From Clostridiales bacterium (GTDB lineage Bacteria > Bacillota > Clostridia > Christensenellales > Borkfalkiaceae), in contig SVHY01000006.1 in NCBI GenBank assembly GCA_015055545.1, positions 1 to 60,322 on the forward strand: a stretch of 60,322 bases of DNA, given 5' to 3'. The translations under genes and the position numbers were made by a program. Of the stretch, positions 1 to 60,322 are shown one piece after another (positions within the stretch are counted from its first letter, which is position 1; every line of letters begins with the position of its first letter). The notes under the pieces were generated by a model, which saw nothing but the letters and a program-made list of their open reading frames with translations, was not told the DNA's origin and made no database searches.

Positions 1-972
1 TTTTCCTCCGTCCGCAGTAATCGTCGAAGTTCTTTCCAGTTCTATTTTTCGGACACCAAAACGGAATTTCTTTTCGTCCTTTAATACCCCGTCTCGATAC
101 AGCCTTGCCGTTATATCATACAAATTTTGTTCACCATAATTTTTCGGATACCAAAGCTTAAACTTGCGTTTGCATTGCATACGAGCATTACAATCAAACA
201 AATCTTTCTTCATTACGAATGTATCGTCCCCGCACACACCCGTAATTTCAAGACTCGCCCCTTGCATGAAATCTTCATCACTATGCACATAAAACGCCGC
301 ATTGACTTGCGCAGTCCCATCACTTTCAACTGCATAGGTAAACAAATAAACTTCTTCTATTCTTTCCGCAGGCTTTTGTACAAGATATACCTCACGCCAA
401 AGCCCAGCCGAAACCAACCGTGGCATGATATCCCAGCCAAACGAAGAAGCAGCTTTTCGAAGTCCTAACGCATCGCAATTATAAGGCAATCCGTTTACCA
501 TCGCAGGCTGTAAAAATTGTCTAGAATATATTGTCGCGGGCTGAATATGTACAATAAGTTCGTTGCCCTTTCGTTTTAAATTCGGCACACAAAATTCATG
601 CTTTATAAACATATTTTCCGTATGTCCGATTTTTTCTCCGTTTAAGTAGATATCCGCAACAGTATCAATCCCCTCGAACACCAAAAACGTGTTTTCGTCC
701 GTGTCAAAATCCAAATCGAAAACTTCCGCATACCATAAATGCGTAGCCTCCCACTTTTGCATTTTTATTGGATTCGTGGAATAATACGGATCGTCAATGA
801 TGCCTTCACGAAGTAAGTCCAATTCAAAGTTTCCGGGAATTTTTCCTGTTATAGTCAGAAACCCTGATTTTTCAAGGTCTTTGAGACATTTAGGCTCAAA
901 CGCTTTCTCTTTAACCTCTTTGTTTTGAGCTAACGTTAACTGCATTTGTTCAAATTTTCTTACAACTTTCAT
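1..972 (-). CDS. GH2 beta-mannosidase-like glycoside hydrolase, N-terminal part (runs off left edge)
   Basis: The reading frame is open from an ATG at 972 to the window edge, giving 324 codons; the C-terminal part with the catalytic barrel lies outside. An AAAGGAG ribosome site stands about 6 nt before the ATG. Residues about 35-205 look like the GH2 sugar-binding jelly roll: WEATHLWYAEVFDL, FEGIDTVADIYLNGEKIG and FGWDIMPRLVSAGLWREVYL. The last follows the beta-mannosidase pattern in which an FGWDWGPR-like stretch precedes G-[IL]-W. An immunoglobulin-like second domain follows. Family knowledge: GH2 enzymes remove terminal beta-mannose, galactose or glucuronate. No signal peptide is visible, so it is probably cytoplasmic. 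The exact substrate cannot be settled without the catalytic domain. Confidence 0.85.
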   Translation of the reverse strand, partial: MKVVRKFEQMQLTLAQNKEVKEKAFEPKCLKDLEKSGFLTITGKIPGNFELDLLREGIIDDPYYSTNPIKMQKWEATHLWYAEVFDLDFDTDENTFLVFEGIDTVADIYLNGEKIGHTENMFIKHEFCVPNLKRKGNELIVHIQPATIYSRQFLQPAMVNGLPYNCDALGLRKAASSFGWDIMPRLVSAGLWREVYLVQKPAERIEEVYLFTYAVESDGTAQVNAAFYVHSDEDFMQGASLEITGVCGDDTFVMKKDLFDCNARMQCKRKFKLWYPKNYGEQNLYDITARLYRDGVLKDEKKFRFGVRKIELERTSTITADGGK

Positions 973-1086
973 GCCAATCTCCTTTTACTTTTTCTCATTA
1001 AATGTTTTTAACTGCTCGCTAAAATATTTCTTCGCATTATTATAAAAAATATTTTCTTTTCTTTTTCGCTCATTTTTGCCTATTTT

Positions 1087-2160
1087 TTACCGACTTTTAC
1101 AATTGCCTAAATATTTTTTCAAGACAGGCAATAACGTTTCCGCTATTCGATAAAATCCTAAATCGTTAGGATGACAAGTGTCTACACTACAACCGTCCCT
1201 GCCAAACGTTCCGTATAACCGCTCGCCCTCTATAAACGAAATCCATTTATCGCCCTGTTTCTTTGCATATTGATACGTTTCTGCGATGATATCCCTACGA
1301 CGAGATGCGAACGCATCGTATTCAAAATCAGGTTTAGAAATCAATACGATAGGCGCGTTTTGATTCTTCTCTCGTATTTTTTTATATAACGGCAAATGCG
1401 TAGTGGCAAGATAATCAACGTTCGGCGCGTTATAATCATAGTCAAGAACGTACAAATCGGCATGAAGCGATGCTAAATATTCCGCCATAAGCGGTTCTGC
1501 TTTACCGTTCCCCGAAAAGCCTAAATTCAAGTAATCTACGTTTAACCAACGGGATACAAGCGCCGCATAATCATTCCCTGGTCTTGACGCACAACCGCCT
1601 TGCGTAATCGAGCTACCGTAAAAAACAATCCACTTATCAAAACACGCCGCCTTCTTTATTGAACTGCCTTTTTTAACACCTATATACAGTTGTTCCACAC
1701 CGTTATACAAAGGAAAATATAACTCGACCGCCCTGTTTTTGACGGACGAAAATTTTCGTATTCCCTCAAAAGCGAAACGTTTTTCCGCTTGCATCAACGC
1801 TACGGCATCAGGCGTATATATCCCCTCAAATCGCCCGTCTGCATATAAAGAAAAGCCATACGTTGCCACAACGGGTATATGATTCATAAACCAACCTTTG
1901 GGTATCACCGCTTTTACGGCAACGTACGGCGAATCCGTTACAAAGCGCAATCTGCCACCCGAAGTATGCGTAGCAAGCACGCGCAAATCCGCACTTATCC
2001 TTTGTGCCGTTTCATCGTCCAAGCGCGCATATCTCGCGTTTTTTTCATCATAAAACACACCCGACAAAGAAAATACTGTATCGTTAGCGTTTATCCATTC
2101 CACGTCTTCTTCTTTTACTGTCGAAAGCTTGAAGTTTTCGTCTATTTGTTCAATGGTCAT
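1087..2160 (-). CDS. SGNH/GDSL hydrolase with N-terminal jelly-roll domain
   Basis: A 357-residue protein. The ATG at 2160 is preferred over upstream in-frame starts because a GGGGG tract precedes it by 4-5 nt. Residues 1-150 look like the beta-sandwich found in front of SGNH hydrolases. The catalytic half shows the block I serine in FYGSSITQGG, GFSGNG for the oxyanion Gly/Asn blocks, and D-x-x-HPND near the C terminus, which supplies the Asp and His of the triad. There is no signal peptide. In polysaccharide-use clusters this family removes acetyl or other acyl groups from sugars, which fits the neighbouring GH2 enzyme; the natural ester is not known. A perfect inverted repeat lies 31-49 nt upstream of the start. 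Confidence 0.85.
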   Translation of the reverse strand: MTIEQIDENFKLSTVKEEDVEWINANDTVFSLSGVFYDEKNARYARLDDETAQRISADLRVLATHTSGGRLRFVTDSPYVAVKAVIPKGWFMNHIPVVATYGFSLYADGRFEGIYTPDAVALMQAEKRFAFEGIRKFSSVKNRAVELYFPLYNGVEQLYIGVKKGSSIKKAACFDKWIVFYGSSITQGGCASRPGNDYAALVSRWLNVDYLNLGFSGNGKAEPLMAEYLASLHADLYVLDYDYNAPNVDYLATTHLPLYKKIREKNQNAPIVLISKPDFEYDAFASRRRDIIAETYQYAKKQGDKWISFIEGERLYGTFGRDGCSVDTCHPNDLGFYRIAETLLPVLKKYLGNCKSR

Positions 2161-2190
2161 TTTTGCCCCCATTATGAAATATTGTGTACG

Positions 2191-2209
2191 TTTATTGTAG
2201 TACAATAAA
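2191..2209. promoter_or_regulatory. Perfect 9-1-9 inverted repeat, candidate operator
   Basis: TTTATTGTA-G-TACAATAAA lies in the divergent space between the SGNH hydrolase (start 2160, minus) and the EamA permease (start 2335, plus). Its symmetry and position just upstream of the hydrolase start suggest a dimeric repressor site. No regulator is assigned. Confidence 0.5.
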
Positions 2210-2283
2210 GGAATTTTTTCTATAACAAAATTCGTCTATATTATGAAAAAAACAGGAAAGTAGTTTTGCACCAAAAGCGCTCC

Positions 2284-2312
2284 TTTACAAAAAAAAGCCA
2301 TCGTGTTATAAT
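2284..2312 (+). promoter_or_regulatory. Sigma-A promoter of the EamA permease
   Basis: TTTACA (2284-2289) and a consensus TATAAT (2307-2312) are separated by exactly 17 bp. A GAGG ribosome site follows before the ATG at 2335. Confidence 0.7.
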
Positions 2313-2334
2313 GACGAAAAGTATGAGGTAAAAT

Positions 2335-3207
2335 ATGATTAATTACGGTATTCTCAGCGGCGGCGTAATGCTTTCCGTGGGACAAAGCTTAGCAAGCAAA
2401 CAATACGTCGTACAAACCGCCGATAGAAAAGATAGCGAATATTTTTACAATTTTATTATGAGTTCCTCACGTTTGATTTTGTTTGCCGTGTGGATTTCTT
2501 TCGGGTTTCATTTTGACTGGACAACGTTTTTATTTGCTATCGGTTTTGCTGTAGGCGCATGCCTTAACCAAATCGGCGGTCTCTTAGCCACGAAAAACGG
2601 TCCGTTATCTCTAACGAACCTATTAATTCAACTCTCTTTGATTATTCCTATCTTATACGGCTTTATATTCTGGGACGAACAAATAACACCTTTATCGATT
2701 ATCGGTCTTGTTTTAGTCATTGTTGCTTTGTTTTTTATATTAAAACAAAATAAGGACAAACCAAAAGAAAACAAAATTTCGTTGAAATGGTTAATTGCCG
2801 TTTTGGTGTCCGTGGGTGGCAACGCATTCGCCGTAATCGTTCAAAAACAACAACAAATCGTATGCAACGGACAATATATGCAAACGCTACTGTTTTTTTC
2901 ATCTGCATTCGTGTTTGCGTACTTTTTTATCGTCTATCTTTTACGTTGCAAACGTTGCGATAACCGATCGTTATTAAAACACGCCTACTTGCCTTGCGCT
3001 GGTGGACTTTGCAACGGTGGCGTAAACATTACAACCATGTTTTTAGCCACCCGCTTATCTTCGCAAATCGTGTACCCCATACTCGCGTTATGCTCGATTA
3101 TACTTACCCAAATCGCCGCCACGTTTCTTTATCGGGAACGTTTAACAAAATGGCAAGCCGTCGGATTACTTCTCGGCACAGTCGCCATTGTACTATTGAA
3201 TATATAA
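2335..3207 (+). CDS. EamA/DMT-superfamily transporter
   Basis: A 290-residue, very hydrophobic protein with about ten predicted membrane segments arranged as two five-helix halves (about 1-140 and 145-290), the pattern of drug/metabolite transporters. The second half ends with YPILALCSIILTQIAATFLYRE followed by a final helix, resembling the end of EamA repeats. The start is set by GAGG before ATG and by the promoter at 2284-2312. It is transcribed away from the SGNH hydrolase and convergent with the oxidoreductase operon. It may export or import a small metabolite such as a sugar or amino acid; the sequence does not say which. Confidence 0.8.
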   Translation: MINYGILSGGVMLSVGQSLASKQYVVQTADRKDSEYFYNFIMSSSRLILFAVWISFGFHFDWTTFLFAIGFAVGACLNQIGGLLATKNGPLSLTNLLIQLSLIIPILYGFIFWDEQITPLSIIGLVLVIVALFFILKQNKDKPKENKISLKWLIAVLVSVGGNAFAVIVQKQQQIVCNGQYMQTLLFFSSAFVFAYFFIVYLLRCKRCDNRSLLKHAYLPCAGGLCNGGVNITTMFLATRLSSQIVYPILALCSIILTQIAATFLYRERLTKWQAVGLLLGTVAIVLLNI

Positions 3208-3209
3208 AA

Positions 3210-3236
3210 AATATCAGAGTTTTTAACCCTGATATT
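3210..3236 (+). terminator. Weak hairpin after the EamA gene
   Basis: AATATCAG and CTGATATT (3210-3217 and 3229-3236) form an 8-bp stem just after the stop codon, preceded by an A-run. There is no clear T-run behind it, so termination is uncertain. Confidence 0.4.
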
Positions 3237-3290
3237 GTCTAATATAATGATACAACAAGATGCCTTTCGAGAAAATTCGGTTGTTTTATT

Positions 3291-3491
3291 TTAATAATTT
3301 TTTGGGGAGGCAAACTTGGGCAAGAAGCGCTGAATTTCTTTATTTATAAGGCTTTCCGACTCTTCGCGGACGGCTTCGGAAAACCGCAGGTTTTCTTTGG
3401 CGTAAGCCAAGCCCCCTAATCGCCAACAAAAAACGGGTTCTATAATAAATGTTGGGATATGAGAAAAATAACTCAACATTATTATAGAACC
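3291..3491. other. Hairpin-rich intergenic segment, possible dispersed repeat or remnant
   Basis: The 370-bp gap between the EamA gene and the convergent oxidoreductase operon holds several stems: GAAAACC-GCA-GGTTTTC (3379-3395), CTTTGGC-GTAA-GCCAAG (3395-3411), and a long imperfect inverted repeat (3436-3454 with 3474-3491, one bulged base). A 62-codon minus-strand frame at 3291-3479 starts inside the last repeat and has no ribosome site, so I do not call it a gene. The look is that of a small repeated element or structured transcript. Confidence 0.4.
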
Positions 3492-3579
3492 TTAAAAATT
3501 TCTTTATAAAAATTCCGTTTCTAAAAGAATACTATCGTCTCCCTTTTGGATAATGTTCTTGCTTTTATCCGCTAAACGT

Positions 3580-4527
3580 TCAAAAATTTTTATACGCTTG
3601 TGATATAATCCTTATACTTTTTGCGCCTTCCACTCCGTTGATAGGGAAAGAACGAGCGTTTTTTACGCAATCATAAAAATCTTGCATTAAAACTTTATGT
3701 CCAGAACCATAGCTTTTTTTACCGTAAACTTTACCGTCGTTTGTGAAAGAAATCAGTTCATCGTTTATGAGAACATTGTTCGGCATTACCCGAATCGTTT
3801 CCGTTTCCGTACGCAGGATAAGTTCTACGGGAAACACAACGCAAGATGCATTGGTCGCAAAAAGATTAAATCCCGTTCCGTCCTCCTTATGGCAGATAAT
3901 CGTTGCGGTATCTTCCACTTCAATCGTATCCGTTAAGGTAAGATTCGTCGTGCTTGCATATACCTTTTCTGGCATACCGCAAAACCATTGTAAAAGGTCG
4001 AGCGTATGTATTGCTTGGTTAATAAGCACGCCGCCACCCTCGGTTTCCCATTTCCCGCGCCAGCTCGCCGAGTTGTAATACTCTTTATTTCGACGCCAAG
4101 CCACGATACCCGTTGCGCCTATCAACTTTTTATCCTGTAAATATTCTTTAACGTACGTATTTGCAGGCGTGTATCGGTTTTGGAAACAAACGCCAAGCTG
4201 CGCTTTCGATTCCTTCTCCGCCGCTAAAATCACGGGAATATCTTCTTCCTTTATGCACATAGGCTTTTCACAAAGCACGTTGATATCCCGCTTTAACGCA
4301 GCCACAATCATTTCCGTATGCAAATAATGCGGCGTACAAATATGCACGATATCAGGACGCACTTCGTCAAGCATTTTTGCATAGTCAACGTACCCCGAAA
4401 TCTCGGGGTACTGTTTTAATTTCTCTTCATCACAATCGCAAACGGCTACGATTTCCGTACCCAACTCTTTGAGCACGGAAATATGTATCTTGCCTATAAC
4501 GCCTAAACCGATTATTGCACATTTCAT
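3580..4527 (-). CDS. Gfo/Idh/MocA-family oxidoreductase
   Basis: A 315-residue protein. The ATG at 4527 is used because AAGGA lies about 9 nt before it; a TTG two codons upstream is too close to that site. The N terminus IIGLGVIGKIHISVL is the dinucleotide-binding Rossmann start. CEKPMC carries the family Lys of the EKP motif, and EGGGVLINQAIHTLD is the conserved substrate-domain stretch with the catalytic-region His and Asp. The family oxidises or reduces sugar hydroxyl/keto groups with NAD(P). It is the last gene of a four-gene operon (7348 to 3580), 25 nt after a related dehydrogenase, which suggests the pair acts on successive forms of one sugar. Confidence 0.88.
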   Translation of the reverse strand: MKCAIIGLGVIGKIHISVLKELGTEIVAVCDCDEEKLKQYPEISGYVDYAKMLDEVRPDIVHICTPHYLHTEMIVAALKRDINVLCEKPMCIKEEDIPVILAAEKESKAQLGVCFQNRYTPANTYVKEYLQDKKLIGATGIVAWRRNKEYYNSASWRGKWETEGGGVLINQAIHTLDLLQWFCGMPEKVYASTTNLTLTDTIEVEDTATIICHKEDGTGFNLFATNASCVVFPVELILRTETETIRVMPNNVLINDELISFTNDGKVYGKKSYGSGHKVLMQDFYDCVKNARSFPINGVEGAKSIRIISQAYKNF

Positions 4528-4552
4528 ATACAATATTCCTTACAAATCAAAG

Positions 4553-5728
4553 TTATTTCTTTACGTCTCCAAACGAATTACTCATTTCTGCAACGCCAAC
4601 GTCTTGGTCCTCTTTCAACTTGGACGTAGCTCTTCTACGGTTAAGCTCCGTTAAATACACTTCTTCGTCAACAGGCAACGTTACTTCCTCGCCGTTTCTC
4701 CAACCCGAAAGCTCAATTGCGTTCATAAGCTCAACGCCGTTAATCCCGTCAACGCCTTGTACGAACTGTTCTTCCAAGCCCAAAATCGCATTGGCAAAAT
4801 TGTTGAGTATCCCTACGTGTTGCAAGTTTTCTCCGTCTGTTTCCACTTCGATAATCTCGTATTTCGGGCGTTTAAAGCCTGTTTCCGCCGTGTTTGAAAA
4901 CGCCAATGAGTCTTCTTCGTTTTTATACCATTTTAATTTATCACCCTCACAAAGCAACTTACCTTTCGTTCCGGAAACTTCAAAACGGTTTGTGCCAGGA
5001 GTTTCGCCCGTCGTGGTAATAAATACGCCCGTCGCCCCGTTTTTATAACGGAAATACGCCGTTACTTCGTCTTCTACTTCGATATCGTGCCATTGACCGT
5101 ATTGACAAAAACCGCGCACCGTTTCGGGCATTTCTCCCACTACCCATTGCACGAGGTCGATTTGGTGGGGACATTGATTGATAAGCACGCCACCGCCTTC
5201 GCCTGCCCACGTTGCACGCCAACCGCCGCTATTGTAATACGCTTGCGTACGGAACCAGTTGGTAATAATCCAGTTCACTCTTTGCAATTCACCGATGCCG
5301 CCCTCTTGAATAATTTCACGCATTTTACGGTACACGCAGTTGGTACGCTGATTGAACATCATCGCAAATCTTGCTTTATGCTGTTTTGCAAATTCGTTCA
5401 TTTCACGAACCTGCTTGGTATACACACCTGCCGGCTTATCGCATATAACGTGTATATCCCGTTTCAAACACTCCATAACGATTTCAGGGTGAATATAATG
5501 CGGCGTTTCTACCAAAACCGCGTCGCACACTCCGCTATCCAACATTTCGATATAATTATCGTAATACGCAATACCCGCAAATTTTTCTTTTGCAGCTTCA
5601 AGTCTGCTCGCTTTATTGTCGCAAACCGCTGCAAGCACACCGTTCTCTACCTTTCCCTCTTGGAAAAACTTAGCATAAAGCGAGCCTTGATTTCCCATAC
5701 CAACAATACCAAATCTTACCTTTTCCAT
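4553..5728 (-). CDS. Gfo/Idh/MocA-family oxidoreductase
   Basis: A 391-residue member of the same family as the downstream gene. Rossmann motif FGIVGMGNQGSLYA at the N terminus, CDKPAGVYTKQ with the catalytic-region Lys at about residue 95, and EGGGVLINQCPHQIDLVQW with the His/Asp pair around residue 180. Its AAGGAG site overlaps the stop of the preceding epimerase gene, with only 4 nt between stop and ATG, so translation is probably coupled. The family usually handles cyclic polyols, sugars or glycosides. With two dehydrogenases and two TIM-barrel isomerases in one transcript, an oxidise-epimerise/eliminate-reduce cycle on a sugar is plausible (inference). Confidence 0.9.
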   Translation of the reverse strand: MEKVRFGIVGMGNQGSLYAKFFQEGKVENGVLAAVCDNKASRLEAAKEKFAGIAYYDNYIEMLDSGVCDAVLVETPHYIHPEIVMECLKRDIHVICDKPAGVYTKQVREMNEFAKQHKARFAMMFNQRTNCVYRKMREIIQEGGIGELQRVNWIITNWFRTQAYYNSGGWRATWAGEGGGVLINQCPHQIDLVQWVVGEMPETVRGFCQYGQWHDIEVEDEVTAYFRYKNGATGVFITTTGETPGTNRFEVSGTKGKLLCEGDKLKWYKNEEDSLAFSNTAETGFKRPKYEIIEVETDGENLQHVGILNNFANAILGLEEQFVQGVDGINGVELMNAIELSGWRNGEEVTLPVDEEVYLTELNRRRATSKLKEDQDVGVAEMSNSFGDVKK

Positions 5729-5732
5729 TGTC

Positions 5733-6503
5733 TTAAAGCTCCTTTTGAATGTACCTTATACTTCTTTCCACTTCGCCTAACGTATCGGGTAAAAGCGCTG
5801 CGTTATCCTGTTCTACTAAGTAATATTCCACACCGAGAGTTTTCATTTTCTCTACGATTGCTTTGAAATTGAGCAGACCTTCTCCCACAGGACTGAATGT
5901 GGGCTCAATCCTTTTCGTTTCTTCGTTATATATTTGTTTATAGTCTTTTAAATGCACGCAAGCAATTCTGCCCTTTAATTTTTCAAGCGTAGATATAATA
6001 TCTACCCCACCGTATTGCAACCAATACGTATCTGCGGTAAAATTGATATACGGCGCATTTTCGATCATATAATCAAATACCGTTTGATTACCGTGTTTCA
6101 AGAATTCAAACTGGTGATGGTGATAAAAGAATTTAAACCCGTTTTTCGCCATTTTTTCGCCTGCTGCGTTTAACAATTCTACCGCCTTTTTACATTCCGT
6201 TTCGTTGATTATGCTTGGAATGGGCATTGCCCCCAAACCAATGTACTTACAATTAAATTGTGCGTGTTCTTCCATCAAAATTTCCGTTTCGTTTACAATA
6301 CGATCGTACTTCACGTGCGTAAGACAAATAGGCATACCTGTCTCTTCGCTTACACGCTTAATTCTGTCCACTTCAAGAGGGGCGCCCGAATATTGCAAAT
6401 ACGAATATCCCATCTCTTTTAATTTCTTTGCCGTTTCTAAAAATTCTTCTTCCGTTTTAATCAAATTCCGAATGGAAAAAAGATTCAAGCCTACTTCTTT
6501 CAT
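5733..6503 (-). CDS. TIM-barrel sugar (phosphate) isomerase/epimerase
   Basis: A 256-residue protein of the AP-endonuclease-2-like TIM-barrel superfamily (IolE/IolI/TSE type). Visible metal-site stretches are FFYHHHQFEF, FTADTYW, CVHLKDYK and YYLVEQDN near the C terminus, matching the usual Glu-Asp-His-Glu arrangement at strand ends. Length is normal for the family. Its ATG overlaps the stop of the gene before it by 4 nt (ATGA), a sign of translational coupling. Members isomerise keto-sugars, dehydrate inosose or cleave keto-glycosides; the substrate here is unknown. Confidence 0.85.
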   Translation of the reverse strand: MKEVGLNLFSIRNLIKTEEEFLETAKKLKEMGYSYLQYSGAPLEVDRIKRVSEETGMPICLTHVKYDRIVNETEILMEEHAQFNCKYIGLGAMPIPSIINETECKKAVELLNAAGEKMAKNGFKFFYHHHQFEFLKHGNQTVFDYMIENAPYINFTADTYWLQYGGVDIISTLEKLKGRIACVHLKDYKQIYNEETKRIEPTFSPVGEGLLNFKAIVEKMKTLGVEYYLVEQDNAALLPDTLGEVERSIRYIQKEL

Positions 6504-7348
6504 TTTACAAATTCTCCTTTTTCTTCTTTATAATTCAGTTCTTTTAATATATTTTTCAACGCCACAACCGCCGCGTCAAAAGCTTCTTGTTCGTTTGCAA
6601 AGGTAAATTTATGCTTCATTTCCGTGTTATCAATACTCTTATAAGCATCAAACTCCATCAAATGCGGCTCAAGCGTCAATACCTTTTCGCTGTCTATCTT
6701 TGCTACTAATTCCTTGATTTTACCGTCCCCATACCCCGCAGGCACAAGCTCGCCCGTGCTCGCGATGACTTCTTTGATATGGAAATAGTCCGTTTTTGCA
6801 TGAAACGTCGCAAGCGTTTCTTCTGCCGATTGCCCACACTGCAAATAGTTTGCGGGGTCGTATACGTATTTTAACCCGTCTACGTTTTGCATGATTTTTA
6901 ATACGCGTTCAACCGTATCCCCAAAAACGTCTTTCTCGTTTTCATGGCACATATCCACGCCGTATTCCTTGCCGATTTTTACCATTTCTTGAAGATAAGC
7001 AAACACCTTTTCTTCTTTTTCGTACGCATTGAAAAAGCTGAACATTCGGATCCTTTGCGCCTTGAAAATATTCGCGAGCTTACAAACGTGTCTTACCTTT
7101 TCGCAATACTCAGAAAAATCAACGTCTATATCCACTTTACCCAACGGCGAACCGATGGACCACACGGAAATCCCGTTTTCTTCTAATTCCTTTTGATAAG
7201 CCTTTGCCTCTTCTTCCGTAAACTCAGCTACGTTCTTTCCCGCAATCGACCGCAATTCCATAAGGGAAATGCCGTTTCGCTTCAACGCGGAAATTTGTTC
7301 TTTTAGACTACTTCCCGCTTCGTCGGAAAATGCACTTAATTTTATCAT
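6500..7348 (-). CDS. TIM-barrel sugar (phosphate) isomerase/epimerase
   Basis: A 282-residue protein, first gene of the four-gene operon. The ATG at 7348 has AAGGAG 5 nt upstream; a GTG two codons earlier overlaps that site. It begins KLSAFSDEAG, typical of this TIM-barrel family, and carries CHENEKD, YDPANYLQCGQ, FHIKEV and LTLEPHL as candidate metal ligands. It shares fold but little sequence with the next gene, so the two probably catalyse different steps. The promoter at 7398-7426 lies back-to-back with that of an AraC-type gene, the obvious candidate regulator. Confidence 0.85.
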   Translation of the reverse strand: MIKLSAFSDEAGSSLKEQISALKRNGISLMELRSIAGKNVAEFTEEEAKAYQKELEENGISVWSIGSPLGKVDIDVDFSEYCEKVRHVCKLANIFKAQRIRMFSFFNAYEKEEKVFAYLQEMVKIGKEYGVDMCHENEKDVFGDTVERVLKIMQNVDGLKYVYDPANYLQCGQSAEETLATFHAKTDYFHIKEVIASTGELVPAGYGDGKIKELVAKIDSEKVLTLEPHLMEFDAYKSIDNTEMKHKFTFANEQEAFDAAVVALKNILKELNYKEEKGEFVK

Positions 7349-7397
7349 ATACACTCCTTTTTTATTTGACTTTTATTTTCTTTTTTTATATACTTAA

Positions 7398-7426
7398 ATT
7401 ATAACATCCTAAAATTGGACGTGCAA
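7398..7426 (-). promoter_or_regulatory. Promoter of the epimerase/dehydrogenase operon
   Basis: On the minus strand TTGCAC (7421-7426) and TATAAT (7398-7403) are 17 bp apart. The -35 box abuts the -35 of the divergent AraC gene. Confidence 0.65.
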
Positions 7427-7444
7427 GTATTTTTTTATTATTTT
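7415..7444 (+). promoter_or_regulatory. Probable promoter of the AraC gene at 7457
   Basis: TTGGAC (7415-7420) with a weak -10 (TATTTT, 7439-7444, 18-bp spacing). The -10 ends only 12 nt before the ATG and no Shine-Dalgarno sequence is present. Confidence 0.45.
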
Positions 7445-7456
7445 TAGCATTATCTT

Positions 7457-8191
7457 ATGATTAATTTAACATTTTACAGACATAATCTAAAATTACCGCA
7501 TACTGGAATAAACGCAAACAAGATTCCTTATAACGAACTCACGGTCGTTTTCAAGGGACGCTTATGTTATACGGTAAACGGCGTAGACGTGCCACTTGAA
7601 AAGGGAGATATTATTTATATACCGAAAGATAATTTACGACAACGCGCCCCCGTCAGCGACGCCGAGTATATCAGTTTTAATTTCAAAACGGATACGCCCG
7701 TTCATCTACCACTTTCCATGAAAGATGGTATGAGCGAAATCGTATATAATCTTCTACACGTCTTCGATTCTATTTTTCAATATACCAACAATCTTCAAGA
7801 CGAGCGTTTCGAATTGATTTTATCGTGTTTGTTAAAACAGCTACAAAAGCAATACGAACTGCAATCCGAGCCCTTGCTCGTTGCCAAGATAAAGAATTAT
7901 ATAAGATTAAATTTTTCGCATAAAATCACGCTTGCGGATATAAGTATGGATACGCATTATTCTATCCCTCATTGTGAAATGATTTTTAAGCAAACGACGG
8001 GAATGTCGATTGCACGGTATATTATCAAAAAACGTATTGACGAATCCAAATCTTTATTACAAGAAGGAACGTTATCCTTACCCGAAATCGCCGACGAAGT
8101 TGGATTTTCTGATTACAACTACTTTTCGCGCGCATTTAAAAAAGAAGTCGGGATAACGCCACACCGTTATAAAAATTCATATTATTTATAA
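7457..8191 (+). CDS. AraC-family transcriptional regulator
   Basis: A 244-residue regulator. Residues 1-95 form a cupin-like sensor (VPLEKGDIIYIPKDN is the usual conserved turn), and residues about 145-244 are the two helix-turn-helix AraC domain, ending IADEVGFSDYNYFSRAFKKEVGITPHRYK, i.e. the family signature (quoted in two parts: IADEVGFSDYNYFSRAF and KKEVGITPHRYK). It is divergent from the epimerase/dehydrogenase operon and shares a 100-bp control region with it, so it probably activates that operon when the sugar is present. No ribosome site is visible; see the leaderless-mRNA finding. Confidence 0.9.
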   Translation: MINLTFYRHNLKLPHTGINANKIPYNELTVVFKGRLCYTVNGVDVPLEKGDIIYIPKDNLRQRAPVSDAEYISFNFKTDTPVHLPLSMKDGMSEIVYNLLHVFDSIFQYTNNLQDERFELILSCLLKQLQKQYELQSEPLLVAKIKNYIRLNFSHKITLADISMDTHYSIPHCEMIFKQTTGMSIARYIIKKRIDESKSLLQEGTLSLPEIADEVGFSDYNYFSRAFKKEVGITPHRYKNSYYL

Positions 8192-8193
8192 CT

Positions 8194-8613
8194 TCTATTA
8201 ACGCAATTCATTTACGCGGCGTTATCAACTATTTGCTCGGCATATACCAACAGCGCACCGCTTTTCTTCCACGAAAAAACGACGGAGAGAAGGACTTAGT
8301 CATTAGAATAGCCGAATTTATCCATGAAAAATTTGCCGAATCGATTACTTTGGATATGCTTGCTGAACGTTTCGGATATTCGCGGCATTATTTTTCCGCG
8401 CTATTTAAAAAGCTTTTTTCAATGGGCATTATGCAATACGTCAACTCGATACGCGTACAAAAATCCGTGCCGTTGCTATATAAACAAAAAATTTCTACCG
8501 TCTATTTCTCTGTGGGATTTCAGAACCCCCAACAGTATTTTTTGAATTTTAAACGATTTTACGGCTGTACGCCGAAAGAATATTTGCGTTCAAACAAGAA
8601 CTCGCGCAGTTAG
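8194..8613 (+). pseudogene. Remnant of a second AraC-family regulator
   Basis: The frame carries the end of an AraC sensor (GVINYLLGIYQQR) and both helix-turn-helix motifs (LAERFGYSRHYFSALFKKLF; VGFQNPQQYFLNFKRFYG), but only about 130 codons remain. It opens after a stop at 8170-8172, overlaps the end of the intact AraC gene, and has no ATG or ribosome site; the N-terminal sensor is absent. The second motif lacks several residues between LLY and VYF compared with intact relatives. I read it as a decayed tandem duplicate. A TTG start at 8233 giving a stand-alone DNA-binding protein is possible but unlikely. Confidence 0.65.
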
Positions 8614-8628
8614 CCTGCGCGAGTTCTT
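8596..8628. terminator. Strong 14-bp hairpin between convergent genes
   Basis: Perfect arms AAGAACTCGCGCAG (8596-8609) and CTGCGCGAGTTCTT (8615-8628) with a 5-nt loop. It overlaps the stop of the AraC remnant and ends 14 nt from the stop of the amidohydrolase on the other strand, so it may terminate both. T-runs are short. Confidence 0.7.
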
Positions 8629-8641
8629 ATTATCTATCATT

Positions 8642-9724
8642 TTATTCGCCTAAAATATACCGCAAATCCTCGTCCGAACACGAATATACCTTATACGGGG
8701 ACGTCAAAAGCCGCTTCGCCTCGCTTTTGATATATTCCTCGTCTATGGGTTTGGACTCGCCCACTCTACGCAAACCGTTATCCCAATAAATCTTGGTGCG
8801 GAGCTTTTCGTCCAGCTTTACTCCACGGAAAGGTTTGTCAATGTATTTGTGCTCGGTGTCCGTTTCAAAGAACTGTCTAACGAGGCGCGGACGACGCATA
8901 AACGCCGTGCGCCAGCCTTCTTCGTTGTCGTCCTGAAACGCGTAAAAATCCGTACCGTAGAAAATACGGTCTTGGTAACGCTTTATAAAATCTTTCCAGT
9001 ACGGCCAGTCTTCCAGCATTTTGAAATACTGCTCGCCGCCGGGCGTAATATCAAACGTCGTGTTTTCAAACTCGCCCAAAAACCGTTCCGCATTTTCCTT
9101 TTCGCCGATAAAGAACCCAAAATGCGCCACCGCAATTTTCAGTTTCGGGTATTTTTCCAACACGCGGAAAAGCTGCGCCGTAATCTCGTCTTTCGTCGGA
9201 TACGTTTCATCGTACACCCGTCCCGCCTGAATGAGTTCCTTACTCGCTTTGGTGATATCCCAGCTCTCTCGGGGGTTGGCGATATGTATGGTTATAGGAT
9301 AGCCGTTCTTTTCCATAAACGCGTAAAAATCGTCGTAAATCTCGTCGTCGAGCGGTATTTTACGTTCCTTTAAAAGGGACGGATAGCCTTCGAGCATTTT
9401 AATCCCGTCGAAACCAACGGAAAAATATTTTTCTACCTGCCGTAAAAAGTTCTTTTTCACCGCTTGTTTATCCGAATAATCTTGCGGGTGTTCAAGCGCG
9501 GCAAACGCGTAGAAATTCTTGCCGAATGCACGTTTTAAACACAGTATTTTTAAATTTTGTAAGCTGTCGAAATCGGTTGCTTTTGCCGATTCGTGGTGCG
9601 GAATACTTAAAAAGCAACCGCCTGCTACCCCCGCTTCCGCGAACTCCTTTTTGTAAATTTCAATTGCCTTGGGGAGTGGTATGTCCCGCAAATGATGAAT
9701 ATGTCCTTCAAATACTTTTTCCAT
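8642..9724 (-). CDS. Amidohydrolase-2-type metal-dependent hydrolase
   Basis: A 360-residue TIM-barrel hydrolase. GHIHH at the N terminus is the HxH metal motif; FDGIKMLEG has a Lys at the strand-4 position; ITIHIANP and VAHFGF supply two more His; and FYGTDFYAF gives the strand-8 Asp. AGGAG lies 8 nt before the ATG at 9724; an ATG at 9730 would be only 2 nt from it. It follows a close paralogue by about 25 nt and shares its promoter. The family hydrolyses or decarboxylates lactones and related ring compounds; with sugar genes around, a sugar-acid lactone is one possibility, but this is inference. Confidence 0.8.
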   Translation of the reverse strand: MEKVFEGHIHHLRDIPLPKAIEIYKKEFAEAGVAGGCFLSIPHHESAKATDFDSLQNLKILCLKRAFGKNFYAFAALEHPQDYSDKQAVKKNFLRQVEKYFSVGFDGIKMLEGYPSLLKERKIPLDDEIYDDFYAFMEKNGYPITIHIANPRESWDITKASKELIQAGRVYDETYPTKDEITAQLFRVLEKYPKLKIAVAHFGFFIGEKENAERFLGEFENTTFDITPGGEQYFKMLEDWPYWKDFIKRYQDRIFYGTDFYAFQDDNEEGWRTAFMRRPRLVRQFFETDTEHKYIDKPFRGVKLDEKLRTKIYWDNGLRRVGESKPIDEEYIKSEAKRLLTSPYKVYSCSDEDLRYILGE

Positions 9725-9751
9725 GTCCATGACTCCTATAATATTTGTTTG

Positions 9752-10873
9752 TTAATCGTTCAAATATTTGATAATATATCGCATATTCTCTTGATATTTT
9801 TTCAAACGTTTTTCTCGCTCTGACGGAACTATTTTATACCCGTCGTCTTTTTCGGGGAACGTTTCGTTTTCAGGAAGGTTTTTCAATAATTCTTCCGCTT
9901 TTCGTTTTAAATATTCTTCGTCAATCTTTCTCGGTTCGCCCAAAAGCGCAATCAAATTCTCGCGATAAATCCGATTTAAAATACTCTTATCCAGCTTTAC
10001 GCCTTTTATCGTCGTATCCGTTTTCGCCGCATAAACGAATTCATCGTCCGTTTCCAAAAACCGTTGCACGAAATCAGGTCGACGATGATAGCTTATTTTC
10101 CACGTTGTTGCATCATCGTCGGGGAAAGCATATTGATCCGTACCGTAAATAATTCGGTTTTGATATTTTTCAAAAAACGCCTGCCACTGAGGCCAAGACT
10201 TACGCATTTCAATAAGCTGTTCGCCCCCAGGCGTAAGGTCGAATACCGTGTTTTCGTATTGCATAAACGCTTCTGCCTGTTGAATATCATAGGACATAAA
10301 CCCAAAATGCGCAAGCGTTAATTTGAGTTTAGGGTGCTTTTGCATAATCCCGAACATTTCTTTCGTAATTTGCTCTTTGCTCGCAAACGTATCGTCGTAC
10401 GCTTCTTCCCAAAAAGGCTCGGGATTAGCAATATGCATCGTAACGGGAATCCCCTTTTCTTCTAAGAACGAGTAATACGCGTCGTACACGGGACTATCCA
10501 AGGCGATTTTTAACGCTCTACGTATGTCCGGCTGGCCTTCCAACATTTTCATTCCGTCGTAGCCTGCCGCATAATATTCCTGCGCCTGTTTTAAATACAA
10601 AGCCGAACGTTCCGCGTCGGAAATTTCATAATCGGGATGTTCCAAACCTGCGTACGCGTACGCGTTTGGGGAAAACGCTTTTTTCAAAAACAAGCCTTTT
10701 ACGTTATGCGCGGAATCAAACGTTATTTGATAATCTTGGGCGTGCGTAGGCACGCTTACGAACACCATTTTTTCCGTGTTCAAATCTTCAAATTCTTTCC
10801 TAAATATACGCACCATCTCTTCAATCGGCAACCCGAAAGAATAATGCACGTGTGCGTCAAATATTTTTTCCAT
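9752..10873 (-). CDS. Amidohydrolase-2-type metal-dependent hydrolase (paralogue)
   Basis: A 373-residue paralogue of the next gene, collinear over almost the whole length. FDAHVHYSFG holds the HxH motif, YDGMKMLEGQP the strand-4 Lys, VTMHIANPEP and LAHFGF the further His, and IYGTDQYAFPDD the Asp. A start at 10873 is preferred because GGAG precedes it by 6 nt; the longer frame to 10966 runs through the promoter. It is first in a two-gene transcript. Keeping two such enzymes together suggests either a heteromer or two related substrates. Confidence 0.8.
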   Translation of the reverse strand: MEKIFDAHVHYSFGLPIEEMVRIFRKEFEDLNTEKMVFVSVPTHAQDYQITFDSAHNVKGLFLKKAFSPNAYAYAGLEHPDYEISDAERSALYLKQAQEYYAAGYDGMKMLEGQPDIRRALKIALDSPVYDAYYSFLEEKGIPVTMHIANPEPFWEEAYDDTFASKEQITKEMFGIMQKHPKLKLTLAHFGFMSYDIQQAEAFMQYENTVFDLTPGGEQLIEMRKSWPQWQAFFEKYQNRIIYGTDQYAFPDDDATTWKISYHRRPDFVQRFLETDDEFVYAAKTDTTIKGVKLDKSILNRIYRENLIALLGEPRKIDEEYLKRKAEELLKNLPENETFPEKDDGYKIVPSEREKRLKKYQENMRYIIKYLND

Positions 10874-10901
10874 GTTTGTTCTCCTTTTTGGTATTGTATT
10901 T

Positions 10902-10930
10902 ATTATATCATAACCGATTTTTATTGTAAA
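10902..10930 (-). promoter_or_regulatory. Promoter of the amidohydrolase pair
   Basis: Minus-strand TTTACA (10925-10930) and TATAAT (10902-10907), 17 bp apart, about 28 nt before the ATG. Confidence 0.7.
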
Positions 10931-10984
10931 ATGATTATCGTACTTTATTTGCCGATTTTTTAGCATAAAATAACTTTATCGTGC

Positions 10985-11824
10985 CTATTTATCCGTTTTA
11001 GCTTTGCGATACGCCGACGGCGAAAGCCCCGTCGCGGTTTTGAAAACCTTGCAAAAATAATTGTATTCCGTATAACCGCATTCGTCGGAAATTTGCGATA
11101 CCGACTTGTTTTCAAGCAGCAATTCTTTGGCTTTTTCTATACGACAATAGCCGATATATTGCATAATTCCCATGCCAAACGCCTTCAACGAAAGCCTGTA
11201 TAAATTAGAACGCGATAGGTTGAATTGCTTGCATAATACTTCGCTTGAAAGGGGTTGTTGCAAATTATTTTTAATATACTTTTCCATTTCTGCCGCAATA
11301 TCCCCGTTTTTCCAAACGGCAAAATTTTTGATATACATATACGATGCAACCGCGTCCAAAATACGCATACCTGCGTCCATTTCCGCCGCCGTTTTAACCG
11401 TAATAGACGAAAGAGCGGCTACGCTTTTTTCTTTCAATACGCCGTATTTTTCAGCAAGTATACAAGCCCGCTGCGTTACAGCGTTATAATCTTCCGCAGG
11501 CAGCATATGCGCCAAAACCGCATACCCTAAAATACTCCCTCCCATTTGTATAGGCGTAATCGCTTCCGTTAAGCCCGCGTGGCAGGTGTAAATATGCGGC
11601 GCGCGCAGTTTCATTGCACGCATACACGCCGCTTCGTCACAGCGCCTACAACCTTCTTCTCCCCGCTTTGTACTTCTAATCAAAGCGCAATATTTAGGCG
11701 CGCTTTTGGGATATTCGCTTACCAAGCGAAACGCGTTATCGAAAATCGCGATACGAATTTTTACAATCGCATAAAAATCTTGCAACAACCTATCCAAATT
11801 TTGCACATCGAAAACACTGTTCAT
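10985..11824 (-). CDS. PocR-domain AraC-family regulator
   Basis: A 279-residue protein. Residues 1-170 match the PocR ligand-sensor pattern: conserved cysteines in YCALIRS, GCRRCDEAAC and YTCHAGLTEAITPI, then GGSILGYAVLAHM. Residues 180-279 are the AraC DNA-binding domain, ending DECGYTEYNYFCKVFK and TATGLSPSAYRKA. The ATG at 11824 is chosen because the coding similarity begins there and the promoter TATAAT ends 6 nt upstream. It diverges from xylAB and is probably their regulator, although PocR domains are better known from propanediol and hydrocarbon sensing. Conserved Cys residues may bind a metal or cofactor. Confidence 0.85.
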   Translation of the reverse strand: MNSVFDVQNLDRLLQDFYAIVKIRIAIFDNAFRLVSEYPKSAPKYCALIRSTKRGEEGCRRCDEAACMRAMKLRAPHIYTCHAGLTEAITPIQMGGSILGYAVLAHMLPAEDYNAVTQRACILAEKYGVLKEKSVAALSSITVKTAAEMDAGMRILDAVASYMYIKNFAVWKNGDIAAEMEKYIKNNLQQPLSSEVLCKQFNLSRSNLYRLSLKAFGMGIMQYIGYCRIEKAKELLLENKSVSQISDECGYTEYNYFCKVFKTATGLSPSAYRKAKTDK

Positions 11825-11830
11825 AATTTT

Positions 11831-11859
11831 ATTATAGCATATAAGTCTCGTCTTGTCTA
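11831..11859 (-). promoter_or_regulatory. Promoter of the PocR-AraC gene, leaderless geometry
   Basis: Minus-strand TAGACA (11854-11859) and TATAAT (11831-11836), 17-bp spacing. Six nt separate the -10 box from the ATG at 11824, so transcription would start at or next to the A of the start codon. No Shine-Dalgarno sequence. Confidence 0.6.
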
Positions 11860-11882
11860 CAATTTTAAACCAAAATGAAACA

Positions 11883-11896
11883 AAAATATATATTTT
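11883..11896. promoter_or_regulatory. AT-rich palindrome in the xylA/PocR divergent region
   Basis: AAAATATATATTTT is a perfect 14-bp palindrome midway between the two start codons, upstream of the xylA TATAAT (11935-11940). It could be an operator or only AT-rich promoter DNA. Confidence 0.3.
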
Positions 11897-11965
11897 GGGA
11901 ACGATTTGCACTATCTTTGCGCTAAAAATTATTATATAATGGTTACAAAAAAAAGGAGTAAATCT

Positions 11966-13288
11966 ATGAACGAATTTTTTAAAACCATTTCAAAAATCCC
12001 TTACGAGGGCGCAAAAAGCAAAAATCCCCTTGCCTTTCATTACTATGATGCAAACAGAGTGATTATGGGCAAGCCGATGAAAGAACACCTGCCCTTTGCC
12101 ATGGCTTGGTGGCATAATCTTTGCGCAAGCGGCGCAGATATGTTTGGACGCGGTACGGCGGATAAGGCGTTTGGCGTGGCAGAACTCAACACAATGGAAC
12201 ATGCAAAAGCAAAAGTAGACGTCGGGTTTGAATTTATGCAAAAGCTGGGCATTGAATATTTTTGTTTCCACGACGTAGATATCGTGCCCGAAGCGGACGA
12301 CATTAAAGAAACCAACCGCCGTTTAGACGAAATTTCCGATTATATTCTGGAAAAGATGAAAAAGACGGGTATCAAATGCCTTTGGGGCACGGCGAACATG
12401 TTCAGCAACCCCCGTTTTTGCAACGGTGCGGGTTCGTCGAATAGCGCGGAAGTGTTTGCTTTTGCGGCTGCGCAAGTGAAAAAGGCAATCGATATCACCT
12501 TAAAACTCGGTGGCAAAGCCTATCTATTTTGGGGTGGCAGAGAAGGTTATGAAACGCTTTTAAACACCGACGTTAAATTTGAGCAAGACAATATCGCACG
12601 GCTTATGAAAATGGCGGTGAAATACGCGCGGAGTATAGGTTTTACGGGCGATTTCTATATCGAACCCAAACCGAAAGAACCTATGAAACATCAATACGAT
12701 TTCGACGCGGCTACGGCAATCGGGTTCTTGCGTCAATACGGCTTGGATAAAGATTTCAAATTGAACATCGAAGCCAACCACGCAACGCTTGCAGGACATA
12801 CTTTTGAACACGATTTGCGCATTTCCGCTATCCACGGTATGCTCGGTTCTATCGATGCAAATCAAGGCGATTTGTTGCTTGGCTGGGACACGGACGAATT
12901 CCCGTCCAACGTCTACACAGCCACCGCTTGCATGTACGAAGTATTAAAAGCAGGCGGTTTGACAGGCGGGTTCAATTTCGACGCCAAAAACCGCCGTCCG
13001 TCCTATACGGCGGAAGATATGTTTGCGGGATATATTTTGGGTATGGATACTTTCGCGCTTGGACTTATCAAAGCGGCAGAGCTTATCCAAGACGGCAGGA
13101 TAGACGATTTTATCTCGAAACGCTACGCAAGTTACCGCGAAACGGAAATCGGCAGGAAAATCATCGCCGACGAAACGGACTTGGAAGAGTTGTTTGCTTA
13201 CGCGGAAAACGTCGGCACGCCTAATTTACCGGGGAGCGGTAAGCAGGAATACTTACAAAGCGTTTTAAACGACGTGTTATTCGGTTAA
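11966..13288 (+). CDS. xylA: Xylose isomerase
   Basis: A 440-residue class II xylose isomerase, the standard length. It converts D-xylose to D-xylulose in the cytoplasm with two divalent metals. Visible hallmarks: FHDVDIVPE (catalytic His and Asp), [31 protein letters not shown] (metal Glu and Lys), [17 protein letters not shown] and [13 protein letters not shown] (metal Asp residues). The start at 11966 follows AAAAGGAG by 7 nt and a TATAAT at 11935-11940; upstream in-frame codons lie in the promoter. xylB follows after 4 nt. No xylose transporter is in the window. Confidence 0.98.
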
Positions 13289-13292
13289 AAAA

Positions 13293-14750
13293 ATGAATAC
13301 GTATATCGGAATCGATTTAGGCACTTCGTCCGTAAAATTGTTGCTTGTAACCGCTGACGGAACGATTGTAAAAAGTGCCGTGAAAGACTACCCTATTTAT
13401 TATCCGCAAAGCGGTTGGAGCGAGCAAAACCCCGAAGACTGGTTAAACGCTACCTTGCAGGGCATGAACGAATTGTTGCAAGGACAAGACCGCTCAGCCG
13501 TCAAAGGCGTGTCCTTTGGCGGGCAAATGCACGGGCTGGTGGTTTTGGATAAAAACGACGCCGTCATTCGCCCCGCAATTTTATGGAACGACGGAAGAAC
13601 GGAAACGCAAACGCAATATCTCAACACCGTTATGGGCAAAAAGGCGTTGTCTAACTACACGGCAAATATCGCTTTCGCGGGCTTTACCGCACCTAAAATC
13701 CTTTGGGTTCGCGAAAACGAGCCTGAAAATTTTGCAAAAATCGATAAAATGATGTTACCCAAAGATTATCTTGCTTATAAGCTTACGGGCGTACTTTCCA
13801 CCGATTATTCGGACGCAAGCGGCACGCTGTTATTAGACGTAAAAAACAAGCGTTGGTCGAAAGAACTGTGCGATTTTTGCGGCGTAGAAACGCGGTGGTT
13901 GCCAACGCTTTTTGAAAGCTATCAACCTATCGGAAAAATACGTGCGCAGTACGGCTTACCCAACGCCGTCGCAGTGGCAGGCGCGGGCGATAACGCCGCG
14001 GCGGCAATCGGCACGGGAACGATTGAAAACGGGGCTTGCAATATTTCACTTGGCACGAGTGGCACGGTTTTTATCGCGCAAGACGAGTTTTCGGTGGACG
14101 AACACAACGCCTTGCACTCGTTTGCGCACGCAAACGGAAAACACCATTTAATGGGCTGCATTTTATCCGCCGCAAGTTGTAATAAATGGTGGTTGGAAGA
14201 TATCCTGCAAACGAACGACTATTCCGCCGAACAAGACGGTTTGGACGAATTGCTCGGGAAAAACGAAGTATTCTTTCTCCCCTATCTCATGGGTGAACGC
14301 AGTCCGCATAACGACGTAAACGCCAAAGGCTGTTTTATCGGTCTGCGCCCTGATACGACCAGAAAACAAATGACGCTTGCCGTGATGGAAGGCGTAGCGT
14401 TTGCCTTGCGCGACTGTATGGAAGTGGCGAAAAAAAGCGGATTGCAGATTGACAAGGCAAAAATTTGTGGTGGCGGCGCGAAAAGCCGTATTTGGAAAAA
14501 AATCGTAGCCAACGTCTTTGGTATTCCCATTTCCACTCCCGTCACGGAAGAAGGTCCCGCTTACGGCGCGGCAATTTTGGCTATGGTTGGAGCGAACGAG
14601 CACGCAAGCGTATACGACGCGGCGAAACGGTGCGTCAAAGAAAAAGACACCGTATACACCGACGCCGTGCTAACGGAGCGATACGAACGGAAATACCGTT
14701 ATTTCCAACGCTTATATCCCGCCGTTAAGGCAATATTTAGCGATAAATAA
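13293..14750 (+). CDS. xylB: Xylulokinase
   Basis: A 485-residue FGGY-family kinase that phosphorylates D-xylulose to xylulose 5-phosphate for the pentose phosphate pathway. IGIDLGTSSVKLLL is the phosphate-1 loop, GGQMHGLVV and WNDGRTETQ match the xylulokinase substrate region, and GGGAKSRIWKKI is the adenosine motif near the C terminus. Its start lies 4 nt after the xylA stop, with no clear ribosome site of its own, so translation is probably coupled to xylA. A strong hairpin terminator follows. Confidence 0.97.
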   Translation: MNTYIGIDLGTSSVKLLLVTADGTIVKSAVKDYPIYYPQSGWSEQNPEDWLNATLQGMNELLQGQDRSAVKGVSFGGQMHGLVVLDKNDAVIRPAILWNDGRTETQTQYLNTVMGKKALSNYTANIAFAGFTAPKILWVRENEPENFAKIDKMMLPKDYLAYKLTGVLSTDYSDASGTLLLDVKNKRWSKELCDFCGVETRWLPTLFESYQPIGKIRAQYGLPNAVAVAGAGDNAAAAIGTGTIENGACNISLGTSGTVFIAQDEFSVDEHNALHSFAHANGKHHLMGCILSAASCNKWWLEDILQTNDYSAEQDGLDELLGKNEVFFLPYLMGERSPHNDVNAKGCFIGLRPDTTRKQMTLAVMEGVAFALRDCMEVAKKSGLQIDKAKICGGGAKSRIWKKIVANVFGIPISTPVTEEGPAYGAAILAMVGANEHASVYDAAKRCVKEKDTVYTDAVLTERYERKYRYFQRLYPAVKAIFSDK

Positions 14751-14763
14751 CTTCGTTAAAGAC

Positions 14764-14807
14764 AAAAACAGTATCAGGCACGCCTGATACTGTTTTTTCG
14801 TTTTTTT
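14764..14807. terminator. Intrinsic terminator after xylB
   Basis: A-run plus CAGTATCAGGC (to 14779) pairs with GCCTGATACTG and a T-run (14782-14798); a second T-run follows to 14807. The A and T tracts on both sides allow use by the convergent dehydrogenase gene as well. Confidence 0.85.
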
Positions 14808-14810
14808 AAA

Positions 14811-16076
14811 TTATTGCATGGTTCTGTAATCGAGAACTTCCCAATCTGCGGGAGGATCGCCCAAATCGGGTACGTCCAAAAGGACACCGCCTTGCATAGC
14901 GGATTGGTGCGCAACGAGCCCGGGCAAGTTGTATCTTGCAACCGCCCAAATGTTCGTAGGCGACAGCTTACCCGTTTCAAACGCACGGCAGAAATCGTCG
15001 ATAAGGAAGTGGTGCGTACCGTTGTGTTTGTTGGGGATACCTTCAAATTCCTTTCTCGGCAATCTTTCCGTCGGCTGAATAGGCGATTCTTCGCTGAATC
15101 CACCGCTGTCCGCGATTTTTTGAATAGCTTCGTCGTAGTCCGTCTTCATCAAGTTATAGATGGATTCGGGTTGCAACTGCTTGGATACGTCCTTCATGAT
15201 AACCTTACCAGGTCTTGCGGGATCCCAAACGGCTTGGTGATGGTGCGCAACCGAGAATTCGTAGCCGCCTTCCGAGCCGTAGAATTGCGTGATATACGTT
15301 TCGGGCGACATCCAGCCAACGCAACGGTTTTCGCTTACTCTTGCCACACCGCCGTTGGAAAGTTGCATAAGCATCGTTTCGCAAGCAAACGGGTTGTGGT
15401 AGTTGTTTTGACCGTCTCTACCGTAGATGTCCGTTCTGGGGCTTTCCGCATACCCTACTGCGGAAACTTTCTTTACGTATACGCCAGGCAACGCGCTCAA
15501 AATCATAGACGTAGAGTGCGTAGGATAGAAGAAAGGCGGAACGCCTGCAAAGCGTTTCCAATCTTCCCCGCCCGAGCTTCTGAAACTACCTTCCATGTTG
15601 CGGATATCGTGGTTGTATTGCGCTTCTGCATACACGAACTTACCGAAAGTACCCTTTTTAAATTCTTCACGGCAGTAAATAGCAGGCGCGCGATAGAACC
15701 CCGTTTCGCCCATGGAATAGGTCAAACGCGTTTCTCTTACGAGCTTTTCAATTTCAATAATTTCGTCCACGGAAACCGCGCAAGGCACAGCCGAATATAC
15801 GTGCTTGCCAGCTTTCAGTGCGGCAATAACCATCGGGCCGTGTTTTTCACGGGGCGTGAAGATGGCAACGGCGTTGATGTTTTTATCTTCAAGCGCTTTT
15901 TCAAAGCTTTCGTAGCCTTCTACGCCGTAACGTTCCATATAATCGCGTTCACGGTCTTTTTTCAAATCGCAAACGTATACTTTTTCGGTAACGGGGTGAT
16001 TTTTAAACAAGGAAACAAAGTTTCCAGCAAATCTTCCGCAACCGATCATGACGATTCTCAATTTTTCGTTATTCAT
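14811..16076 (-). CDS. Gfo/Idh/MocA-family oxidoreductase
   Basis: A 421-residue protein, last gene of the Fe-S operon. RIVMIGCGRFAGNFV is the nucleotide-binding start. The usual EKP is replaced by SAVPCAVS at about residue 95, so the family Lys is missing. PPFFYPTHSTSMILS is the characteristic substrate-domain stretch of a glycoside/sugar-oxidising subgroup. AGGAG precedes the ATG at 16076 by about 9 nt and the gene overlaps its upstream neighbour by 8 nt. Loss of the EKP lysine suggests an altered reaction. Being coupled to three Fe-S proteins, it may deliver or accept electrons through NAD(P) (inference). Confidence 0.85.
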   Translation of the reverse strand: MNNEKLRIVMIGCGRFAGNFVSLFKNHPVTEKVYVCDLKKDRERDYMERYGVEGYESFEKALEDKNINAVAIFTPREKHGPMVIAALKAGKHVYSAVPCAVSVDEIIEIEKLVRETRLTYSMGETGFYRAPAIYCREEFKKGTFGKFVYAEAQYNHDIRNMEGSFRSSGGEDWKRFAGVPPFFYPTHSTSMILSALPGVYVKKVSAVGYAESPRTDIYGRDGQNNYHNPFACETMLMQLSNGGVARVSENRCVGWMSPETYITQFYGSEGGYEFSVAHHHQAVWDPARPGKVIMKDVSKQLQPESIYNLMKTDYDEAIQKIADSGGFSEESPIQPTERLPRKEFEGIPNKHNGTHHFLIDDFCRAFETGKLSPTNIWAVARYNLPGLVAHQSAMQGGVLLDVPDLGDPPADWEVLDYRTMQ

Positions 16077-17046
16077 TGTCTTTATTCTCCTTTCCATAAT
16101 TTTCAAATTGTTCGGTTGATAATTTCCAGTCTTGCTTTTCGCGGAACGGGCGATTGAACTTCTTGGTCAACAATCCCTTTTCTTCCAAGTGAATATAGCA
16201 AGCTCTATCGCACGCTCTACCGCAAATAGAAGTACGGTAGAAATGCTTTGCAGGCGGGTAGAAGAAGATATTATCCAAGATATTCTTCGCTTCTTCATCG
16301 TCAAATTCCGCCGTGCCGTTGATGATATCCATCTTCTTTTTATGATCGAAATTCGCAAACGCTTCGGGGGGCATAAATGGGTTCTTGCTTCCGTTAGCAC
16401 CGTTATAGTACACCGCGCAACGCCAGCTGTTCGTCTTGCCGTTTTCGTCGATTGCTCGTCCAGGGCAAGCCTTGATACATTCGCCACAGTTGTCGCAAAG
16501 CGACGGTTTGAGCATAGGCGTTTCTTCAATTTCCATATCCGTTAAGATAAAGCAATAGCGGATAAACGGACCGTATTCGGGGGTAAGCAAACTCCCGATC
16601 ATGCTCTTTTCACCAAGCCCGCATTTTACTGCGCAATCCAAAAAGTCAATCTGATTTTCTGCTTTTACGCCGTGGTATACGTCGGTATAGTCCACTTCGG
16701 GGTTGGTCGTGCCCTCTTCGTTCAAAATAAGCGGGCTACGGCGTTGAGGAACGGCGATAAAGCCTTCGCTTTCCACCAAGTTCGCCACGCGAAGAAGTGC
16801 CATAGGCATAACCGTTTCTTCCAAGTTCTCCACACCCATCGTCGTATATTGATAGTACGTAGTCCCTTCTTCCACGCCACGGAAAATACCGCGCAAGATT
16901 CTAAATCCCATGCCGATAACCGTTTTCACGTTGGGGAAAATACGGAAGATGGCGTCGTCTTTATCAAAGCGGCTTGCAGGCGCAAAGCCTACGATATCCG
17001 CATCACATTTTTTTGCTAAATCAATAATTTGCTGTCTTATACTCAT
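16069..17046 (-). CDS. QueG-like double-cluster 4Fe-4S protein A
   Basis: A 325-residue protein. The N-terminal half (CDADIVGFAPASRF; VKTVIGMGFRI) resembles the cobalamin-binding half of epoxyqueuosine reductase/reductive dehalogenases. CDNCGECIKACPG (about residue 195) is a C-x2-C-x2-C-x3-CP cluster motif, SWRCAVYY supplies the extra Cys seen in QueG, and CGRACDRAC near 275 would complete the second cluster. The ATG at 17046 overlaps the preceding stop by 4 nt. It is one of three paralogues in this operon. QueG itself normally acts on tRNA and is single-copy; triplication beside a sugar dehydrogenase points to a different substrate. Confidence 0.75.
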   Translation of the reverse strand: MSIRQQIIDLAKKCDADIVGFAPASRFDKDDAIFRIFPNVKTVIGMGFRILRGIFRGVEEGTTYYQYTTMGVENLEETVMPMALLRVANLVESEGFIAVPQRRSPLILNEEGTTNPEVDYTDVYHGVKAENQIDFLDCAVKCGLGEKSMIGSLLTPEYGPFIRYCFILTDMEIEETPMLKPSLCDNCGECIKACPGRAIDENGKTNSWRCAVYYNGANGSKNPFMPPEAFANFDHKKKMDIINGTAEFDDEEAKNILDNIFFYPPAKHFYRTSICGRACDRACYIHLEEKGLLTKKFNRPFREKQDWKLSTEQFENYGKENKDNE

Positions 17047-17948
17047 ATCTTTCCCTGCTCCTTCAAATGTTGATAACATACCGTTTCACACGATTTGCCG
17101 CACAAGCACGCCAAGTAACCAAAGTGCGTTTTCGGCAAGAAATTCAATTCGTTATAAATCGCTTCCGCACTCTCTTTATCAAACCGTTTTTCGCCGTTTA
17201 TAATCGCTTCGCGTTCGGGGTGGTCTTTCAAAAAATCTTCGCCCATGAACGGGTTGGATTTGTGCGCGCCGCGATAATATACGCTGCATTGCCAGCTATC
17301 CACGCCCTTTTGAGAAATCGCTTTCCCGGGGCAAGCGGACAAGCATTTGCCGCACTTATCGCAAAGTTCGTCCTTGAACGGTTCGTCGCAGTCGAGCGGC
17401 ATATCCGTTATAATGAACACCCAACGCATAAACGAGCCGTATTTGGGTGCAATCACTCTACCGTGCAAACCGACGCTACCCAAGCCGCATACCACCGCTG
17501 CTTTGTTGTAATCGATAATGACGTCGGGTACGGGTTTTCCCTCCGCTACGGGGGAAGCAAATTGCAGTTCGTAAATACGCGTAACTTCGGGGTTGGTGCT
17601 CTTATCGCCCTTTACCTTAAAGCCGGGTACGTATCGTTGCAAGCACGCGTCGTAGCCTGCGTCTTCAATCATTGCGCCCATTTTCAAAAGGAAAATTTCC
17701 GCAAAGCTTTCGTCCGTATATTTTACGCCAAGGTTGGTGTAATTGAAATATTGTCTTTGTTCGCTCATCGCCATATACAAGCCTTTGGGGACGGGCAAAC
17801 CGAACCCGATTACACATTTTGCGTTAGGCAAAATGGATAAGGGATTATGTTGCGGGTCGTCGCCGATAAAATATTTGATATCGCCGATACCGCAAACGCC
17901 CGCGCCAAGTTCTTTGGCTTTTTCTTTAATCATCGTAGCCGTTATCAT
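17043..17948 (-). CDS. QueG-like double-cluster 4Fe-4S protein B
   Basis: A 301-residue paralogue of proteins A and C. GAGVCGIGDIKYF and AKCVIGFGLPVPKG mark the N-terminal domain. CDKCGKCLSACPG is the first cluster motif, SWQCSVYYRGA carries the bridging Cys, and CGKSCETVCYQH the second cluster. It starts 3 nt after the cupin gene stop and ends inside the start of protein A. It lacks the C-terminal tail of protein A. The conserved YFNYTNLG and QYTTMG-type Tyr-rich segments of the family are present, possibly at the active site. Function unknown; an electron-transfer or cobalamin-dependent reductase role is inferred from the fold. Confidence 0.75.
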   Translation of the reverse strand: MITATMIKEKAKELGAGVCGIGDIKYFIGDDPQHNPLSILPNAKCVIGFGLPVPKGLYMAMSEQRQYFNYTNLGVKYTDESFAEIFLLKMGAMIEDAGYDACLQRYVPGFKVKGDKSTNPEVTRIYELQFASPVAEGKPVPDVIIDYNKAAVVCGLGSVGLHGRVIAPKYGSFMRWVFIITDMPLDCDEPFKDELCDKCGKCLSACPGKAISQKGVDSWQCSVYYRGAHKSNPFMGEDFLKDHPEREAIINGEKRFDKESAEAIYNELNFLPKTHFGYLACLCGKSCETVCYQHLKEQGKI

Positions 17949-17951
17949 GTT

Positions 17952-18314
17952 TTACGCTCCTTTCGTATTCAACTTCTTCATTTCCGTATTCGCGCCCGTC
18001 GTGTCGCTGTTTTCCACGACGACAATCAGCGCGTCTTCGCTCACTTGCAAGTGATGCCAAGTACCTTTTTGTACGTTATACAATTTTTCCGGTTGCATTT
18101 CCGTTTTTACAAGCGGTTCGTCGCCGTCCGCCGTGAACAGCGTTGCGCTACCTTTTACCAAAACAAACACTTCGTCCGTTTGCATATGGCGTTTTAACAC
18201 TTTTAATTCGCCGTACTGCTCACCGCAGGTAATAAACGCAACTTTCCAACTCTCAAACGTATGCACCGTGTCAAATCCGTTCCCGTTTCTCGGGTTCTCC
18301 TTGACCTGTATCAT
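17952..18314 (-). CDS. Small cupin-domain protein
   Basis: A 120-residue single-domain cupin. VLKRHMQTDEVFVLVKG with H and E matches cupin motif 1, and YNVQKGTWHHLQVSEDA matches motif 2 with its His. The ATG at 18314 overlaps the stop of protein C by 4 nt (ATGA), preferred over an in-frame ATG at 18329. Cupins of this size isomerise or epimerise sugars, bind metals or act as sensors. Position in the middle of the Fe-S operon suggests it handles the same metabolite. Confidence 0.8.
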   Translation of the reverse strand: MIQVKENPRNGNGFDTVHTFESWKVAFITCGEQYGELKVLKRHMQTDEVFVLVKGSATLFTADGDEPLVKTEMQPEKLYNVQKGTWHHLQVSEDALIVVVENSDTTGANTEMKKLNTKGA

Positions 18315-19393
18315 CTGTCCATCTTCCAAGCCTTCATTTCGCGGCGGAGCGGGTTTTCAAATCTGCCTTCCATGCAACCGCCTTTCTTTTCGAGCATACT
18401 TACGCAAGCACGGATACAGCCGCCGCATTTCGCCATGTTATAACCCACCCAGCTCGGGAAGTATTTTTCAAGCGCGGTATACACTTTCATAACTTCCTTT
18501 TCGTTGGCAACGTCCGTCACGCCTTCGAGCAAGTCGAGCATACCGTTTTCGTTTTTATCAAACACTTCCTTGGGTACGAACGGGTTGAAATATCTGCCGC
18601 CGTGCGTATAGAACGCGTAGCAACGCCACATATCGATATCACCCCATTCGCATTTCTTGCCCGCCAAATCTACCGTTACCGTCTTACCCGACTTAATAGC
18701 AGGAATACAGCCACCGGGGCACTCGCGTACGCACGCGCCGCATTTTCTACAAAGGGGCTTGCCCGAATACATTTCGTCGTATTCAAGTTCCGCATCCGTG
18801 AAAATGAACGCTACACGTTGCAAAGGTCCGAATTCAGGCGTCAAGAGCATTTTGCTCCAACCAATTTCACCAAGTCCGCAAGCAACTGCCGCCAAACGGA
18901 ATTGGAACTGCAAATCGGGCGGTTGTTTGCCCTCTTCTGCGGGACGGGTAAACTGAACGCTTCTATGGTGCGCAGTCTTGCCTTTCGCGTGTTTACTCAC
19001 TTCGATTTGTTCTTCGGGCGAAAGGGTATTACCGGGCGTACCGTCCATATCCGACACCGCGCCACGCGCACCCGTGTTACGGTATACGAACGCTTCGTAG
19101 CCCGCGTCTTCGATAACCTTACCCACGTGGTGTAAAACCGCGGGAGCGTGGATTTCGTTGATACCGCCGTACGCCATCGACGGGTACTGATAAAACTGCG
19201 TACCCTCTTCGATACCGCGTTGTACGCCACGGGGGATTCTGAACGCCATTGCGATACAGCTCTTTGCCTGCGGGAACAGGAACTGCGGGTTCATTACGTC
19301 GGGCGCACCGTCAAAACGGGACATAGGCCCGATTCCGCACAAATCCGCACCTGCTTCAAACGCCGCTTCTTTAATCATTTTGCTGGTAAGCAT
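18311..19393 (-). CDS. QueG-like double-cluster 4Fe-4S protein C
   Basis: A 360-residue paralogue, the longest of the three. GADLCGIGPMSRF and KSCIAMAFRIPRGV mark the N-terminal domain, with FYQYPSMAYGG as the Tyr-rich stretch. CRKCGACVRECPGGC contains the first cluster and one additional Cys; MWRCYAFY holds the bridging Cys; and CGGCIRAC is the second cluster. Compared with B it has an insertion of about 40 residues near 105-145 (GARGAVSDMDGTPGN and following). It overlaps the end of the U32-like gene by 23 nt, so translation is coupled. Confidence 0.75.
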   Translation of the reverse strand: MLTSKMIKEAAFEAGADLCGIGPMSRFDGAPDVMNPQFLFPQAKSCIAMAFRIPRGVQRGIEEGTQFYQYPSMAYGGINEIHAPAVLHHVGKVIEDAGYEAFVYRNTGARGAVSDMDGTPGNTLSPEEQIEVSKHAKGKTAHHRSVQFTRPAEEGKQPPDLQFQFRLAAVACGLGEIGWSKMLLTPEFGPLQRVAFIFTDAELEYDEMYSGKPLCRKCGACVRECPGGCIPAIKSGKTVTVDLAGKKCEWGDIDMWRCYAFYTHGGRYFNPFVPKEVFDKNENGMLDLLEGVTDVANEKEVMKVYTALEKYFPSWVGYNMAKCGGCIRACVSMLEKKGGCMEGRFENPLRREMKAWKMDR

Positions 19394-20384
19394 AATTCTC
19401 CTCCAATTTTACGAACGCGTTATTCTCGTTCGTATATATTAGTTTTCCATTTTTAATTTCTCTTTTGATTTTGCCGTTTTCCAAAACGTAGGGATAAATC
19501 GTCCCCGCGTGGTTAGGCTCTAACAAACTCGCCGTGTTTCCGACGAACTTTTTCCGCTGGATATACGCGCGCAAAACTCTCGACGGGTTTTCGTGTACAC
19601 GCGTTGCAAGTTTCATGGCGGGCACTATATCTTCGTATAAATCCGTATCCTCGGGACGGATATAATTCGTCGCCGACAACAACCCCTCGCGGTTATTTTC
19701 TTTGGATAAATACGCTCTGCACACCCCGCCGAATTGATAACCGTTATCCATTTGCGACGCGCCTTCTTCGTGCGCCACTAAATTATCGTGGAACGTATGC
19801 GCGGAACAATCGTTTAAACAACCGCTGTTGGCAAGGATATACATTTGCTTGCCGTTCTTATCGCACCATTCTCTAAGCGTCTTTAACGCGTTGAAATCGC
19901 GATTCAACTCCCGTTTGACGTAAAAGCTGTCGAACACGTCTGCAATATACTCCATTCCAAGCACGCTTCCCACACCCATATTCACGGACGCGCGCACGTC
20001 TATTTCAGGAAAGTTTTGTTTTAAGAACTTGGCAATGAGCGGCGAGGTCGTCGTCACGGACGCAAGCGAGAAATTACCGCCTACGTATTCCACCGTTTCG
20101 CCCACCGACTCAAAAAAGGAACGCGATTGCGCTTTGTCGCCGTAGCAGTTGGCGTTGAAAAGCAAGTTAAACTTTAAGCCCTCTTTATGCAACGCTTTCA
20201 AATCCTCTATTTGCTTGGCTTGCGCCTCCCAAGGCGTTAAATTTTCGCTCCGCGTTTGGTCGTTTCTGCCACTCGGCGTTTTACCCCAAGAGAAATACAC
20301 TTCCGATACGCCGTCTTTTAAAGCAACGATTTCGTCCACCAAACGGTTATCCGCCTTTACGCCGTAACCAACCGAAAACAGCAT
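19371..20384 (-). CDS. U32-peptidase-like protein, first gene of the Fe-S operon
   Basis: A 337-residue protein starting LFSVGYGVKADNRLVDEIV. The barrel-like N-terminal part, ASVNMGVGSV and YILANSGCLNDCSAHTFHDN resemble the U32 family, whose Cys residues bind an Fe-S cluster in some members; here NSGCLNDC and GGVCRAYL give three candidates. U32 relatives without peptidase activity (UbiU/V, RlhA, TrhP) do O2-independent hydroxylation of small molecules or RNA. Together with three QueG-like proteins this makes an anaerobic redox cluster likely. AGGGAAT precedes the ATG. The divergent AraC gene at 20526 is the probable regulator. Confidence 0.6.
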   Translation of the reverse strand: MLFSVGYGVKADNRLVDEIVALKDGVSEVYFSWGKTPSGRNDQTRSENLTPWEAQAKQIEDLKALHKEGLKFNLLFNANCYGDKAQSRSFFESVGETVEYVGGNFSLASVTTTSPLIAKFLKQNFPEIDVRASVNMGVGSVLGMEYIADVFDSFYVKRELNRDFNALKTLREWCDKNGKQMYILANSGCLNDCSAHTFHDNLVAHEEGASQMDNGYQFGGVCRAYLSKENNREGLLSATNYIRPEDTDLYEDIVPAMKLATRVHENPSRVLRAYIQRKKFVGNTASLLEPNHAGTIYPYVLENGKIKREIKNGKLIYTNENNAFVKLEENYAYQQND

Positions 20385-20486
20385 ATTCCCTTTCGCTCCT
20401 TTGACCTTTTACACTATTTTATAATATTTTTAAATTCTTTCATATTACTTAACAAACAAAAAAACATAACAAAACAAACATTTTGC

Positions 20487-20516
20487 TTGACAAAGGTTTT
20501 TTGGATATGGTATACT
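20487..20516 (+). promoter_or_regulatory. Promoter of the AraC gene at 20526, near-leaderless geometry
   Basis: Consensus TTGACA (20487-20492) and TATACT (20511-20516), 18 bp apart. Only 9 nt lie between the -10 box and the ATG, and no Shine-Dalgarno is present. The TTG of the -35 box is in frame with the gene and can be mistaken for a start codon. Confidence 0.7.
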
Positions 20517-20525
20517 GAAAACGTT

Positions 20526-21377
20526 ATGAAGATAGAATGTTTAAACCCGTTTATACGGCACTCCAAACTGTACACGACCCATTATCCGCAAAAGGAAAAC
20601 CACGTTTGCTACGATTGTCGCTTGTTCTACGTAGCGCAAGGCGACGCAGAATTATACGCCAACGGGCAGTCGTATACGGTAGCGAACAATACGTGTATTT
20701 TCTTGCCGCCCAAATCTCGGTATCGCTTTACGTTCTCCAACCCCGACAACGTAAAAATATATATTCTCAATTTCGATCTAACGGACGAATTTCATCATTT
20801 ATCCCATTCTTTGGGCACGGCGACGGAAAGCACCTTTCAACCCGAAAAGCTGCTCGTTTACGACCTGCCGCAAGAATTTACGCACGCGATTGTGGAAAAC
20901 AACTGTTTACCCGTTTTCGACCGCGTAGCAAGCTGTATCGATTTGTTTTTGTATAAAGAACCCTATTATAAACACTCTGCGTCTGCACAGTTAAAGCTCG
21001 CGCTCATTACGCTTTTAAAAGAATTTAAAAACGAGCGTTCTGATTATAAGCTCGTACAAAGCGTACAGGAATTTATCCGTAGCCATTACGACGACGCGGA
21101 ATTGAGCAATCAAACGATTGCCGATCAATTTGGCTATCACCCCTATCATATCAACCGCCTGTTTAAAGCGCAAACGAAAAAGACTTTACACGATTATCTC
21201 ATCGATTATAGGCTGCACATGGCGAAAAACTATTTGGCAACGACGACGCTGAACGTAACCATGGTATCGGAAAAAACGGGCTTTTCGTCGTATACGTATT
21301 TCATTAAGCTATTTAGGGAGCGCACGGGCATATCCCCGTTACAGTACAGAAAAACGCATAAAAACATCGGCTTTTAA
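20526..21377 (+). CDS. AraC-family transcriptional regulator
   Basis: A 283-residue regulator with an N-terminal cupin-like sensor (YVAQGDAELYANGQSY; IFLPPKSRYRF) and a C-terminal AraC domain from about residue 180 (TIADQFGYHPYHINRLFKA; TGFSSYTYFIKLFRERTG). The start at 20526 fits the promoter only 9 nt upstream. It faces the Fe-S operon (start 20384) across 141 bp and is the likely activator of it. A strong terminator follows. Confidence 0.9.
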   Translation: MKIECLNPFIRHSKLYTTHYPQKENHVCYDCRLFYVAQGDAELYANGQSYTVANNTCIFLPPKSRYRFTFSNPDNVKIYILNFDLTDEFHHLSHSLGTATESTFQPEKLLVYDLPQEFTHAIVENNCLPVFDRVASCIDLFLYKEPYYKHSASAQLKLALITLLKEFKNERSDYKLVQSVQEFIRSHYDDAELSNQTIADQFGYHPYHINRLFKAQTKKTLHDYLIDYRLHMAKNYLATTTLNVTMVSEKTGFSSYTYFIKLFRERTGISPLQYRKTHKNIGF

Positions 21378-21380
21378 AAA

Positions 21381-21416
21381 CGGTTGCAATCCTAACGATT
21401 GCAACCGCTCTTTTTA
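21381..21416 (+). terminator. Intrinsic terminator after the AraC gene
   Basis: CGGTTGCAATC (21381-21391) pairs with GATTGCAACCG (21397-21407), 5-nt loop, followed by a T-run. Confidence 0.85.
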
Positions 21417-23411
21417 TTCTTCTTCTATCTCGATAATGGAAACGCCGCGCGGACTTACCTTTTCATAAAACATATTTCCTCTAACCGTAACGTTATGATT
21501 GCGGGATTTATTCAACACCGTTACACGCTTTAACGCAAACGGCATTTTTACCTCCGCGTTATTATACGAATGTGCGGGATTTATCAGCAATCCGCGATAA
21601 CGCTTTTCTCCTATCTTCCAAACGTTTATCGTACAATCGCTCCGCCGCCCCACCGATAACGGCAATCCGAACGCTCCGTTCAAAATACGCGCAAGCGTTT
21701 TAAAGAACGTTTTCGACAACGTGCGATACGCAAGCGGACACGTCCACAACCCGTCAAACGGCAAGTACGGCGTTTGTTTACACGCTTTCGGCGCGTCGTA
21801 TCTTTTTAAAACGTCAAACGCGCGCGTATCCACTTTGATATTCTTTACCCATACGGAAATATACTTGCCTTGATATACGCGCGTTGCGCCTTGCACCGTG
21901 TTTTCCGTACCGATAATCGCCATAGGTAAACGGGTATTTGCAAGGCTTTGCAATTCCGCTTCCGTCAGCGTATCGGGGTTCATAACCAAAAGCGGCGCGG
22001 CAACCCGTTCTACGTGTTCCGTACGCACCGCCCCACCAAGACAAAGTCCCGAGGCAAACAGCTCGTAGGATAACTGCGAACGGCTGTAATCGTGCGTTTG
22101 CAAATACCGTTTTGTTTCCGCTCGTATATCGTCCCCCCAAACGCGTAAAAATCCCAACGGCGTTTGAACGGTTTCTATCCCCGAAACGTTTTCTATACCG
22201 TTTAATTTGTTCCATTGCTCTGCGCTAATACCGCTGGATAGACAATACCACGGTCCTTGCGACGCGTTTTCGTAACGCTCGCCCGTGAATACGAAGTTAT
22301 GATTGCGCGAGACGAACACGCTTTCCTGTTCCGTCGGTGCAACGTCCATCAAATTCCATTGTTCAAACGTGTCTTTAATCGCCGACAGCGTGTATTGCGG
22401 AACGCTTGGCATATACGCCTTAATACTCTGTTGCATGAGCGCAAACTGATACAGATAATCAGGCTTTTTATCAGGCGGCAAGTACACCCCGCCGTTATCG
22501 CCAATACAATGGAGATTTGCAGCAGCCGCCCATTCCACCATAATCGCGTTCGCCTTATACATGGTCGTCTTGTAATCGATTCCGTAGCGCAAATACGCCT
22601 CAAACGGATCACGCGTCCAAACGGAATTAAAATACAGCTCCGTTTTCTCCGTTTCAAACGCCTTATACAGGCAATCGTAAAATTTCGCCCAACGCTCACT
22701 ATTCCATTGTACCCACGTAGAATACAAATTTTCGATAATATATTTACGGCGGCGTTGATACGCTTTTTTGCTTTCGCCCACGGGCGCAAGATTGCTATCG
22801 TTTATCTTCGTATCCGCAACGAATTGAGAAACGAGCTCGTCGCCCATATCCCCTCTTTGTAGAGCAGGGCGATAACTGGATAACCCGTCGGCAATCTGTA
22901 CGCCGTCAAAACCGTAATACGCCAACACTTCTTTCAGTTTCCGAACGAATACGTCTTGAAAATATTCCCCGCTACGCAACCGTTTCAACGGGCAAACGGT
23001 ACTACTTGTATCGCCGTTTTTATTCAAATATAACAATTCCCTATGCGCTTGAATAAACCCGCTTTCCACCCGTTTTCCATCGTCCGTACGATAGGAAAAG
23101 AAATCGAACAAGCTAAACGCGACCTTTACGCCGTTTTTATGTAATTCCCTAACAAGTGCGCGCAGTTGTACGTTCGTCCAAACCTGCCTATCCCGCTCGT
23201 CGCCGTGCAAATATCCACCATAGCTACAATGGCAGGGCAACAGTTCCGTTTCTCCGTCCGCGTTTTGATAATCTACGACGAACTCCAAATTCGCAAACAG
23301 CAACGATACGCCGTCTACCTTCGCTTGGGTGCGTTCTAAAAACGCTTTCACGCCGTAATCCGCTTGCGTATTATCAAATCCGATCAGTTCTATCCAATAC
23401 CACTTTTGCAT
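21414..23411 (-). CDS. Unclassified TIM-barrel glycoside hydrolase-like protein
   Basis: A 665-residue protein without a signal peptide. The N-terminal half has the rhythm of a GH barrel: KVDGVSLLFANLEF, HKNGVKVAFSLFDFF, YYGFDGVQIADGLSS, ELYFNSVWTRDP and NAIMVEWAAAANLH. D in FDGVQIAD and E in MVEWAA are candidate catalytic residues (inference). The C-terminal part (about 450-665) looks like a Rossmann-type/beta-sandwich arrangement as in GH42-like enzymes, ending in a compact beta domain. I cannot place it in a named family. It has its own promoter (23441-23470) and a terminator separates it from the surface-protein genes upstream. Confidence 0.6.
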   Translation of the reverse strand: MQKWYWIELIGFDNTQADYGVKAFLERTQAKVDGVSLLFANLEFVVDYQNADGETELLPCHCSYGGYLHGDERDRQVWTNVQLRALVRELHKNGVKVAFSLFDFFSYRTDDGKRVESGFIQAHRELLYLNKNGDTSSTVCPLKRLRSGEYFQDVFVRKLKEVLAYYGFDGVQIADGLSSYRPALQRGDMGDELVSQFVADTKINDSNLAPVGESKKAYQRRRKYIIENLYSTWVQWNSERWAKFYDCLYKAFETEKTELYFNSVWTRDPFEAYLRYGIDYKTTMYKANAIMVEWAAAANLHCIGDNGGVYLPPDKKPDYLYQFALMQQSIKAYMPSVPQYTLSAIKDTFEQWNLMDVAPTEQESVFVSRNHNFVFTGERYENASQGPWYCLSSGISAEQWNKLNGIENVSGIETVQTPLGFLRVWGDDIRAETKRYLQTHDYSRSQLSYELFASGLCLGGAVRTEHVERVAAPLLVMNPDTLTEAELQSLANTRLPMAIIGTENTVQGATRVYQGKYISVWVKNIKVDTRAFDVLKRYDAPKACKQTPYLPFDGLWTCPLAYRTLSKTFFKTLARILNGAFGLPLSVGRRSDCTINVWKIGEKRYRGLLINPAHSYNNAEVKMPFALKRVTVLNKSRNHNVTVRGNMFYEKVSPRGVSIIEIEEE

Positions 23412-23440
23412 GATATTAACCCCACAATTTTCTTTCTTTT

Positions 23441-23470
23441 ATTATAATAAACGAAAGCCTTTTTCGTCAA
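23441..23470 (-). promoter_or_regulatory. Promoter of the 665-residue hydrolase-like gene
   Basis: Minus-strand TTGACG (23465-23470) and TATAAT (23441-23446), 18 bp apart, 29 nt before the ATG; a GGGG tract is a weak ribosome site. Confidence 0.65.
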
Positions 23471-23520
23471 GCATTTTAAAGTGTTTTTCAAGTGTTTATT
23501 TGCGTTTTTTAGTAATACAC

Positions 23521-23558
23521 AAAAACGGAAGAAAGCATCACTCTCTCTCCCGTTTTTT
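23521..23558 (-). terminator. Terminator after the metallophosphoesterase gene
   Basis: CGGAAGAAAG (23526-23535) pairs with CTCTCTCCCG (23543-23552), a 10-bp stem with two G-U pairs, flanked by A and T runs on both strands. Confidence 0.7.
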
Positions 23559-23583
23559 GTTGTTTGTTTCCCCTTATAATAGG

Positions 23584-25605
23584 TTATTTCGTCAACATAA
23601 AGCCGTCCAAGTAAATACCGTTGTCAAGGCTGGGCGACACTACTTGTGCCTCTACGTCTACACCGTAGGTGCGGCAAACCAACTTATCTTGCAACACTTC
23701 TACGTAGCTGTACATACTGTACCCGCGGCTTTCCATATTTGGATTAATTGCGTTTTTACCGCCACTAAGGAGCATTCTGTAATATTTCTTCGCCTCGAGA
23801 TTTTCCGCAAGTTTGTCTTTGGTATACGTCGTATTATACTGATCGCCCGCCGTACCCGTTTGGTGCATAACCGTACCGCGCCGCGTTGTGCCTTGCGGAT
23901 AGATAAATTCGTCCACCAAATCGCCGTCGTACTCGGTCTTTTCCGTTTGCGTTGTCGCCAAATCGATACGGTAATAATCCACGTCCTTTTTAATATACGA
24001 ATCGTACACCGTCTTTTCCACTTCGTTCGTCCAAAGGATAGGATAAGTGGAATCGATATAATGGTTATGCGCGTACAAGAACAAATCCACGTTATATTCG
24101 TCAAAGATAGGCATAATTTGCGGATACGTGAGCGTGGAATAGTCGTTCGACGTCATCTTTCCTTCCGTATGCGAAGGGATCAAAATACCTTGGTGCGCCA
24201 TTGTGATAATCCACTTCGTATTGGGATTTTCGTTTGCCGCGGCAAGGTCGGCTCTGAGCCAATCCAGCTGTTCTTGCGTATACATACCGTCGTAATGATA
24301 ATACACGTCGTTAGAAAGCATAGACACGAAATGCATAGGACCGTAATCGAACGAATAGAAAAATCCCATTTCCGTATTCGAGCTTACTTGCACGTTGAAC
24401 ATTTTACCCACACACTCATACCCAGCCGAATACCAACCGTCGCCTTCATGATTGCCAGGCGTAATCATAAGCGGATACTGGAAGAGATATTCTTCCACAC
24501 TACCGAGCATTTCTTTCCAGTACAGCGATTCTGCGCCGTGGTTTACGATATCCCCACCGTGCGCGATAAAGTCAGCGTCGGGAAAACGCGTAACCGCGTC
24601 CGTCATGGTAACGCTCCAGTACGTATCGCCTATCACTTTATAAATATCCGTTTTGTTATCCATAAGGTGCGTTTCTTGCGAGTCGGCAACGTAATAAAAT
24701 CTCGTTTCCGCAATCTCTTCGTCGCGCGTCGTAAACGTGTACGTCTTACTCCAAACGTCCGCAGACGCATCGCCGAATTTCACCGAATATTTCGTAGCAA
24801 ATTCCAAATTCTCCACAACGCCGTTGACTACGTATTCCTCAAACCAAGGCTCGTAATCGCAATCAAACGCCACAGCGCTAGTAAAATCGGGTTCGCCCGT
24901 CGTTGCATCGTGCGTAGCGGTAACGCGAATTTGCGGCGTGATAGGCTCGGTTTTCGTATGGAACACAACCCCGTACTTGGTTGCTGCCATATCGTAGTAC
25001 GCCGTCGTTGCCGAGTAGGGCACTAACCCCTCTTTCTCCTTATCCGTAACGTCCTGCCAAACGGCGGTAAGCGTTACTTCACCCTCGCCCGAAACGACGG
25101 TGGTCGGACGCACTTGTACGCCGTTTTTATCCGCCCAGTACAAGAACCGTTTTCCGCTCTTTCTCGCCGAGGGCAATTCGCCGTACGTTTCGCCAAGCAC
25201 GACTTTTTTACTTTCTATCGTTTCCCCACCGTCCGTATCGAACAATACGGTGATATTCGGTTCAACGAACTTTGCCTTCACTTCCAAATCACACAAAACG
25301 CCTCTAAACACGTAAGTATTGCCATTTACCATTACTTCGCCACCGTTAATAGTCAAGCTATCCAGCACGTACCCGTCCGCAGGCACGATGGTAAACACGA
25401 CGTCCTTACCCTGTTCGATTTCGCTAACGTCCGCAGTAACGCTACCACCCGTTGCAGTGGCAATCGTTACGTCGTACGTTTCAATTTTCTTCTCTTCTTT
25501 TTCTTTACTTTCTTCCGTCGTCGATTCACAAGCATGGAACGAAACGAACGAAAGACTCATAAGCGTAGCCAAAACCAAACTTAACGATTTTTTCATTTTC
25601 TTCAT
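23584..25605 (-). CDS. Exported metallophosphoesterase with B-repeat-like domains
   Basis: A 673-residue lipoprotein (signal peptide ending at Cys after SFHA). Residues 40-110 look like a bacterial surface repeat (GGSVTADVSEIEQGKDVVF), residues 117-180 like an InlB B-repeat (VLFDTDGGETI; RFLYWADKNG), residues 195-300 like the fibronectin-type domain before purple acid phosphatases, and 305-560 are the calcineurin-like phosphoesterase: VADSQ, GGDIVNHG, GNHEGD, MAHQG and YAHNHY, all metal motifs present. AAGGAGG precedes the ATG at 25605. It cleaves a phosphate ester outside the cell; the substrate is unknown. It ends the surface-protein gene run. Confidence 0.85.
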   Translation of the reverse strand: MKKMKKSLSLVLATLMSLSFVSFHACESTTEESKEKEEKKIETYDVTIATATGGSVTADVSEIEQGKDVVFTIVPADGYVLDSLTINGGEVMVNGNTYVFRGVLCDLEVKAKFVEPNITVLFDTDGGETIESKKVVLGETYGELPSARKSGKRFLYWADKNGVQVRPTTVVSGEGEVTLTAVWQDVTDKEKEGLVPYSATTAYYDMAATKYGVVFHTKTEPITPQIRVTATHDATTGEPDFTSAVAFDCDYEPWFEEYVVNGVVENLEFATKYSVKFGDASADVWSKTYTFTTRDEEIAETRFYYVADSQETHLMDNKTDIYKVIGDTYWSVTMTDAVTRFPDADFIAHGGDIVNHGAESLYWKEMLGSVEEYLFQYPLMITPGNHEGDGWYSAGYECVGKMFNVQVSSNTEMGFFYSFDYGPMHFVSMLSNDVYYHYDGMYTQEQLDWLRADLAAANENPNTKWIITMAHQGILIPSHTEGKMTSNDYSTLTYPQIMPIFDEYNVDLFLYAHNHYIDSTYPILWTNEVEKTVYDSYIKKDVDYYRIDLATTQTEKTEYDGDLVDEFIYPQGTTRRGTVMHQTGTAGDQYNTTYTKDKLAENLEAKKYYRMLLSGGKNAINPNMESRGYSMYSYVEVLQDKLVCRTYGVDVEAQVVSPSLDNGIYLDGFMLTK

Positions 25606-25618
25606 CGTCTTACCCTCC

Positions 25619-28600
25619 TTACGCTTCCGCGGAAACTTTGAGCGTTGCAACGCCCGAAGCTTCCCCTTCCACGAGTTGAATATTTCCTAAATAGAACGTA
25701 GCTCTATCCGTCGTTCTGTCGAAATTCGCTTGATTCAAGAAATTCAAACCAAACAGACGGTAGTTGCCCCAGTTATCGAGTAAATACTGCAAATCGACTT
25801 CCACGGTATGCCAAGCCCCCGTTGCAATCGTACCGCTCGTTTTAAACGATTGCGTTTCGCCTGACGTCGTCCAAAGCTTGGTTGCAAGCTGCATACAAGC
25901 GGCGTTAGTCGTTTCCACGTACACGTCGTACGTAATTTTCCACTTCGCGCCGTCCGCTACGAGTGCTTGATAATACGCCTGTTCTTTTATAGGTGCAACG
26001 GCAAGCTGAATATCTTCCTTAGAAATCGTTTGGGCGTACTTCACGTACGTACCCGCCACGCCGCCGTCGGGAATTTCACTCGTCAAAGAAATATCTTTCA
26101 AGTTTTGCGAGTTGTTATATTGATAAGACGTGAGCATGGTCGTCGTCAACGTTTCCGCAGACCATTGTACGGGTGCTTTTTCCAAGCGGAAATTACCCAC
26201 GTAGAATATAACCAAATCGGACGTCTTTGAGCCGATATATACACCGAACACGTCCACTTCGCCCTTATCGTCGATATCGTTTACTAGCGTTTCAAGCGGC
26301 ACGGTGAAATAGTGCCACGTTTTCAACGCAAGTTTCGTACCCGATGCAAACGTTCCGTTTGCTTTCCAAACGTAGCTGTTAATTTCCGTACGTTCGGACG
26401 TTTCGTAAACGTTATCGATATATACGTCGAATTTCACGACGTATTCGTTCCCGCTATCCACAAGCGATTGATAGTACGCCTTGGAGAACAACGGTTTCGC
26501 CGTAATGCGCATCGCTTCTTTCCTGTTCGTATCCACGCCCTCGTATTTTAAGAACGAACCAGAATTGCCCGCAGGCACTTCACTCGTGACCGTCGTATTC
26601 GTCAGGTTTTGCACTGCCCATTGATAGGATTGGAACAACTCTTTCTTGTTTTCCGTCGTCGGCGTTTCCAACCACGTCAACTTGGTCGAATCGTCCATAC
26701 AATCAAGCGTGAATGTGTAATACAAAATTCTGCCGAACGCTTCGTCGCCACGCGTCGCGTATACGTCAACCACGTACGAACCAACCGTCAAATTCACCCC
26801 GCTAATCACCGTACCGTTGACTACTTCGCTTACCGCCGTTTTGCTTTCGCCGCGTTTAGCAAACACGTTCAATTCATACGTGTAATCGCCGTCCAACAGC
26901 GTAGCCGCGTCAAACGAACCGCCAAGCGCAACCACGTGCAAATCGACATCTTCAACCGTTTCAAACGAGCCGTCGCCAGCCGTCAACGTAGTCGTTACCA
27001 TCGTCGCTTTTAAACCGTCCAACGTCTGCACGTTGAAACGGAATTCATATTCGCTATTCCAAACGGGATTGAAGGTCGCGTCGTTCAAAAGCGTCCATGC
27101 GCCGTTGAAATAGATTTCCGCAGTCAAAATTTCGCCCGTTTCGCCGTCCAATTTCACGTCCAAGAGTTCTTTTAAATTATTGTCCGTATTCATGGCAACC
27201 GCCGCGCCGTCTTTGAGCGCAACCGTCGCATCCGTCGTTTCAAAGCTCAACGTCAAATCCATGTACAACGTACGATTCACGTGCGAACCAACCATATGCA
27301 TCCAGCAACCTACGCCACCTTTATCCCCCGCAGGGTTGTATGCCGCGTTTTTCAAGGTTTCATAACGTTCCGCAATCGTATCGTATTGCGCGATAAAACT
27401 TTCCAACGTCATACTCATCGAACGCCAATTATATTCGTAATCCGCGCTCCAAGTCTTTTTCTCCGTCGTGGACGTAAACACGCTCTTGACGTTGTTCGTC
27501 TTGCCCGCCGCTACTTCAAAATAATAATCCATGCGCACGTTCATCGTCGGATTTTCAGCAAGCATCGCCTGATAATACGCCTTGGAATACATAGGCTTTG
27601 CATAGAACGTAAGCGATTGACTGCCTGCGGTCGTTTTGATAAACTCGCCCGTTCTGCCGCCTACGGTATATTCGCCGTAGCTCGCTTTCTTGCTGGACGT
27701 ATCCCAATCGTACGCACTGATATTCTTTATGTTATTTACGTCGATAACGTTATATTTCGTCGCTGCAGACCATACGTCCACCGTCAACGTTTTATACGTA
27801 GCGTATTCCACGCCGTCCACGTCGTACGTGCCTTTATATTCAACGTCGTACGCGCCGTCTTTCGTCGCCGTAAACGCACCGTTTTCAAGCGCTACCGCTT
27901 CGCCGTTATAGCTTACGGTTTGCGTTTCGGAAAGCGTAGGTGTCACGCCGTCCACTTCACTAAACGCCACCGCGCCAAACTCGCTGAGCGCCACGGACAC
28001 ACTTTCATCTGCGCGTTCTTTGATAACGGGCGAACCCGAAAGCACAAAGTTATCACTCACGTTAAAGGTAAGCGTTGCACTGCCGTCGTAATTCCCCGTC
28101 GTCGGATACGCCGTAATCACGTATTCGCCGTTGCCCGTAAAGGTATAGCTGTCGCTATCGAGCGCAACCGTTTCTCCACGGTAGGTGACCGAATAAGCAA
28201 GCTCGCAATCTTCTACGCTAAATAAATCGTTCAAGACCACCGTATCGCCGACGGTTTTGTTCGTTTCCACTTCCGCCGCCGTAATCGTCACGGGCTTAAT
28301 CGCCATAATATCCGTGAAATACATGTTCAGCGTATCGCCGCCACCCCAAGGATTGTATTCGTACGAATTATCCACTTGCAAATAGAAATGGTTTTGCTCT
28401 GCGTACAAATTATAACAGGTGGTAAACGAACGCGTCCACGACGATTTACCATCCAAAAGCGAAAGCTTAAACTGTGTCCATTGCCCGGGGTGTAAATCCG
28501 GTCCTTCGCGGCGGTAGAACCCGCCATTCGCATCGCGGTCGCTTATCGTAATGTGCGACTTTGTAGAATCCAGATATATCCACATGCTCACGTGGGTATA

Positions 28601-29488
28601 CCCTTCTTTTGCAAGCTCTTGATAATATTCGCGCGACTCGCGGATATTGATAAACAGGGGTATGTACGCACGGTTAGTGGAATATTTCGCCATCGTCACT
28701 TCACGTCCAAACCGATCATAAACGCCGCTTTCTTCCGACGAAACGATTTCCCAATCCTGACGTTTGCCGCCGACAAACGCTTCTTTTTCTTCCCACGCCC
28801 CGTTGAACGCTTCCACTTCCCCCGTTTGGAACGGTTCTTCCGCGAAAACGTCGTACGAATAGGAAACGTCGCTGTTTTCTACCGCAATTTTCACTTTGTA
28901 AGCGCCCGTTTCCGTCAGCGTAAACGCATTTCCGTCCAAATTCACAGGCTCGTCGTCCGCGTTCGTGACGGTGTATATAAGTGTCGCCGTTTCGTCCGAA
29001 CAAACCGCATCTATCTCAATTTGCTCGTTGATAGCAACGAACTGTTCAAAATTCGCTTTCAACGTGACCACCGCGCTTTCGCCGCCGTCGCCACCGCCTA
29101 CGTTTTCGCCGGCCGTAACGGTGATAACCGTCTTCTTTTCGTGCACGTTATTTTCCGAATCCCGCACTACGTACGTGATCGTATACGTACCCACGTTCGC
29201 CGCTGTAAACGAACCGGACGAAGCTTCCACGTAATATCCGTCGCCGTCCGTCACGTACGTCCAGCAATCCAAAAGCTTACCCGTAGAATCGGTGACGAAC
29301 GGTTGTTTTAATTCCACCGTCGCGCCCGCCTGCACGGTAAGCGTTTCTGCAATTTCAAAACCGCTGATTTCAATTTTCTGCGTTTCGTCGTCCGTCGTTT
29401 CGTCGGGCGCGGCGCAAGAAATAGCCCCTAAACTAACCCCCAAAAGGGATACAAGAGCCAGTGCGGTTATCCATGATTTTTTCTTCAT
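25619..29488 (-). CDS. Giant lipoprotein with four repeated YY modules
   Basis: A 1289-residue lipoprotein (signal peptide with lipobox GAISC). After bacterial Ig-like stretches (YTITYVVRDSENNV) it carries four jelly-roll-like modules marked by a paired-Tyr helix: REYYQELAKEGYTHVSMWIY (about 287), KAYYQAML (about 638), KAYYQSLV (about 1005) and QAYYQALV (about 1172). Each is followed by an amphipathic strand and later W-x-F/L-x-[LV] strands, as in carbohydrate-binding modules. No catalytic domain is visible, so a glycan-capture or scaffold role is inferred. AAGGAG precedes the ATG at 29488. The stop lies inside the ribosome-site region of the next gene, showing co-transcription. Confidence 0.75.
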   Translation of the reverse strand: MKKKSWITALALVSLLGVSLGAISCAAPDETTDDETQKIEISGFEIAETLTVQAGATVELKQPFVTDSTGKLLDCWTYVTDGDGYYVEASSGSFTAANVGTYTITYVVRDSENNVHEKKTVITVTAGENVGGGDGGESAVVTLKANFEQFVAINEQIEIDAVCSDETATLIYTVTNADDEPVNLDGNAFTLTETGAYKVKIAVENSDVSYSYDVFAEEPFQTGEVEAFNGAWEEKEAFVGGKRQDWEIVSSEESGVYDRFGREVTMAKYSTNRAYIPLFINIRESREYYQELAKEGYTHVSMWIYLDSTKSHITISDRDANGGFYRREGPDLHPGQWTQFKLSLLDGKSSWTRSFTTCYNLYAEQNHFYLQVDNSYEYNPWGGGDTLNMYFTDIMAIKPVTITAAEVETNKTVGDTVVLNDLFSVEDCELAYSVTYRGETVALDSDSYTFTGNGEYVITAYPTTGNYDGSATLTFNVSDNFVLSGSPVIKERADESVSVALSEFGAVAFSEVDGVTPTLSETQTVSYNGEAVALENGAFTATKDGAYDVEYKGTYDVDGVEYATYKTLTVDVWSAATKYNVIDVNNIKNISAYDWDTSSKKASYGEYTVGGRTGEFIKTTAGSQSLTFYAKPMYSKAYYQAMLAENPTMNVRMDYYFEVAAGKTNNVKSVFTSTTEKKTWSADYEYNWRSMSMTLESFIAQYDTIAERYETLKNAAYNPAGDKGGVGCWMHMVGSHVNRTLYMDLTLSFETTDATVALKDGAAVAMNTDNNLKELLDVKLDGETGEILTAEIYFNGAWTLLNDATFNPVWNSEYEFRFNVQTLDGLKATMVTTTLTAGDGSFETVEDVDLHVVALGGSFDAATLLDGDYTYELNVFAKRGESKTAVSEVVNGTVISGVNLTVGSYVVDVYATRGDEAFGRILYYTFTLDCMDDSTKLTWLETPTTENKKELFQSYQWAVQNLTNTTVTSEVPAGNSGSFLKYEGVDTNRKEAMRITAKPLFSKAYYQSLVDSGNEYVVKFDVYIDNVYETSERTEINSYVWKANGTFASGTKLALKTWHYFTVPLETLVNDIDDKGEVDVFGVYIGSKTSDLVIFYVGNFRLEKAPVQWSAETLTTTMLTSYQYNNSQNLKDISLTSEIPDGGVAGTYVKYAQTISKEDIQLAVAPIKEQAYYQALVADGAKWKITYDVYVETTNAACMQLATKLWTTSGETQSFKTSGTIATGAWHTVEVDLQYLLDNWGNYRLFGLNFLNQANFDRTTDRATFYLGNIQLVEGEASGVATLKVSAEA

Positions 29489-29530
29489 AAAAATCTCCTT
29501 AATTTTTGCCATTTTAAGCAAAGCTAACGC

Positions 29531-29578
29531 TTTGGGCGTCGCGTTTTTGCCCCTTTCCGAGCAAAAACGCGTCCCAAA
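29531..29578 (-). promoter_or_regulatory. Long intercistronic hairpin
   Basis: CGCGTTTTTGC (29540-29550) pairs with GCAAAAACGCG (29561-29571), extended by TTTGGG/CCCAAA outside. It lies between the 936- and 1289-residue genes and has no T-run, so it looks like an RNA processing or stability element, or a leaky terminator. Confidence 0.5.
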
Positions 29579-29601
29579 TTTGTGTTGTTAAATCAATCGT
29601 G

Positions 29602-32412
29602 TTAGAAGAGCAACGCCCCAAGTTTACCCGTTCCGTTGTTGAGTTCTGTTGCAGACTTTCCGTGCGGTGATTGTACTCTATACATAGCAATTTGCCATGA
29701 GTTCAATTTATCGTAATTATCAACAATTACGCTTAAAGTAATATTTCTATTATCATACTTGCTAAATGTTGCTTGCCAACCAGCAGACCAACAATCTCGA
29801 TAACCATACGCACCCTCACCACTCGCGTTGAGGGATACTAACCCCCAAACTTTCGATTGGCTTTTTGTCCATCCTGCCGCATACGAATATTTTAAAAGGC
29901 TGGTTGTATCCGTTTCCGCAAATTTTGCATAATATTCTTTTGTATGACGAGGTCGTATATATATATTAAGGCTTGCGTTAGTATCGCCATACGTAAAACC
30001 TTCTGCCGTTAAAGGACCTTCGGGGGTAATTTTAGACTGATCAAGCGCTAAATATCTCATACCCGTTAAACTGGCCGCCAAATCGCCGTACGCATTTTTA
30101 ACCGAAGAATTAGACATATCGCTCGTCGAAAAATCTACCGTCGAGAAATACCCGTCGCCAATCGACATCGGCATTCCTTTGCCGAGCTCTTGCGAGTACG
30201 TTTTGGCAAGACCATCATACGTTGCCGTATTGTTACCAGTACCCAAATAGTAATACGCCTTTACCGCATAAACACTATCTTCAAACCTAAAGCTTTCATA
30301 TTCTACGGGTTCAGTGCTATTATATACGTCAATGGTCGTGCTATACGTATACGTTTCGCCGTCTTTTTCCGCCGTTACGTTGGCATAGAAAATACCGCGT
30401 TCGGTGTTGGCAATGGTTGCCGCTTGTTCATAATTCGTATCGGCATATCTCTTTTTATAGGATTGCGAAACGGTAAATCCAAGTGTTTCCAACTCCGCCG
30501 TCCTTGTATAATTATCCATATCAACCGCTGTATCTTTGCCGTTTACGTCTACTAAATTAACCGCATTCACACCATCGGCAACGTTTATCTTTAACGTTTT
30601 TTCAACGCCTTCGGATTTGGTTACAACCACTTTTTTCGAATCGTTAAGTGTCTGTGCATATACGTTACCATTGACGGTTATCGAAGTTTCGCCTGTTACC
30701 GTCGCAAGAATATTGTTGTGCAGTACACCGTCGTATTCATAGGACAACGCGATATTTGACGTGTATATATCATTCAAATCAATCAATTCGCCGAACGTAG
30801 CCGTCGTTTCCGTATCCCCAACAACCGTATAATCGTTGCTCTTTACGAATGTTTGTTCTCCAAGGTATGCCAACGTATTTTTCATACTCATAAACAACGC
30901 ATTCACGTAATACCATCTATCGGTTATACCCGTCTTTACACCGTACGTATCTACCGCCGCATTATCAGCTTCCGCAAAGTGCGCACGATAATGGTTAATG
31001 TCTACGTCCCAGTAAATCCATTCGTTCATATTCACGGTTGTATCGGTAAACGTCTTGCTACCACCCGCAGCAGGTGCAAGTTGCATTCTAATGTTTTGCG
31101 CCGTCTTTTTATCCGCTTCACTCACACCTTCAAACAGTTCGTGTGTAAGGGATGCATCAAAATAGAACGGCATTCTTACGTGCGTATATCCTTGCGCTAT
31201 CATATAATCAATATAATATACGCTAAGGGTATCCGAATACGCCGCATATTGAACAGCTTCAGCCGTAGTGCCCCGTCCAACGTAACCGTAATAATTTACA
31301 CCTTTAATTGAACCTGTCGCCGACGTACTGTGATAACCAGTTTGCGCACCGCTCCATTGACGAATACTCGTTTCCGTCATCTTTACAACGCTTTCAGAAC
31401 CAACGTATGCCGTTACGGTTTCCGACCAGTCGCCAAGAGCCGTACTGCTTACGGTGAGGGTTGTATAACCGTTTTTCAGCGGTTTTAATTGGTTGAAGTT
31501 TTCCACTTTCACTACGTCGCTATCCGACGACGTCGTTTCGCAAGCAAAATCGAGCGCTTTGCCGTCAGCCGTCGTTACGGCTATATCCACCGTTTCCTTT
31601 TCGTTGATAGTGAGATACGTTTCTTTACCTGCAACGTTTTGATTATATTTTTCCGTCGTGTCGATACCATCGCCGAGCGCAATCGTCAAGCCATTAAGGT
31701 TCGCCGATTTATCTTCCTGCGCATCGAACGTCGCCTCGTCCAAGCCGCTCACCTTTGCGGTATATTCATACACGTAATCGCGCATAACGTCTTTTTCATA
31801 ATCTTTATATCCAAACTCTTCGTCGTTGAGCGCCGCAGTCGCAACGTACGCGGTCGTTCTCGCGTTCGTTTCGTCCGTCTTTGCGTATTCGTACGTATCT
31901 TGCTCGTCGCCGTTGCCCGTAATTACCACGCCTACGCCCATCCACGTACTGTCTGCGTTAGAATACTTAATATTCGTAAGCGCACCGCTCACACGGTATT
32001 CCGTTTCTCCCGACGGGAGCGTGTAAAGATAGGGCGTGCAAGGATTTGCCGAGCTTTCGCTAATCAGCACGTATTTATTCGCGCCGAGCGAATCCAAGCC
32101 CGCGATAAGGTCGCTATTCGCCGCTTTTGCCTGCAAATAGTAATCAAGCTTGGTAATAATCATACCGAACTGCTTATCGTCGTCTTCGGTTACGACATTG
32201 TAAAGAGTTTCGTCGAATTTTGCCGTATAACGAATACCCGTCGTACCCGAAACCGTTCTAATGGACGCACCGCCTACCATTTCAAAGCTACCGATTGAAT
32301 CCGTTGCCGCGCTCGTTTCAAAATCCGCAACGACAAGCCCAATCGAACCACACGCCAAAAACGCCGTAGCCAAGCACGTCAACGCTAATTTTTTTACGTT
32401 TTTCGTTTTCAT
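29602..32412 (-). CDS. Large exported protein with shared N-terminal domain and two YY modules
   Basis: A 936-residue protein with a signal peptide (KLALTCLATAFLACGSIG). Residues about 50-270 form a domain shared with the 1261-residue protein: GASIRTVSGTTGIRYTAKFD, FGMIITKLDYY, YVLISESSANP and TWMGVGV. YY modules sit near 399 (VYYIDYMIAQGYTHVRMPFY) and 825 (KEYYAKFAE). Both paralogues also share STEPVEYESF and a short C-terminal tail (KLGALLF here). No LPXTG, SLH or catalytic motif is seen. The ATG at 32412 has only a weak GGAAAAAG. A 48-codon gene lies directly upstream. Likely a surface glycan-binding or adhesion protein (inference). Confidence 0.75.
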   Translation of the reverse strand: MKTKNVKKLALTCLATAFLACGSIGLVVADFETSAATDSIGSFEMVGGASIRTVSGTTGIRYTAKFDETLYNVVTEDDDKQFGMIITKLDYYLQAKAANSDLIAGLDSLGANKYVLISESSANPCTPYLYTLPSGETEYRVSGALTNIKYSNADSTWMGVGVVITGNGDEQDTYEYAKTDETNARTTAYVATAALNDEEFGYKDYEKDVMRDYVYEYTAKVSGLDEATFDAQEDKSANLNGLTIALGDGIDTTEKYNQNVAGKETYLTINEKETVDIAVTTADGKALDFACETTSSDSDVVKVENFNQLKPLKNGYTTLTVSSTALGDWSETVTAYVGSESVVKMTETSIRQWSGAQTGYHSTSATGSIKGVNYYGYVGRGTTAEAVQYAAYSDTLSVYYIDYMIAQGYTHVRMPFYFDASLTHELFEGVSEADKKTAQNIRMQLAPAAGGSKTFTDTTVNMNEWIYWDVDINHYRAHFAEADNAAVDTYGVKTGITDRWYYVNALFMSMKNTLAYLGEQTFVKSNDYTVVGDTETTATFGELIDLNDIYTSNIALSYEYDGVLHNNILATVTGETSITVNGNVYAQTLNDSKKVVVTKSEGVEKTLKINVADGVNAVNLVDVNGKDTAVDMDNYTRTAELETLGFTVSQSYKKRYADTNYEQAATIANTERGIFYANVTAEKDGETYTYSTTIDVYNSTEPVEYESFRFEDSVYAVKAYYYLGTGNNTATYDGLAKTYSQELGKGMPMSIGDGYFSTVDFSTSDMSNSSVKNAYGDLAASLTGMRYLALDQSKITPEGPLTAEGFTYGDTNASLNIYIRPRHTKEYYAKFAETDTTSLLKYSYAAGWTKSQSKVWGLVSLNASGEGAYGYRDCWSAGWQATFSKYDNRNITLSVIVDNYDKLNSWQIAMYRVQSPHGKSATELNNGTGKLGALLF

Positions 32413-32495
32413 CTTTTTCCGTTCGTACACCGTTTGAGATTTTGCGTATTTTCACGCAAGGCGGTATACGCCTATTGTCGTTTTTTGCCTGTTTG

Positions 32496-32642
32496 CTATA
32501 CGATAAAATCGTCTTGGAACCCGTCTTTGTCTTCGTTACCGAACGCACCGCCGCCCGTACTTTCCCCAGACGCTTGCAACAACACGTACGAATCCGTCAA
32601 CTGCAAGATTTCAAAAGACAAGTCTTGATAGGGTCTTTTCAT
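32496..32642 (-). CDS. 48-residue small protein, family with 38327-38455
   Basis: A previously hidden short gene: ATG at 32642, stop TAG at 32496, preceded by a near-perfect AAGGAGG site 7 nt upstream. The product begins MKRPYQDLSFEILQL, has a middle VLLQASGES and ends DGFQDDFIV. A second gene at 38327-38455 encodes MKTKYQALQMQ, VLLSLSGET and DGYENDFIV, so spacing, N terminus, core and C terminus are all conserved. No signal peptide or membrane segment. Each sits immediately upstream of one of two paralogous giant exported proteins. It resembles the short MKKxYxxPx...SG proteins I recall from gut Clostridia (memory, not checked). Function unknown; peptide precursor, chaperone or regulator are all open. 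Confidence 0.75.
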   Translation of the reverse strand: MKRPYQDLSFEILQLTDSYVLLQASGESTGGGAFGNEDKDGFQDDFIV

Positions 32643-32717
32643 ATTTCTTCCTCCTTTTTTTTATAAATTACAACTTTCGTTGCATGTATTCAATTTCCTA
32701 CAATTTTGCATTCTGCA

Positions 32718-34409
32718 TTAAATATACATATCCACAAGCACCGCCAAGTGGTCGGAGATATGACAATCCAAATTCGGTTTTTCCGCACTGAAATTTTCGT
32801 TATAATACGTTTGATTAAGCACTTTGTAATTTTCCACTTGCGTACCCGCCGAAACGAACACGAAATCGATAACGCCTGCGTATTGATCCCAAGGTGCAGT
32901 AGCGCTCGTAGCCCCGTATTCGCACGTACCGAACGAGGCGCAAGTCATGCGGTACGTCCAGTTTTTCGCCACGTACTTGCTGTCTTGATACAACCCGTCC
33001 GTCACCATGAGTTGGTATTGTTTACTACCCTCTTCATAGTTCATATCGCCCATAATCGCGCTAGAGCAATCGTATTTTTCTTCCATTTCCGCAGCAATGC
33101 CTTTCGCAAGTTTAGCCTGTTCCGTCTTGGACTGATCACCCGTCAAATACCCGTGCGTAGCCAAAACGTTAAGCTTGTTCCCCGTCGCTTTGGATTCAAA
33201 CACCGCAAAGTTAATCATTCTAATACGGTTTACACTATCCCATTTCGAGCCGCTAAACGTACCGTCTTCCGTCGCCCAACGCGTACCGTATTCCAAGCAA
33301 TCAAATTTATCCGTCTTGTAAATAATAGGGTTAGACGAATCGCTATGATACGTCGGCACAGTGCCGCCCGTTTGCACGTTTACTTGTATGTACGTATACC
33401 CAAGTGCAGGTAATACTTCGTTCAAATAACCATACCATTCTATCGCGATTTCTTCTAATGCCATAATATCAGGCTGATACGTCGTCAAGAAATCGATAAA
33501 CGCCGCCGAACGCGCCGCAAAATCATAGCCCGTGAAAAGCAAGTTATAATTGATAAGTCTAAACTTTTCGCCACTGAAATCGAACGTCGGGTTATAGTTC
33601 ACGTCCTGCTCGTGCAACAGTCTGTACGGCGAAACGCCGTTTACGCACAACAGCTCGCCCACTTCCGTTTCCGTCGGCACGTAGTTATGCGAAAGGTTCA
33701 AAGTCGCGCGCGTATAATCCGCTTGCGCCACTACCGTTCCGTCTTCCTTGTTTACAAGCCGCAACGAATTGCTACCCGTGCTAGGAAGTTGTGCCATTGC
33801 TCCCGCAATCGCTTTGCCCTCTTCGTCTACGCAAAGGGACATAACGCGGTTTTCTACGGGTACGTTAATCCCGTAAAATTCGTTAAACGTATCCCACGCC
33901 GCCGCTAAATTCTCTGGCGTATCGTATTTCATGGAATATTCGTTGTTCGGACCATATTTAAAACTGTGTGCCGTATAATTGAATATCACGAACGTTTCAC
34001 CCGCATCGATTATACCGTCGCTCCCCTCTTCAAATTTCCAAGGATTAACGTACGTCGTGCCGTTTTGAATAAGCGTCAACTGATAATCATTTAAATCAAG
34101 CGCGACTGAACCATAGTTATGAAGTTCAATAAATTCAAATATACTATCCGTATCGCGCACAACCGTATCTGCCCCTGCCAAACTCGCAAATTCCACTTGC
34201 ATAGGATAAGCGGAAAGCTCGGTGATAACCACCTTTGCTTTCTCCGTTGCCGTAGAGAGCGTACTTACCATAGGTTGGGTATTCATTTCCACCGTTTGCT
34301 CCGTCATAACGCCCGCCGCAAGCGTTTCTTCGCCCGCCGCCGTCACGTTAATTTGCGCCACGGAAAAGCCCATAACGCCAACCAAAGCCAAACTACATAT
34401 TTTTTTCAT
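32718..34409 (-). CDS. Exported lamin-tail plus endonuclease/exonuclease/phosphatase protein
   Basis: A 563-residue protein with signal peptide (ICSLALVGVMGFSVAQ). Residues about 60-200 look like a lamin-tail domain (VVITELSAYP; FEFIELHNYGSVALDLNDY). Residues 275-563 are an EEP-superfamily catalytic domain: RLINYNLL, ALEEIAIEWY (metal Glu), ATHGYLTG, IMGDMNYEEG (Asp/Asn), DFVFVSAG and CHISDHLAV (Asp/His). All catalytic positions appear intact. EEP enzymes cleave phosphodiesters in nucleic acids, phosphoinositides or sphingomyelin. Secretion within a glycan operon suggests nucleic acid scavenging or cleavage of phosphodiester-linked glycans (inference). AGGGGAT precedes the ATG. Confidence 0.85.
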   Translation of the reverse strand: MKKICSLALVGVMGFSVAQINVTAAGEETLAAGVMTEQTVEMNTQPMVSTLSTATEKAKVVITELSAYPMQVEFASLAGADTVVRDTDSIFEFIELHNYGSVALDLNDYQLTLIQNGTTYVNPWKFEEGSDGIIDAGETFVIFNYTAHSFKYGPNNEYSMKYDTPENLAAAWDTFNEFYGINVPVENRVMSLCVDEEGKAIAGAMAQLPSTGSNSLRLVNKEDGTVVAQADYTRATLNLSHNYVPTETEVGELLCVNGVSPYRLLHEQDVNYNPTFDFSGEKFRLINYNLLFTGYDFAARSAAFIDFLTTYQPDIMALEEIAIEWYGYLNEVLPALGYTYIQVNVQTGGTVPTYHSDSSNPIIYKTDKFDCLEYGTRWATEDGTFSGSKWDSVNRIRMINFAVFESKATGNKLNVLATHGYLTGDQSKTEQAKLAKGIAAEMEEKYDCSSAIMGDMNYEEGSKQYQLMVTDGLYQDSKYVAKNWTYRMTCASFGTCEYGATSATAPWDQYAGVIDFVFVSAGTQVENYKVLNQTYYNENFSAEKPNLDCHISDHLAVLVDMYI

Positions 34410-34436
34410 ATCTTTATCCCCTTTTTTTGGATTTTC

Positions 34437-34464
34437 CCTATCCCCGCACTCCCGCGGGAATAGG
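34437..34464 (-). promoter_or_regulatory. Intercistronic hairpin between the 1261-residue and EEP genes
   Basis: CCTATCCCCGC (34437-34447) pairs with GCGGGAATAGG (34454-34464), 11 bp with one G-U or mismatch depending on strand. No T-run follows. Confidence 0.45.
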
Positions 34465-34476
34465 CATATATGTGTT

Positions 34477-37400
34477 TTAGAAAATCAACATACCAAGTTT
34501 AAGAATACCATTTTGATAATTAGTACCCGAACCAAAACCTTGTGGTCTATCGCTAACCAACATAGGGAAACTCATGTTTGCAAAAGCATCATAATTCTCC
34601 GCTATGGTTGCCACTGTAATAGTTGAAACTGTATAAACATTCGACTGGAAGTAAGCCGAGTACGCTTGTTTCCACGTATAAGCAGGCGTACCCTCCGCTG
34701 AAACAGCCGTAAGTGCACTGATAAGCCCGCTATCACCTTCGTTTTCCCAACTACTACCCTTTTTATAGGTGTAATACGGAGCACCATACGTATACGTCAT
34801 CTTACTATCACTACTATATTTTTCGTAATATGCGGCAGTATGTCTAGGCGTTACATAGATACTTATCGCCGTATCCATATTCATATAAGAAGTAATAGGC
34901 GAAGTTGTATTAATAGCACTCATATCCATTGCAAGATAGGTAATCCCTGCCTCTTTAACGATAGCCGATGTATTCCCGCTTAAACCGTATACCGCTTGCA
35001 AATTTTTTCTACTCGTCTCCCAATCGTCCCAATGTCCAATCGTCATATCACGATACGTGTTCTTGTAAGCATTCCCAAATGTATTTAAAACCATATAATC
35101 ATCAAAAGGCAAGTCCATACCGTTTAACGTATAACCAGATGCACTTGTTTTTCCATCCGAATAAGTAGTTTTCAACGTAGCATAAGACATTGCATATCTA
35201 TCTTGGGTAATACTGCTATTTCGACTCGTATCCATTAAGGAATAATACGCCTTAACCGCATATTTACTATCTTCATGACCAAAGCTTTCGTATTCTACGG
35301 GTTCGGTGCTGTTATAAAGGTCAAGCGTTACTTCGTACGAAATCGACTGCGTACCTTTCGTCGCTACAACGTCTACGTAGAAAATACCGCGCTCTTTGTT
35401 TGCCACCGTATCTGAAACCACTGCACTTTCGTCGGGGTCGCTATATCTCTTCTTATACGTTTGCGTTACGTCAAAACCTGCGTTGGTCAGTTCATCCGCG
35501 CCCGTATACGCACCGATAGAAACGTCGGTTGCGATACCGTTCACGTCCACAAGTGTCGTTGCCGAAACATCCAAACCGTTTTGTACGTTAATCGTTTTTT
35601 CAACGGGCGTAAACGACTTATAACCAATCGCCCAAGCCGCCGCGCTACCAACCGTGTACGAACCGTCGCCGATTTGCGCCGTGTACAAGTTGGGACGAAT
35701 GGTCACGTTATGTTGTTTATAAACCGCCGTCATGGTGTTCATAGCCACACCGTCCACGTCGAAATACGTCTTGATATTTTCATCTATACCGTAATAATCG
35801 GCAAGGTTCAATTCTTCACCAAGCGAAACCACGTCGTTGCTTTCGTCAATCGTAAACATCGAATCTTTCACGAACGTCATTTCCCCGAAATATACGTACG
35901 TAGACGCTGCACAAGCCTTCATATGTAAATATTGATACGTAGAGCGTGCTGCTAATTTCATACCATACGCGTCCGCGCCGTTGCCCGTTTCTTCCACCCA
36001 GTTCATACGATATTGATGCAAATCCATATCGTAATAAATCCATTCGTTCGCATTTACGTAGATATTTTTGGAAAGAGAACTTCCGCCCTTTTTATCGGCA
36101 ATCCCATCTGCAACCCAAATGGTAAAGTAAGGAGCAGTAACCGCATCTCCGCCAATTTCATTTGCTCTCGTCGTATCAAAATAGAACGGAATACGCAAAT
36201 ATTGATAGCCTTGCGAAAGCAAATAATCAATATAATATACACTCATATCGGGATATGCCGTATAGATATGTGCGCTTGCTTTTTTCTGATATTGATACCA
36301 GTAGTAGGGTTGACCGTCGATTTCGCCCGTAGCCGCACCAGCTTTACTTGCGTTTTCATTTGATCCCCAGCTGTTATTTGCTCTATTCCCTGCGTCGGTT
36401 GAACCCGTGTAAACGGTGAGTTGCTTAGAATAACCGAACAATTCGCAAGCAATCGTAACCGTCGTATAACCGTTTTTCATTGCCGTAACTTCCGCGCCGT
36501 TTACGGATAAAACGCTGCTGTCCGTTACGTTAATGGAATACGCCACGTCAAGCGCTTCGCCGTTGTCGTTGACGATAGAAGCGTCCACAATCGCTTTTTC
36601 GCCTATCGTCATGTACGCTTCTTCGCCTGCTACGTTTTCGTTAAATTTATATTGCGTGTCAAAGCCGCCGCCAACCGTCAACGTATAATCGGCAAGATAG
36701 GAAGATTTGTCCTCTTGCGCTTTGAAGTTGGTTTCCGTTACGCCCGCCGATTTTGCCGCGCTCTTGTATACGTAATTTTTCAGCGTAGCTTTTTCCACGC
36801 TCGTAAAGTTTTCATTAGGGTTGTTAAGCGCCGCACTCGCAACGTAGGACGTCGTACGTGCCGAGTCGTCTACGGTATGTACGGCATACGTATAACGTAC
36901 GTTCTCACCGTCCGTTTCTACGATAACGCCTACGCCCATCCACGTCCAGTCTGCGTGGTCGTATTGAATGTTAGTAAGCGCGCCGCTGATACGATACGTT
37001 ACTTTGGTTTCCGTGGTATACGGATACACTTTCAAGGGGTTAGCCGAGCTTTCCGTAATGAGCACGTATTTATTATTGCCAAGCTCGTTCAAGCCCGCAA
37101 TCAAATCATTCGCGTTGCTTGCCATCGCTTGGTTATAATAATCAAGCTTGGTGATAACCATACCGAACTCTCTGTTTTCGTCCAAGGAAATTTCGTTATA
37201 TAAATCCTCGTCAAATTCCGCCGTATAACGAATACCCGACGTGCCTTCGTTGGTACGGATAGATGCGCCTTTCACCATGTGGAAGTCTGTCACTTTATAA
37301 ACCGCCGTAAACGTCATATCTTCCGAAATGGTCATGCCGTCAATGTAGCCGCGCCAACCGATAAACGTATAGGTTTTACCGTTCTTCACGTACGAATTGT

Positions 37401-38262
37401 TGTACGTAGGCGCAACGATTTCTGTCCCTGGCCTTACGTTCCCCGTTTCCACCGTCGTTTCGCCGTCCACGAAAGAATACGTACATCTGCCAAGTTCCGT
37501 AAGCAACGCATCATAATCGGTATAGAAACCTACCATACCGATTTTCAAGTCCATGACAATCGTCTTTTGATAATGATGATTCATGTTAAAAAACGTATTT
37601 GCGTTGGGCGTTACGTCACCACTGTACGACGTCGCAGGAATAATCATATATCCTTTGAAATCATACGTATATGCGTGCGTATATTCAGAATTTTCAATCT
37701 TCGTAGCGTTATTATGGTGATATGAGCCACGTCCCGTAAGCGTTTCGCTTACTTTACCGTTTGCATCGATAAACGTAATCGGTTTATCCCCGCCCAAAGC
37801 AACGGAAGATGCCGCCGTCGTATCCGTTGCATAATATTGCAAGTTCGTACCGAACAAGCCGTAAAACGAGCTGTTCGTATACATCGTCGCATCATATTCC
37901 AGCCATACGATATACCCCGCAAAGCCCGTCGTATCGCCTGTATAAGGAAGTTTAATTCTCAAATTTGGCCACGTTTCATTGGCGTATTCCGTATTATCAA
38001 TCGTATGGTGCAACACTTTCCCCGTAGGTGAATCCGTATAGTCTTCTACTGCGGTTTTCATTTTCCATACCGTAGTATCACTCGTCGTATAATTCCCCGA
38101 CGTTTCGCCCGACGGGTCGTACAACGTGACGATTTGCGCGCTTTCACCGTCGGCTTTTGCCACCGCGCTCGGTTTGATGTTGAAAAGCGTTATGCAGAAA
38201 AGAGCAAGAATAACCGCGAAAACGCTCCACACTAATTTGCGTAAATTGTTTTTCGTTCTCAT
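34477..38262 (-). CDS. Giant exported protein, paralogue of 29602-32412
   Basis: A 1261-residue protein with a signal peptide (VWSVFAVILALFCITLF). An N-terminal jelly-roll-like region (to about 265) is unique to it, then an InlB B-repeat (about 270-325: TYTFIGWRGYIDG, FTAVYKV). From about 330 it matches the 936-residue paralogue: GASIRTNEGTSGIRYTAEFD, FGMVITKLDYY, YVLITESSANP, then YY modules near 677 (VYYIDYLLSQGYQYLRIPFY) and 1143 (AAYYEKYS), and a tail ILKLGMLIF. AGGAG precedes the ATG by 7 nt. A 42-codon small gene is directly upstream. The family is unnamed to me; extracellular binding of a polymer is inferred. Confidence 0.75.
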   Translation of the reverse strand: MRTKNNLRKLVWSVFAVILALFCITLFNIKPSAVAKADGESAQIVTLYDPSGETSGNYTTSDTTVWKMKTAVEDYTDSPTGKVLHHTIDNTEYANETWPNLRIKLPYTGDTTGFAGYIVWLEYDATMYTNSSFYGLFGTNLQYYATDTTAASSVALGGDKPITFIDANGKVSETLTGRGSYHHNNATKIENSEYTHAYTYDFKGYMIIPATSYSGDVTPNANTFFNMNHHYQKTIVMDLKIGMVGFYTDYDALLTELGRCTYSFVDGETTVETGNVRPGTEIVAPTYNNSYVKNGKTYTFIGWRGYIDGMTISEDMTFTAVYKVTDFHMVKGASIRTNEGTSGIRYTAEFDEDLYNEISLDENREFGMVITKLDYYNQAMASNANDLIAGLNELGNNKYVLITESSANPLKVYPYTTETKVTYRISGALTNIQYDHADWTWMGVGVIVETDGENVRYTYAVHTVDDSARTTSYVASAALNNPNENFTSVEKATLKNYVYKSAAKSAGVTETNFKAQEDKSSYLADYTLTVGGGFDTQYKFNENVAGEEAYMTIGEKAIVDASIVNDNGEALDVAYSINVTDSSVLSVNGAEVTAMKNGYTTVTIACELFGYSKQLTVYTGSTDAGNRANNSWGSNENASKAGAATGEIDGQPYYWYQYQKKASAHIYTAYPDMSVYYIDYLLSQGYQYLRIPFYFDTTRANEIGGDAVTAPYFTIWVADGIADKKGGSSLSKNIYVNANEWIYYDMDLHQYRMNWVEETGNGADAYGMKLAARSTYQYLHMKACAASTYVYFGEMTFVKDSMFTIDESNDVVSLGEELNLADYYGIDENIKTYFDVDGVAMNTMTAVYKQHNVTIRPNLYTAQIGDGSYTVGSAAAWAIGYKSFTPVEKTINVQNGLDVSATTLVDVNGIATDVSIGAYTGADELTNAGFDVTQTYKKRYSDPDESAVVSDTVANKERGIFYVDVVATKGTQSISYEVTLDLYNSTEPVEYESFGHEDSKYAVKAYYSLMDTSRNSSITQDRYAMSYATLKTTYSDGKTSASGYTLNGMDLPFDDYMVLNTFGNAYKNTYRDMTIGHWDDWETSRKNLQAVYGLSGNTSAIVKEAGITYLAMDMSAINTTSPITSYMNMDTAISIYVTPRHTAAYYEKYSSDSKMTYTYGAPYYTYKKGSSWENEGDSGLISALTAVSAEGTPAYTWKQAYSAYFQSNVYTVSTITVATIAENYDAFANMSFPMLVSDRPQGFGSGTNYQNGILKLGMLIF

Positions 38263-38326
38263 TATCGTTCTCCTATGATATTTTTAAATTTGACTTCTTC
38301 GTCAGAATATCCTATTCTCTTTTAAT

Positions 38327-38455
38327 TTATACGATAAAATCGTTTTCGTAACCGTCGTAGTCACGCGTTTGTTGCGTTTCGCCCGAAAGCGAAAGCAACA
38401 CATTTTGGTTGATATACACCACTTGCATTTGTAAAGCTTGATACTTTGTTTTCAT
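38327..38455 (-). CDS. 42-residue small protein, family with 32496-32642
   Basis: ATG at 38455, stop TAA at 38327, ribosome site GGGGG about 8 nt upstream. It begins MKTKYQALQMQVVYIN, contains VLLSLSGET and ends DGYENDFIV, matching the 48-residue gene at start, core and end. The six residues between SGE and DGY are where the two differ in length. It lies between a lipoprotein gene and the giant exported protein and is co-directional with both. Conservation at the protein level in two places argues that it is translated. Function not known. Confidence 0.75.
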   Translation of the reverse strand: MKTKYQALQMQVVYINQNVLLSLSGETQQTRDYDGYENDFIV

Positions 38456-38470
38456 TTCTATTTCCCCCTT

Positions 38471-39640
38471 TTAATCGGCAAATTCCATTCTGAAATTATC
38501 AAAATACACGATTTCCGTGCCTTTCGTCTGTTCTTCCCATCTAAGGACGATACCCGTCGTAGTGGTTACGTTGTATTTCAAGCTGTTCATTTGCGTATTC
38601 ATCTCTTGCACGGAGAACGAATACGTCACCCATTTCCCGGGAATGATTTTCAGCTCGTCCGTTACGAAATATCGCGTTTGTCCGCTATACATAGACAGCC
38701 AAACCGTTTCCATACCGCTCTCTTCGGGTGCATACACATCAAAGCACAATCTTGCGTTGTCGGGATATTCGCTCCAAGGCACGAGCGCCGTCATTTGCTT
38801 GTTCAAATATATCCCCGGCCAGCTGTCCAAATCGCTAGAACTTGCAGGAGCTTCCACGCGTACCGCACTTCCACTGCCCGTTGACGTAATATCGCTCACG
38901 CGCATATACGCCGCCATCAAATCCGACCGTCCCTCGGGTTCTAACAATTCCACCTGCCACTCGCTGTCAAACGAACAAATCTCGTTTTCTTTCAAGCGCA
39001 TTACAATCGGCGAATAACTCTTTTCCGTCTTGTACAGTTTCAAGTTATCGATATAATACGTATCGTCTTCAACGCCGCGCTCGAAATAGATTTTCAAGCC
39101 GTTGACAAAAGGTGCTGTCACGTCGTATGCATCCGTCGTTTGGGGAATGTATTCCCGTTTCACTTGCATCGTCACCGTATTCCAGCCCGCTTGCAAATCG
39201 TAATATTTCTTCGTGCCGTTACCCACTTCGTAGGTAAGTTGCATCCCCACGCGCGAGGGTGCGCCCGTGGCGTTGTACACGTCTATAGACAGCGCGGCTA
39301 CGTCGGAAAAGTTGGTATAATCCTTGCCCGCTTTTTTTAAATTGAACGCCTGTTCAATATACGGTGCGCCCGGCTTATACGGGTTGGATTCCACGATAAC
39401 TTTCGCACTAGCTTCGCCCGTTTTTACATACGCTTTGTCCGTGTTCTGTTCCACACGACCAAGCACCCCGAAAAGACGGATTAACCCAAACTCGCCGTTC
39501 GTTTCAAAATCGTTAATGGTATGAATACCCGTATCCACCGTCGGTTGTTCGTCCGTCGTGGGCGTGGTTTCTTCGCTATCACAGCCGCTTGCCGCAAACA
39601 AGAGTAAAGCAGATAATAAAACCGTAGTCCATTTTTTCAT
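38471..39640 (-). CDS. Lipoprotein with two carbohydrate-binding-like domains
   Basis: A 389-residue lipoprotein; lipobox AASGC at residues 16-20. Two jelly-roll-like domains follow, about 40-210 (NDFETNGEFGLIRLFG; GLKIYFERGVEDDTYYIDNLKLY) and 220-389 (CSFDSEWQVELLEPEG; EIVYFDNFRMEF). The D-x-YYIDN-x-L-LY and Y-F-D-N-F-R endings are typical of CBM-like modules that bind sugars. No catalytic domain. It follows the DUF4091 lipoprotein by 5 nt and is likely part of the same transcript, perhaps as a glycan-binding partner. Confidence 0.75.
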   Translation of the reverse strand: MKKWTTVLLSALLLFAASGCDSEETTPTTDEQPTVDTGIHTINDFETNGEFGLIRLFGVLGRVEQNTDKAYVKTGEASAKVIVESNPYKPGAPYIEQAFNLKKAGKDYTNFSDVAALSIDVYNATGAPSRVGMQLTYEVGNGTKKYYDLQAGWNTVTMQVKREYIPQTTDAYDVTAPFVNGLKIYFERGVEDDTYYIDNLKLYKTEKSYSPIVMRLKENEICSFDSEWQVELLEPEGRSDLMAAYMRVSDITSTGSGSAVRVEAPASSSDLDSWPGIYLNKQMTALVPWSEYPDNARLCFDVYAPEESGMETVWLSMYSGQTRYFVTDELKIIPGKWVTYSFSVQEMNTQMNSLKYNVTTTTGIVLRWEEQTKGTEIVYFDNFRMEFAD

Positions 39641-39645
39641 ACGTT

Positions 39646-42096
39646 TTAACCTCCCACTTCTATCTTACCAACGGCAATATCGGTTGCCTGTGTAGATTGT
39701 ACGTTGATACGAATAGATTCCAACGCACCGTTGTTCGTACAGTTGAACGCCGTAACGGGTATTTCAATCGTATTCCAACCCTGTTGCAACGTCGTTTCAA
39801 TCGCCGTGATATACCGCGTCGCGTTTGCGCCCTTAGAGAGTAGCTTAATATCAATTGCATTATCGCTATACGAATAGATATGGATAATCAACGTCGTCTT
39901 GCTTTCCGTCACGTTCAATACGCTTACGTCCATTTCCGCACTCAAACTATCCGCCGCTTCGTACGCGAGTTTCAACGCCTGCGCGCCGTCGATTTCGTCG
40001 ATAGACACTTCGCCGCCCGAACGAATCGTCGTCTTGTCTTTCAACGTAATAGCATTTACCGTAGCACTTGCACCGCCAAGCTGTAAGCTCATTTCATACG
40101 TTTTCCCAGCCACCGTTGCTTGTACGTTTAACACGTTTGAGGCTTGGGTCATGGGCACGTTTACCGTGTATTCGTTTCTATCCCCGTTTGCCGTCGGTGT
40201 CAACGTTTCACCGTTGGCTTTCAGGCTAACGCCCGCCGCGGCAGAGAGTTTAACGCTCGTAACGCCGTCGATGGTTTTGATTTCTTCAATCACCGTTTCC
40301 GCGTTGTAAGCAAGTTCCAAAAGCCCCGCCAAGGATTCACGGCTTTGCGCCATATAATCGGTCAAACCGTCGCGAATACGCACTCTCGTCCCCGCATACA
40401 AATCCACCGTCAAATAACGGTATAACGCGTTGAAATTCTCTTCTGAAACGCCGTATTTTTGATACGCTTCTTCCAAAGCATACAGCAAATCGTATTCTTC
40501 GTTGCCGTCGCGAATGGAATGAATCCGCACCGTACCGATAGGACCGTACACCCCGTAATCTCGCCCGGGATAGAACAAGAACCCGTCGCCGTTGGTCAAG
40601 GGATAACGCATTGCCGTATCGTAATAATCTTGCAACTGGTAATCCCCAAACGCCGCTTGTCGCCACGTGTACAGCGCCGTTTCCCAATACAAATTCCCGA
40701 CGATATCGTAATCGTACATCATCCAACTCAAAAGCCTAGACGACGCCAAAATATCTTCGATATGATAAGTCGGGTGCGGCGTACGAGGCTCTAAACAGGT
40801 ATAGCACCAAAGTTCCGCATCGTCGCCATAACACTCTTTTGCAAAATCCGTATACGTTTGCCGTTCGGCTTCCGTTTCATAACGGCTAATGAGCGGAACG
40901 CTGGTTGCCGCTTTCACTTGCAATCCGTCCGTCAAACTTCCGACGACTTTATGCTTAATTCCCGCAAGGTCTGCAAGCATTTCCTGCAAAAATTCCGCAT
41001 CGTCGCAAACGAGTGTTTCCGCAAGCTCTGCCGCTACGCTTTCGCATACTTCCGTACCTTTATTCAGGTTATAATTCGCCACGTCAGTCGTGCCGTTCAA
41101 ATCGTATTCGTCAAAGAAAATGAAATAGGTGGACGCCTTTTCAAACAGGTTGATTTTATTCTCCACACTGTACGTCGCCATTTCACGGAGCAACTTTGCA
41201 AACTGCTCGAAATCAACGCTGTTGATGCTCTTGCCCTCATAGATAGCCGTAGACATGGTAAAGGGCAAATTGAACGTGGACACGCGCGGGTCTTTCGTGT
41301 ATTTATCCGCGTAGTATAAAAATCTTTCTAGCGATTCTCCCTCGGGTAATACGTACACCATTTCATTCCCAGGGAGTTGTTGCGCGTTCAAACGATAAGA
41401 AAGCAACGCTTCGTAATACGCTTCTTGCATTTCTACCGACGTATCCAGCTCGCCCCAGCCAAGGTATTCGTATCCAAACGAGAACGACGATTTGGAATGT
41501 ACTTCGTCCGAAAGCGTATAATCGTACACCGTAACAGATACGGGAACGTTATAACTTTCGCCTGATACTTCCACCGTGAACGCGCCCGTATACGTGCCTG
41601 CGGGTTGGTCTTCGGGTACGTTGAGCGTTACCCAAATCCCTTGATTTTTACCCGTCGTCACGTTCTCCTCGTAAGCCACCGCTTTATCCATGGGGATAAG
41701 CGCGTCGGGATAATATCCCTCTGCCGTAGGCGAGTTCGTGTCGCGGATATGCGTGACGCTGATATACTTTTGGTGATAGAGTGCGAACGCATCTTTTGAA
41801 AGCGTTTCACCCGCGGCATTTTTCAACGCCGCGGTTTCCACCGTGTATTCTTGATCCGATTCGCCGCTGATCATAATCTGCGCCGATTCGTATTCGTTTT
41901 TAAACGCTTTGATTGTCAACGTATCATTTTCATAACGAGATGAATAATCGGCATCGCGGAGCAATTTTTCCGCACCGCCCTCCGTCCATACGTTGATTTC
42001 TACGGGCTTGGTTTCCGCACCCGTTTCCGTTTCGCAAGCGTACGCCGTAACCAACATACACACGCTCAGTACGCTTGCTATGGTTCTCTTTTTCAT
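39646..42096 (-). CDS. DUF4091 / GH123-like lipoprotein
   Basis: An 816-residue lipoprotein (signal peptide ending TAYAC). Residues 30-190 form an N-terminal beta domain (AFKNEYESAQIMISG; DQPAGTYTGAFTVEV). Residues 195-580 are the DUF4091-type barrel, with YFIFFDEYD as the likely D-E catalytic pair and WCYTCLEPRTPHPTYHIED plus RLLSWMMYDYDIVGNLYWE as the family signature. Residues 590-816 hold Ig-like and CBM-like parts. GH123 enzymes are beta-N-acetylgalactosaminidases acting with substrate assistance through an Asp-Glu pair; DUF4091 relatives are wider. An exported N-acetylhexosaminidase fits the amino-sugar genes at 55-59 kb. Confidence 0.8.
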   Translation of the reverse strand: MKKRTIASVLSVCMLVTAYACETETGAETKPVEINVWTEGGAEKLLRDADYSSRYENDTLTIKAFKNEYESAQIMISGESDQEYTVETAALKNAAGETLSKDAFALYHQKYISVTHIRDTNSPTAEGYYPDALIPMDKAVAYEENVTTGKNQGIWVTLNVPEDQPAGTYTGAFTVEVSGESYNVPVSVTVYDYTLSDEVHSKSSFSFGYEYLGWGELDTSVEMQEAYYEALLSYRLNAQQLPGNEMVYVLPEGESLERFLYYADKYTKDPRVSTFNLPFTMSTAIYEGKSINSVDFEQFAKLLREMATYSVENKINLFEKASTYFIFFDEYDLNGTTDVANYNLNKGTEVCESVAAELAETLVCDDAEFLQEMLADLAGIKHKVVGSLTDGLQVKAATSVPLISRYETEAERQTYTDFAKECYGDDAELWCYTCLEPRTPHPTYHIEDILASSRLLSWMMYDYDIVGNLYWETALYTWRQAAFGDYQLQDYYDTAMRYPLTNGDGFLFYPGRDYGVYGPIGTVRIHSIRDGNEEYDLLYALEEAYQKYGVSEENFNALYRYLTVDLYAGTRVRIRDGLTDYMAQSRESLAGLLELAYNAETVIEEIKTIDGVTSVKLSAAAGVSLKANGETLTPTANGDRNEYTVNVPMTQASNVLNVQATVAGKTYEMSLQLGGASATVNAITLKDKTTIRSGGEVSIDEIDGAQALKLAYEAADSLSAEMDVSVLNVTESKTTLIIHIYSYSDNAIDIKLLSKGANATRYITAIETTLQQGWNTIEIPVTAFNCTNNGALESIRINVQSTQATDIAVGKIEVGG

Positions 42097-42120
42097 AAGC
42101 CGCCCCTTGCGTTTTTATTA

Positions 42121-43779
42121 TTATTGAATACCTGCGCGCGTGAGCAATTCGCCCCAATACCCGCCGTTATTCTTCACGATATAATAATCAATGTCGTTGT
42201 CGTAAATTTCTTTTGCCGACTTTCTATCGTTGGCGTTTTGTCTGGTGAAATAGGATTCTAACGCGCCGTCGAGATAGTAGGAAAGCCCACCCCAGTAAAC
42301 GAGCGGCGACGTGGTCGCTTGGAACGGAACGATACCCTTTTTCGCAATAGCCGCACGGCTTTGTTGTAAAGTCGAGAAGTTTGCGTACAAATCGGGAGAT
42401 TTCGTTTGCACGTCGTATTCAAACGCCGTAGAAGCACCGTTGGTTGCTCTCATAAACGTTTCAATACCTTTATCCGTTGCCATAAACAGCAAGAAATCTT
42501 TCGCGATTTCTTTACCCGTTGCGTATGCGGGGATATACCCTTCGTGGTTTTCAACGCTGTATACGACTCTTCTTGCTTCGTTTACTTTCTTGAAGTCTTT
42601 TTCCGTCAAGCCCGCAACCGCCGCTTGCGCATCTTGATACGTACCGTCCGCATCTACTACTGCGATAATCGCCGCCAGTTTCGCATCGTACGTATTCTTT
42701 TCCGCATCGGTAAGCGCGCTGTACGCCTTTTCGTGCGTGTATAAATCCATATTTTCCACAATCGCGCTCATAACGGGCAATTGCATAAAGCGAATGTCGT
42801 AATGGTTTTTATCTTCTTCGTAGTTAGAACGCATTTCCTGTTCAAACCAGTCGCCGTTGGGCATCATCATCGCTTCGCCAAGCAAATACAACGATTGTGC
42901 TTCGGTGAATTCCGCCGTATTCACTTCGTCGTGGTTATAACCCTTGCTTTCGTGAATCAAGCCTTCCAAGGTTTCCAACGAACGGAGTCTGCCAAGCTGT
43001 TTGAAGTTATTGCTGGTCGTTTCGTCGTTCGCGTCTACGCCTAACCAATAATCTTCGTATTTTTCCGTACCTTCGTATTGTACCCACCAAGTATACGAGA
43101 TTTGGCTCCAATACCCTGCTTTGGACGAAGAGATAAACGGCGTTTCGCCCTTCGCTTTCAAATCTTTTGCCATGCCCTCTAACTGAATGGTCGTCTTGGG
43201 CAATACGTAATCCGCGCCCAGCTCCTTTTCCACCAACGTTTTATTGTACAACAAGCCCATGTAGCCGTTTACCCATTGCATGGAATAATACGTTTGTTTC
43301 GTACTGCCTCTGGGGGTGTATTGCATGTTAGAAAGGATATTATCGTCCATTTTCTGCGCAAACGTTACTTCCCCTTCCCCAGGCACTTTCGTTGCATACA
43401 AATCGCTCAAATCTTCAAAATAGAGATTGCCGCTGCCGTCCTTTTTATCGTAGTTCGCCGTTGCGGAATCGCAAGCGAACAACAAATCGTACGTATTCGT
43501 TTTCCCGTCGGTAATCATTCTGTCCGCAGGGAACGTTCTTTCCGAGTTCTTATCGGGCGTGGGAATGTTCAAGTTTGGATACTTTTCCGTAACCCAATCC
43601 TGTTTTTTAAATTCGGTGATGAGCGCGTCCACCCAGTCCGTGCCGTAGCCGAAATTGCTGACGAAGATTTGCAGCGTATTTTCGTCGTCCGCCACTTTCT
43701 TCTTACAGCCCGTAAACCCGATTGCAGTAGGCGCAATCACGCTCAAAGCCAACATCGTTGCCAAAACCTTTTTCTTCAT
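42121..43779 (-). CDS. ABC transporter sugar-binding lipoprotein
   Basis: A 552-residue extracellular solute-binding protein of the large family-1 type. The signal peptide ends with lipobox GFTGC. WVNGYMGLLYNKTL, PFISSSKAGYW, MMMPNGDWFEQEM and FLLFMATDKGIETF are typical for oligosaccharide-binding proteins. AAGGAG precedes the ATG at 43779, preferred over an upstream in-frame ATG. Two permease genes lie just before it in the transcript. The size suggests an oligosaccharide rather than a monosaccharide as ligand (inference). Confidence 0.9.
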   Translation of the reverse strand: MKKKVLATMLALSVIAPTAIGFTGCKKKVADDENTLQIFVSNFGYGTDWVDALITEFKKQDWVTEKYPNLNIPTPDKNSERTFPADRMITDGKTNTYDLLFACDSATANYDKKDGSGNLYFEDLSDLYATKVPGEGEVTFAQKMDDNILSNMQYTPRGSTKQTYYSMQWVNGYMGLLYNKTLVEKELGADYVLPKTTIQLEGMAKDLKAKGETPFISSSKAGYWSQISYTWWVQYEGTEKYEDYWLGVDANDETTSNNFKQLGRLRSLETLEGLIHESKGYNHDEVNTAEFTEAQSLYLLGEAMMMPNGDWFEQEMRSNYEEDKNHYDIRFMQLPVMSAIVENMDLYTHEKAYSALTDAEKNTYDAKLAAIIAVVDADGTYQDAQAAVAGLTEKDFKKVNEARRVVYSVENHEGYIPAYATGKEIAKDFLLFMATDKGIETFMRATNGASTAFEYDVQTKSPDLYANFSTLQQSRAAIAKKGIVPFQATTSPLVYWGGLSYYLDGALESYFTRQNANDRKSAKEIYDNDIDYYIVKNNGGYWGELLTRAGIQ

Positions 43780-43806
43780 AATATTTTCTCCTTTCATTTT
43801 TTCTTA

Positions 43807-44703
43807 TTAACCTTTCAAGCCACCGATAGAAATACTTGTCATAATTCGGTTGCTGAAAACACTGAATAGAATAATCGTCGGAATAACCGAGATGATAAGC
43901 CCTGCGTAGTACACGGGCCAATTCGTACCGCGTACCGCGTTGTCTTTAAACTGGAACAACCCCGACGCCAACGTAGGAAAGCTAGGCATAAACAATATCA
44001 TGGTATAATATTCGTTCCAATTCGCGATTGCACCCGTGATAGCGTACGTCAATAAAATAGGCGAAGCTTGCGGCAACATGACCTTAAAGAAAATGGTGAA
44101 ATGTCCGCCGCCGTCAATCATAACTGCTTCCGCATAGCTCCAACTGAGTGCTTTGAAGAACCCATAGAACACCAAGAAACTACCGCCGAACCCACCAAGG
44201 AACGTAACTACCGTATAAAGCGGGGTATCGTATAAACCCATAGCCGCTACGATTTGCATACGCGATGCCGTCGAACCAACGATAGGAATGATCATCGAAA
44301 CGATTGCCACGCTGAAAATCACGTTCTTACCAGGGAATTGATATTTCGCCATAACGTAGCCCGTGAGCGCAGGCATGAACACGCCCAAAGCGGTTGCAAT
44401 ACCCGTATACCACAAGCTGTTAAACGTCATACCGAAGAAATCCGTATCGCCGACGTTTAACATTTCAAACGCCTTCAAATAGTTATCCCAAAGCCATTCT
44501 TCGGGGAGTGCGAACTTATCGCCGCCGATATATTCAAGCGCCCCTTTAAACGACGACATCATCATCCAAAGCACGGGGGTTAAAAGGGTTAAGGATTGTA
44601 TTAAGAATACAAGGAATACGATAATATACAAAACCTTTTCGCCCTTGGTTTTCCGAGAAAGAATACTGCCTTTATCGACTTGCAATTTTTTTACTCTTGC
44701 CAT
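43807..44703 (-). CDS. ABC sugar transporter permease, MalG type
   Basis: A 298-residue membrane protein with six predicted helices. EAVMIDGGGHFTIFFKVMLP is the EAA loop that docks the ATPase. The ATG at 44703 follows a GGGGG/GAAAGG site. It overlaps the end of the other permease gene's reading region by none, with a 13-nt gap to it. Family: carbohydrate uptake transporter 1. It pairs with the MalF-type protein upstream. Confidence 0.92.
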   Translation of the reverse strand: MARVKKLQVDKGSILSRKTKGEKVLYIIVFLVFLIQSLTLLTPVLWMMMSSFKGALEYIGGDKFALPEEWLWDNYLKAFEMLNVGDTDFFGMTFNSLWYTGIATALGVFMPALTGYVMAKYQFPGKNVIFSVAIVSMIIPIVGSTASRMQIVAAMGLYDTPLYTVVTFLGGFGGSFLVFYGFFKALSWSYAEAVMIDGGGHFTIFFKVMLPQASPILLTYAITGAIANWNEYYTMILFMPSFPTLASGLFQFKDNAVRGTNWPVYYAGLIISVIPTIILFSVFSNRIMTSISIGGLKG

Positions 44704-44716
44704 ACCTTTCTCCCCC

Positions 44717-45625
44717 TTAATATTCCACAACGGGAATCCGTTCTATCAACCATTTGAAGAACAGGATAATCGGTGCGCCGATACACGTAAACACCAACCC
44801 CGCCGCGGCAACCGAGTTATACATCCCAGGCCCCATTTTTGTTTTTTCAAATATCCAATAGCCTATGGTGGAAGTCCCCTCTTTCCCTGCGGTAAACAGC
44901 AGGATAGGCCCGTCCGCCAAGAATAGGCTGGTCATATTCAAAATCAAGAGCGTGGACATGGTGGACCAAATAAGCGGCAAAATCATATAGATAAGTTCTT
45001 TCCAAGGCGAAATACCGTCCAATCTTGCCGATTCTAAAATTTCCACGGGAATACGCGCAAGCGCGCCGCCAAGGAGCAACATATTACCGCCCCAACCAAT
45101 CCAAATGGTATAGAACAAAATTGTGCCCGTCGCATAATCGGAGTTTGCAAGCAGTTGCGGTACGGGATTCACCCCCGCCGCTTCCATGATAATACCGAGC
45201 GGACCTTTATGATCGATGAAGTCGGAGAACATGGTAGCAAATGCTACGCCGCTGATAATAGACGGCAGATAGAACACGATTTGATACACGCGATAACCCG
45301 TTATCTTCTTATAGAAGAAATATGCAATGAGCAAATGGAACGGGATCATGAGCATATCTTTTGAAAAGTACATCAACGTATTTTTGAGCGACGTTTTCAA
45401 ATTGATATCCGTGTTCGCGTCGTTATAGATAATTTCCCGAACGACCGATTTCATCGTTTCCATCGACCATTCGCCCGTGGGCAATTTAAACGCCAACAAA
45501 ATGGAATTGACGTTTACCCCCAACCAGAAAATCAGCCAATGAACGATAGGAATAGCCAGCAACGTTATCACGAATAACGGCGCTCCTTTACTCCCCAGCT
45601 TTTTGCCTTTACCTATGATGATCAT
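44717..45625 (-). CDS. ABC sugar transporter permease, MalF type
   Basis: A 302-residue membrane protein with six helices. ESARLDGISPWKELIYMILP is the EAA ATPase-docking loop. GKGKKLGSKGA is a positively charged cytoplasmic N terminus. An AGGAG site lies before the ATG at 45625. No ATPase gene is found in the window, as is common in Bacillota CUT1 systems that use a shared MsmX-type ATPase encoded elsewhere. Confidence 0.92.
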   Translation of the reverse strand: MIIIGKGKKLGSKGAPLFVITLLAIPIVHWLIFWLGVNVNSILLAFKLPTGEWSMETMKSVVREIIYNDANTDINLKTSLKNTLMYFSKDMLMIPFHLLIAYFFYKKITGYRVYQIVFYLPSIISGVAFATMFSDFIDHKGPLGIIMEAAGVNPVPQLLANSDYATGTILFYTIWIGWGGNMLLLGGALARIPVEILESARLDGISPWKELIYMILPLIWSTMSTLLILNMTSLFLADGPILLFTAGKEGTSTIGYWIFEKTKMGPGMYNSVAAAGLVFTCIGAPIILFFKWLIERIPVVEY

Positions 45626-45653
45626 ACAAACTCACTCCTGTTAAATGTTTTTC

Positions 45654-45694
45654 CAGTAAGCTACCTGCTTACTGAAAAGCCCGCGGGCTTTTCA
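45654..45694 (-). promoter_or_regulatory. Two overlapping hairpins between the hydrolase and permease genes
   Basis: CAGTAAG/CTTACTG (45654-45660 with 45668-45674) and a perfect 22-bp palindrome (45673-45694, centre GCCCGCGGGC). They share two bases, so only one can fully form. The GC stem plus UUUU resembles a terminator in the minus direction. It may set the ratio of hydrolase to transporter transcripts. Confidence 0.55.
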
Positions 45695-45706
45695 GCGTTG
45701 CGGTTT

Positions 45707-46879
45707 TTACACCGCGCCGTCCTCGTCGAAAATCATCATTTGTCCGGGCGCAAACCAATAACTGCCGTTATTTTTAGCAAGCGCGCCGTCAAATTCCACG
45801 CGCAAACGGGTAGGCAATTCTCTACCCACGTTAACGAGCGTATATTTCACGTTCCCGTCCGCATTCACCCAACGGCTCACACACACCGATTCGTTGTTGA
45901 CGAGCGTTTCAATCACTTTGAGTTCCTTATCGCCCGTAAACTTGGGATAACCGCCGTACGTTTTACGAAAATAGCACACTTCGTCCACTTCGTATTCTTC
46001 CAAGCGCGGCGCATAATATTTAAAGAACAGCCTGTCTTGATAAGAAATCATATTAAACATTTCCGTACGGTCGCCGAACATATTAATCGGACCTCCGCGG
46101 TAATTCTCTTCTAACAAGCGTTGATAGAAATAAAACCAGAACATACCCTTTACACCGTGCGCCACGCACATATTCACCTGCCAACGGATATCGTCTTGGT
46201 TGGGCACGCGATAATTCCAATGCCCTACGCTAAGGAGCGACGCGTATAGTTGCGAACCCGTACGTTTCGCTGCATTTGCAAACATATGTAAATTGCGTAA
46301 AAATTCGTCCTGTTCAAAATCCTTATCCGTATACATGCACTGGGCGTAGCAATCGAACGATACGATATCTGCGCCCGTACGCTGTACGAAATCCACCACT
46401 TTATCTTCGTATTTATCCAGTTCTACGCCGATAACGGACGGACATTCAGGGGTTACCCACGACGAGAACATATTGATAAACCCACGTTTACCCTTGGCTT
46501 CTTCCTTGACGATTTGGAACGCACGAACGGCAGATTCCCAAGACTCGCCGTTGGGTTCGTCGCCGACGTGGAACCCGAACACCGCAGGGTGCGCACCAAA
46601 TTCTTTAACTACCTGCTTCACACCCGCACGGAACGCTTTTTCGCCCACTTCCATAAAATGGCTATAACGCGTTCTGCCGTCGCAAACAATCGCTTCGATA
46701 CCTTTCCTTTGACATTCGTCCAACAGCTCTACCATATCCGCGGGGTTATCTCTTTCCGCTCTGTATTCAAACGTCATCGCAAGGTTAAAGCCTGCGTCTT
46801 TCCAGTCCGCAACCGCTTTTTTCGCTTCTATAACGCCCATTTTTTCATAGTTCCAAAAACTGATTTTAAACTTGCTCAT
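45707..46879 (-). CDS. TIM-barrel glycoside hydrolase-like protein
   Basis: A 390-residue cytoplasmic protein. FKISFWNYEKMG starts the barrel; GFHVGDEPNGESW has the D-E-P-N strand end used as acid/base in several clan A families; DIVSFDCYAQCMY, GMFWFYFYQRL and ETLVNNESVCVSRWV follow, the last part being a small C-terminal beta domain. GGAG precedes the ATG at 46879. It is translationally close to the dehydrogenase gene (gap 22 nt). The family is not clear to me; relatives of GH5/GH42-like putative beta-glycosidases are the best guess. Confidence 0.65.
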   Translation of the reverse strand: MSKFKISFWNYEKMGVIEAKKAVADWKDAGFNLAMTFEYRAERDNPADMVELLDECQRKGIEAIVCDGRTRYSHFMEVGEKAFRAGVKQVVKEFGAHPAVFGFHVGDEPNGESWESAVRAFQIVKEEAKGKRGFINMFSSWVTPECPSVIGVELDKYEDKVVDFVQRTGADIVSFDCYAQCMYTDKDFEQDEFLRNLHMFANAAKRTGSQLYASLLSVGHWNYRVPNQDDIRWQVNMCVAHGVKGMFWFYFYQRLLEENYRGGPINMFGDRTEMFNMISYQDRLFFKYYAPRLEEYEVDEVCYFRKTYGGYPKFTGDKELKVIETLVNNESVCVSRWVNADGNVKYTLVNVGRELPTRLRVEFDGALAKNNGSYWFAPGQMMIFDEDGAV

Positions 46880-46901
46880 ATCCGTTTTCTCCGTTATTTC
46901 G

Positions 46902-48131
46902 TTATTTGTTAAATACGATTTTCTGTGCCGCACCACCGTTCACTCTACTGCGTTCTGCCGCAAAGCTCATCAAATGGCTTTCGATGGAAACGTCCAAGTA
47001 GGTAATACCCTTGCCCTGTTTCCCGTTCAACACGTCGTGCAATTCTTTCATCATGCAAAAATCGCCGCCGCTGTGTCCACCCGTCGTCACGTGGGAAAGG
47101 TCTACGTCAATTCTCTTCACTTCCCCGCCAAACGGCCGTACTTCAATCCAGTTTTCTTCCATCACCCCGACAAGCTCTGCTTTCGTCCCGAAAATCTTGA
47201 TATCGCGATAGATTTCTTTGGAGAACGCCGTCATCGTATGCGTAGCCGTCTTTCCGTTTTCAAACTGCACGATCGTCGATTGATGATCCACCACGTCGTT
47301 GTCGCAATGGAACACGCATCTATCGTATTGAGAATAGGGTAATTCCCGCAAAATATTTTCTTCCGTTATTGCCGTTTTCAAGAAATACGAAGCCATCCAT
47401 TGATGCTCGGTGTAAATGCGTTTCGCGTTATAGATACAGCTATCCGCATGCGGGCAGTCGGTGCAATACGCCGTTGCGCCTTGGGGTGCGTTCTCTTCAC
47501 AGAAAAATTTCAAGCCCCCGTACGAGCTTACGGACACGCAACGCTCACCCATTAAATAACGAAGTATATCCATATCGTGGCTGCACTTTGCCAAAATCAT
47601 CGGACTGGATTGTTTGGAATTTCTCCAAGGCCCGCGCACGTAACTATGCGCTTGGTGGTAATAGCCCACGTTTTCGCTTGCGTGAATGGCAATCACTTCG
47701 CCCAACTCCCCGCCGTCCAAAATATCTTTCACTTGGCGATAGAACGGGGTATACCGCAACACGTGGCACACGAACACTTTGCGGTTGCAAGCCTTTGCAC
47801 ATTCGTAAATTTCCACGCAATCTTCTTCCTTGATTGCAATCGGTTTTTCCAACAACAAATCGTAGCCCTTTTTCAAAGCGTACAGCGCGTGTTCTTTGTG
47901 CTGTGCATCCTGCGTAGAAATCACTACGAGATCCAAATCGTATCCTTTATCCAAAAGTTCACGGTAATCTTCATACGCTTCCGCGCCGAATATTTCCGTT
48001 CCTTCTTTCCGTTTATGTAATTGAGGATCTGCTACGGCAACCAAGCGGAACTGTTCGGGGTTTTGTTTCGCATAATTTCCGTAAATATGTCCCCTGCCGC
48101 CAAAACCGATAATCGCAATATTTTTTGTCAT
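46902..48131 (-). CDS. Gfo/Idh/MocA-family oxidoreductase
   Basis: A 409-residue protein. IAIIGFGGRGHIYGNYA is the nucleotide-binding start and LLEKPIAIKEEDC carries the EKP lysine. Its middle CTDCPHADSCIYNAKRIY has four Cys in a C-x2-C-x5-C-like spacing, typical of a subgroup of this family with a metal knuckle. SKQSSPMILAKCSHDMDIL is the His/Asp region. It is the first gene after the AraC regulator and the promoter/palindrome region at 48148-48191. It may oxidise a sugar released by the neighbouring hydrolase. Confidence 0.88.
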   Translation of the reverse strand: MTKNIAIIGFGGRGHIYGNYAKQNPEQFRLVAVADPQLHKRKEGTEIFGAEAYEDYRELLDKGYDLDLVVISTQDAQHKEHALYALKKGYDLLLEKPIAIKEEDCVEIYECAKACNRKVFVCHVLRYTPFYRQVKDILDGGELGEVIAIHASENVGYYHQAHSYVRGPWRNSKQSSPMILAKCSHDMDILRYLMGERCVSVSSYGGLKFFCEENAPQGATAYCTDCPHADSCIYNAKRIYTEHQWMASYFLKTAITEENILRELPYSQYDRCVFHCDNDVVDHQSTIVQFENGKTATHTMTAFSKEIYRDIKIFGTKAELVGVMEENWIEVRPFGGEVKRIDVDLSHVTTGGHSGGDFCMMKELHDVLNGKQGKGITYLDVSIESHLMSFAAERSRVNGGAAQKIVFNK

Positions 48132-48147
48132 TTCTATCCTTTCCTTT

Positions 48148-48191
48148 CGTAGCGCGCTACGTGTATTAATACATTATAACAATCATATTGT
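48148..48191 (-). promoter_or_regulatory. Promoter with three palindromes ahead of the transport/surface operon
   Basis: Minus-strand TATAAT (48173-48178). ACAAT-CAT-ATTGT (48179-48191) lies in the -35/-10 spacer, GTATTAATAC (48163-48172) at the start site, and CGTAGCGCGCTACG (48148-48161) in the leader before the AAGGAAAGGA site. A weak TTGGGT stands 18 bp upstream of the -10. Confidence 0.55.
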
Positions 48192-48278
48192 ATCACACCC
48201 AAAGTATCCCCGCCACCCATTGATTATACTCAATGTTTCATTTGTTATCTTTTTTTAGAATTTCACCTTTTTAAAAGG

Positions 48279-49073
48279 TCAATTCAACTTGGTTGGCAAG
48301 GTGCCGTAAATTTTCTTATACGCCCGATAAAACGTGCTTTGGCTATTAAATCCGTTCTCAAACGCAATTTGCAAAATACTCTTTTTTCCGCGCTTTGCAA
48401 GCAACGTTTCGTTGATATGCGACACACGGCAACGGTTGACGTAATCGCGGAAATTTTCCTTGATATACCTGTTCCAAAGCTTGGAACAATACACCTTGCT
48501 ATACCCGATATGCGATGCCATACTCTCCAAATCCAAATCGTTTTTATAGTTGCTTTCCACGTATTCGAGCATTTGCCGCACGATATTGTCTTGGTCGTGT
48601 TTCATTTGCGCTTCCACCCCGTAAATACGCACCATCTCGCTCAATAAACGGTAGGCGTACGCCACGTCTTGGAGCGGTTCGCGCTTGCTTTCATACCACT
48701 CTCCCACCAACGCAAACAGCTGTTTATTTTTCTCTTTGTCGTTCATCAGCATACGCAACGTTTTACCTTGCACAATCTCGTCAAAGTAGGAAAAATACGC
48801 CTTGGGTATCAGTAAAACGTAACCCTCGGCGTCGCTGCGATCATAATGGTGCAGCGAAAAACTGTCGGAAAAAATAATATCACCCGCCGTCAACTCTTCC
48901 CCTTCACTGCTAATAACCACCGATTGTTCGCCTTCGGCGACGAACAAAAACTCTTTCGCAGCGTGAAAATGCGGCTTACATTCGAGAACGTTTTTATACC
49001 CCGTTTCGTCGAACGTAGACGATTTTATGATAATAATACAGTTTTTCTTGTCTGCAGTTTCTTCGTATCTCAT
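48279..49073 (-). CDS. AraC-family transcriptional regulator
   Basis: A 264-residue regulator: cupin sensor at 1-110 (HFHAAKEFLFVAEGEQSVV; SDSFSLHHYDRSD) and AraC domain at 160-264 (MASHIGYSKVYCSKLW; AFENGFNSQSTFYRAYKKIYG). It lies directly upstream of the 48131 gene on the same strand and probably controls the transport operon. Unlike the other five AraC genes here, it has a normal leader of about 16 nt with a GGGTGGG ribosome site and a TTGACA-17-TAAAAT promoter (49097-49125). Confidence 0.9.
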   Translation of the reverse strand: MRYEETADKKNCIIIIKSSTFDETGYKNVLECKPHFHAAKEFLFVAEGEQSVVISSEGEELTAGDIIFSDSFSLHHYDRSDAEGYVLLIPKAYFSYFDEIVQGKTLRMLMNDKEKNKQLFALVGEWYESKREPLQDVAYAYRLLSEMVRIYGVEAQMKHDQDNIVRQMLEYVESNYKNDLDLESMASHIGYSKVYCSKLWNRYIKENFRDYVNRCRVSHINETLLAKRGKKSILQIAFENGFNSQSTFYRAYKKIYGTLPTKLN

Positions 49074-49096
49074 CTTTTTTACCCACCCTTTACTGC

Positions 49097-49125
49097 ATTT
49101 TAATATCTTTTTTAAATTATGTCAA
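49097..49125 (-). promoter_or_regulatory. Promoter of the AraC gene at 49073
   Basis: Minus-strand TTGACA (49120-49125) and TAAAAT (49097-49102), 17-bp spacing, 23 nt before the ATG. Confidence 0.7.
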
Positions 49126-49277
49126 GATAATTTTTAGTCATAAATTTTAGTAATTTTTTTCGTAAACTCCTTTATTTTCAAGGCTTTCCCGTTTTTTTCG
49201 TAAATTTCTTAAAGAAAAACAGGATAAAAAATGAAACTGTTTTTGCGTGAAATGAAACAACTTTTTCGCGCAAATAA

Positions 49278-51353
49278 TTACACAGCGGAAAAGTGCAAAC
49301 TTGCACAGGCGTAATCACTCTTTTCCAAGCGGAGCTGTACTCCTACGCACATCCACGTCTTTCCCGTCTGTATTTCGCCCGTTTCTTCCGCTTTATACAG
49401 CACATCTTCGCCCAAACCGCGCAGGCACACGCGTTCCACGATTTTCCCGCGCGTAGGCTCGCTGTCTTTCCGCACGTAGCAAAAAACGGCTTTTTGCTTG
49501 TCCTCGGAAACGACGATTTGCGCAAACGCACCGTCAGTAAACGGGTTTTTTAAACGGTATAAATCGCCCGTCAAAATTACGTCCGCGTCCTTTTGATACG
49601 TTGCCGTTTGCATACGCACCGCTACGCGTTCTTCTTCGTTTTCCACGTGCAATTCATAACCCAAACACCCCATCATCGCCACCGTGCCACGCGTCGCAAA
49701 CGAAATCGTTCTACCCGTTTGAATATTCGGGCACGCGGAAACGTGGTTGGACATGCTCTGCAAGGGATAACAAAGGGACGTGGAATGTTGTATCATCGTC
49801 CGCGACCACGCATCCGTATTATCGCTCGTCCAAATCATCGGGCTGTAATACAAAATCGCAGGGTCAAACCGCCCGCCGCCACTTGAACAACCCTCTATAA
49901 ACAGGTTGGGAAAAGACGTAGTTAAGCGTTCGTACAAATCGTATACGCCCAGCATATACGCGCGGTATTTCTTCGCGTTCAAAACGTCGGTAAGCGGTCG
50001 ATTCATATCCCATTTCACGTAAGAAATATCGTTTTCGTCCAGCACCTTTTTCATGCTTGCAAATACGTAATCCACCACTTCTTTTTTAGAAAAATCCAAC
50101 ACCCATTGATTGCGGAATTGTACGCTTTCACGATGACAACTTTGCAATACCCAATCGGGATGCAAGCGATTCAAATCGCTATCCGGCGAAACCATTTCCG
50201 GCTCGAACCACAACCCGAATTTCATGCCGTTTTCCTTGCATTTTCGTATAATCGCTTGCAAGCCGTTAGGCAATTTTCGTTTATCCACAACCCAATCCCC
50301 AAGCGAACAATCGTCGTTGTCGCGCTTTCCAAACCAACCATCATCCAAAACGACCGTATCAATCCCCAAACCCTTGGCGTTTTCGATAAAGCGGAACATC
50401 GTTTCTTCGCAAACGTCGTACACCACGCTTTCCCAGCTGTTGATAACAATCGGTCGGATTTTATCCACGAAACGGGGGTCAAGTAAATGCTTGCGATAGA
50501 GTGTATGGAACTGACGGCTCATTTCCCCAATCCCCTTTGCTGAATACACGCAAACGACTTCGGGGGTATATATCCTTTCACCCGCGTTCAATTCCCACCC
50601 GCCGTAAAGGATTTGTTCGCCAGCGTTTAAGCGGATTTGCCCCAGCGCGTCCTTTTCCGTTTCGATTGCGAAATTACCGCTATAAATCAAATTAAACCCG
50701 TACGCATTCCCGTATTCTTCGTTGGCTTCGGGTTGTAAAAGTGCGCAAAAACAATTATGCTCATGCGAGGTCGTACCGCGCGTAGACGAAATTGTTTTTA
50801 TCCCCTCGCTTACGCGTTCGCGCACGATATCCCGTTCTTTGTTCGGTCTGCCGCTCAAATGCAAAATATCGTATTCCCCGCTCGGAAAATCTACACACGT
50901 GCTCAAAAATTTATCGACGAACACGCTTTCCGCGCTCTCGTTTTCTATCGCCGCGCTACGGCATAACCCTTGCGACAACGGCGTATAAAACAGCGTGAGT
51001 TTTATTCCTCGCTTTTCATCACGCAAATACACGGCAAGCGTTTGGTGTTCACCGCGTAACTGCGGCATGCCGATACGCGGTTTTATTGCCAAAATTTCAT
51101 GCGATACAAACTGAAAATCGGTGGCGATTCCCCCGTTGTCACGCACGACGATAGACGGCGAGCGGAAATCCCCGCGACCAAACTCGCCGTATTCGTACGC
51201 CGCAAAATCGTCCATCGGCGCATCGCAAACGGCTACAAATTTCTCCAAGCGTTGCCCGTAATACCCGTGCAACAGTTTGCCGTTTTTCACGTAAAAACAA
51301 TAACTGTACGCATCGCCCTGCAAATGATACGTATTCCCGTCGATTGTAATCAT
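49278..51353 (-). CDS. GH36 alpha-galactosidase
   Basis: A 691-residue intracellular enzyme, usual length for GH36. N-terminal beta-supersandwich to about 310, then the barrel: VLDDGWFGKRDND, KWDMNRPLTD with the nucleophile Asp, EGCSSGGGRFD and WTSDNTDAWSR with the acid/base Asp. It removes terminal alpha-1,6-galactose, as in raffinose-type sugars or galactomannan. The start at 51353 has AAAGGTG 5 nt upstream. It is divergent from an AraC gene. Combined with the beta-mannosidase-like gene at the left edge, galactomannan side chains are a possible substrate (inference). Confidence 0.95.
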   Translation of the reverse strand: MITIDGNTYHLQGDAYSYCFYVKNGKLLHGYYGQRLEKFVAVCDAPMDDFAAYEYGEFGRGDFRSPSIVVRDNGGIATDFQFVSHEILAIKPRIGMPQLRGEHQTLAVYLRDEKRGIKLTLFYTPLSQGLCRSAAIENESAESVFVDKFLSTCVDFPSGEYDILHLSGRPNKERDIVRERVSEGIKTISSTRGTTSHEHNCFCALLQPEANEEYGNAYGFNLIYSGNFAIETEKDALGQIRLNAGEQILYGGWELNAGERIYTPEVVCVYSAKGIGEMSRQFHTLYRKHLLDPRFVDKIRPIVINSWESVVYDVCEETMFRFIENAKGLGIDTVVLDDGWFGKRDNDDCSLGDWVVDKRKLPNGLQAIIRKCKENGMKFGLWFEPEMVSPDSDLNRLHPDWVLQSCHRESVQFRNQWVLDFSKKEVVDYVFASMKKVLDENDISYVKWDMNRPLTDVLNAKKYRAYMLGVYDLYERLTTSFPNLFIEGCSSGGGRFDPAILYYSPMIWTSDNTDAWSRTMIQHSTSLCYPLQSMSNHVSACPNIQTGRTISFATRGTVAMMGCLGYELHVENEEERVAVRMQTATYQKDADVILTGDLYRLKNPFTDGAFAQIVVSEDKQKAVFCYVRKDSEPTRGKIVERVCLRGLGEDVLYKAEETGEIQTGKTWMCVGVQLRLEKSDYACASLHFSAV

Positions 51354-51383
51354 AGTTTCACCTTTATTTTTCATCGTGTGTAT

Positions 51384-51411
51384 ATTATAACGCTATATTT
51401 GCGTTTGTCAA
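51384..51411 (-). promoter_or_regulatory. Promoter of the alpha-galactosidase gene
   Basis: Minus-strand TTGACA (51406-51411) and TATAAT (51384-51389), 16-bp spacing. Confidence 0.7.
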
Positions 51412-51515
51412 TACTTTTTTTTCGCCAAGATATTCGTTTTTTTATCCAATTTTAGTCATGATAAATATTTTTTTATTTGTTTTTTTGTTTTTTAAGCAAT
51501 TTCTTTTTAGAACGC

Positions 51516-51545
51516 TTGACAGCGTTTTAAACGTTTTGTTATAAT
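51516..51545 (+). promoter_or_regulatory. Promoter of the AraC gene at 51552, leaderless geometry
   Basis: TTGACA (51516-51521) and TATAAT (51540-51545), 18-bp spacing; the -10 ends 6 nt before the ATG. AACGC-TTGACA-GCGTT places the -35 box in the loop of a 5-bp inverted repeat, a possible operator. Confidence 0.7.
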
Positions 51546-51551
51546 ATAAAC

Positions 51552-52394
51552 ATGAACACTTTATTCGATTTCACAAAGTGCACGTCGGCAATCGTCGATC
51601 GCCACGAAACGGAATTTCAGTTGATAGGCTTTGGGTTTGTAGACACCCTAAAGGAGCAAACAGATACCTTTCGGCGTATCCAACCTTACCATACCTTGCA
51701 TTTCATTTTTTCGGGCAAAGGGCATTTGGAATTTCGCAAACAACGCTATACGTTAACGGAAAACAGCGTGTTTGTCATACCCGACAATATCCCCTTTCGC
51801 TACTATCCCAACGAGAGCGAACCTTGGTCGTACGCGTTCTTTGAATTTACAGGCTCTATGAGTGCGACGTACTTGGAAGAGGCGGGATTTTCCTTAAAAG
51901 AATGTACGAAAATCTGTCAAAATCCGACGGCGATACGCGAACAACTGCGCAGCTTTTTCAACGCTATGCACGCGAGCGGAACGTTTCGTTATCAACGGCT
52001 TTTGTCCCTATTTTACTTCATACTTTCACACTTCACAAAACCGCAAAAAAACGTACAGACCATGCAAGAAGACGCGTTTATTCAAAACGTGAAAAACTTT
52101 ATCAACGCGCGCTGTTTAGAACACGATTTTTCCATTGACTACGTAACCGACACGTTCTTCATTTCCCATTCCTATCTTTGCAAAATATTCAAACAAAAAA
52201 CGGGCGAAACGTTGATTAGTTATATCAACGAACGGAAAATGCTCAACGTCGAACAGCTTTTAAAAACCACCAATTTAAGTGCCGCTGAAATTGCGTATAT
52301 GTCGGGATATACCTGCTATCCACACTTTCTCACCTGTTTTAAAAAACGGCACAATCTAACCACGCGACAATACCGCGAACAATTGAAAAAATAA
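51552..52394 (+). CDS. AraC-family transcriptional regulator
   Basis: A 280-residue regulator with a cupin sensor (HFIFSGKGHLEFRKQRY; FVIPDNIPFRYYPN) and an AraC domain from about residue 180 (FISHSYLCKIFKQKTG; IAYMSGYTCYPHFLTCFKK). It diverges from the GH36 gene (start 51353) and is the natural candidate regulator of it and perhaps of the GH94 gene. The mRNA appears leaderless. A terminator at 52398-52430 separates it from the convergent GH94 gene. Confidence 0.9.
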   Translation: MNTLFDFTKCTSAIVDRHETEFQLIGFGFVDTLKEQTDTFRRIQPYHTLHFIFSGKGHLEFRKQRYTLTENSVFVIPDNIPFRYYPNESEPWSYAFFEFTGSMSATYLEEAGFSLKECTKICQNPTAIREQLRSFFNAMHASGTFRYQRLLSLFYFILSHFTKPQKNVQTMQEDAFIQNVKNFINARCLEHDFSIDYVTDTFFISHSYLCKIFKQKTGETLISYINERKMLNVEQLLKTTNLSAAEIAYMSGYTCYPHFLTCFKKRHNLTTRQYREQLKK

Positions 52395-52397
52395 ACA

Positions 52398-52430
52398 ATA
52401 CCGTGGATCTTTTTCCACGGTATCATTTTT
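52398..52430 (+). terminator. Intrinsic terminator after the AraC gene
   Basis: ATACCGTGGA (52398-52407) pairs with TCCACGGTAT (52414-52423), 6-nt loop, followed by a T-run. Confidence 0.85.
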
Positions 52431-52433
52431 TGA

Positions 52434-54986
52434 TTAGTCCAACGCTTCTATCGTCAATTCCCCTTGCGCAAGTTCCGCATCTGTGAAATAAATTTTCTCC
52501 GTTTGCGCTGTTTCGTCGTACACGCTTGCACGTTCTACGCCGTTGACCAAAAATCGACGTTTATTTTCACCCGTCTTGCGGTATTGTAATTGAATATCAC
52601 AACCCTTTACGCGCATAGAAATGCTCGCCGTATCGCACGGGAAATAGCGCGCAGGTCGAACGGTTAAGCCGTGCAAATCGGGTTTCAAACCGAACACTTC
52701 CCATACGAGAGTCTTAATAAGTACGCAACCGCTACCCGTAAACCAGTCGCTCATCGATTCTCCGTCCAAGCCCTTTTCTTCGTTGTATAAATAGGAATTG
52801 GACATAATAAACGGCGTAGTGGAAATATTTTTATGCGTAAGCGGCAGAATTTTAAACAGCTGTTCCCAAGCCTTTTCCGACTCGCCCACTTCAAACATCG
52901 ACCAAAGCCCGAATAACGTTGCGTGAATGTATGTCGCACCGTTTTCCGCCGTACCCTTGGGCAGTTTGGTGATACGCCCGACGTCCTTATTATCGCGTGC
53001 GAAATACGGTTCAAACGTCTTTAATCCGTACTTGGAATCCAAACGTTCGTACGCTTGCATAATATCCTTTTTCAAGCTCTTATCCCACACCAACGCATCA
53101 CATAAAATCCAGTACGCGTTGGACGTCAAGCCATCGCGGCTAAGCCCGTCGTTATCGCAATAGCTTGCGATTTTATAACGCAACTTATCCCCCCAACCGT
53201 GCACGATTTTTCTTTCCCCTTTATCGTTTTGCACGATAGCGTGTTTTTGCAAGCCTTGGCGAATACTTTCACGACGTTGCATATACCCGTCAATTTTATC
53301 GGTATATTTGCCCGTAGCATGGAAAATATCGCACAGTTCAGCAAGATTTTTATACAGTTGCAACGTCGCCATAACGGATACGCCGTCGCCGAAATCGCGG
53401 CTCTTGTCTGCGGAAACGCCCAACCCGTCCAAAGCGTCGTTCCAATCCCCGTACAGTGCACGCAAACACCCCGTGTCTGCGGCGAGTTTGGAAAGCAAAT
53501 ACTCGGCTATGCGCACCAAGTGGTCTAATACAGTATCCTTATCGTCCGAAAACGCCACCGCATTTCCGTCAAATTTATAATACCCGCAAACTTCGTCCAA
53601 AATGGAATAATCGCCCGTAAAACAAAGATAAGTGTACACCGTAGAAATAACCCACACGCCTTGGTCGATATACGGTCGCAAATCCATTTGCGGTAAAATT
53701 CCCTTTGCCGGCGGATAGGAATATTGCCGCGGCGCACGCCCGTCGTCGCCGATATATCCAAGCGCTTCCACGATTTTTCCGCGCGAATACGTAGGAATCC
53801 ACGTAAGCGCCGCTTCCACTTGTTGGAAGATGTCGCGAATCCCAATCAGCGTTCCCGCATAATTTTTCGACCGTGTACAAAACTCCACTTGCCGCAATAC
53901 GTTTTGAATAAAATATTCTATGGCAACCGCGTTCAAGCCTTGCCCTAGCATATCCCCAAACTTGATAATCGGCATACGCTCGTCCGCCGTCTTATTCTTA
54001 TCTTCGCAAGCTTTCCGCGCGACATATTCGTCGATAGCCGCCGTTTCACGGTTCGTCGCAACCATGGTTTCCGCTTTTTCTTTATCGTCGTAAAACGCCG
54101 CCGTATAACTGACGACAAACGATTCTTTCGCGCCAAGCTTTACGGGAATAATATCCCCTGCCACCGCCGTTTCGGTAAATTCCGTGTGCAGTTTTTCCAC
54201 GCCGAACTTACCGTTTATGAGCGCCGTCGAACAGTTGAGCTGGTTGTGCATACTCCCCGTATACACGCTATGCGACGTGGTTCTGTCTATGAACCCGTTA
54301 TACGGACTACGCGCGATTGCCGCGTAATGTTCCATACAGTTTTCCCTGCCGCGGTATTCGGTGGTATGCAAAATATACCCGTAATCGTTTGCCGTGCAAC
54401 GCTTATACCATTTGGTTTCCAAATTCTCGTACGTTGCGTGTGAATTGAGAAAATTGATATACGTCGACACATACGTTTCGCAAACCGTATCCCCCGTGTT
54501 TTCCAAGTACACGGAAAGTCTCAACAGCTTTTTATCGTCTACAAGCATACGTACGACAGACAAAAACGCGGGTGTTTCCGTGAAATAATACGCCGCTTGG
54601 GGCGTAAACACGGTATACCGTCTTATCCCCTTTTCAAACGCTTGTTTTGCAGGTCCTAATAACGAAACGGGAAAATATCCGTCCTCCTGCTTAATTCCCG
54701 CAAAAAACGCTAAATACGGCTCTTTCGCTTCAAATACGGGCAGAAAATGATTGAACGTACTCTCTTCCATCTTGACATTTCCCGACGCATACGCCCAAAG
54801 GGTTAACCCGTCGTAAGCGTAGGGATAGCGCGCATCGCCGTCATCGCGGCGGTAAGAGAGCACCGTATCTTCAGACAAAAAATAACAATCGCTGGGCAGT
54901 TTTCGTTCCTGTTGCAAGGCTTTGTCCCCCTCCAACGCACGAATTGCGCAAAGCAGCGATTGCACCTTACTTTGAAAATCTTGCAT
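52434..54986 (-). CDS. GH94-type disaccharide phosphorylase
   Basis: An 850-residue cytoplasmic enzyme. An N-terminal beta-sandwich (to about 290) precedes an alpha/alpha barrel with LYGDWNDALDGLG, where the Asp in DWND is the general acid of cellobiose/chitobiose phosphorylases; GMSDWF-like MSDWFTGSG and HATLFGLWSMFEVG are further family stretches. It splits a beta-linked disaccharide with phosphate, giving a sugar 1-phosphate and saving ATP. The length is between cellobiose and chitobiose phosphorylases, so the exact disaccharide is unclear. It has its own promoter. Confidence 0.88.
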   Translation of the reverse strand: MQDFQSKVQSLLCAIRALEGDKALQQERKLPSDCYFLSEDTVLSYRRDDGDARYPYAYDGLTLWAYASGNVKMEESTFNHFLPVFEAKEPYLAFFAGIKQEDGYFPVSLLGPAKQAFEKGIRRYTVFTPQAAYYFTETPAFLSVVRMLVDDKKLLRLSVYLENTGDTVCETYVSTYINFLNSHATYENLETKWYKRCTANDYGYILHTTEYRGRENCMEHYAAIARSPYNGFIDRTTSHSVYTGSMHNQLNCSTALINGKFGVEKLHTEFTETAVAGDIIPVKLGAKESFVVSYTAAFYDDKEKAETMVATNRETAAIDEYVARKACEDKNKTADERMPIIKFGDMLGQGLNAVAIEYFIQNVLRQVEFCTRSKNYAGTLIGIRDIFQQVEAALTWIPTYSRGKIVEALGYIGDDGRAPRQYSYPPAKGILPQMDLRPYIDQGVWVISTVYTYLCFTGDYSILDEVCGYYKFDGNAVAFSDDKDTVLDHLVRIAEYLLSKLAADTGCLRALYGDWNDALDGLGVSADKSRDFGDGVSVMATLQLYKNLAELCDIFHATGKYTDKIDGYMQRRESIRQGLQKHAIVQNDKGERKIVHGWGDKLRYKIASYCDNDGLSRDGLTSNAYWILCDALVWDKSLKKDIMQAYERLDSKYGLKTFEPYFARDNKDVGRITKLPKGTAENGATYIHATLFGLWSMFEVGESEKAWEQLFKILPLTHKNISTTPFIMSNSYLYNEEKGLDGESMSDWFTGSGCVLIKTLVWEVFGLKPDLHGLTVRPARYFPCDTASISMRVKGCDIQLQYRKTGENKRRFLVNGVERASVYDETAQTEKIYFTDAELAQGELTIEALD

Positions 54987-55018
54987 AACGTTCTCCTTAT
55001 GTTATCACATATAGTTTC

Positions 55019-55047
55019 ATTATAGCAAATCGGTTATGGAAAGTCAA
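55019..55047 (-). promoter_or_regulatory. Promoter of the GH94 gene
   Basis: Minus-strand TTGACT (55042-55047) and TATAAT (55019-55024), 17-bp spacing. Confidence 0.7.
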
Positions 55048-55091
55048 TTTTTTAATTTTTTAAACGATGTTGCAGTTTTTAAACTAAATTC

Positions 55092-55124
55092 CCAAAAATT
55101 AACCACCTGCCAAAGCAGGTGGTT
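55092..55124 (-). terminator. Terminator after the aldolase gene
   Basis: AACCACCTGC and GCAGGTGGTT (55101-55110, 55115-55124), 4-nt loop; read on the minus strand the stem is followed by AATTTTT. Confidence 0.8.
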
Positions 55125-55133
55125 ATATTCGTT

Positions 55134-55970
55134 TTACGCTTTATTCGCACAGCCGAACAGGGAGATTTTTTTCTTCACTTCTTCCTTGATGTATTGCACT
55201 TTCAAGTTTCTCGTTTCCAAATACCCAAGCCCCTTTTCCGCGCCTTCCTTCATCGCTCGGTCGCCCGCAAGGCACAAGTCGGTGAAGATATTCATCTTCG
55301 CGATACCTTTTGCGATAGAGTTTTTGAAATCGTCATCGGTCAAGCCGCTGCCGCCGTGTAATACGAGCGGAACGTCCACCGTCGAACGGATTTCTTCCAA
55401 ACGCTTCAAATTGAGCATAGGCTTTTTCTTATACACACCGTGCGCCGTACCGATGGCTACTGCAAGCGCGTCCACGCCCGTCGCTTCCAAGTACGCTTTC
55501 GCCTCTTCGGGGGTGGTGTACATATCGTGCAAATCTTCGTCGCCGTCCGCCGCTTGACCAACGTGACCGATTTCCCCTTCTACGCTTGCGCCGAACGCAT
55601 GCGCGATTTTCACGATTTCACGCGTTTCCGCAATGTTCGTGGGATAATCTTTCGCCGAGCCGTCGTACATAACGGACGAAAAACCGAGTTTCAACGCCTC
55701 GATACAGCGTTCAAACGTCAAGCCGTGGTCATAGTGCACGACAACGGGCACTTTCGCGCGCTTTGCCGCCGCTAAAACGCTGGGCGCAATCAATTGCAGT
55801 TCACCGTACGGAAGCAATACTTCTGCCGTACCGATAATGATAGGCGCGTTCATTTCTTCCGCCGCTTCGATAACGGCTTGCAACATGTCCGAATCGGTAG
55901 AATTGAACAAGCCCACCGCATAGTTTTCGTTCTGTGCCTTTTTCAGCACGTCGTTCAAATTAACGAGCAT
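55134..55970 (-). CDS. Class II ketose-bisphosphate aldolase
   Basis: A 278-residue zinc aldolase of the FbaA/GatY/AgaY/IolJ group. YAVGLFNSTD at the start, VVVHYDHGLTFE with the catalytic Asp and zinc His, VEGEIGHVGQ with the Glu, AIGTAHGVYK with zinc His, and LHGGSGLTDDD with the third. It cleaves a ketohexose bisphosphate into two trioses. AAGGAG precedes the ATG; the gene overlaps the kinase gene by 16 nt. With the kinase and NagB-like genes upstream it forms the end of a sugar catabolic route. Confidence 0.93.
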   Translation of the reverse strand: MLVNLNDVLKKAQNENYAVGLFNSTDSDMLQAVIEAAEEMNAPIIIGTAEVLLPYGELQLIAPSVLAAAKRAKVPVVVHYDHGLTFERCIEALKLGFSSVMYDGSAKDYPTNIAETREIVKIAHAFGASVEGEIGHVGQAADGDEDLHDMYTTPEEAKAYLEATGVDALAVAIGTAHGVYKKKPMLNLKRLEEIRSTVDVPLVLHGGSGLTDDDFKNSIAKGIAKMNIFTDLCLAGDRAMKEGAEKGLGYLETRNLKVQYIKEEVKKKISLFGCANKA

Positions 55971-56926
55971 ATTTCTTTTCTCCTTATATTTCCGTATAAT
56001 TTTTCAATCGTCTTTTCGTCTTTCATACCGCTAATAGCGTCCGTTTCCGAAAGCGCCGCCGCAGCTGCCAAAGACGCGCGGCGTAAGATATTCTCGTCGC
56101 TTTCGTCTTCGTAAATCCCGATAAGCGCGCCCGCGCAAAACGCGTCGCCCGCCCCCGTCGTACCTTTGATAAAGCCTTTGGGCAAATCCAAGGACGACAA
56201 AACGGTCAACCCGTTTTTAGACAAACACACGCCCACGTCGGGCATATGGATAATCACCCGTTCTTTCACGCCGTACGACATCAGCTTTTCGGCAATCTCC
56301 CGCAAGTTTTCCGCCTTGGGTTCTATCCCCGTCAGCGCACCCGCCTCCACTTCGTTGATAATCAAATTATCTACGTACGGCAAGCAAGGCAAAACCAACG
56401 CGTAGCGGTTGGAATTTTCGCTTACGAGGTCAATGGAAGTTTTGATACCGCGCGCTTTCGCTTCTTGCAAAACGCGCAATCCGTCGCCCGCGTCGATTTT
56501 ATCGAGCAACAGGAAGTAACCGAGATGCAGCATTTTCACTTGCAAGCTATCAAAGTCGAAATCGCCAAAGCCGAACTGCGCGCTTGCGCCTGCGTACGTA
56601 AAAAACGTACGTTGCCCACCCTTTACGCTCATGACTTCGGTAAAACTGGTTTTGTCGTCGCACGTACGCACGTTGCCTATCAAAACGCCGTTATTCGCCA
56701 GCGTATCGTTCACAAACTCGCCGTCCGCGTCCTTGCCGATTTTCCCTACGGCTTTCACCGTCAAATCGGGGCGCATACGCTTGATATCAATGCCGACGTT
56801 GGGTACGCACCCGCCGACGGCTTGCATAACGCTTTGGATTTGCGTCAATTCGCCCGCCTGCGGATACGCCTTAATTTCGTTGATTTTGTCTACGAGAATA
56901 CTTCCCGCAATCGCAATCCCGTTCAT
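55955..56926 (-). CDS. PfkB-family carbohydrate kinase
   Basis: A 323-residue ribokinase-fold kinase. AVGGCVPNVGID is the substrate GG motif (with Cys replacing a Gly/Ala) and GTTGAGDAFCAGALIG holds the anion hole and catalytic Asp. The ATG at 56926 begins one base after the stop of the NagB-like gene, so translation depends on it. In this setting it most likely phosphorylates a ketohexose phosphate such as tagatose or fructose phosphate to the bisphosphate used by the next gene (inference). Confidence 0.9.
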   Translation of the reverse strand: MNGIAIAGSILVDKINEIKAYPQAGELTQIQSVMQAVGGCVPNVGIDIKRMRPDLTVKAVGKIGKDADGEFVNDTLANNGVLIGNVRTCDDKTSFTEVMSVKGGQRTFFTYAGASAQFGFGDFDFDSLQVKMLHLGYFLLLDKIDAGDGLRVLQEAKARGIKTSIDLVSENSNRYALVLPCLPYVDNLIINEVEAGALTGIEPKAENLREIAEKLMSYGVKERVIIHMPDVGVCLSKNGLTVLSSLDLPKGFIKGTTGAGDAFCAGALIGIYEDESDENILRRASLAAAAALSETDAISGMKDEKTIEKLYGNIRRKEICSLI

Positions 56927-56927
56927 A

Positions 56928-57875
56928 TTAATTACATTCCGCAACGAGCGGGCCAGCCAAGTCTTTCAAGAAGAACAATCTTCCTGCAAGCGTGGGGATA
57001 TACGACGAGGTAATCCAAGGCGTCGTACCGTGACGGAGCGTCATCCAAAGGGACATACCCTGCCATTGCATACCGCGACCGAGCGTACCGTCCGCACCGC
57101 CGATAGCGTAATCCGCTTGCAAGAACAAGCCGGGGCCGATCGTGTTCGCACGACAAGGCACGAGGGTCGTACGCGATTTAAAGCTCGTAAGCGCGTTTTG
57201 TTCTACGGTAAGCGGGTGGATTTTCGCCGCGATACGATAAGGTGCTTTTTCCCATTCCGCCGCATCCTTGTAATCTGCCGCAAAGTGCGGTTCCCAGAAC
57301 GCGATATGGCACATTCTGCCGATACCGTACACAAGCACGAGTTTCGCGCCTTCCTTCTTGAGCGCAGCAATCTTTTCGGGATAGGTGGGAAGGTTGTCCT
57401 TGGTTGCGAAGTTTCTTTGGTTCTTCGGCACGGTCAATTCCCCAAGCGGGTTGAAAAGAGCCTGTTCCATAGCGTATTGGAACGCACCCGAATTGTCGGG
57501 AGCAAGCGTGTTACCTTCGCTATCCGCCCATTCGTCCATGTTAAAGGTGTACACGTGTTCACACGATACTTTCCATTCTTTCAAGAAATACACCACCCAC
57601 TTATACATACCCATAGGTCCTACGGGCAAAATGAACGCGATTTTTTCCTTTCTTTCTTTCGCCAAGCGGATTTGCATAGCGATTTCATGACCCATGTACG
57701 TTTCAAATTCGCCGAGGCTATCGCATTGAACGGGCGTGAAATCCTTATTCCAGAACGCCTGTCTTTGCGTTATCGTTTCGGGCGCGTCGATACACGCGTC
57801 GATTTTGTCAAAATCCCAGCCCGCGGGATAAAACCCTTCGAGCATACTACCTTTTACAGTCGAGTTAAAATTCAT
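56928..57875 (-). CDS. NagB-like sugar-phosphate isomerase/deaminase family protein
   Basis: A 315-residue protein. [11 protein letters not shown] replaces the NagB phosphate loop [14 protein letters not shown] keeps the Asp-Glu pair of NMDEY, and [14 protein letters not shown] aligns with GIGxDGHIAFNEP: the ring-opening His and the Glu are kept but the Asp is Met. It therefore belongs to the glucosamine-6-phosphate deaminase/lactonase superfamily with an altered active site. It is followed immediately by a PfkB kinase. A non-phosphorylated or differently phosphorylated amino sugar is a reasonable substrate guess. Confidence 0.75.
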
Positions 57876-57948
57876 AATATATTTTCTCCTTATTATTAAT
57901 TTTTATCATATTTATACGCCATAGCGTAATGTCGCTAACGCGAAAAGC

Positions 57949-57965
57949 GCAAAACTATGTTTTGC
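57949..57965. other. Short hairpin upstream of the structured element
   Basis: GCAAAAC-TAT-GTTTTGC, 7-bp perfect stem with a 3-nt loop, 40 bp ahead of the element at 58008. Confidence 0.4.
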
Positions 57966-58007
57966 TTATTTGGGGGCTTGTTTTGCGGGGCGTTGCCTCA
58001 CACCTCA

Positions 58008-58190
58008 CAAGGGACCTCTTCTCGCGCAAAGCTGTACTTTGCGTTCGGTCACGTTCGCGACTACCTATCGTCGCTCACTTATCTTGGTGCAAAGGTAGCA
58101 CCAAAGAAAATGCAACCATTTTCCGCCCCTGTCACACAAGGCATTATCAATGCCTTGCTTAACGGGCAGCTCGTCCCTTGACCCTTTTTT
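58008..58190 (+). ncRNA. Candidate structured RNA or folded repeat with closing stem and five hairpins
   Basis: An 8-bp closing stem CAAGGGAC (58008-58015)/GTCCCTTG (58173-58180) encloses five local hairpins: 58025-58043 (7 bp), 58057-58074 (5 bp), 58084-58104 (7 bp), 58106-58123 (7 bp) and 58137-58157 (9 bp). A T6 run (58185-58190) follows the closing stem on the plus strand, as at a terminator. It fills the 352-bp gap between the PIG-L and NagB-like genes. Small open frames across it have no ribosome site. It may be a non-coding RNA, or a miniature mobile repeat whose folded form mimics one. No promoter was identified. Confidence 0.45.
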
Positions 58191-58200
58191 GATTGTTCCG

Positions 58201-58226
58201 CAATTATGCATTATGCATTTTGCATT
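58201..58226. repeat. Short ATGCATT repeats next to a stop codon
   Basis: CAATTATGCATTATGCATT plus TTGCATT, immediately after the PIG-L stop (minus strand). A similar copy, CAATTTTGCATTCTGCATT, lies at 32701-32719 at the stop of the EEP gene. Confidence 0.45.
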
Positions 58227-58227
58227 G

Positions 58228-58932
58228 TTACGGCAGCAAGCGTTTAGTCGTGCCCTTCAAAGCCACTTGACATTGTCTAAATCCTTCCGCATACGCCGCG
58301 CCGCATTGATAACCGCGATAACGGGAACAGGTTCTCACCATGTCGGCAAAATCAATATTGTCGTGATCACGCATCCATACGACTTGACTTTCATGACATT
58401 CAAGCATCTTGATTTTTAAATCGATTTCGTCGGTAATATCTACGTATTCCGTCGGGTTAAAATTCACCCCTGCATACGTGTCCATATAATAAATAGGCAC
58501 TAATTTAGCGGGCTGTTTATACTTGCTCTTATAATTAGGCAACGTCGCCGTGAAACTTGCGTCGAACACCAAACGGGAAACCGCCGTGTGGTCGGGCATA
58601 TAATCGTCGGGGTTGTGGGTAATGATAAAATCAGGGTTTGCATACTTGATAATATCCACCATTTTATCTCTGGCTTCTTTGTTATTATCGTAAATATCCA
58701 AATCGTTAAAGCCCGCGCAAATCACTTCAATCCCCGCCATCGCGCCCGCTTTTTTCGCCTCCGCCGCGCGGATTTTGGTGAGCTCATCGGGCGGAATCAC
58801 AACGTGCCCCAAATTCCCCGTAGACGCGTGACAAACGATTACCGTATCGCCGCGCTTCACGCACTTCGCCAACGTACCGCTACAAGCAATTTCAATATCG
58901 TCAGGATGACAACCTACTGCTAAAACTCTCAT
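58228..58932 (-). CDS. PIG-L/LmbE-family deacetylase
   Basis: A 234-residue zinc deacetylase. AVGCHPDDIE is the HPDD-E zinc motif (Cys instead of the usual Ala before it), IITHNPDDYMPDHTAVSR holds the H-x-x-D/DH-x-x-V region with the third zinc His. The family removes N-acetyl groups from GlcNAc-containing molecules. AAGGAG precedes the ATG. It is first in the gene group that continues with NagB-like, kinase and aldolase genes, matching the deacetylate-isomerise-phosphorylate-cleave logic of amino-sugar use. Confidence 0.9.
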   Translation of the reverse strand: MRVLAVGCHPDDIEIACSGTLAKCVKRGDTVIVCHASTGNLGHVVIPPDELTKIRAAEAKKAGAMAGIEVICAGFNDLDIYDNNKEARDKMVDIIKYANPDFIITHNPDDYMPDHTAVSRLVFDASFTATLPNYKSKYKQPAKLVPIYYMDTYAGVNFNPTEYVDITDEIDLKIKMLECHESQVVWMRDHDNIDFADMVRTCSRYRGYQCGAAYAEGFRQCQVALKGTTKRLLP

Positions 58933-58944
58933 AATTTTTTTCTC

Positions 58945-58997
58945 CTTAACTTGTTATAAGTTAAGTATATTATATCATAGATATGTATTTTTAGCAA
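58945..58997 (-). promoter_or_regulatory. Promoter and leader hairpin of the PIG-L gene
   Basis: Minus-strand TTGCTA (58992-58997) and TATAAT (58969-58974), 17 bp apart. CTTAACTT-5 nt-AAGTTAAG (58945-58965) lies at the transcript start, and its last three bases are part of the AAGGAG ribosome site. It may act as an operator or as a leader hairpin hiding the ribosome site. Confidence 0.6.
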
Positions 58998-59055
58998 TGC
59001 CGCACAGTCTTGAAAAAGAGTAAAATATTCCACTCTTTTTTTTACCTTAAATTTA

Positions 59056-59085
59056 TTGACAAATCCACTCGTTTCGTGGTATACT
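59056..59085 (+). promoter_or_regulatory. Promoter of the AraC gene at 59092, leaderless geometry
   Basis: TTGACA (59056-59061) and TATACT (59080-59085), 18-bp spacing; the -10 ends 6 nt before the ATG and there is no Shine-Dalgarno. Confidence 0.7.
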
Positions 59086-59091
59086 TTCCGT

Positions 59092-59979
59092 ATGAGAACA
59101 CAGTATTATAAACACAAGATTGAAAATTTGCTCGTCATCAACAAAATCGTTACCATTCACTATCTTGAATTTGACAAGGATTACGTAGGCAAAGAAGAAT
59201 TTCACGACTTTTGGGAACTCGTTTACGTAGACAAAGGCGAGGCGGTTGCCTCGGCGAACGGCAAGGAATACACCCTACGTGCAGGCGAAGCGATTTTCCA
59301 TCAACCCAACGAACGACACGCCTTGCGCGCGAACGGTCGGCTTGCGCCAAACGTCATCATCGTCTCGTTTACGACCAAAAGCGAATCGGTAGGCTTTTTC
59401 ACCGAAAAGCGGATTACGCTCGATAAGCGGTTGTTACCGTTTATGTACACGATTATCGACGAGAGCAAAAAAACGTTCGATTTACCCTATTCCGACCCCG
59501 CCTTAAAGAAAATGCCCTTGCTCGAAAAACCCACGCTTGGCGGACGGCAGCTTATTAAAAACCTGCTCGAAGTATTGCTTATCAATATCATGCGCGACGA
59601 AACGGAAACGCGGAGCGAAAACACCACGTTCCTACCCAAGGAAGAAATGGAAAGCCAAGTCGCCAAACGGGTAATGGCGTACTTGCAAGAGCATATCCGC
59701 GACGATATCCAAATCGCCGATTTGTGCCACGCACTCCATTACAACAAATCGCACTTATTCGCGCAGTTCAAACGCGCGACGGGCAGATCGATTATGTCCT
59801 ATTTCACGCTCCTAAAAATCGACGCGGCGAAAAAGGATTTACGCCAAAGCGACATGAGCGTAGCCCAAATCGCCGCTCTATACGCATTCGACAGCCCCAA
59901 CTATTTCTCCAAGACCTTTAAAAAATACACTCGTTACACCCCCACTTCCTATCGGAAAATACATAAGGCGAAAAAATAA
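59092..59979 (+). CDS. AraC-family transcriptional regulator
   Basis: A 295-residue regulator. The cupin sensor is clear (HDFWELVYVDKGEAVASANG; AGEAIFHQPNERHALRANG), and the AraC domain starts near 190 (LCHALHYNKSHLFAQFKRA; LYAFDSPNYFSKTFKKYT). The start is set at 59092 by the promoter; a TTG 12 codons earlier is the -35 box. It diverges from the PIG-L gene (start 58932) and is the likely regulator of the amino-sugar genes. Confidence 0.92.
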   Translation: MRTQYYKHKIENLLVINKIVTIHYLEFDKDYVGKEEFHDFWELVYVDKGEAVASANGKEYTLRAGEAIFHQPNERHALRANGRLAPNVIIVSFTTKSESVGFFTEKRITLDKRLLPFMYTIIDESKKTFDLPYSDPALKKMPLLEKPTLGGRQLIKNLLEVLLINIMRDETETRSENTTFLPKEEMESQVAKRVMAYLQEHIRDDIQIADLCHALHYNKSHLFAQFKRATGRSIMSYFTLLKIDAAKKDLRQSDMSVAQIAALYAFDSPNYFSKTFKKYTRYTPTSYRKIHKAKK

Positions 59980-59984
59980 AATTC

Positions 59985-60019
59985 CCCCGTTGCGCAATTC
60001 CTTACCGCAACGGGGTTTT
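59985..60019 (+). terminator. Intrinsic terminator after the AraC gene
   Basis: CCCCGTTGCG (59985-59994) pairs with CGCAACGGGG (60006-60015), followed by TTTT. Confidence 0.8.
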
Positions 60020-60023
60020 CGTT

Positions 60024-60322
60024 TTATTCCGTTTTTGGCGCTTTGTACTCGCCGATTGTTTCACTCGAATATTTACATTCCAAATAATCTTTTTCTTCTT
60101 CCGCCGTCAACACCTTATCCATAAATTTCGGTTTTATAGAAAAGCGCGATTGATATAAAAACGCCGTTATCTGTCCATCCCTTTCTACAGCGTAATGGAA
60201 TTGCCCGTAATACTTTTGTTTTTTACCATACCCCGCATATTCCCAAGGATTACAACCAACACTTATCATTAAAGTATAATAATATCCGTATTCGTCGATA
60301 CGCCCTAAAATATAGTGCCTGT
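60024..60322 (-). CDS. Unknown protein, C-terminal part (runs off right edge)
   Basis: The frame is open to the window edge, giving at least 98 residues; the internal ATG at 60269 has no ribosome site, so the true start is probably outside. The visible part includes RIDEYGYYYTLMISVGCNP, KYYGQFHYAVERDGQITAF and a Lys/Glu-rich end. Not recognised. The alternating aromatic and charged residues suggest a small beta-rich domain. It is convergent with the AraC gene and separated from it by a terminator. Confidence 0.6.
   Translation of the reverse strand, partial: RHYILGRIDEYGYYYTLMISVGCNPWEYAGYGKKQKYYGQFHYAVERDGQITAFLYQSRFSIKPKFMDKVLTAEEEKDYLECKYSSETIGEYKAPKTE

Follow-up and report, generated by a model that had tools for sequence, protein, structure and literature searches.

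An operon in the window, the whole stretch of 60,322 nucleotides that was analyzed, appears to encode an undescribed, oxygen-free pathway of redox chemistry built on four predicted iron-sulfur enzymes, a U32-like protein and three paralogs designated QG1, QG2 and QG3. The proposal developed below, that these four proteins are the core of an AraC-linked, oxygen-independent redox module, is held tentatively, with slightly more doubt than belief. Searches of an open-access library gave no account of an operon combining QueG-like and U32 genes, nothing that joined RdhA to a U32 peptidase, nothing on RdhA in the rumen, nothing on hydroxylation by U32 proteins and nothing on DUF5696, a family encoded beside some of the related operons. 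Each protein comes from a known superfamily, and it is their combination that, judged from the sequences and the open-access literature, appears to be undescribed. The preliminary description of this DNA, which could not match the operon to any known system, was upheld in that no characterized homologous operon was found there.

The operon consists of six genes on the minus strand. In 5' to 3' order, these encode a U32-like TIM-barrel protein of 337 residues (19371-20384), QG1 (360 residues, 18311-19393), a small cupin (120 residues, 17952-18314), QG2 (301 residues, 17043-17948), QG3 (325 residues, 16069-17046) and a Gfo/Idh/MocA-type protein (14811-16076). The ATG of QG3 is at 17046, with an alternative in-frame start at 17079. 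The successive junctions were a 23 nt overlap, a 4 nt overlap, a 3 nt gap, a 4 nt overlap and an 8 nt overlap, and this layout agreed with the preliminary description. The AraC gene that had been linked to the operon was found to be divergent (20526-21377, plus strand), and its product matched the HTH_18 and AraC_binding models, the latter a cupin-type N-terminal domain. The regulatory region shared by the U32-like and AraC genes (20385-20525) contained a strong sigma-70-like site for the AraC gene (20487-20516, plus strand, TTGACA-18-TATACT) and a weak site on the minus strand (20443-20416), each a consensus match only. A 15-pair stem-loop whose T-run is on the plus strand (14764-14797), a probable terminator, separated the end of the operon from a convergent pair of sugar genes with the kinase adjoining, which probably encode xylose isomerase and xylulokinase. 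No Rfam family, the cobalamin riboswitch included, matched above its gathering score anywhere in the window.

The first gene product is predicted to have the U32 TIM-barrel fold, and the structure prediction supported its earlier assignment as U32-like. No Pfam or NCBIfam model matched the window protein (at E ≤ 0.01 Pfam returned zero families, and no PF01136), and a search of PDB sequences with the U32-like profile gave nothing meaningful. The U32 claim therefore draws on three things, namely the fold, profile links to U32 proteins encoded in other genomes, and weak Pfam matches, PF01136 being matched at E ≤ 1 in 9 of 49 U32-like relatives (best 0.0028). Four cysteines, Cys80, Cys189, Cys193 and Cys222, were invariant in all 81 aligned rows (80 of 80 relatives passed the length filter, and the window row was added). 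The fold is common to peptidase family U32 (Mk0906, 5d88; UbiU, UbiV, RlhA and YegQ), but the cysteine spacing, C-x108-C-x3-C-x28-C, differs from the U32 iron-sulfur spacings given in the relevant sections of PMC6747719, namely CX6CX15CX3/4C, CX6CX16CX38C in UbiU and CXnCX12CX3C in UbiV. A molecular function has been established for very few members of the family (PMC6747719).

The three other predicted iron-sulfur proteins had been described as QueG-like on the basis of their cysteines. This pattern was present in all three, C-x2-C-x2-C-x3-C-P followed by W-x-C and a cysteine triplet, giving eight cysteines in QG2; the triplet was C-x2-C-x3-C in QG1 and C-x3-C-x3-C in QG2 and QG3. The cysteine columns were nearly invariant, being retained in 68-69 of 69 QG1 rows, 66-67 of 67 QG2 rows and all 65 QG3 rows (length filters passed 68 of 73 QG1, 66 of 66 QG2 and 64 of 64 QG3 sequences, and the window row was added afterwards). 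The predicted structure of QG1 had a nitroreductase-type domain and a ferredoxin domain with two predicted [4Fe-4S] sites, the combination that characterizes the class III cobalamin-type fold, although a loop (residues 121-149) was modeled at pLDDT below 50. The class III family, as outlined in part of PMC7585037, comprises the reductive dehalogenases and the epoxyqueuosine reductases. QG1 is thus predicted to adopt the QueG/RdhA fold, and the fold prediction bore out the QueG-like assignment at the level of the superfamily.

In the strongest rival explanation, the QG proteins use no cobamide and serve as electron-transfer proteins or as flavin reductases of the nitroreductase type, and the U32-like protein is the main catalyst. 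We consider this unlikely since the best structural matches of the QG1 model were all cobalamin proteins, first QueG and RdhA and then CblC/CblD, with flavin enzymes far lower. Moreover, a GLG...PEFGP...TD stretch N-terminal to the first cysteine set is the region that matches QueG and RdhA by sequence. One point against a cobamide reductase is the missing DYH sequence, the catalytic motif of QueG according to the pertinent part of PMC4646009. It was present in 12 of 12 QueGs and in none of the 69 QG1, 67 QG2 and 65 QG3 rows (0 of 201 in total); equivalents of the QueG tyrosine and aspartate could not be placed with certainty in the alignment of the QG proteins with QueG.

None of the three proteins qualified as a member of the two known families. 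Against the NCBIfam QueG equivalog (cut-off 200 bits), QG1, QG2 and QG3 scored 28.0, 49.4 and 34.9 bits, and against the NCBIfam RDH model (cut-off 160.35 bits), 38.5, 53.5 and 42.9 bits. No other Pfam or NCBIfam model above its cut-off in these window proteins was functionally more informative than a general iron-sulfur domain. Four alignments of chosen subsets, A3-A6, contained 46, 49, 28 and 29 rows; all 46 rows of A3, in which QG1 was combined with some QG2 and QG3 and with four QG relatives not of these kinds, matched the RDH and QueG models at E ≤ 0.001 (best 5.3e-17 and 2e-16, respectively). In addition to their low scores, QG1-3 differ from RdhA (PceA, 4uqu; 8q4h) in that the first 40 residues lack a twin arginine and, by eye, none of the six operon genes resembles a dehalogenase anchor; RdhA membership was rejected because the window proteins fall under the cut-off. 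They differ from QueG (5d6s, 5d08) in occurring as three co-encoded paralogs in clades of their own and in lacking, besides DYH, the C-terminal HEAT-repeat domain: the aligned QG rows stop soon after the second cysteine set, while QueG continues for about 100 residues.

A true QueG role, in a genome lacking any other queG, had been named as the outcome that would overturn the preliminary interpretation. The source genome, which is 83% complete, indeed had no QueG above the family cut-off, but it encoded QueA (432 bits) and QueH (223 bits), each over its cut-off. QueH substitutes for QueG at the epoxyqueuosine step, so QG1-3 are not needed for queuosine in this organism. A queuosine role was rejected in view of QueA and QueH together with the missing DYH motif and C-terminal repeat domain. 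The statement that QueG is normally single-copy may hold for the genuine enzyme, but extra relatives matching the QueG model were common in the phylum: among 41 genomes, the source included, 34 had matches and 20 had matches over the cut-off, and two or more were listed in 23, some of these being pieces of one gene. The copy number is accordingly less of a pointer to a special role than the preliminary description suggested.

With the U32-like protein as marker, a pattern scan of a collection that represents each of 84,980 species by a single genome gave 304 confirmed relatives, and the loci of the best 80 of the 304, a sample biased toward similarity, were analyzed. Among these, the order U32-QG1-QG2-QG3 was found at 64 of the 67 loci whose sequence continues for 3.2 kb or more behind the U32 gene, so the genome-context search that had been suggested as a check revealed a recurrence well above chance. 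The cupin was within the set at 28 and the Gfo-type gene at 22 of the same 67 loci; the fixed unit is the four genes, and these two are optional. A divergent AraC match lay within 1.5 kb upstream of the U32 gene at 60 of the 75 loci with room for it. In the three exceptions to the order, QG1-3 were located beyond the AraC gene (L044) or the QG1-2-3 run was elsewhere in the genome (L056 and L087). A QG1 search of six genomes found QG1 at 63% identity or more in five; the best match in the sixth was 43% identical, and its contig (L049) stops 274 bases after the U32 gene. More distant relatives combined U32 with one QG (L129, L131) or two (L130), and since L129 and L131 manage with one, some versions of the module do not require all three QG proteins.

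The distribution was patchy. When 398 genomes were drawn from the phylum, one besides the source had a strong member (431 bits) and 13 had weak matches (85 bits or less); 200 genomes of the order contained three strong, near-full-length relatives besides the source and one weak match. RNA modification is usually lineage-wide, so this pattern speaks against the alternative that the four proteins make a new modified nucleoside. The idea draws on the homology to QueG, which acts on tRNA, and on the U32 fold, whose known RNA-acting members modify tRNA and rRNA. One of these, RlhA, acts on 23S rRNA, as stated in a section of PMC6747719. It is nevertheless improbable in our estimation: QueH already serves queuosine, the QueG repeat region is missing from the aligned QG rows, and the AraC gene and sugar-gene neighbors fit poorly with an RNA pathway. 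The operon recurs in many bacteria of plant-eating animals. Among the best 80 of the 304 relatives, 50 have a herbivore in the record title (goat, 18; roe deer, 11; sheep, 8; water deer, 7; water buffalo, 4; rabbit, 1; cattle, 1); the other 30 are 24 SIG/RUG series records without a named animal, two Victivallales and four others.

The suggested phylogenetic comparison with true QueG was carried out with 72 proteins, including 12 QueGs from other genomes. Five groups, QG1, QG2, QG3, QueG and the QGs of the one- and two-QG loci, were each split off with at least 96% support, and the last group joined QG1 (86/99). The paralogs reported in the preliminary description are therefore three distinct families separate from QueG; the well-supported groups indicate that the triplication is ancient and that all three copies were retained. 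Within each of QG1, QG2 and QG3, L070 (Victivallales) and L078 clustered with G123 (supports 100/95, 98/91 and 100/98), which suggests that the genes of the set moved together. G123 is a genome from the source organism's own order. Median pairwise identities, computed for all four proteins from one group of 65 gene sets (64 loci and the window), were 0.84 for QG1, 0.645 for QG2, 0.62 for QG3 and 0.53 for the U32-like protein; QG1 is thus much more conserved than its partners.

Of the two optional proteins, the cupin had weak, below cut-off matches to Cupin_2 and WbuC, and its His43, Glu48 and His87 were each retained in 97% or more of 30 rows (29 of 29 relatives passed the length filter, plus the window row). 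The other had been described as a sugar-type dehydrogenase lacking the EKP lysine, the catalytic lysine of Gfo/Idh/MocA dehydrogenases. The lysine was indeed missing, with S[AS]VP in its place, from all 24 rows (23 of 23 relatives that passed the length filter, plus the window row), but its absence points to a GH109-like protein, not an odd dehydrogenase. In the GH109 NAD-dependent alpha-N-acetylgalactosaminidase (2ixa), the EKP is likewise replaced, by EVS, and the 2ixa block Y179-Q-H181-D-L-R aligned with Y-N-H-D-I-R, in which Y, H and D were present in 24 of 24 rows and N, I and R in at least 90%. Y179 and H181 are presumably active site residues of 2ixa; the corresponding Tyr and His, together with the lack of the EKP lysine, were found in all 24 rows. 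Unlike GH109, the window protein scored under the cut-off for the GH109 C-terminal domain, PF21252 (14.7 versus 27 bits), which was matched at E ≤ 1 in 23 of the 24 rows (best 0.0029). The loss of EKP, the YxHD block and the weak PF21252 matches led us to replace the reading as an odd dehydrogenase by that of a protein that appears GH109-like, but is not GH109 proper. The top PDB sequence match was DgpA, with 58.6 bits for the Rossmann domain as compared with 51.9 for 2ixa. A DgpA-like C-glycoside oxidation was set aside because DgpA retains EKP and lacks the YxHD block.

At 14 of the 80 loci, the genes in or beside the module included one for a DUF5696 protein, a relative of GH101. None of the 14 had the Gfo-type gene (at least 60% identity), which occurred at 21 of 80, one fewer than among the 67 loci because L051 was omitted from this set. 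The mutual exclusion was not used as a test since the loci are related and the genes occur in different clades; a Fisher value computed over the 54 loci with room takes no account of this relatedness. Other neighbors were a family, F22, with weak GH88/GH127 matches (4 of 80 loci), GH43 (L080), an aldose epimerase and an ABC importer (L055), an acetyl xylan esterase (L056), and GH65 with a HAD hydrolase in a single run with U32 (L087). At L147, a glucosamine-6-phosphate isomerase family protein, an APH-type kinase and an amidohydrolase adjoined QG1-3; these may be NagB, NahK and NagA, the Pfam matches being broader. Gut Clostridia are rich in glycosidases, and several loci (e.g., L067) had housekeeping-type neighbors with no obvious sugar gene nearby, both of which weaken the sugar link, as no background rate stands behind the sugar-gene counts. 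Enzymes that release alpha-GalNAc occur in both GH101 and GH109, according to a portion of PMC11992087, so hexosamine glycans containing N-acetylhexosamine are a possible theme for the substrate, a weakly supported guess.

The accessory genes differed between loci, and a radical SAM/SPASM gene followed QG3 at L044 and L146, as might be expected if the module were to build a deoxygenated or hydroxylated specialized metabolite instead of degrading a substrate. Such a biosynthetic role seems to us to have little probability because hydrolases and sugar genes recurred among the selected neighbors that were annotated and no typical biosynthetic gene set was among them.

The mechanism that we infer, from cofactor and cluster binding to regulation, reaction and substrate, would begin with an electron donor that reduces the two predicted [4Fe-4S] clusters of QG1. 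From the clusters, electrons would flow to a base-off cobamide within the nitroreductase-type domain, and this cobamide would reductively cleave a C-O bond, or one like it, in a small substrate, much as in epoxide opening by QueG and halide removal by RdhA. The other two paralogs, QG2 and QG3, would be lasting partners, either further catalytic sites for subsequent steps or electron carriers. The U32-like protein may be a second iron-sulfur enzyme that acts on the same molecule immediately before or after QG1, or it may present the molecule to QG1. Release or preparation of the substrate would fall to the cupin and the GH109-like protein, or in other lineages to the DUF5696 glycosidase-like protein, so that the substrate is most likely carbohydrate-derived, and the AraC regulator would sense a sugar.

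The source genome and 36 of 40 carrier genomes encoded another B12-binding domain, so a cobamide is probably available to the carriers; the absence of such a domain from four may reflect incomplete assembly. The use of B12 is common in general, which makes this count a weak test, and availability does not show that QG1 uses the cofactor. It is very improbable that the QG proteins act as CblC does, reducing or dealkylating incoming corrinoids, and are not users of the cofactor. CblC has no ferredoxin domain, as described in part of PMC4646009, and neither the U32 partner and AraC gene nor the lack of a cobalamin riboswitch in the window suggests corrinoid handling.

The most specific form of the proposed mechanism, possible but rather doubtful, is a new cobamide system in which a catalytic class III protein, QG1, with two paralogous partners and a U32-type iron-sulfur enzyme, carries out the oxygen-independent reductive cleavage of a carbohydrate-derived substrate in bacteria of the herbivore gut. 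If true, class III B12 chemistry would extend beyond dehalogenation and tRNA modification into sugar catabolism. By linking three class III-type proteins with a U32-type enzyme, so widespread an operon would offer a new reaction to find for both families. The setting is the gut of farmed and wild herbivores, and the four-gene unit is small enough to be expressed whole.

Among the U32-like proteins, a C-terminal C-x3-C-x2-C-x2-C cluster was kept in 36 of the 81 aligned rows, which comprised the window protein and the best 80 of its 304 relatives. The cluster was absent from the U32-like protein of the window (region 19371-19470).

A second version of the module was seen at five loci (L044, L046, L145, L146 and L142), where QG1, the first of the three paralogous QueG-like Fe-S proteins, had about 62-66% identity to the window QG1. 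At L044 and L146, QG3 was followed by a radical SAM/SPASM gene. Two QG relatives lay side by side at L132:3411-5383 with no adjoining U32 gene; the same genome carried the U32-QG pair at another place.

The window's genome also encodes a short QueG-like protein (L134:6186-6860), which was placed on the QueG side of the 72-protein tree, on a long branch. Across the 41 genomes of the phylum, short proteins with QueG-model matches below the cut-off were common, alongside QueG or in its place.

Beyond the divergent AraC gene lies a gene for a 665-aa protein (21414-23411, minus strand), whose only family match, at trace level, was with hypothetical glycosyl hydrolases; two relatives with 26-27% identity were found in L037, close to the U32-QG module of that locus. 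On the 3' side of the operon, a tandem pair of genes similar in appearance (8642-10966, minus strand), the first with an Amidohydro_2 match (8642-9730), is adjoined by a gene for a PocR-like AraC regulator (10985-11911). A xylose isomerase-like TIM-barrel gene and an FGGY sugar kinase gene (11906-14750, plus strand), convergent with the operon end, are probably xylA and xylB.
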